Assembly: GCA_001460835.1 (NCBI GenBank)
Contig: CYKH01001607.1
Span: 6,338 to 30,627, forward strand
Length of the DNA stretch: 24,290 bases
Reading direction: 5' to 3'
Source of the DNA: Bodo saltans
Taxonomy: Eukaryota; Euglenozoa; Kinetoplastea; Eubodonida; Bodonidae
Position numbers and translations under genes: made by a program. Under the pieces are notes generated by a model. That model was not told the DNA's origin. It made no database searches and saw only the letters and a list, made by a program, of their open reading frames with translations. Shown one piece after another: positions 1 through 24,290 of the stretch. Position 1 is the stretch's first letter; each line of letters begins with the position of its first letter.

Positions 1-1
1 G

Positions 2-401
2 TCGATGTGGTCGGCGTGTGTGGCGCTGATGCTTGGCGTTGCGGAGGTTGCCCTGAGCGTTGTGCTGCGTGCGGCTTGAGATGTATGCGACTGTTGCTGT
101 GCTGTCGCTCGGCGTTGTTGGGAATGCGCTGGTGCTTGGTGGGTAGGCCACTGCTGCCGGTGGCGTGGTGAGTGTCGCTGCTGTGCTGGAGCTGGTCGCG
201 ATGGTGGCGCTGATGTTGAATGATCTTGAGTGTGCAACAGCTGTTAGGCTGCGTTCGATGCACCGTGCCACCGTCATTGAAACAAAGGCACTGACAAATG
301 GAGAGAAGAACTTCTCCTTACGGAGAATCAAGATCAGTGAAAGTTCGCAACTCGACACACTGGCTTTGTCGCAACTCGACACCCCAAGGATTCATCCATG
401 A
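2..401 (+). pseudogene. Frame-broken hydrophobic membrane-protein remnant (tentative)
   Basis: This GC-rich stretch at the left edge encodes three similar hydrophobic segments of about 20-25 residues that do not share one open frame. The first is in frame 2 (about 2-76) and ends at a TGA at 77-79. The second is in frame 3 (81-143) and ends at a TAG at 144-146. The third is in the same frame after that stop (about 159-230). Each is rich in Val, Ala and Leu and looks like a membrane helix. The third runs into a hydrophilic tail ending at 401, which contains a 14-bp direct repeat (345-358 and 369-382) encoding SQLDT twice. I read this as the decayed 3' end of a multi-pass membrane protein gene that begins outside the window. 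It could instead be non-coding GC-rich sequence. The family is not recognised. Confidence 0.25.
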
Positions 402-783
402 TGGTCGAGATCGAGTCAGTTGAGAACAGAAGAAACCAGATTGTGCACCTTGAAAAGTTAGTTCGAACAATTTGCCGCCATCGTGCGACTTTCCCCCCAG
501 AATAAAATATCGCTTTAAATAAAAGAAGCGTTCCTCCCATAACTTCATGCAAAAAGTTCTTTTTTGTCGGACTTCCAACAACAAGATAATTGGCGGAAAT
601 GGTGTGGCGAAGCCGTGCGTTTTTCCCCCCTTCTCCACGTCCTGAGTTGAGAAGGATATCTCATGAATATTTCATATTCTGAGTGAGAGTTAAGCAATTG
701 CTTCCGTGGCGCTGAAATGCGGAGTCAACGTGTGTGTGCGTCTGCTGATTTTTTTTCTCACCTTGTCATGAAAGTTGAAAGCA
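402..783. other. Gap upstream of the V-ATPase gene
   Basis: No supportable gene was seen on either strand. The composition drops to AT-rich after the GC-rich debris to its left. The last 35 bases hold the predicted trans-splice signal for the next gene. No tRNA- or snRNA-like structure was recognised by eye. Confidence 0.5.
749..774 (+). promoter_or_regulatory. Predicted spliced-leader acceptor for V-ATPase a
   Basis: A T-rich tract (749-766) is followed by AG at 773-774, the first AG after the tract. An ATG at 768-770 lies upstream of this AG and opens a 9-codon out-of-frame uORF. Splicing at 774 would remove it and leave 784 as the first ATG of the mRNA. This is inferred from the kinetoplastid consensus. 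Confidence 0.55.
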
Positions 784-3606
784 ATGATGAGCAATGAAAA
801 GCCGACTCACACTCCAGCCACAGCTCCCACACCACCAGTTTCAGGTGGAGGAGAAGCGGCCAGTGGCTTGTGGCGTTCAGAGACAATGGTCAAACTGGAC
901 ATGACGATGCCGCGCGACGCTACCCACGATACTGTGTTTCAATTAGGACTCCTTGGATGCTGCGAGTTTGTCGATGCTCAACCGAATACCCCAGCGTTTC
1001 AACGGCCATACACGTCAGACATCAGAAGGTGCGATGAGTCCCTTCGACGGCTGCGATATGTGGAGGGGTTCTTACAGCGGTACCATGTGCTGGTGCCGAC
1101 GTCTGCTCCAGAGACTGTTCTTCAACCGGGTACCACGTCAGCCTCGTCGACAACATCAGCAGCAACGAGGTCAGGGCGACTATCAACGCCTGCTCAAGGA
1201 CAAGCTGCCGCTCTTCAAGGCACTTCAGTTCCGTCGTTGCGTAAAAGAGATCGTGAAGAACAAAGCCCAACGGTTCCTCAGGCATCGATGCTGACTCTTG
1301 ACCGCGTGGAGGGTATGACGGAGTCACAGGAACGTGAGTTGCGTGGCATTGCCGACACGCTGACGGGATGTCGCCGAGAGGTGCGGAAACTAAAAGAGAC
1401 GATCCTCGTCAGCCGCGCATTGAGCAGTGAATCTGGTGGTGGGAGCTCAGGAACGTACGGCACAAGATCGACGACAAACGTGACGACGGCTGTTGCCGTG
1501 GGATCTTCTGGTGCTGTTGCCGCACCCCAGCAGCATTTTGTCGCTGGTATGTTTTCCAACGCGAAGCTTGAGACGCTTCATCGTTTGATCTATCGCGTAA
1601 GCAGGGGCAACGCAATGTTCCGACTTCACGGTGTTGAGGATGATGCTCCATGGCTCAACAGTGTTGACGATAGTGACGATGATGAGGACGACGCGGAGGA
1701 AGACGGCGGTCGCGATACTCGCAAAGGGGCGACGACGGACCTGACCGATGATGGCGACAGCGGCGTGTCTCAGTCTGTGTTTATTGTGTATTGCTACGCA
1801 CCACGAATGCTCGAGAAACTTCAACGTGTTTGCCTCAACACCGGCGGTCGATTGTTTGATGCTTCCACCGCTGCAAGTGAACGTCAACTGAGCGATGAAC
1901 TCGAGACTTTGACCAGCACATATCGCCAAACGAAACAGCAGCTCTACGAACTCCTTCAACGATGCGCTGGGCACCACGAGCACCACAGTCATTTCTTGCT
2001 AGTCGAGAGGGCTGTGCTGACCACAATGAATCTGTTCCGCTACACAGGCGTTATGTGCCGTGTCTCGTTGTGGATCCCAGCGCGTCGCGATTCTGATGTC
2101 CGGGCCGCGTTGATTGAGGGCACACGGTCCTCCCACGCCGAAGCGCCAACGCTCCTCTCAAAGAGTAAGTCCCAAGCGAACCCACCAACGTTCTTCGACA
2201 CCAACAAGTACATCTCCATCTTCCAAGGAATCGTTGATAGCTACGGCATCGCACGATACAAAGAAGTAAATCCTGGCGTCTTTACCATCGTCACGTTCCC
2301 CTACTTGTTCGGGATCATGTACGGTGATGTTGGGCACGGGGTACTGCTCACGATGTTTGCCATTGGACTCATCGCCGCGGAGTCGCGTGTCGAGGGGAAG
2401 AAGCAGAATGAAATCTTTGCCATGATTTTCTCCGGACGGTATTTGCTGCTGCTGATGGGCCTCTTTGCCACGTACGTTGGATTGCTGTACAATGACTTCT
2501 TTGGCTATTCCGTCGGATTGTTCCCGTCGTCGTACACGTGGCCGGAGTTGCCGCTGACAACGGTAGGGGGAGGAGGTTCATCTGGACCGTCTGGTGTGGT
2601 TCACCCGCTCAACCCCAACGGCAGGCCCAGCGTGAAGCCGGACACCGTCTACCCCTTCGGTATCGATGTGGCGTGGGCCGAAACGGAAAACAAGCTGGAG
2701 TACTACAATTCTATCAAAATGAAGTGCGCCGTGATTGTTGGCATTATTCAAATGCTTGTGGGGATTTTACTATCGGCGATGAATTACATTCGTCGAAAGG
2801 AGACATACAAGTTGGTTTGTATTTTCATCCCGGAATTCATCTTCTTGTCGTGCACGTTCGGTTACATGGCGATCTTAATTGTCGTCAAGTGGTGCACGGT
2901 GTGGGAGAGCACGTACGATGCGCCGTCGTTGCTGGAAACCATGACGAACTTTTTCCTCAGCCCTGGTACTGTCACGAAGCCGTTGTTTGAGGGTCAAGGG
3001 GCCCTGCAAGCGTTTTTGCTTTTGCTTGCGTTTTCGACGACGCCGGTGATGCTCTTAGTCGCCCCGCGCATGGAAATGCGCGCTGAACAGAGAAAGCTCC
3101 GCCATCGGCCTGCACAATCGTGCGTCGACGAAGCGACGACTTCCGATGAGCGCAGTGGATTGGCTCCGCAGCAAGACGAGAACGGTGCCGACGATCATGA
3201 TGACGAACACGACGACGATGACGACGACGCAGTACCGCATGACAGCACTGAGATCACCATCCACTACATCATTCACACCATTGAGTTTGTACTCGGAGCG
3301 GTGTCCAATACAGCGTCGTACCTTCGACTGTGGGCATTGTCCTTGGCGCATGCACAACTTTCTGAGGTGTTCTTTCGTTTCGGCGTCGTGCAGACGTTGG
3401 GGATGGATACGTCGGGCGTGTTCACGGTGGTAGGTGCTGGGGTGTGGTTTGGTGCCACGATTGGAGTGCTGCTTGGTATGGAGGCCCTTTCTGCGTTTCT
3501 GCACAGTCTGCGATTGCACTGGGTTGAATTTCAGACCAAGTTTTACCAAGGAGATGGCGTTGCCTTCAACCCAATGGATCTTGTTGCCCTGCACCTTCAA
3601 AACTGA
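784..3606 (+). CDS. VPH1: V-type H+-ATPase subunit a (V0 sector)
   Basis: This is the membrane subunit of the vacuolar proton pump. It forms the proton half-channels against the c-ring and acidifies acidocalcisomes, endosomes and the contractile vacuole (family knowledge). The 940-aa product has a cytosolic N-terminal half starting with the family motif around WRSETMVKLDM and DTVFQLGLLG. A membrane half follows, with EVNPGVFTIVTFPYLFG and MYGDVGHG. The family's most conserved block is NTASYLRLWALSLAHAQLS; its Arg848 corresponds to the essential proton-channel arginine. The C-terminus keeps LHWVEFQTKFY. It is about 100 residues longer than typical relatives, because of a low-complexity loop at about 115-170, an acidic loop at about 295-326 and a Asp/His-rich loop at about 798-821. 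I start at 784 because it is the first ATG after the predicted splice AG at 773-774; 787 is also ATG. Family assignment is secure. Confidence 0.97.
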   Translation: MMSNEKPTHTPATAPTPPVSGGGEAASGLWRSETMVKLDMTMPRDATHDTVFQLGLLGCCEFVDAQPNTPAFQRPYTSDIRRCDESLRRLRYVEGFLQRYHVLVPTSAPETVLQPGTTSASSTTSAATRSGRLSTPAQGQAAALQGTSVPSLRKRDREEQSPTVPQASMLTLDRVEGMTESQERELRGIADTLTGCRREVRKLKETILVSRALSSESGGGSSGTYGTRSTTNVTTAVAVGSSGAVAAPQQHFVAGMFSNAKLETLHRLIYRVSRGNAMFRLHGVEDDAPWLNSVDDSDDDEDDAEEDGGRDTRKGATTDLTDDGDSGVSQSVFIVYCYAPRMLEKLQRVCLNTGGRLFDASTAASERQLSDELETLTSTYRQTKQQLYELLQRCAGHHEHHSHFLLVERAVLTTMNLFRYTGVMCRVSLWIPARRDSDVRAALIEGTRSSHAEAPTLLSKSKSQANPPTFFDTNKYISIFQGIVDSYGIARYKEVNPGVFTIVTFPYLFGIMYGDVGHGVLLTMFAIGLIAAESRVEGKKQNEIFAMIFSGRYLLLLMGLFATYVGLLYNDFFGYSVGLFPSSYTWPELPLTTVGGGGSSGPSGVVHPLNPNGRPSVKPDTVYPFGIDVAWAETENKLEYYNSIKMKCAVIVGIIQMLVGILLSAMNYIRRKETYKLVCIFIPEFIFLSCTFGYMAILIVVKWCTVWESTYDAPSLLETMTNFFLSPGTVTKPLFEGQGALQAFLLLLAFSTTPVMLLVAPRMEMRAEQRKLRHRPAQSCVDEATTSDERSGLAPQQDENGADDHDDEHDDDDDDAVPHDSTEITIHYIIHTIEFVLGAVSNTASYLRLWALSLAHAQLSEVFFRFGVVQTLGMDTSGVFTVVGAGVWFGATIGVLLGMEALSAFLHSLRLHWVEFQTKFYQGDGVAFNPMDLVALHLQN

Positions 3607-3945
3607 TTGTGCGTTATCAAGAAGGATGTAGGGTGTTCAAACCACCACTACGATTGCTAGTTGCATACTTATTTAGAAACAAAAAAAGCAAACCAAAGGA
3701 GAAATGAGAGGAGTTTCGTCGGAAGAATCGTTGCAAATTACATGAAGGACCGCACTGATTCTGTTTGCTAATGCACTTAAAAACTAGATTTGCGATCATT
3801 TGACACTTTTTTCTCTCCCCTTTTTGAAACTTTACGAAACGTTTGATACAGGAGCATCTCTTTTTTTCCGGCGAGATATTTCATATTTCCCCTCTCACAC
3901 ACGGAATACACACAATTACCCCTCCTATTTTCCCTACACAAAAGA
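3607..3945. other. Gap between V-ATPase a and the 268-aa protein
   Basis: This is 339 bases of 3' and 5' untranslated sequence. It holds A-rich stretches near 3675-3705, a strong T tract at 3861-3867 and a second, C/T-rich stretch at 3890-3935. No gene or RNA was recognised. Confidence 0.5.
3857..3875 (+). promoter_or_regulatory. Predicted spliced-leader acceptor for the 268-aa protein
   Basis: A pyrimidine tract (3857-3869) is followed by AG at 3874-3875. A second tract with AG at 3943-3944 is also possible but would leave only one base before the ATG. No ATG lies between the two AGs, so both choices give the start at 3946. Confidence 0.45.
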
Positions 3946-4752
3946 ATGGCATCGCTCCACTCCATCACGCTCGACGAGGAGGGCTGTTCGCACTATTACT
4001 TGTGCAATATTAGCCGGATCCCAATCTCAATGCCGTTGCAAATGGTGGCGGACTTTATTGTCCCCAAGCAGACGTCCTCGATCGTTGCGGAGCTGGAGAC
4101 GCTGGGAGTTCGCATCGTACCGCACAAGCTCCATTGTTATAAGGAAACGCTTCCCACAAAGTTTGGTTTCGTGTCGTACTTTCTGCACCACAAAGCGGAG
4201 GGGTCGCGTGACGATGAAAAGATTCATCAGTTGTTTGTGCAGTGGGCCACCACGGAGCTTCCAAAACAGACGGAATGCGATGTTCGCATTCGTCTTGCTC
4301 AACCTCTGAATTGCTGTCAATCTGGACCCTTTCTGCGACACCTGCACGCATCGTCGAAGGCATTGGCGAAGGAAGGCGGCGCGTTAGACGTTAAAAAGAT
4401 GGAAACATTTCTCTTGTCACACATCACGTTCTTCACGCAGGCGGAACTTGAGGAGTCTGCGGGTGCTGCAGGTTCACCGACGATCCGGAGAGTTGCATCT
4501 GAGAGTGAGTCTTGGGGCGTCGTCGGCACGATCGCTCCCTCCACGATTCCTGCGGTAGAGCTTGGTTGGCTGCGGAAGGAGCTGCCAGCTCATTTCCCCA
4601 AGGTGGCTGATGTGTCGTCCTTGGAAACATTTTTCTATGAAATTTTAGGTTCTTTGGTTGCGGTGGTGAGCGCTGAAGGCAGCGATGGTGCTGCTGTCGT
4701 GGAAATCGAATCACCCATCGCTACTGGCGCTGTGCCACCGGTCCCCAAATAA
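3946..4752 (+). CDS. Unrecognised 268-aa protein, probably soluble
   Basis: I do not recognise this family. The frame is clean from the first ATG after the splice signal to a TAA just before an A-rich 3' region. Codon use resembles the neighbours, and the gene sits in the normal polycistron spacing, so it is probably real. The product has no signal peptide and no convincing membrane segment. The N-terminal 150 residues look like a compact mixed alpha/beta fold with a Cys/His-containing start (EEGCSHYYLC) and a block around FGFVSYFLHHKAEG. A Ser/Ala-rich linker lies at about 170-185 (ESAGAAGSPTIRR). A second helical block (about 200-245, LGWLRKELPAHFPKV) is followed by a hydrophobic then Pro-rich tail. 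It may be a kinetoplastid-specific conserved hypothetical protein. No function is proposed. Confidence 0.8.
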   Translation: MASLHSITLDEEGCSHYYLCNISRIPISMPLQMVADFIVPKQTSSIVAELETLGVRIVPHKLHCYKETLPTKFGFVSYFLHHKAEGSRDDEKIHQLFVQWATTELPKQTECDVRIRLAQPLNCCQSGPFLRHLHASSKALAKEGGALDVKKMETFLLSHITFFTQAELEESAGAAGSPTIRRVASESESWGVVGTIAPSTIPAVELGWLRKELPAHFPKVADVSSLETFFYEILGSLVAVVSAEGSDGAAVVEIESPIATGAVPPVPK

Positions 4753-4861
4753 AACAAAAGGACAACACAACACAAAAGACAAATGAAAAAAAAGAGAACG
4801 GTGATCAAGGTTTTGTCAATTGTTTTCTCTTGCGCCAACAAAATAAGAAATCAAAAACGTC

Positions 4862-4947
4862 GTTTTTTTTGATTTCTTGTTCGCTGCACTTGCTATCATG
4901 TCGACTGTTACCTCGCTGCTTTTTTAACTCCCCCGTTGTGCATGAAG
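4862..4947 (+). promoter_or_regulatory. Predicted spliced-leader acceptor for ELO
   Basis: A long pyrimidine-rich stretch (4862-4940) contains no AG. The first AG is at 4946-4947, two bases before the ATG at 4950. Two ATGs (about 4898 and at 4942, the latter opening a two-codon ORF) lie upstream of the AG and would be removed by splicing. Confidence 0.6.
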
Positions 4948-4949
4948 TA

Positions 4950-5927
4950 ATGCTGTCTAATATCGACTTTGGCGCTGTCGCCAGGGCAATCGAGCTGCCC
5001 GACGCAGTCCTCACGACCGTGTCCTCCACGGCGTACTCTATCTTCGGAGGCGGTGCTGACGCCTTTGACGCTCTGTTGAACCAGGTTGCCCCAGGTCCGT
5101 TTGCGTATTTGAATAATTATTTCGCCGAGAATCAACATCCCCTCGCCGCACGACTTCCGTTGATGAAGATATCCTACGTGCTGTTTGCCTTGATCGTCTA
5201 CGCCGTTGCACTTATTGTGCTGTACCCTGTTGGCAAGGTGCTCGGCAAGCGCAAGCACCGCCTCCTCGGCCTCGTCCACAACTGCTTCCTGTTTCTTCTG
5301 TCTTGGTATATGTGCGCCTCCATTGGACTCACTGCCATCGCTGCAGGTTACACTCTCTGGAACAACGCCGCTGGTGTTGACGGTGAGCACGACTGGCGCA
5401 TGGCCAAGCTGATTTGGCTTTTCTACGTGAGCAAGTTGCCCGAGTTCGTCGACACGTTCCTCATGATGTTGAAGCAGAACTACCGACAGATTTCGTTCCT
5501 TCACTTGTACCACCACAGCACTATCTTCGTGATTTGGTTTATTGTCACGAACAAGGCCCCCGGTGGTGAGGCGTACTGGAGTGCCATGGCAAACTCTGGT
5601 GTCCACGTTGTCATGTACGGTTACTATTTCGGAACGATGCTGTTCGAGTCCGGCCCGATCCGTAACTTCCTCAACGCATTCAAATTCTTTATCACCAAGG
5701 GTCAGATGACTCAGTTCGCACTGAACTGCGTGCAATCCGCCTATGACTTGAATGTCCCTGTCAAGCCCAACTACCCCACCGAGCTCATTCACCTGCTGTT
5801 CTGGTACATGTTGACGTTGTTGGCGCTGTTCGGTAACTTCTTGATCAAGAACAAGAACAGCGGTAAGAACCCCGCAGGTTCTCCCACGTCCCCACTGCCA
5901 CAGAAGGCCAGCAAGAAGCTGCGCTAA
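4950..5927 (+). CDS. ELO-family fatty acid elongase, PUFA type
   Basis: This is the condensing enzyme (3-ketoacyl-CoA synthase) of ER fatty acid elongation. The 325-aa product has about seven hydrophobic segments and all the ELO boxes: KLPEFVDTFLMMLK, the histidine box HLYHH (His185, His188, His189), HVVMYGYYF and TKGQMTQF. A Gln at 180, five residues before the histidine box, is the position that in the family tends to mark elongases acting on polyunsaturated rather than saturated chains. Substrate type is therefore an inference. The C-terminus ends KKLR, matching the KKxx ER-retrieval signal. The frame stays open upstream to 4830, but that stretch is the pyrimidine tract and lies before the only good splice AG, so I start at 4950. 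A relative of trypanosomatid ELO4 is possible. Confidence 0.95.
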   Translation: MLSNIDFGAVARAIELPDAVLTTVSSTAYSIFGGGADAFDALLNQVAPGPFAYLNNYFAENQHPLAARLPLMKISYVLFALIVYAVALIVLYPVGKVLGKRKHRLLGLVHNCFLFLLSWYMCASIGLTAIAAGYTLWNNAAGVDGEHDWRMAKLIWLFYVSKLPEFVDTFLMMLKQNYRQISFLHLYHHSTIFVIWFIVTNKAPGGEAYWSAMANSGVHVVMYGYYFGTMLFESGPIRNFLNAFKFFITKGQMTQFALNCVQSAYDLNVPVKPNYPTELIHLLFWYMLTLLALFGNFLIKNKNSGKNPAGSPTSPLPQKASKKLR

Positions 5928-6228
5928 AGAGAGGGTATCAAAGAGGCAACAATGCACGGAAGGAAGGAACGAAAGTCTTCACATTGTTACCGTGCTCGTG
6001 TAAGTTTGTGTGTGTATGCAATAAAGTTTGAAGAAACATGACAAAACAAACAAACAAAAAATATATCAAAACATACATCAACAACAATAACGACAACAAA
6101 ATGAAAAGAGCTTTTCTTGGTTGAGCATTGATCCAACTGACATGTTTCATCTGCGTTGAACAGGAAAACCAAAAACACACACACAAAAAAAGGAAAAAGA
6201 CGACACTTTTCCATTCGCACACGGACAA
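5928..6228. other. Gap between ELO and the MORN/EF-hand gene
   Basis: This is 301 bases, unusually A/C-rich between about 6040 and 6105. No gene was seen. The only pyrimidine-rich stretch is short (about 6145-6157), with AG at 6162-6163. That makes the acceptor of the MORN gene weaker than the others in this window. Confidence 0.4.
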
Positions 6229-8256
6229 ATGAACGTCATTCGTCGAGCCCAAGCTCAGGCAGCCCACGGTAACGACGCCAACCGTCGCCACGTGCAAGAA
6301 GAAGAGCACCAGCGGTCTACTCTAGAGGACGGTGAACTGGTATGGATTGGTGAGTACAAAAATAGAGATGTGCGGTCGTACAAACTCACCAAGGGCGATA
6401 AGACGCTGATGTCGGATAAGGAACAAAAACTGTTCGCACGCACTCCCTATGAGCGCGGATTCGCGGAGCACATTTATGAAGGTCAGATGAAGCCTGCAGA
6501 GCGTTCACGACCCGATCCTCGTGATCCTCGCGCAGCGACTCGTGAGGGGCAAGGCATCACGTGGTACCCCAACGGTTCTATGTTCGAAGGTGGCTGGCGT
6601 AACGATGTCCGCCACGGGTTTGGCTACATGAGTTGTCATACTGGTTTCAAGTACTCCGGGGAGTGGCAGCACGATGCCCCTGAGGGAAAGGGCTACGATT
6701 CGATTCCCAGCGGCACAACATACGACGGGTCATTTTCAAACGGTAATCCTTCTGGAAGCGGCGTTTTGCTGTACGATGTCGCCCACCCAAATTATCGTTA
6801 CGAAGGTGAATTCCTGAACGGATTTCGTCATGGAAAAGGCGCAATCTTCTACGAAAACGGAGATGTATTTGCGGGAACGTTCGACATGGGGAAACGCCAT
6901 GGCCGCGGGATTACATCGACGTCAAATTATGGCAGGGAGACACAATATGAAACCGATTGGGAGCAGGATGTTCTTGTCAAAGGTCCTAGCTGCATTCAAA
7001 GCACGAAGCGAGTGAAGAAGCCGAAGCCACACATCCCATTCCGGACGCAAGGCCATCTCGTTGCTGCGGACTTGACCAAGTGGTCCGTCAAAGACGACGT
7101 CACCGAGCTGACTCTCGATCATTTTATGAGAATCAAGTTAGGCTTTGAAGGTCTCGATGTGCACGCCACCGGCTCTCTCACCACACCTGAGTTGGTTGCC
7201 GTGTGGGGCTCTGGAAGCGTTGCGATGCTCGAAAAGCTGGACGCGGATGGGAATGGGACGGTGGAACTAGACGAAATCTTTGCGGCGTGGTATCCCAACG
7301 TTCCTGCGCACAACATTTTACGGTTTATGCAGCAGAATATCAACCCCCGCGTGTTGCTTCGTCTTCGAGGAATGCTCAACGGAGTTCGCGACGAATTGGA
7401 GTGCGGGTTTCTGCAAGTGTGTGGCGTGCAGGATCCCGCATCGAGTGATACAGATCCAGCACTCCATCTACGACAACTTGAGGCACGTGATTTCAAAATT
7501 GGTGGCGAGAAGTTTACTACCGCGAGTTACTCTGCAGCGAAGCAACTTTTTGACCCTCCCCATTTGCTAGAGATTTTAGAAGTCTGGTATCCCAACATCC
7601 CAGAATCGACACTCACGCGTTACGAACAGACGTCGATTGATCCCCACGAGCTGGCGCTGATCAAGCGAGATTTCTTTCGTCTATCGAGAAATGGCTTGCA
7701 ACTTCCCATCGATCAGTTTGAAGAGGCCCAAGAGTTGTTCCAGGGACGCATTGCAAAACAGCACGAAGAGAATGAGATGCGTCGCATCGAAGCGCTGAAT
7801 GCTGCCGCAATGATTGGCAACACAATGCTCGCTGGGCTTTCTGGCGCACCGCCCACTTCCAAGCGCCTTGAGGCCGCCGCAGGCAAAGACAAAGCAAAGG
7901 ACGATGACGACGAAACGGCGAGCATTTCCGGTTCTACCGTTGCCCCCACAGCGGTAAACAAAGAAGGAAGCATCAATGACAACGCGATCGAGCGAGAGAT
8001 GGAAGAGGGATTCTTCAAGGAGCAACCCGAGTGGCGCATTGGCAACTCGATTCGTCTGTCCGTGGCGCTGCTGAAAGATATCGATAAGTTTGAGGCTCGC
8101 TCCCACGGTGCAGTGTCGATCCAACAGTTGCTGAGATACTGCTACCCAAACGCGCGCTGCAAGAGAATGCAGGAGATTCTATCCACACGGAAGAAGGGCA
8201 TGCCCCCGGCAGCCAGCGCACCGTGCACGTGCACCATTTGTACTGTAGCAGAGTGA
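6229..8256 (+). CDS. MORN-repeat and EF-hand protein
   Basis: The 675-aa protein has six MORN repeats at about residues 82-228 (units such as YEGEFLNGFRHGKG and MFEGGWRNDVRHGFG). MORN repeats are elongated beta modules common at protist membranes and cytoskeletal collars. An EF-hand pair follows. The first loop (310-321) is degenerate at several ligand positions. The second (Asp338-Glu349, DADGNGTVELDE) has every calcium ligand. Downstream are two more divergent EF-hand-like modules. Three of the modules end in a shared motif: WYPNVP at 354, WYPNIP at 453 and CYPNAR at 638. A low-complexity linker lies at about 545-585. There is no signal peptide or membrane helix. A calcium-responsive flagellar or cortical scaffold is a reasonable guess from domain content only. 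The start is the first good ATG after a weak splice site. Confidence 0.92.
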   Translation: MNVIRRAQAQAAHGNDANRRHVQEEEHQRSTLEDGELVWIGEYKNRDVRSYKLTKGDKTLMSDKEQKLFARTPYERGFAEHIYEGQMKPAERSRPDPRDPRAATREGQGITWYPNGSMFEGGWRNDVRHGFGYMSCHTGFKYSGEWQHDAPEGKGYDSIPSGTTYDGSFSNGNPSGSGVLLYDVAHPNYRYEGEFLNGFRHGKGAIFYENGDVFAGTFDMGKRHGRGITSTSNYGRETQYETDWEQDVLVKGPSCIQSTKRVKKPKPHIPFRTQGHLVAADLTKWSVKDDVTELTLDHFMRIKLGFEGLDVHATGSLTTPELVAVWGSGSVAMLEKLDADGNGTVELDEIFAAWYPNVPAHNILRFMQQNINPRVLLRLRGMLNGVRDELECGFLQVCGVQDPASSDTDPALHLRQLEARDFKIGGEKFTTASYSAAKQLFDPPHLLEILEVWYPNIPESTLTRYEQTSIDPHELALIKRDFFRLSRNGLQLPIDQFEEAQELFQGRIAKQHEENEMRRIEALNAAAMIGNTMLAGLSGAPPTSKRLEAAAGKDKAKDDDDETASISGSTVAPTAVNKEGSINDNAIEREMEEGFFKEQPEWRIGNSIRLSVALLKDIDKFEARSHGAVSIQQLLRYCYPNARCKRMQEILSTRKKGMPPAASAPCTCTICTVAE

Positions 8257-8427
8257 TCAAATATCGGAGGATGGGGACAAAACAAGAACACGCTGGCATT
8301 TCTCACTCCGGAGGCAAGCTGATGATATTCGTTGATGATAATTATTTTCTTTACCATCCCTCAAGATAGCACACATACACACAAAATAGATTTTGTTTTG
8401 GGTCTTATTCCCACCGAGTTTACTGTA

Positions 8428-8446
8428 GATTTTTTTGACGTCGCAG
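8428..8446 (+). promoter_or_regulatory. Predicted spliced-leader acceptor for the 307-aa membrane protein
   Basis: T tract 8430-8436, then AG at 8445-8446, then the ATG at 8455. An upstream tract with AG at about 8364-8365 is also good. No ATG lies between, so both predict the start at 8455 rather than further upstream. Confidence 0.5.
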
Positions 8447-8454
8447 AAGAGTGT

Positions 8455-9378
8455 ATGTCGGGAGTGATTAGCAGCGCACTTCGCGGGGGTGCGAGTCGCC
8501 TGGCAACGACAATGGCCCCTGAGGGCCACCGCAGTAGCCCTCCAGCGTCCTTTGACACTCTGTTGACTTGGTTTGCTATTTCCACGTTAGCCTACGTGTG
8601 CTTTATCAGGCTGCCTGCCCGGTTGGCCCCGCAGTATAGTTTGGTAACTCGCTCCGCCACCTCCTTCAATGATTTTGCGTGGGCTGCGCATAGTCTTCAT
8701 TTGTGTTCAACGTTGTGGGTAGTGTTCGACCTCGTATTCCGTGCGTTGTGCCTTCTGCTGTTGCCGCTGTCGTCGCTACGACGATTGCAGTACATCTACG
8801 TCGCTGCTGCCGCCTCACCATCGTCGGCTTCGTCGTCCGGTAGCCAACGCTCCTCCGTTCCTGTTGTATTTCCAGATAGCATCATGACGCTGTTAGATGG
8901 ACTTCGTGTAACGTTCACAGCCGGCGATTCGATCTTTCTTACGACAACTGCTGCGTCGTCTCCATCGTTCGTGGCCTCATCATCACCACTCGCCGCCTCT
9001 CCTTCTTCTGCCGACACAATGGAAGGCTCCCTTCCTCCTTTCGTTCTGAGCCTTCGAGCAGTGACGTGTCTCACCACCGCACTTTGCTTGACTGCGATTG
9101 TACTCTGCACGTGGTGGACCCACACGCGCAAGTACCTAAAAGGAACACTCCTTGAACAGAACATGACCATGACGGACCCGCGCACAGGTGACCCGATGCC
9201 CCTTCCCAAGCAGTACGCAGTCCCTGTCTCGGCCGTTCCCAAAACCACATGGATGCTGCTGTGGATGGTATGTGTCTTGAGCTGCTTTGCGTGGCATCGG
9301 GCACTTCCTGCGTTGACAAGTGTGGTGTTCCCTGCAGCGACGTGTGCATTGCTTGCATTGGACGTGTTGATGCCTTGA
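8455..9378 (+). CDS. Small multi-pass membrane protein, unrecognised
   Basis: The 307-aa product has at least four hydrophobic blocks: about 33-53, 74-106 (long enough for one long or two short helices), 198-222, and 265-307 (probably two helices running to the C-terminus). A Ser/Ala-rich, low-complexity loop of about 70 residues (120-195) separates the second and third blocks. A short polar segment (about 225-260) holds a DPRTGDPMPLPKQY stretch. I do not recognise the family and give no function. The frame is open upstream to 8332, with ATG at 8335, but that part contains two pyrimidine tracts with AGs, and the first ATG left after splicing is 8455. The 41 extra N-terminal residues (beginning MIIIFFTIPQ) are therefore unlikely to be translated. 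Confidence 0.78.
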   Translation: MSGVISSALRGGASRLATTMAPEGHRSSPPASFDTLLTWFAISTLAYVCFIRLPARLAPQYSLVTRSATSFNDFAWAAHSLHLCSTLWVVFDLVFRALCLLLLPLSSLRRLQYIYVAAAASPSSASSSGSQRSSVPVVFPDSIMTLLDGLRVTFTAGDSIFLTTTAASSPSFVASSSPLAASPSSADTMEGSLPPFVLSLRAVTCLTTALCLTAIVLCTWWTHTRKYLKGTLLEQNMTMTDPRTGDPMPLPKQYAVPVSAVPKTTWMLLWMVCVLSCFAWHRALPALTSVVFPAATCALLALDVLMP

Positions 9379-9593
9379 TCACAACCATAGGCTCTGCAAG
9401 TTTTTTTTTTCCCGCGACAAAATCCCCAGACAGTTGGTGACGTTTTGGTGTTCCTTAGTATTGTTCTTTTTTTTTGTTTCGTGTGATTATTTCCGAAGAA
9501 ATAATAGGAATCGCTCAAGCTTTTTAAGTCGAGGCAACCCATAAAGAGACACACTTAAAGAGTGTTTGTGGAATTCAACTGCGACAGAGCCAA

Positions 9594-9605
9594 TCATTTT
9601 TTCAG
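9594..9605 (+). promoter_or_regulatory. Predicted spliced-leader acceptor for the cyclase-like gene
   Basis: A short T tract (9597-9602) ends in CAG with AG at 9604-9605, and the first ATG after it is 9663. Stronger T tracts lie upstream at 9400-9411 and 9466-9475. An A15-like run follows at about 9620-9636 inside the predicted 5' UTR. Confidence 0.45.
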
Positions 9606-9662
9606 CCTTGTGAGAAATAACAAAAAAAAAAAAAAACCCCAACACAATAGTAGCAACAACAG

Positions 9663-12600
9663 ATGCTTGGTGTTGAAAGAAAACGAAGCGGTGACACAAA
9701 CAGTGCGCTGTCCTCCACGAGGAGGCCGCATTCCCAGACAGTGATTGTGACGATTGCCAGCGAGCCACCTCCAACAAGCTCACGACAACAACTAGCCCAA
9801 CAACAGGGATCGTCGTCCCTTTCAGGGGAACGTACCACATCGTCCTCCTCGGGAGGCCAAAAACAACAACACGATCAGCAGCAACAACAACAGAAGCTCC
9901 AGCAGCAGCTACAACATCAACAGCGCCAGCAACTCGCGCGAATCCCAAACAACATTACGCTTCAAGATTTTGTTCCGGTGCTTCTAGAGACCGATGACGC
10001 GACCCCAGCTCGTGACACTTTCAGCTGGCTGTTTCCTGAATTCGGGCCAACTGAGGCCGAAGACGAATTTTCCATTTTTAATCAATTTCGGCGTGTGACA
10101 ACTTTCTTCGTCGTCCTCGCGTGCTTTATTGTGTATCTTCCTGCAACCATCGCGCGCATGACGGAGGATCACGGATCGTGCCGCGGTGCCGCGTGCATTA
10201 TCGGCCTCGTCTCTCAGATCCTATGGATATGGTGCGTTGTCGTCCTTGGATATCTCCTCCGACAGCACATCAAGTACACCCGACTATTTGAGTACAATAA
10301 GAAACACATTAGATCGGTGGGGAATCGTGTGCAGCAAGCGACATCGCCGGAAGCCTTCGCTAACCACACGCTCGATACCGTTCTCCCAGTGGCAGCTGCG
10401 GGCCAAGTTGGCACCTCGGTCGCCACCACAGCGATAGCACCGTCATCCGTGACGGAAGTAGAATCGTCAGCAATACCAAATACGTCGATGCCGGGAGTCC
10501 CCCCACTACTAGGCAGTGGTGGTGGAGTCGGCCCGACGGCAACAGCAACAGCGCCACCGTCCGCATTTTTGATAAGTGAGCTGCGCAGGTCTTCCATCAC
10601 GCTCGACATGGAAGGCCCACAATCGCCGACGATTGCGCAAAGCACAATCACAGTAGCAATGGACGAGCGCCAGAAGTACTTAGCATTAGCTCGTCAACGC
10701 ATGCGACTTCACGCAACCTGGCACGAAATCGCGTGTGGTTGCGCCTTGGTTGGCTTTTTTGGACATGGATTGGCGTTCCTGGCGGAACGTGAGAATTGTA
10801 CGCTTGGGATATCACACCTTTCGTTACAAGCTCAGAGAGAATCCTGCACACACACTGTTCAGCTGGAAGCCAGTTTTCTGATTGGGGCGTTGCTCTCTGC
10901 GACCGGCCTTATCCCAGTGCGCATGCCTTTAGTGATCTCCATCTTTAGCGTCGCAACTGCGTTCTTATTGCTCAGCTGGTGGTACTTGCGTCCACGAGTT
11001 GCCGAGGACATCACGTCGGCCTCTCACGGAGTCCTTGCTGTCGCTTGCAGTGCCGCCGTCATCACGGCGATGTGGAGAGCGTTCAAGAGGGAGCGCCATA
11101 TGCGCGTGGCGTTTAAGAAGCTCTGCGACATTCAAACCAACATCGCACAGCTGGCCATTCTCCGACAACACACAGGCAGCTTAGTCGGCCCCGCGATCCC
11201 ACCTGACATTGCCAAAATTGTTGCTACTCGCCAGGAGTTATTCGACTACAGCGGCGATGCTGCAGTTCTCTGCGTTGGAATACGCGACTTGAGTATCGTC
11301 GCGTCAGACTCTTCATGTTCAGAAATCACAGACTTCCTTCAACGGTGGTTTCTCGTCCTGGACTCAATCAAGTTGTGCTTCCCACGGTGCTTTAAAATTC
11401 ACTGCTTCGGGGACCGCTACATGGTGGTGGCAGGATGGGAACAATATCTCCCCAATGAAGAGAAGGAGAAGATGACAGCGGCGACTATCGCAGAAACACA
11501 ACGAGCAATAGATGGAAATAATGGAGCCGCGTCGAAAAATGCACATCAGCAACTTCGTGAAATGATTGGTCCGGAGGAGTCCAGCATGTTCCTGGAGCAA
11601 CCAACTCTGATGGTATCCCCTCCCCCCGCCCCGATATTATTGGTGCAGCAGCCCTCCTCTGAATTCTCTCCTGACCAGCCCGCATCGAATCCAGCGCTGA
11701 AGGCAAAATGGAACACAGAGTGTGTCTACAGCTTTGGCCTCGTGCTTGCACGCATACTCCAGCCAGAATTCTTTGAGCGGCTGTGGTGTACGGTGCGAGG
11801 GGTGTACTGGACTCCAGGAGCAACACCGCGATCGCGCGATGAATCCCAGATGGTGTCGGTTGCTATTTCCGCGGACATAGGTAGAGCCGCGGGAGTCTTG
11901 CTGGCCGGCACCACGTTAAGTTATGTTGCTGTAGGCGATGCCGTCTCGAGGTGCCAGCGATTGGTGAACAACGCGCCGTCATCGGGGTTCTTTGTCTCAC
12001 ACGAATTCCAGCGATGCTTGGGCTTCGCGGTGGACCCGTACATCTGCACAGTGATGCCAGACGAAACACAAAAATCTGCGATTGAACGAGAGCTGGAGTC
12101 GTCCCTTGGGGTCAATTTGTGGAACGCTCCCGTGTTGCAGTCCATTGGTGAGTCGATGGATGACAACGGTGCCAGCGTCGTTGTCGCTGCGGGCGACGAT
12201 CCTCACCATCACCAGCAACACGTGACCCCAGCAAGAAGGAAGATTGCTTCTGCAACGTCACCGCAAGACGAGGGTGTCTTTTTGGCAAATTCTGGACGAA
12301 GCCAGAACCCGAACATGCCCGTTCGCACTGTCAATAGTCTCACCATACATCAACAACAACAACTGCAGCAGCATAAGAAGCGCAGTCTTGGCGGCTCCAA
12401 TTCCCCTGCGGACGACTTCGTGTCGCCCCTTCCCTCGCCTAGTCTGCGAAACCCTCTTGTGCCGCAACAAAACACCCCAGGTGGAACACACATCCCTCCG
12501 CCCTCGCCCCAACAACAGCAGCAGCTCCAGTACCAACAAACGTTGATTCACTCATCTAGCAACCCGCTTCAAAATACATCGTCAGGAACGACACTGCTCC

Positions 12601-14372
12601 ACTCGAGCAGTTCTCGATCCCAAACCTCACAACAGATCCTTGAGCTCATCCACAAGGAGCTCGAAGTGAACCCCTTCTCAATCGAAGGAGATATTTTTGA
12701 CTTGTATCGACTCACGAATGACGAGTCCGAGAAACAGTACATCACGTGGGTGGAGCGTGCCACGGCAAAGCGACGCGAAGAATTTGTGACCTGGTTCCTG
12801 TTGTGTGTTGTGTGCAGCTTGGTCTATCTGGCGTCGACACTCATCTACGGGGCAAGTCTCGTGCCGATTCCATCCCCAGCATCTCTATTCTTGCTGAGCG
12901 CCATTATTGCGGTGTTCGGGATTCTGTTTACTTTGCTGTGGTACCCGTCCATGCTGGATGACTGGATGCTGTTATGTATCGGTGTCGTTCACCACGTGGC
13001 CGTCATGGCAGGCTTCTTCCAAGCTGTTGCGCAAGACGACGCGACACTCGCAGCCTCAAGCAGCCGGGCTGTCCTTCTCTGGTTGTTGACCCACGTGATC
13101 ATGGCGAGACTGCCTGCCCCTGCCACCTCCCACATTCTTGTGGATCTTGCACTTGATGCGCTATGGAGCGTTCCCTTCGTCGTCGTAAGTGGTGTCGCGT
13201 TTGCAAATACAACAGACGGGGTAGACCGAATGCCAAATGCCTACATCGCCACACACGTCATCGCGGAGTTGTTCGTATGTAGTCTGTTGTTGTTTGCACG
13301 CGCACGCAGCGAAGAAGCAAAGCGAAACACCTACGCCATCTCGATGCGCCTGAAGGACCTCAATGAATCGTACCGCAAAGACGTGTCGGATCTTCGCAAA
13401 CTTCTTGAGCGCCTTGTTCACAACAAAGACGTCGTTGATGAGCTTCTACCGGCGTTTGTGCAGCAACAGCAACAACAACAATTGCAGCAATCGCGGAGGC
13501 GCAGCAGCAAAGGCAGCAAAGGAAGTGGCAGTGCCGTCGGTGGTGGGCGTTCTGCTCGAGATACGATCCTCTTAGGGGTTTCGTCACACAACCCGCTTGC
13601 ATCCAGCCAAGCCACTCGAAGCGGCGGTGGGCTGATTGGCTCCGTGCGCGAGACGTCATTTTTGATCTGCACGATGGCGTTTAACGGGAACACACCGATG
13701 CCGAAAAGATCTTCGAGACGAGCGCAAGCAATGAATCAAATGAAGCCGATCTTAAAGCCAATGTGGAAGTTTTTTGGGCAGCTCGAGGAGGTGCTCACGA
13801 ATAATCCAGAATGTGCTGGTGCGACAGTGGTGAAAACAAATGGCGACATGATTCTCTTCACCCCTAAAACAGAGCGAAGTGGTGGTGGTAGTGGTGGCGA
13901 CGCCAATGACGACGCGAATGTTGATAACAATGCGAACAGCGGAAACATGGAGCCTCGTTCGTCCAGAATCATCGGCTCTGTAAGCATGCTGGAACTTGCA
14001 TTGGCGCTGTATCACTTAGGTGCGTCTGTGTCGGGTGTGGAGATGCGTCTGGTGTTGTCCTTTGGGCCCCTTGCAGGAGCAATTTTAGGCTCATGCGCCC
14101 TTTCACTAGAATACTACGGATCTTCGGCGTTTATTGCGTACGAACTCACTCAGCGCGCATTGCCACGCGTTGTTGCAACGGACACATTTATTCGCACAGC
14201 ACCGGCAGAAGTGAGTAAGAGCGAAAAATGGTCGTTGGGATCGCCCCAAAATGAACGGATTCAGCAGTACGGATTCGTGCGCGTTGTTCCTGTCGTGTTC
14301 AAGCAAGCTCCTACACTTGACGGCTCTCGCCGAAGCACTACAACAGGGACCGCCTTGCCGCGGTGGCAGTAA
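9663..14372 (+). CDS. Double-cassette class III cyclase-like membrane protein (6TM-C1-6TM-C2), probable pseudoenzyme
   Basis: The 1569-aa protein begins with a Gln-rich tail (about 60-95). Six membrane helices follow between about 146 and 475, with a long Ser/Thr/Pro loop after the second. A class III nucleotidyl cyclase homology domain lies at about 510-790 and is recognised by GDRYMVVAG. It continues with a second core, VSVAISADIGRAAGVLLAG then VGDAVSRCQRL. A Gln/Ser-rich linker (about 800-1010) leads to six more helices (about 1039-1212), a short coiled segment and a degenerate second cyclase-like domain (about 1330-1530, VVKTNGDMILF and LEYYGSSAFIAYEL). This is the topology of animal transmembrane adenylyl cyclases. 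By eye-alignment C1 keeps the second metal Asp (584) but has Gly539 for the first. C2 keeps the Lys (1391) but has Glu1483, Phe1490 and Glu1494 at the Asp, Asn and Arg positions. Activity looks unlikely; a regulatory role is inference. Confidence 0.88.
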   Translation: MLGVERKRSGDTNSALSSTRRPHSQTVIVTIASEPPPTSSRQQLAQQQGSSSLSGERTTSSSSGGQKQQHDQQQQQQKLQQQLQHQQRQQLARIPNNITLQDFVPVLLETDDATPARDTFSWLFPEFGPTEAEDEFSIFNQFRRVTTFFVVLACFIVYLPATIARMTEDHGSCRGAACIIGLVSQILWIWCVVVLGYLLRQHIKYTRLFEYNKKHIRSVGNRVQQATSPEAFANHTLDTVLPVAAAGQVGTSVATTAIAPSSVTEVESSAIPNTSMPGVPPLLGSGGGVGPTATATAPPSAFLISELRRSSITLDMEGPQSPTIAQSTITVAMDERQKYLALARQRMRLHATWHEIACGCALVGFFGHGLAFLAERENCTLGISHLSLQAQRESCTHTVQLEASFLIGALLSATGLIPVRMPLVISIFSVATAFLLLSWWYLRPRVAEDITSASHGVLAVACSAAVITAMWRAFKRERHMRVAFKKLCDIQTNIAQLAILRQHTGSLVGPAIPPDIAKIVATRQELFDYSGDAAVLCVGIRDLSIVASDSSCSEITDFLQRWFLVLDSIKLCFPRCFKIHCFGDRYMVVAGWEQYLPNEEKEKMTAATIAETQRAIDGNNGAASKNAHQQLREMIGPEESSMFLEQPTLMVSPPPAPILLVQQPSSEFSPDQPASNPALKAKWNTECVYSFGLVLARILQPEFFERLWCTVRGVYWTPGATPRSRDESQMVSVAISADIGRAAGVLLAGTTLSYVAVGDAVSRCQRLVNNAPSSGFFVSHEFQRCLGFAVDPYICTVMPDETQKSAIERELESSLGVNLWNAPVLQSIGESMDDNGASVVVAAGDDPHHHQQHVTPARRKIASATSPQDEGVFLANSGRSQNPNMPVRTVNSLTIHQQQQLQQHKKRSLGGSNSPADDFVSPLPSPSLRNPLVPQQNTPGGTHIPPPSPQQQQQLQYQQTLIHSSSNPLQNTSSGTTLLHSSSSRSQTSQQILELIHKELEVNPFSIEGDIFDLYRLTNDESEKQYITWVERATAKRREEFVTWFLLCVVCSLVYLASTLIYGASLVPIPSPASLFLLSAIIAVFGILFTLLWYPSMLDDWMLLCIGVVHHVAVMAGFFQAVAQDDATLAASSSRAVLLWLLTHVIMARLPAPATSHILVDLALDALWSVPFVVVSGVAFANTTDGVDRMPNAYIATHVIAELFVCSLLLFARARSEEAKRNTYAISMRLKDLNESYRKDVSDLRKLLERLVHNKDVVDELLPAFVQQQQQQQLQQSRRRSSKGSKGSGSAVGGGRSARDTILLGVSSHNPLASSQATRSGGGLIGSVRETSFLICTMAFNGNTPMPKRSSRRAQAMNQMKPILKPMWKFFGQLEEVLTNNPECAGATVVKTNGDMILFTPKTERSGGGSGGDANDDANVDNNANSGNMEPRSSRIIGSVSMLELALALYHLGASVSGVEMRLVLSFGPLAGAILGSCALSLEYYGSSAFIAYELTQRALPRVVATDTFIRTAPAEVSKSEKWSLGSPQNERIQQYGFVRVVPVVFKQAPTLDGSRRSTTTGTALPRWQ

Positions 14373-14410
14373 AACGTGTGGGTGTTGCGTGTGTGCGCGC
14401 GTTTTGTTGT

Positions 14411-14462
14411 GTTTCCAAAAGGAACAACGATGCCGAAAACAAGATCTTCGAGGCGCGCACTG
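14411..14462 (+). pseudogene. Decayed fragment resembling codons 1338-1355 of the cyclase-like gene
   Basis: The bases at 14428-14452 match 13696-13717 of the upstream gene. A 12-base identical block and a 10-base identical block are separated by a 3-base insertion, and weaker similarity extends on both sides. Read in the frame of the ATG at 14430, this gives TTMPKTRSSRRA, compared with NTPMPKRSSRRA in the gene. The reading frame then ends 14 codons later. It looks like a remnant of a local partial duplication. Confidence 0.4.
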
Positions 14463-14589
14463 CCTGATGATGACACTTCGATCTCGGGTATCAATGAGGA
14501 TGTGTGAATGCCGCGGATAAATATGTCCATGGGATGGTAGGACAACACAAGCAGTAAAAACGGTAGCAAAGTTAGAAAGAAGAGGATGA

Positions 14590-14605
14590 GGGGGGGGGGG
14601 GGGGG
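14590..14605. repeat. G16 homopolymer
   Basis: Sixteen consecutive G on the + strand, just after a purine-rich stretch (14560-14589). The opposite strand is a long pyrimidine run. It could form a quadruplex, or it could be a sequencing-length error. No gene reads through it. Confidence 0.9.
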
Positions 14606-14756
14606 ATGCTTGCCTATACAGGAAGAGAAACAAAGCCATGTCACATAACCCACATCCTCTTCTATTTTCGTTTTCGCTGGGCGAAGAAAGCGAGCAAGTC
14701 TTGATGAGTTGACCTCTGAATCAACGCTCATCTTTTTTTGTGTATTTATCCATACC

Positions 14757-14786
14757 ACCTTTTCTTCTTCTCGCCCCACACCACAG
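14757..14786 (+). promoter_or_regulatory. Orphan spliced-leader acceptor-like site
   Basis: A strong C/T tract (14757-14775) is followed by ACACCACAG with AG at 14785-14786. No convincing ORF follows directly; the next acceptor-like AG is at 14991-14992. It may be an alternative site for the downstream gene or the start of a short transcript. Confidence 0.3.
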
Positions 14787-14993
14787 CTTCCAACACAACA
14801 GCAGCTCCAAGCAACTTTGGGCGTGAACAGCATACCCGTATTGTGACGGTAAAGGGCGAATACGACGACTATCATTTATGTGTGTGTGCTGTCCCCCGTC
14901 TTTCCTTCTTTTTTTTTGTTTCACACCGTCTTTGATTCAAAAAATCCCATCGTTGTGTTTTATCTTGTGTTCTTTTGCAACAAACAAAAAAGA

Positions 14994-15071
14994 ATGTTTG
15001 AATTTCGGGACAAATGGAGAAGAATAGATCGAAGGGAGTACGTACACAGACTACGTGTGCTGCTCTGCTAA
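14994..15071 (+). CDS. Possible 25-codon small ORF
   Basis: The ATG at 14994 lies one base after an AG (14991-14992) that ends a long pyrimidine-rich region (14886-14975). It encodes 25 residues beginning MFEFRDKWRRIDRREYVH, a basic, possibly helical peptide with a hydrophobic end. It has the position expected of a trans-spliced start codon but no recognisable family. It is short enough to be chance. Confidence 0.15.
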   Translation: MFEFRDKWRRIDRREYVHRLRVLLC

Positions 15072-15390
15072 AGCATATGGCCAATAACTACATCCCAACA
15101 AAAATGAGATTTGAGAGTATGAATGGGGAAGGAACGACGCGCTACTAGAAAAGAGAGGAGGTTCTCACAAGGCACCCTCTAAATCTTTTTTAAGTGGTAT
15201 TTTTATTTATTTTGCTCCCTCCCCATCTTCCGTGCGCAAAACCCCTTACTAAACAGCACGCAGCACAAGGAACCTTTAGTCCAACTCTCCACCACACGTT
15301 AACACACAATTTTTGATCACATTACTCTGGTAATTGTTTTTGGATGTTTATCGCGATACTCACTATCTCTTTTTCAAAATACAATAATGA

Positions 15391-15441
15391 TTTTTTCCCC
15401 CGCTTTCGCTTTCTCTTTGATAACAAACGTTAACGACATAG
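15391..15441 (+). promoter_or_regulatory. Predicted spliced-leader acceptor for the tepsin-like gene
   Basis: A strong C/T tract (15391-15418) is followed by the first AG at 15440-15441. The ATG at 15387 lies before the tract, so the mRNA would start translation at 15480 (or 15486). Confidence 0.6.
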
Positions 15442-15479
15442 AGAGTGAGAAGGTATCGCGCACCAATTTCAACATCATC

Positions 15480-17591
15480 ATGGCAATGGCAACGATCGTT
15501 GGGCAGTTCAAGGACGCCACCAATCCATTTGTTCGGCTTATCACTGCCGCCACCACCGAGGACGGCAACATGAACGTGCCTTACTATCAAATCGAGGAGA
15601 TTCGAGAGGCGTCGTTTCAATCCGACTATGCATGCGAGTCGATCCACCGAGCCATCTTGCAACGCATCGAGTACTACAATTATCCTTTTATCGTCAGTAA
15701 GTGCTTGTGCTTGATGCGGGTGTTGATGATGGAGGGCCCGGCCTCGTTCAACCACAAAATGGGCGCTGCGTCTGGCCGATTGTTGCATATTATCAATGAC
15801 TCCAATGAGGTGCGAAAAAATACAGTTGAGGAAAGAAATAAATTTCTCGCTGGCGCGATCCATCAAGCGATTAGCGGTGATAGCAAAGCTCTAGTGAACT
15901 TTGGTGACCCTAACGGGAAACCAAATAATGTCCCACCGAAGGCGACCACAGCCACAGCTGGAGGCGCATCCGCTGCGCCGTCACACAAGTCCGAGTTCCA
16001 GTTGCAGCAAGAGCGCGAGCAGCGTAACCACCGCAAGCGCATCGAAGACGAAAAGCGTGGCGGAGCGATGGTCGTGAGCGATCGGCTGTTGGACTCCTTC
16101 GATGGCACCCTCACACCAGTCAAATTGGTGGAGAGCGTGACGTCGTCGCCAAAGAAGAAGTTCGCACCTGAGGAGATCGACTCGTTCGTGAGCGCCACGC
16201 TTCAAACAGAGAAGGTGCCACAAGTGTGTGCCGCACTAGATGCTGTACTGCGCGACGGAAAATCATCGCTGCAAAATCGATTTAAAGTCCTGGCGATGGT
16301 AGAGGCCCTCGCCACCGCCTCAAGCGACGCACAACAATACTTCAAAGGTCACCCTCTCGGTTGGCAGCGGCACTTGTCGATTGAACGCGTGGATAACCCT
16401 GCAAAGGCGGAGGCTGCGAAGAGTGTCGCGCAACGCATCTCTGCCCTTGTGGTCAACGCTGTCCCTCAAATTCAAACTGCGTCGTCGGCTCGACCAAGAG
16501 GAAGCTCAACGGTTGTAGTCGCTCAACCACAAACATCTTCATCCTCGTCCAACTTTAGCAGCAATCAGCAACAATTCCAGCAGCAACCAGCAAAGGCATC
16601 TGCTCAGTGGGAGTGGAACGGTCCCAGTGCTGTGCCAACGAGCGCCGTGGGCAACTTGGACGATCTTTTCTCAAACATGTCGGTCCGCAATGGCAGTGCT
16701 GCTCCGCAGCAGCAGCAGCAGCCAACGAATTCATTCTCATCTAACAACTTCTGGAACTCCGGCCCCCCTGCGGCTCCCCCACAGCAACAGCAGCAGTTTC
16801 AGCAGCAGCAATATCAGCAACAGTTCAATCAACCCCAGTACCAGCAGTACCAAGGTCCGCCGCCCCAACAGTACCAGCAGCAACCTCAGCCTCAGCCTCA
16901 GCAGTATGGTTTCCCTTCGCCTGCGTTGGCGTATCAAACACCAGCGGTCCCGAACAATTCGATGGTATTCTCATACTCCTCCACAGACTTGCCGCCCGCA
17001 CCGAATAACTCCTTTGTAGCACTCCCACCACCGCAGCAGCAACAACAAGTTGAGGCACCTCCTCCCACACAGGCAGAGCTACTGAGGAAGCAGATGGAAG
17101 AATTCCAACTGACAATGATGCGCATGATGCAACAAGCCCAGCAGCAGCAACAACAACAAACTGCTGCCCCAGCCGTTGCCCCAGTTGTTGTTCCAGCGCC
17201 GTTACCGTCATCGCCGCCGCAACCAGCGGTGCAGCAACAGCACCAACAACCGATTGCGACAACAACGCCTGAGAAGAACATCGCGGAAGCTCCAACTGCT
17301 TATGGTGCCACAGATGATCGACGACAAAACGCTGAAACGGACGATGCAGAAGAAGAATCACCATCATCTGCTCCTTCGAACCCACAAGAATCCACATCAG
17401 CAGCACCAGTGGCGGCGTCTACCTCCCCACCTCCTGGTGCTCCTGGAGCGCACAATGAAGCAGCGATCGCAATGATGCTGCAACTTCAGCAACAAATGGA
17501 AGCTACCCAACGAATGCTAGCACAGCAACAAGCGGCGTTCCAGGCGCTATCTGCGCAAGTTCTCGGAACTGCACCACCACCACCTCAATAA
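15480..17591 (+). CDS. ENTH/VHS-like clathrin- or AP-adaptor accessory protein, tepsin-like
   Basis: The 703-aa protein has an N-terminal ENTH/ANTH-type helical domain (about 1-137, with VPYYQIEEIREAS and LCLMRVLMMEG). A charged linker follows, then a second helical bundle at about 229-326 (APEEIDSFVSATLQ to AKSVAQRISALV). The rest is a long Gln/Pro-rich tail with a final Gln-rich amphipathic segment. ENTH plus a second VHS-like bundle is the layout of tepsin, the AP-4 accessory protein, and not of epsin or epsinR, which have no second bundle. In the tail, LFSNMSV (396-402) resembles tepsin's LFxG[M/L]x[L/V] motif, which binds the AP-4 beta ear; here Asn replaces Gly. Tepsin's second, C-terminal motif was not found. 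The frame extends 31 codons upstream to 15387 through the pyrimidine tract, so 15480 is preferred. It lies 314 bases upstream of AP-2 mu. The ENTH call is firm; the tepsin orthology is probable. Confidence 0.82.
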   Translation: MAMATIVGQFKDATNPFVRLITAATTEDGNMNVPYYQIEEIREASFQSDYACESIHRAILQRIEYYNYPFIVSKCLCLMRVLMMEGPASFNHKMGAASGRLLHIINDSNEVRKNTVEERNKFLAGAIHQAISGDSKALVNFGDPNGKPNNVPPKATTATAGGASAAPSHKSEFQLQQEREQRNHRKRIEDEKRGGAMVVSDRLLDSFDGTLTPVKLVESVTSSPKKKFAPEEIDSFVSATLQTEKVPQVCAALDAVLRDGKSSLQNRFKVLAMVEALATASSDAQQYFKGHPLGWQRHLSIERVDNPAKAEAAKSVAQRISALVVNAVPQIQTASSARPRGSSTVVVAQPQTSSSSSNFSSNQQQFQQQPAKASAQWEWNGPSAVPTSAVGNLDDLFSNMSVRNGSAAPQQQQQPTNSFSSNNFWNSGPPAAPPQQQQQFQQQQYQQQFNQPQYQQYQGPPPQQYQQQPQPQPQQYGFPSPALAYQTPAVPNNSMVFSYSSTDLPPAPNNSFVALPPPQQQQQVEAPPPTQAELLRKQMEEFQLTMMRMMQQAQQQQQQQTAAPAVAPVVVPAPLPSSPPQPAVQQQHQQPIATTTPEKNIAEAPTAYGATDDRRQNAETDDAEEESPSSAPSNPQESTSAAPVAASTSPPPGAPGAHNEAAIAMMLQLQQQMEATQRMLAQQQAAFQALSAQVLGTAPPPPQ
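16782..16907 (+). repeat. CAG/CAA-rich polyglutamine tract
   Basis: This in-frame run of mostly CAG and CAA codons is broken by Tyr, Phe and Pro, giving a Q/Y/P-rich low-complexity tail. Mixed CAG/CAA use argues against recent simple triplet expansion. Similar shorter runs occur at 16709-16722 and 17131-17160. Confidence 0.7.
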
Positions 17592-17905
17592 AAGCGCACT
17601 AGCAACGAACCGATGTAAGCGACGAGGTATCTCTATATTTTTTTTTCTTGTCGCGTGAGGATATCACTATGTGTGTTGTGGTCCGATCTGTGCGGGACGA
17701 CCTTTTTATCGAATGCAGCTCGTTATAAGCTGAAGGGAGTGAAACACGTTTCTGCTAGTAACAAAATGGCGTGTCTGCTGCTTGAGCGCACGTAAGTTCA
17801 TAACTTTTCTTCAGTTTCACAGTTTTGCTTCTCCTTTCTTTTTTCCGCTGCCAACGAACCAGAAGAAGGATCTAGCGGAAGGATAGAATTTAAGAGAAGG
17901 GTCGA
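17592..17905. other. Gap between the tepsin-like and AP-2 mu genes
   Basis: This is 314 bases with no gene. A T9 run lies near 17638-17646. A nine-codon ORF starts at 17766, upstream of the predicted splice AG. No RNA gene was recognised. Confidence 0.5.
17823..17862 (+). promoter_or_regulatory. Predicted spliced-leader acceptor for AP-2 mu
   Basis: A pyrimidine tract (17823-17847) is followed by the first AG at 17861-17862, and the first ATG after it is 17906. Confidence 0.6.
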
Positions 17906-19285
17906 ATGATCTCAGCTCTACTCTTCATGACCTCCAGAGGTGAGGTTGTTCTCTCTCGTGCGTTCCGAGACGGAGTCGTCATTCGTAATGTTGCCGACAC
18001 ATTTCGTGATGACATTATTGCCACCAAGCTCGTGGAAAGGTCTCCGGTGAACATGGTCGATCGTCTTTGCTACATTCATTTCCGACATGAGAATTTACTG
18101 CTCGTCGCTGTGGGAAGGCCTGACGTGAATGTATTCCTTGTCATCCAACTCCTCTTGAAACTGATGCAACTATTGTCCGATTATTTTGGCCGTGTGAGTG
18201 AACCTGCCATCAAAGACAATTTTATTGTCGTGCAAGAGTTAATCGATGAAACCATCGACTTTGGCTACCCACAGATCACGGAATCTGAACTGCTCAAGAT
18301 GTACGTGACAACGACGTCAGGAGTGAAAGGCGACGCAATTCGTCGCGCTAAAGACGCGCAGAAGATTACCATCAACGCGACAGGAAATATTCCATGGAGA
18401 AAAGATGGTATCGTGTACAAGGACAATGAAGTCTTCATGGACGTTGTCGAGGAGGTGAATTTGTTGATGTCCCAAAGTGGTGAGGTGCTGCAGAGAGATA
18501 TCGTCGGACGTGTTGTCGTGCGCTGCTTCCTTTCCGGAATGCCGGAATGTTTCATGACGATCAACGACAAAGCCTTAACGGCAAATGCGATTGAACGGCA
18601 GCAACAACAGCTTGGTGGGAGTAGCAGCAGCGGCATTGTCAACCTCGACGCGACGACCACAGATGCCGCAGCTGATGGTACAGTGGGTCTCGATGATGTG
18701 TCATTCCACCCCTGTGTCCGGCTCGGCGCTTTCGATGCAGAGCGCGCCATTTCGTTTGTCCCACCGGATGGCGAGTTTGTCCTGATGAGGTATCGCACTT
18801 CGGGGAACCTTGTCCCCCCGCTGAAGGTCCTCACTTCGCGCGCCAAGGAAGTGTCTAAGACACGCATGGAGGTAGATTTCCATCTTCAGTGTGACATGGA
18901 CCCCAAATATTTCCTGTCACACCTGGTGGTCAAAATTCCTTGCCCCGCCAACACAGCAAACGCCAAAGTTCGAGTGTTGGTTGGGAAAGCCAAGTACGAC
19001 CCCTCGCAACAGGCGATTGTATGGAAGATGAAGAGAATGGAGGGAGGCACGACTACTGAATTTAGTGCTGAGATCAACATGATTGCGGTGACCGCCGCGG
19101 ATGCTGATGCGCTCAAGACTGTCTGGGGAAGGCCGCCCATCTCCTTGTCTTTCGCCACGGAGGTGTACTCTGCTAGCGGTTTGCGTGTGGAGAAGTTGAA
19201 GGTGACAGAGTCGAAACTGCTGTACGAACCGAAGAAGTGGGTTCGCTACATTTCGAGCGCTGGGCAATATCAATCTCGATTGTAA
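17906..19285 (+). CDS. AP2M1: AP-2 complex mu subunit (mu2 adaptin)
   Basis: Medium chain of the AP-2 clathrin adaptor, which selects YxxPhi cargo at the plasma membrane. The 459-aa product has the N-terminal longin-like domain (GEVVLSRAFRD, DNFIVVQELIDETIDFGYP) and the C-terminal mu homology domain. Several blocks match mu2 better than mu1, mu3 or mu4: GRVVVRCFLSGMPEC, FVPPDGEFVLMRYRTSG, GKAKYDPSQQAIVWKMKRM and RPPISLSF. The tyrosine-signal pocket residues are all present: Phe177, Asp179, Trp445 and Arg447 correspond to Phe174, Asp176, Trp421 and Arg423 of mammalian mu2. Thr159 in ATGNIPWR sits at the position of the regulated Thr156 (AAK1 site). An insertion of about 15-20 residues rich in Gln, Ser and Ala lies at about 230-255. 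The ATG is the first after the splice AG. The mu assignment is certain; the AP-2 class is strongly supported by eye. Confidence 0.95.
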   Translation: MISALLFMTSRGEVVLSRAFRDGVVIRNVADTFRDDIIATKLVERSPVNMVDRLCYIHFRHENLLLVAVGRPDVNVFLVIQLLLKLMQLLSDYFGRVSEPAIKDNFIVVQELIDETIDFGYPQITESELLKMYVTTTSGVKGDAIRRAKDAQKITINATGNIPWRKDGIVYKDNEVFMDVVEEVNLLMSQSGEVLQRDIVGRVVVRCFLSGMPECFMTINDKALTANAIERQQQQLGGSSSSGIVNLDATTTDAAADGTVGLDDVSFHPCVRLGAFDAERAISFVPPDGEFVLMRYRTSGNLVPPLKVLTSRAKEVSKTRMEVDFHLQCDMDPKYFLSHLVVKIPCPANTANAKVRVLVGKAKYDPSQQAIVWKMKRMEGGTTTEFSAEINMIAVTAADADALKTVWGRPPISLSFATEVYSASGLRVEKLKVTESKLLYEPKKWVRYISSAGQYQSRL

Positions 19286-19815
19286 CGAATAGACAAAGCA
19301 CAGTTTCTTGTTGTCCTCAGCTGTGACCACCGCCAACATTCCTTTTTTCTTGCGTCAGACTTGCTTCATTGCAAGAGAGCAGCAGTGCACACACCGAACG
19401 AAAGTGTCGACAATGTGCGTTCTTTCTCTTCAATTTCCCCTTTCGTGCCGTATGCCTGCGTTGTGCGATTTTAGAAAGATGAGAATGTGAGAAATAGGAA
19501 AAGAGAGGACGATGACAAGCCTCGCCCTTCCTGTTCTTTTTTTTTTTTTGAAATGACTGCTCTCAGTTGTTTTCTACGCACCTCACACTCTTGTGTGATA
19601 CTCACCCCACCAACCCCAAATGCAAAACGTCAAGATATACGCACAGCTGTGGCACGTTAGTTTTTTTTCCATGCACCTCACATGCATTGTTACCCCACTT
19701 TGTTGTCCCTTTCAATACTCACCACCACACAAAGCAAAGAAAGAACAGAACACCCCCTCTCTTCACATATTCGTTTTTGTAGTTTTTGTTGCTTCTGCGC
19801 CAGGAATTTTCTTAA
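19286..19815. other. Gap between AP-2 mu and the mitochondrial carrier
   Basis: This is 530 bases without a supportable gene. It holds T tracts at about 19538-19549 and 19661-19668, and two short related patches sharing GCACCTCACA (19578-19587 and 19673-19682), each followed by an ATACTCACC block. A 69-codon ATG frame from 19620 runs through the carrier's own splice signal and overlaps its start, so it is not counted as a gene. Confidence 0.45.
19770..19803 (+). promoter_or_regulatory. Predicted spliced-leader acceptor for the mitochondrial carrier
   Basis: A T-rich tract (19770-19796, with an internal AG at 19781-19782) ends in GCGCCAG with AG at 19802-19803, 13 bases before the ATG at 19816. 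Confidence 0.6.
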
Positions 19816-20814
19816 ATGAAGATGCCTGAGCCGAAAAATGCGTCACACACACACCAACCACCTGCACCTCCTCAGCCACAACAACGGTCCCCATATCGCC
19901 ACATGATCGCCTCCCAAGTGGCTGGATTCGTCAGCACCATTTCCTTTTACCCCCTCGATGTCGTCAAGATGCGATACATGTCACAAGATGGCACGACGAC
20001 ACGGCAACACAACGGCACAACATACAGTTCTCTCATTCGCAGCACCAAAACAATTTACAAAGAGGAGGGGATCGGTGCGCTGTACCGCGGCGCGCACGTT
20101 GCAGTGGGCGGCTCTGTCATGGCATGGGGTGTGTATATGTACTTGTACAAAACAATGCTTGCGTGGGCAGAGGGCCCACCTTCTGTTGATACAGCAAGTG
20201 GAGCAACGAATGCCAACAACAGCTCTAGTGTGGCGTTTCACGGAAAAGCGCTGGCGTCCGTTGGTGCGTCTGCTGCTGCGGCAATCGCATCGAACCCAAT
20301 CTGGCTGATCAAGACGCGCATGCAACTTGAGGAGCGTCGCGTTGATGCCAGCAAAGCCACGGGGGAATATTCTGGCGGCTTGATGCGGAGCGCTATGACG
20401 ATAGTCAAAGCTTCTGGGTGGCGTGGACTGTGGGTCGGGTCAAGTGCGCAGGTGCTTCTCGGCGTCCCTAACTCACTCAACTTTCCCATTTACGAAACCA
20501 TCAAAGCGATGCGCATGCGTCAGACCGGTAAGACGTCACTGGACTTCACTGAGGTGTGTCTGTGCACAACCTTCACCAAGACCCTCCTTGCAGTCATTTC
20601 CCATCCACTTTATCTTATCAAGACGCGTTTGCAGGATCAACGGAGTTTGAAAGGGTCGGTGCATTACACTTCGCTCCCCCAGGCTGTTGTGACGACAATC
20701 AAGCGTGAGGGCTTTAAGGGTTTGTACCGCGGAATGGGTCCCGCTCTGGCGCAGGCAGTGCCCCGATCTATGGTGCAGTTTGTGGTGTATGAAGCATGTC
20801 TCTCGTTGCTGTAA
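19816..20814 (+). CDS. Mitochondrial carrier family (SLC25) protein, SLC25A32/FLX1-like
   Basis: This 332-aa carrier of the inner mitochondrial membrane has three repeats, each with the family signature: PLDVVKMRY (from 46), NPIWLIKTRMQ (Pro at 161) and HPLYLIKTRLQ (Pro at 264). Matching Gly-rich second halves follow (GALYRGA, GLWVGSS, GLYRGMG). The NPxW form of the second signature and the aromatic SVMAWGVYMYLYK block in repeat 1 are typical of the folate/FAD/pyrimidine-nucleotide branch (SLC25A32, SLC25A33, yeast FLX1). SLC25A32-like is the best guess, and the substrate is inferred. A Pro/Gln-rich N-terminal extension of about 25 residues precedes helix 1, and a short Ser/Asn-rich insert lies at about 118-138. 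A second in-frame ATG is at 19822; 19816 is first after the splice AG. Confidence 0.93.
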   Translation: MKMPEPKNASHTHQPPAPPQPQQRSPYRHMIASQVAGFVSTISFYPLDVVKMRYMSQDGTTTRQHNGTTYSSLIRSTKTIYKEEGIGALYRGAHVAVGGSVMAWGVYMYLYKTMLAWAEGPPSVDTASGATNANNSSSVAFHGKALASVGASAAAAIASNPIWLIKTRMQLEERRVDASKATGEYSGGLMRSAMTIVKASGWRGLWVGSSAQVLLGVPNSLNFPIYETIKAMRMRQTGKTSLDFTEVCLCTTFTKTLLAVISHPLYLIKTRLQDQRSLKGSVHYTSLPQAVVTTIKREGFKGLYRGMGPALAQAVPRSMVQFVVYEACLSLL

Positions 20815-21202
20815 TTAAAAAAGCTCAAACAGCAGACAGGAACTTTTTGGAGGTACTCAGCATCGTTTTTTTTCACCTCTTTTCGCATATGCTTGTGCGA
20901 TTGAGTTATGGCCTATCAAGGGTTGAAAGGGCGAAATAAAAGTCAGTCCATCAAGGCGCATGACAGATGCAAAAAGACAAACAATATCTGAGGTGCTCTT
21001 CTCCCACAAAAGAGGATGCAGTTTCTTCTGACCAAAGGACAAATAGCTCCTTGTTTTCATTTTTTTTTGATGCACACTTTGCTAAAAGAAGAAAGCATTC
21101 TTTTTTTGATGTGTCACTTGCGTTGCGCCTTTGCTTTGGCTTGCATCTTTCCTGTGATTAGGTAGTTCCATCAAGCAAGAGTGAACAAGTGAACACACAA
21201 AT
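20815..21202. other. Gap between the carrier and the P-loop NTPase gene
   Basis: This is 388 bases. T tracts lie at 20865-20873 and 21060-21069. A 27-codon ATG frame (20908-20991) and an overlapping 64-codon frame (20967-21161) are present, but neither resembles a known protein and the second ends exactly in the downstream splice site. No RNA gene was recognised. Confidence 0.45.
21128..21161 (+). promoter_or_regulatory. Predicted spliced-leader acceptor for the P-loop NTPase gene
   Basis: A pyrimidine-rich stretch (21128-21153) is followed by AG at 21160-21161, and the first ATG after it is 21203. Confidence 0.5.
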
Positions 21203-24200
21203 ATGCGGAGGTGGGTCCAGTCGCGTCATCCCATCATGCAGTGGTTTTGTCAGCCCACCGCCGAAGCAATCCGTGCAACAGCATCAACCCCAGGGCCTCA
21301 GCAAACATCCGATGCGCTCCATCAAGCAATCGTAGAATGCTTGTCCAAGAATAAGCTAAAAAGTGGCACTGTTTTCGCGTATCTAGGGAATTTCGAGGAG
21401 ATGCGGCGCTATGCGGATGAGATTGAAGCGGCCCGAGGGGAGCTTGTGTCGGCGACGGGCTGCGCGCTATCAGATGTCCTCACTGTCAAGGAGATTGAGA
21501 GCCTTGCAGATAAGCACGGGCTGAAAAAAATCATGCGGCCGGAATGCTCGGATTGGACTTCGTTGATACCAACGGACTCTGTCCATGCGGACGTTAGAGC
21601 GCATGTGGAGCAGCGCCGTAATCCACACAAGCACGACACATCAGTCCTGTGCAACTATGGGCCCTCTGGCAGTGGCAAGTCCGTGCAGCTGCTACACACA
21701 ACGGCGGTGGCGACGCAGATCATTGGGGGCATGGTGCGCAGAGGAGTCAGCGACGACGTGGAGCGCGAGAGGTGTCGGCCACTTGGATTTTGCGTTTCGT
21801 TTACACGACACGATGGAACCGGCAGCTACAAGGATAGGGACGAGTTGACGCCCCCTAGCGGACAACTCTTGATCCTTACTGCGATTGCGCTGCGAATGGC
21901 GTTCGCCGTGATGGAGCGCAGCCGTTACACAAGCACTCCTGACGAAAGCAACTATTACAGTTATTTTGTAGATAAAATGATTGATAAGTGTGATATGACA
22001 AACGACAAGGGGAACTTCGACAGCATCGTTGCAGCGCTACGGCAGGTGTTGAAGTGGGAAGGGCCGATGTTCATCGCCGTGGACAGCTTTCTGCGGGCTT
22101 TTGACTACAAAGCGCCTGCGATCGCAACAGGATTTTCGACAGTATGCCGGGAGCTGCTCGACGAGTCGCCGGTGCTGCCGATCTCGTCGTCTGAGGAGAC
22201 GGGTCCTGTGATCTACGAGCGGTACCTTGCGATATCATCGTTCTATCCTGTCCACGCTGTTGATTTTGCTGCGAAGGCAAACAGGCGACTGATCATGCAG
22301 CCAACTGCGCTGCTCGATCTGTGCGACATCTCACGTGCGTTTGCACACGGCACAGCGGTAATCAATGTGCCCCCTCAGTACGCGACGCTTTTTGCTTCTG
22401 GTCATGTGGGCCTTACGAACGAGCAGCTGCTGTTCCTGATTCACCTGGCGCTATCCACGGGACTACCACAGGAAGTTTCGTCGTGTCTTCAGCAACACAG
22501 GCATGACGTGCCTGGGAAGAAATATGGTGGAGTGGACGATTTTGTGACGCATATGTTGTGGTTGCGCAGCGGTAGCGGTAATTTATCGTCCATCACGGAG
22601 AACATGTGCGTTTGCGCGTGCGAACTGGTGGTTGGGCTTGTGAACTCGAACATCTTCATGGGCGACGACAGCGACCGCCGAGCCTTTGCACTATCCGAGA
22701 GACTTGAGTGGGACTGTTTTGTGTCTCAAACCATGCCTACCCGTGCCCTCGTCTCGCCAAATTTTCTATCCTCTGTGATACATGGTTGGCCTGAATCGGG
22801 GAAAAAGCGTTTTATGAGGTACCACGTGGGCAATCTTAGGAGCACTATTTCAAAGCACGCACAAATGTCGTTCAAACTACTTGAAGCAGCTCCCCACCTC
22901 GTTGCGCCATCGAATGCGGAGCTTTCTCGCCGACTGGTTCAACGCTGGATCGTCACAACTGCGGTGGCACTTGGGGATCTTACGTTCCGTGCGTTGTGCC
23001 TTCGCTTTGCGTGTGCACTTTGCGCCATTGGCGGTGCGACTTGTGACCATCTGCTGACCGACGTCTGCTCTCACATAAAGAGTAAAAAGCGTTTTATGAG
23101 GTACCACGTGGGCAATCTTAGGAGCACTATTTCAAAGCACGCACAAATGTCGTTCAAACTACTTGAAGCAGCTCCCCACCTCGTTGCGCCATCGAATGCG
23201 GAGCTTTCTCGCCGACTGGTTCAACGCTGGATCGTCACAACTGCGGTGGCACTTGGGGATCTTACGTTCCGTGCGTTGTGCCTTCGCTTTGCGTGTGCAC
23301 TTTGCGCCATTGGCGGTGCGACTTGTGACCATCTGCTGACCGACGTCTGCTCTCACATAAAGAGTGATGGCGGTGTGTTTCCAGATGTTCAGTTTTCCTC
23401 TGGTCCACTTGTTGTGGTATCAAACATTGAGGTTTATCCACGTGAATATCCGTACGATGATCACTACCCGTATGATGACGAGCACGCTAAGTTCCTTGCG
23501 AAAAAGGAGCGTGATGAGTTCGAGGCGCTTTTGGTTGCATCCAAACACACTTCTGGCTCGCTTCACGTAGCGGACTCGAGCCAAAAGCAAGAAGAGCTGC
23601 AGAATACCGTCGATGTTCTTCGTGAGGTTGCCGAGGAATTGATGCCTTCGCAGTGCTGCTTCGAGGAGGTACACAAGTCGCCGTACGAGCGGATCCAGGT
23701 GGCACTGGCCAAAGGTGATCACTTCTCGATTCAGCCGCGTGAGGTCTCTAAAGTAACACAAAGAGACAAACCCCCAATCACAGAAAGAAAACCCAAAGGC
23801 AAACCAACCAAGAAGTCCCTCAGTTCGCAGATCCGGACGGATCAAAAAGCGAAACCCATCTTTCACTGGAGCGACGACGGCGTGATGTTCCTTCGTGAGA
23901 AGGGTGCTGAGTGGGCGTGGGTTGTGTTTTTGGTGCAGGCCGCTCGTGACATTGCGCAGTGCAGTCATACAGAATGCAAGGAGTCTCACCACATTACCGA
24001 GGCTTGCCGAATGAACCTTGCGCCCTTACCCAGCAACATCACGGACGCGGACGGAAAGGTCCACACGCTTCGATACGTGAAGATCCTGGTCACCGCGGAC
24101 CCTATCGAGCACGAGAGCAAATCATCTGATGTTGGAAGTGACCTTCCGAAGGATGTGATTGCGGTGTGCTTCATGGACATCGACACGATCAAGACATGGT

Positions 24201-24265
24201 GCCCGACGGTTGGGATGTTTGCGGGGAACCTTGAGAAGATTCGCCAACTTGCGGGCGCTCCGTAG
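21203..24265 (+). CDS. Large P-loop NTPase, possibly RHS/Crinkler-like, with internal duplication
   Basis: The 1020-aa product has a Walker A motif GPSGSGKS (153-160, Lys159) and a plausible Walker B, MFIAVDSF (Asp294), spaced as in AAA/STAND-type ATPases. After the ATPase core comes a helical region containing two identical 94-aa units (residues 534-627 and 628-721). An acidic Tyr/Asp patch (EYPYDDHYPYDDEH), a basic linker (KPKGKPTKKS) and a C-terminal domain beginning near HWSDDGVMFLREKGAEW follow. No signal peptide or membrane helix is seen. The overall plan, an N-terminal region, a P-loop core and a variable C-terminal domain, recalls the RHS and Crinkler-like NTPase families expanded in kinetoplastids. 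I cannot align it confidently, so the family is tentative. The start is the first ATG after the predicted splice AG. The stop lies 25 bases from the window end. Confidence 0.8.
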   Translation: MRRWVQSRHPIMQWFCQPTAEAIRATASTPGPQQTSDALHQAIVECLSKNKLKSGTVFAYLGNFEEMRRYADEIEAARGELVSATGCALSDVLTVKEIESLADKHGLKKIMRPECSDWTSLIPTDSVHADVRAHVEQRRNPHKHDTSVLCNYGPSGSGKSVQLLHTTAVATQIIGGMVRRGVSDDVERERCRPLGFCVSFTRHDGTGSYKDRDELTPPSGQLLILTAIALRMAFAVMERSRYTSTPDESNYYSYFVDKMIDKCDMTNDKGNFDSIVAALRQVLKWEGPMFIAVDSFLRAFDYKAPAIATGFSTVCRELLDESPVLPISSSEETGPVIYERYLAISSFYPVHAVDFAAKANRRLIMQPTALLDLCDISRAFAHGTAVINVPPQYATLFASGHVGLTNEQLLFLIHLALSTGLPQEVSSCLQQHRHDVPGKKYGGVDDFVTHMLWLRSGSGNLSSITENMCVCACELVVGLVNSNIFMGDDSDRRAFALSERLEWDCFVSQTMPTRALVSPNFLSSVIHGWPESGKKRFMRYHVGNLRSTISKHAQMSFKLLEAAPHLVAPSNAELSRRLVQRWIVTTAVALGDLTFRALCLRFACALCAIGGATCDHLLTDVCSHIKSKKRFMRYHVGNLRSTISKHAQMSFKLLEAAPHLVAPSNAELSRRLVQRWIVTTAVALGDLTFRALCLRFACALCAIGGATCDHLLTDVCSHIKSDGGVFPDVQFSSGPLVVVSNIEVYPREYPYDDHYPYDDEHAKFLAKKERDEFEALLVASKHTSGSLHVADSSQKQEELQNTVDVLREVAEELMPSQCCFEEVHKSPYERIQVALAKGDHFSIQPREVSKVTQRDKPPITERKPKGKPTKKSLSSQIRTDQKAKPIFHWSDDGVMFLREKGAEWAWVVFLVQAARDIAQCSHTECKESHHITEACRMNLAPLPSNITDADGKVHTLRYVKILVTADPIEHESKSSDVGSDLPKDVIAVCFMDIDTIKTWCPTVGMFAGNLEKIRQLAGAP
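22802..23083 (+). repeat. 282-bp tandem repeat, copy 1
   Basis: This unit begins at AAAAAGCGTTTTATGAGG and ends at CACATAAAGAGT. It is followed at once by an identical unit. The length is divisible by three and the unit starts on a codon boundary, encoding 94 residues from KKRFMRYHV to CSHIKS. Confidence 0.98.
23084..23365 (+). repeat. 282-bp tandem repeat, copy 2
   Basis: Read base by base, this copy is identical to 22802-23083, with no difference found. The flanking bases differ at both outer ends, so exactly two full units are present, joined head to tail. Confidence 0.98.
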
Positions 24266-24290
24266 GCCTTTGCGTAGTGTCTCCGTTTTG

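Follow-up and report, generated by a model that had tools for sequence, protein, structure and literature searches.

The window analysed here is a 24,290-nucleotide stretch of Bodo saltans DNA in which positions 9663-14372 of the forward strand encode a 1569-residue protein with predicted similarity, in the order of its parts, to membrane-bound adenylyl cyclases, the enzymes that produce the signal cAMP. The coding frame has the top codon-usage score among the three forward frames, with a weak bias. The family-matched neighbours encode V-ATPase subunit a, a fatty-acid elongase, a MORN-repeat protein, an ENTH-like protein, for which the Pfam match is under the cut-off, an adaptor medium subunit and a mitochondrial carrier; all are uninterrupted ORFs on the same strand, a run in the style of kinetoplastid gene order. 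The ENTH-like protein has long Gln-rich stretches and adjoins the adaptor-complex medium subunit (15387-19285), so that two vesicle-coat genes are adjacent. The ORF directly upstream of the cyclase-like gene (8332-9378) encodes four to five hydrophobic segments and has no Pfam or NCBIfam match, and the same searches gave none for a 268-residue ORF (3946-4752), the codon usage of which resembles that of conserved neighbours. Near the end of the window, an ORF (21203-24265) that we take, by eye, to resemble kinetoplastid retrotransposon hot spot ATPases contains a perfect tandem duplication of 282 bases (22802-23365; two copies of 94 codons, in frame and 100% identical), which is either recent or an assembly fault. 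In the cyclase-like gene itself, an imperfect CAG/CAA repeat (9876-9931) encodes the Gln-rich N-terminal tail. The features of the protein, as assigned or predicted, are:

9663-14372, forward strand: whole ORF (P0001), 1569 amino acids, ATG to stop with zero internal stops
9663-10094, forward strand: N-terminal Q/S-rich tail, residues 1-144 (translation)
10095-11084, forward strand: cassette 1, six hydrophobic segments, residues 145-474 (hydropathy)
11085-11213, forward strand: positively charged helix and VGPAIPPDIA motif, residues 475-517, at the signalling-helix position of six-transmembrane (6TM) cyclases (HMM alignment)
11190-12062, forward strand: C1, cyclase-homology domain (CHD), residues ~510-800 (own HMM, hhalign, sub-cut-off match to Pfam PF00211)
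11277-11279, forward strand: Gly539, at the C1 first metal-binding Asp position (own HMM alignment)
11412-11414, forward strand: Asp584, the C1 second metal-binding Asp, kept (own HMM alignment)
11463-11717, forward strand: C1 low-complexity insert following strand 3, residues 601-685 (alignments)
11946-11960, forward strand: Ser762 (Asn1025 position) and Arg766 (Arg1029 position, kept) of C1 (HMM alignment)
12213-12722, forward strand: Q/S-rich linker, residues 851-1020 (translation)
12789-13295, forward strand: cassette 2, six hydrophobic segments, residues 1043-1211 (hydropathy)
13296-13472, forward strand: charged helix ending DELLPAFV, residues 1212-1270 (MAFFT alignment to the LLxNxLP motif of bacterial cyclases)
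13644-14318, forward strand: C2, putative CHD, residues ~1328-1552 (own HMM, alignment-assisted AlphaFold model, Foldseek, VIA-align)
13833-13847, forward strand: Lys1391 (Lys938 position) and Asp1395 (second metal Asp) of C2, both kept (alignments)
14109-14144, forward strand: Glu1483, Phe1490 and Glu1494, at the Asp1018, Asn1025 and Arg1029 positions of C2 (alignments)

Membrane segments were called by a 19-residue hydropathy scan, which placed six in cassette 1 (residues 145-163, 177-195, 356-374, 399-417, 419-437 and 456-474) and six in cassette 2 (1043-1061, 1074-1092, 1101-1119, 1136-1154, 1158-1176 and 1193-1211). Segments 10 and 11 are the weakest of the twelve, and the remaining three hydropathy peaks (730, 1436 and 1463) fall within the cyclase-like domains. 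As controls, the same scan recovered six helices in most mycobacterial 6TM cyclases and gave none or few segments in soluble neighbours; it erred in calling segments in the adaptor mu and RHS-like proteins, both expected to be soluble, and in missing every helix of the mitochondrial carrier. A topology with the N-terminus inside fits the protein, as the positive flanks and the longest loops (the Ser/Thr-rich, 160-residue TM2-TM3 loop of cassette 1, and the C1 region) come out cytoplasmic, with N378 and N1182, predicted to be glycosylated, on the outside; both cyclase-like domains are predicted to be cytoplasmic. The start-to-start spacing of helices in cassette 2 (31, 27, 35, 22, 35) is similar to that of mycobacterial Cya (28, 24, 31, 19, 35), both having a tight TM4-TM5 pair, and cassette 1 (32, 179, 43, 20, 37) follows the same pattern except for its long TM2-TM3 loop, a suggestive likeness to bacterial 6TM cyclases. 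By BLAST, cassettes 1 and 2 have no significant similarity to each other. Cassette 2 has no match among PDB sequences, which is consistent with the lack of sequence conservation of adenylyl cyclase membrane domains across isoforms (PMC9552081).

C1 is assigned securely, from its sequence, to the class III cyclase-homology domains. The Pfam PF00211 match (residues 533-609) stays below the 21.9-bit cut-off, scoring 18.0 bits when the whole protein is searched and 20.8 bits for the domain by itself, and an NCBIfam search gave no relevant match. We combined 27 bacterial cyclase domains with six PDB-derived sequences in an HMM, which scores C1 at 26.4 bits once the low-complexity insert is removed. 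The best of 2000 shuffles scored 8.7, and among 975 unrelated ORF segments none came as high as C1; after additional trimming of the helix-strand linker, the score rises to 33.9 bits in a single match through the whole domain. In hhalign, C1 gives P 2.3e-7 over 169 columns. Mycobacterial Cya is among its best PDB sequence matches, which are weak; relatives of C1 or of the whole protein were sought in viral contigs and none was found. AlphaFold prediction of C1 from the single sequence, without an alignment, produced no usable fold (pLDDT 33.5).

The sequence evidence that C2 is also a cyclase-homology domain is weaker, lying above background but short of proof. A Pfam search of C2 gave no match, BLAST detected no significant similarity between C1 and C2, and the HMM score of C2 is borderline (2.8-4.2 bits, depending on trimming), being equalled by 2-6 of 975 unrelated segments with the combined model, by 0-2 of 975 with the mammalian model, and by 3 to 12 among 2000-3000 shuffles; hhalign (P 0.012) is near noise. 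The alignment of C2 was taken from a trimmed set, the set that included C1 and the helix having misplaced strand 1. Across the alignments, the blocks stand in the order of a cyclase: VVKTNGDMILF (the metal hairpin, with Lys-Gly-Asp), VEMRLVLSFGPLAGAILG (strand 4 onward) and YYGSSAFIAYEL (the substrate helix), followed, in one alignment only, by YGFVRVVPVV on the last strands. AlphaFold prediction of residues 1324-1560 with 22 bacterial relatives as the alignment gave a model with mean pLDDT 68.6 and pTM 0.64, for which the best Foldseek match is 5o5l_A, a bacterial adenylyl cyclase (E 2.7e-7), while VIA-align ranks soluble guanylyl cyclase beta first, at Z 18.4 with an rmsd of 2.9 across 184 residues. 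The first-pass annotation had proposed a cyclase-like domain here, and the Foldseek result agrees with it for a model that is biased to this fold: since the input alignment was made of cyclases, the model indicates that C2 can fit the fold, which was not independently found.

An unlikely reading of these data is that C1 is the sole cyclase-homology domain, that the C-terminal domain is something different, and that the protein resembles animal adenylyl cyclases only in part. The absence of a Pfam match, an HMM score within reach of 0-6 of 975 unrelated segments depending on the model, and the assistance given to the fold model count in its favour. Against it stand the motifs of C2, which are in register across the whole domain; the C2 insert (residues ~1403-1427), which the alignments place at the position matching that of C1; the location of C2, likewise following a six-helix cluster; and the fold matches listed for the C2 model, all of which are cyclases. 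C2 is a putative second, divergent CHD, supported by the model and motifs, and the order 6TM-CHD-6TM-CHD in a single chain is likewise putative, since it hinges on C2 being a CHD. The double-cassette layout put forward in the first-pass annotation stands to this extent: there are two six-segment clusters by hydropathy and a cyclase-like domain after each, the second being weaker by sequence.

Catalytic positions were numbered by rat AC2, with calibration. In C1, besides the replacement of the first metal-binding Asp by Gly539, His580 replaces Lys938 and Val755 replaces Asp1018. C2 lacks a first metal-binding Asp: the placement of its strand 1 varies between alignments and no register supplies an acidic residue, the region of strand 1 and the start of the next helix (residues 1331-1374) containing zero Asp or Glu, so that a shifted alignment cannot restore the ligand. 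Neither domain aligns with both metal-binding Asp residues, and the transition-state Asn and Arg pair is complete in neither (Phe1490/Glu1494 in C2, Ser762/Arg766 in C1). The lost positions are nearly invariant in the comparison set (first metal Asp in 30/33 sequences, Asn in 30/33, Arg in 31/33); there are three exceptions at the metal positions, and the set contains equally many mammalian C2 domains, which depend on C1 for metals. The four residues named in the first-pass annotation (G539, D584, F1490 and E1494) are found exactly where it placed them, and the catalytic loss is larger than it had described, extending to the first metal Asp of C2, to the base-selecting Lys and Asp and the Asn of C1, and to both composite sites.

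The domains C1 and C2 may pair head to tail. Site A would then combine Gly539 and Asp584 of C1 with Lys1391, Glu1483, Phe1490 and Glu1494 of C2. Site B, in turn, would combine the Asp-less first strand and Asp1395 of C2 with His580, Val755, Ser762 and Arg766 of C1. Because C2 lacks the first metal Asp and C1 lacks the Lys, Asp and Asn, both composite sites of such a dimer would be incomplete; because each is short of one metal ligand and of all or part of the transition-state pair, neither should make cAMP or cGMP. It is very unlikely that the protein is instead an active cyclase with unusual residues, for example with Asp543 as first metal ligand and with Lys1391, Asp584 and Asp1395 sustaining slow catalysis. 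Each domain does have the second metal Asp, C2 keeps the Lys938 position and has a conservative Asp-to-Glu change at 1483, and Arg766 is present in C1; however, the use of Asp543 requires a slide of four residues that disrupts the hydrophobic first strand, HMMER and hhalign alike place Gly539 at the metal position, and where an Asn/Arg pair is expected C2 has Phe/Glu and C1 has Ser/Arg. Just as improbable is that the protein has no pseudoenzyme function, the gene being in decay under relaxed selection or an assembly error having fused two genes: the weak codon bias over cassette 1 (0.005) and C1 (-0.002) versus 0.05-0.14 in conserved neighbours, the very long tree branches, and the perfect tandem copy elsewhere in the window, which could be an assembly fault, lean that way, but the 4710 bases are free of stops, the order of elements fits a known class of protein and each membrane cassette retains its six-segment pattern, and the intact 1569-residue frame argues against a decayed gene without proving function.

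The explanation that we consider fairly likely is that the gene encodes a pseudocyclase with double-cassette architecture, one that is related to the 12-TM, two-CHD membrane adenylyl cyclases but has diverged and is no longer catalytic. With key catalytic residues gone from both possible sites, the protein probably senses or scaffolds instead of producing cAMP, a function that we infer from its sequence. The membrane bundles may sense a cue in the membrane or from outside, which the signalling helices would relay to the C1:C2 module; the output of this module may be the binding of a partner or a nucleotide, for instance to tune the active receptor cyclases of the cell. Partner binding as the output, taken by itself, is less likely than not, and the tuning of active receptor cyclases would be our preferred, speculative form of it.

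Animal AC1-AC9 (ADCY1-9) share with the predicted layout of this protein the order 6TM-C1-6TM-C2, a signalling helix before each CHD and two non-identical CHDs per chain (PMC9552081), but have one working site (both metal Asp residues in C1; Lys, Asp, Asn and Arg in C2), whereas both sites are incomplete here, and lack its low-complexity inserts and 160-residue TM2-TM3 loop. The bacterial 6TM cyclases (Cya/Rv1625c) resemble each cassette in helix spacing and differ in having a single cassette, homodimers and intact catalytic residues. Soluble guanylyl cyclase alpha/beta, an unlike pair of CHDs with one site degenerate, includes the top structural neighbours of the C2 model, but consists of separate soluble subunits with one working site. 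The trypanosomatid receptor adenylate cyclases (ESAG4/GRESAG4) share the class III fold and presumably the host lineage, but have one TM helix, an extracellular domain and one CHD (PMC4534343, PMC6337498). That plan, a single TM helix between an extracellular domain and one CHD, differs from the two six-helix clusters and two CHD-like domains found here, and ESAG4/GRESAG4 cyclases were absent among the sequence matches of the 1569-residue protein. Support for the one-helix form of trypanosomatid receptor cyclases assumed in the first-pass annotation comes from the literature, which contrasts the 12 TM segments of mammalian cyclases with the single TM domain of trypanosomatid cyclases, with one soluble exception (PMC4534343; PMC6337498). 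Cyclases go unmentioned in the main text of the paper on the Bodo saltans genome (PMC4728078), a species for which CRISPR is reported (PMC9544060), and the open-access papers searched yielded no description of a kinetoplastid cyclase with 12 TM segments, which need not mean that none exists; a membrane cyclase of Giardia, AC2, is described (PMC10636121).

A maximum-likelihood tree places C1 beside mammalian C1 domains (82/47, weak) and C2 with long bacterial branches, placements that are meaningless because both end branches have 10 changes per column. C1 prefers the profile of mammalian C1 domains (11.7 bits versus 0.9 for mammalian C2), and C2 prefers that of mammalian C2 domains (2.0 bits versus -0.4 for mammalian C1). 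Together with the helix spacing, these profile preferences are weak hints of shared descent with the animal enzymes, and the double cassette may also have arisen by independent duplication. A broader proposal, which we offer tentatively and regard as rather unlikely, is that kinetoplastids or their free-living relatives possess a membrane receptor derived from animal-type double-cassette cyclases, in which neither site makes cyclic nucleotides any longer and signalling runs through protein contact, the two six-helix bundles being the functional part kept by selection.

One open question about adenylyl cyclases is the role of their large membrane domains (PMC12414865), which have been proposed to be lipid receptors (PMC11606603). 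A non-catalytic double-cassette protein, if the pseudocyclase interpretation is true, would uncouple the role of the membrane part from cAMP synthesis. It would also place an animal-type layout in a lineage known, from the open papers searched, for one-helix and soluble cyclases only, and would thereby bear on the age of the duplication and fusion that produced this layout.
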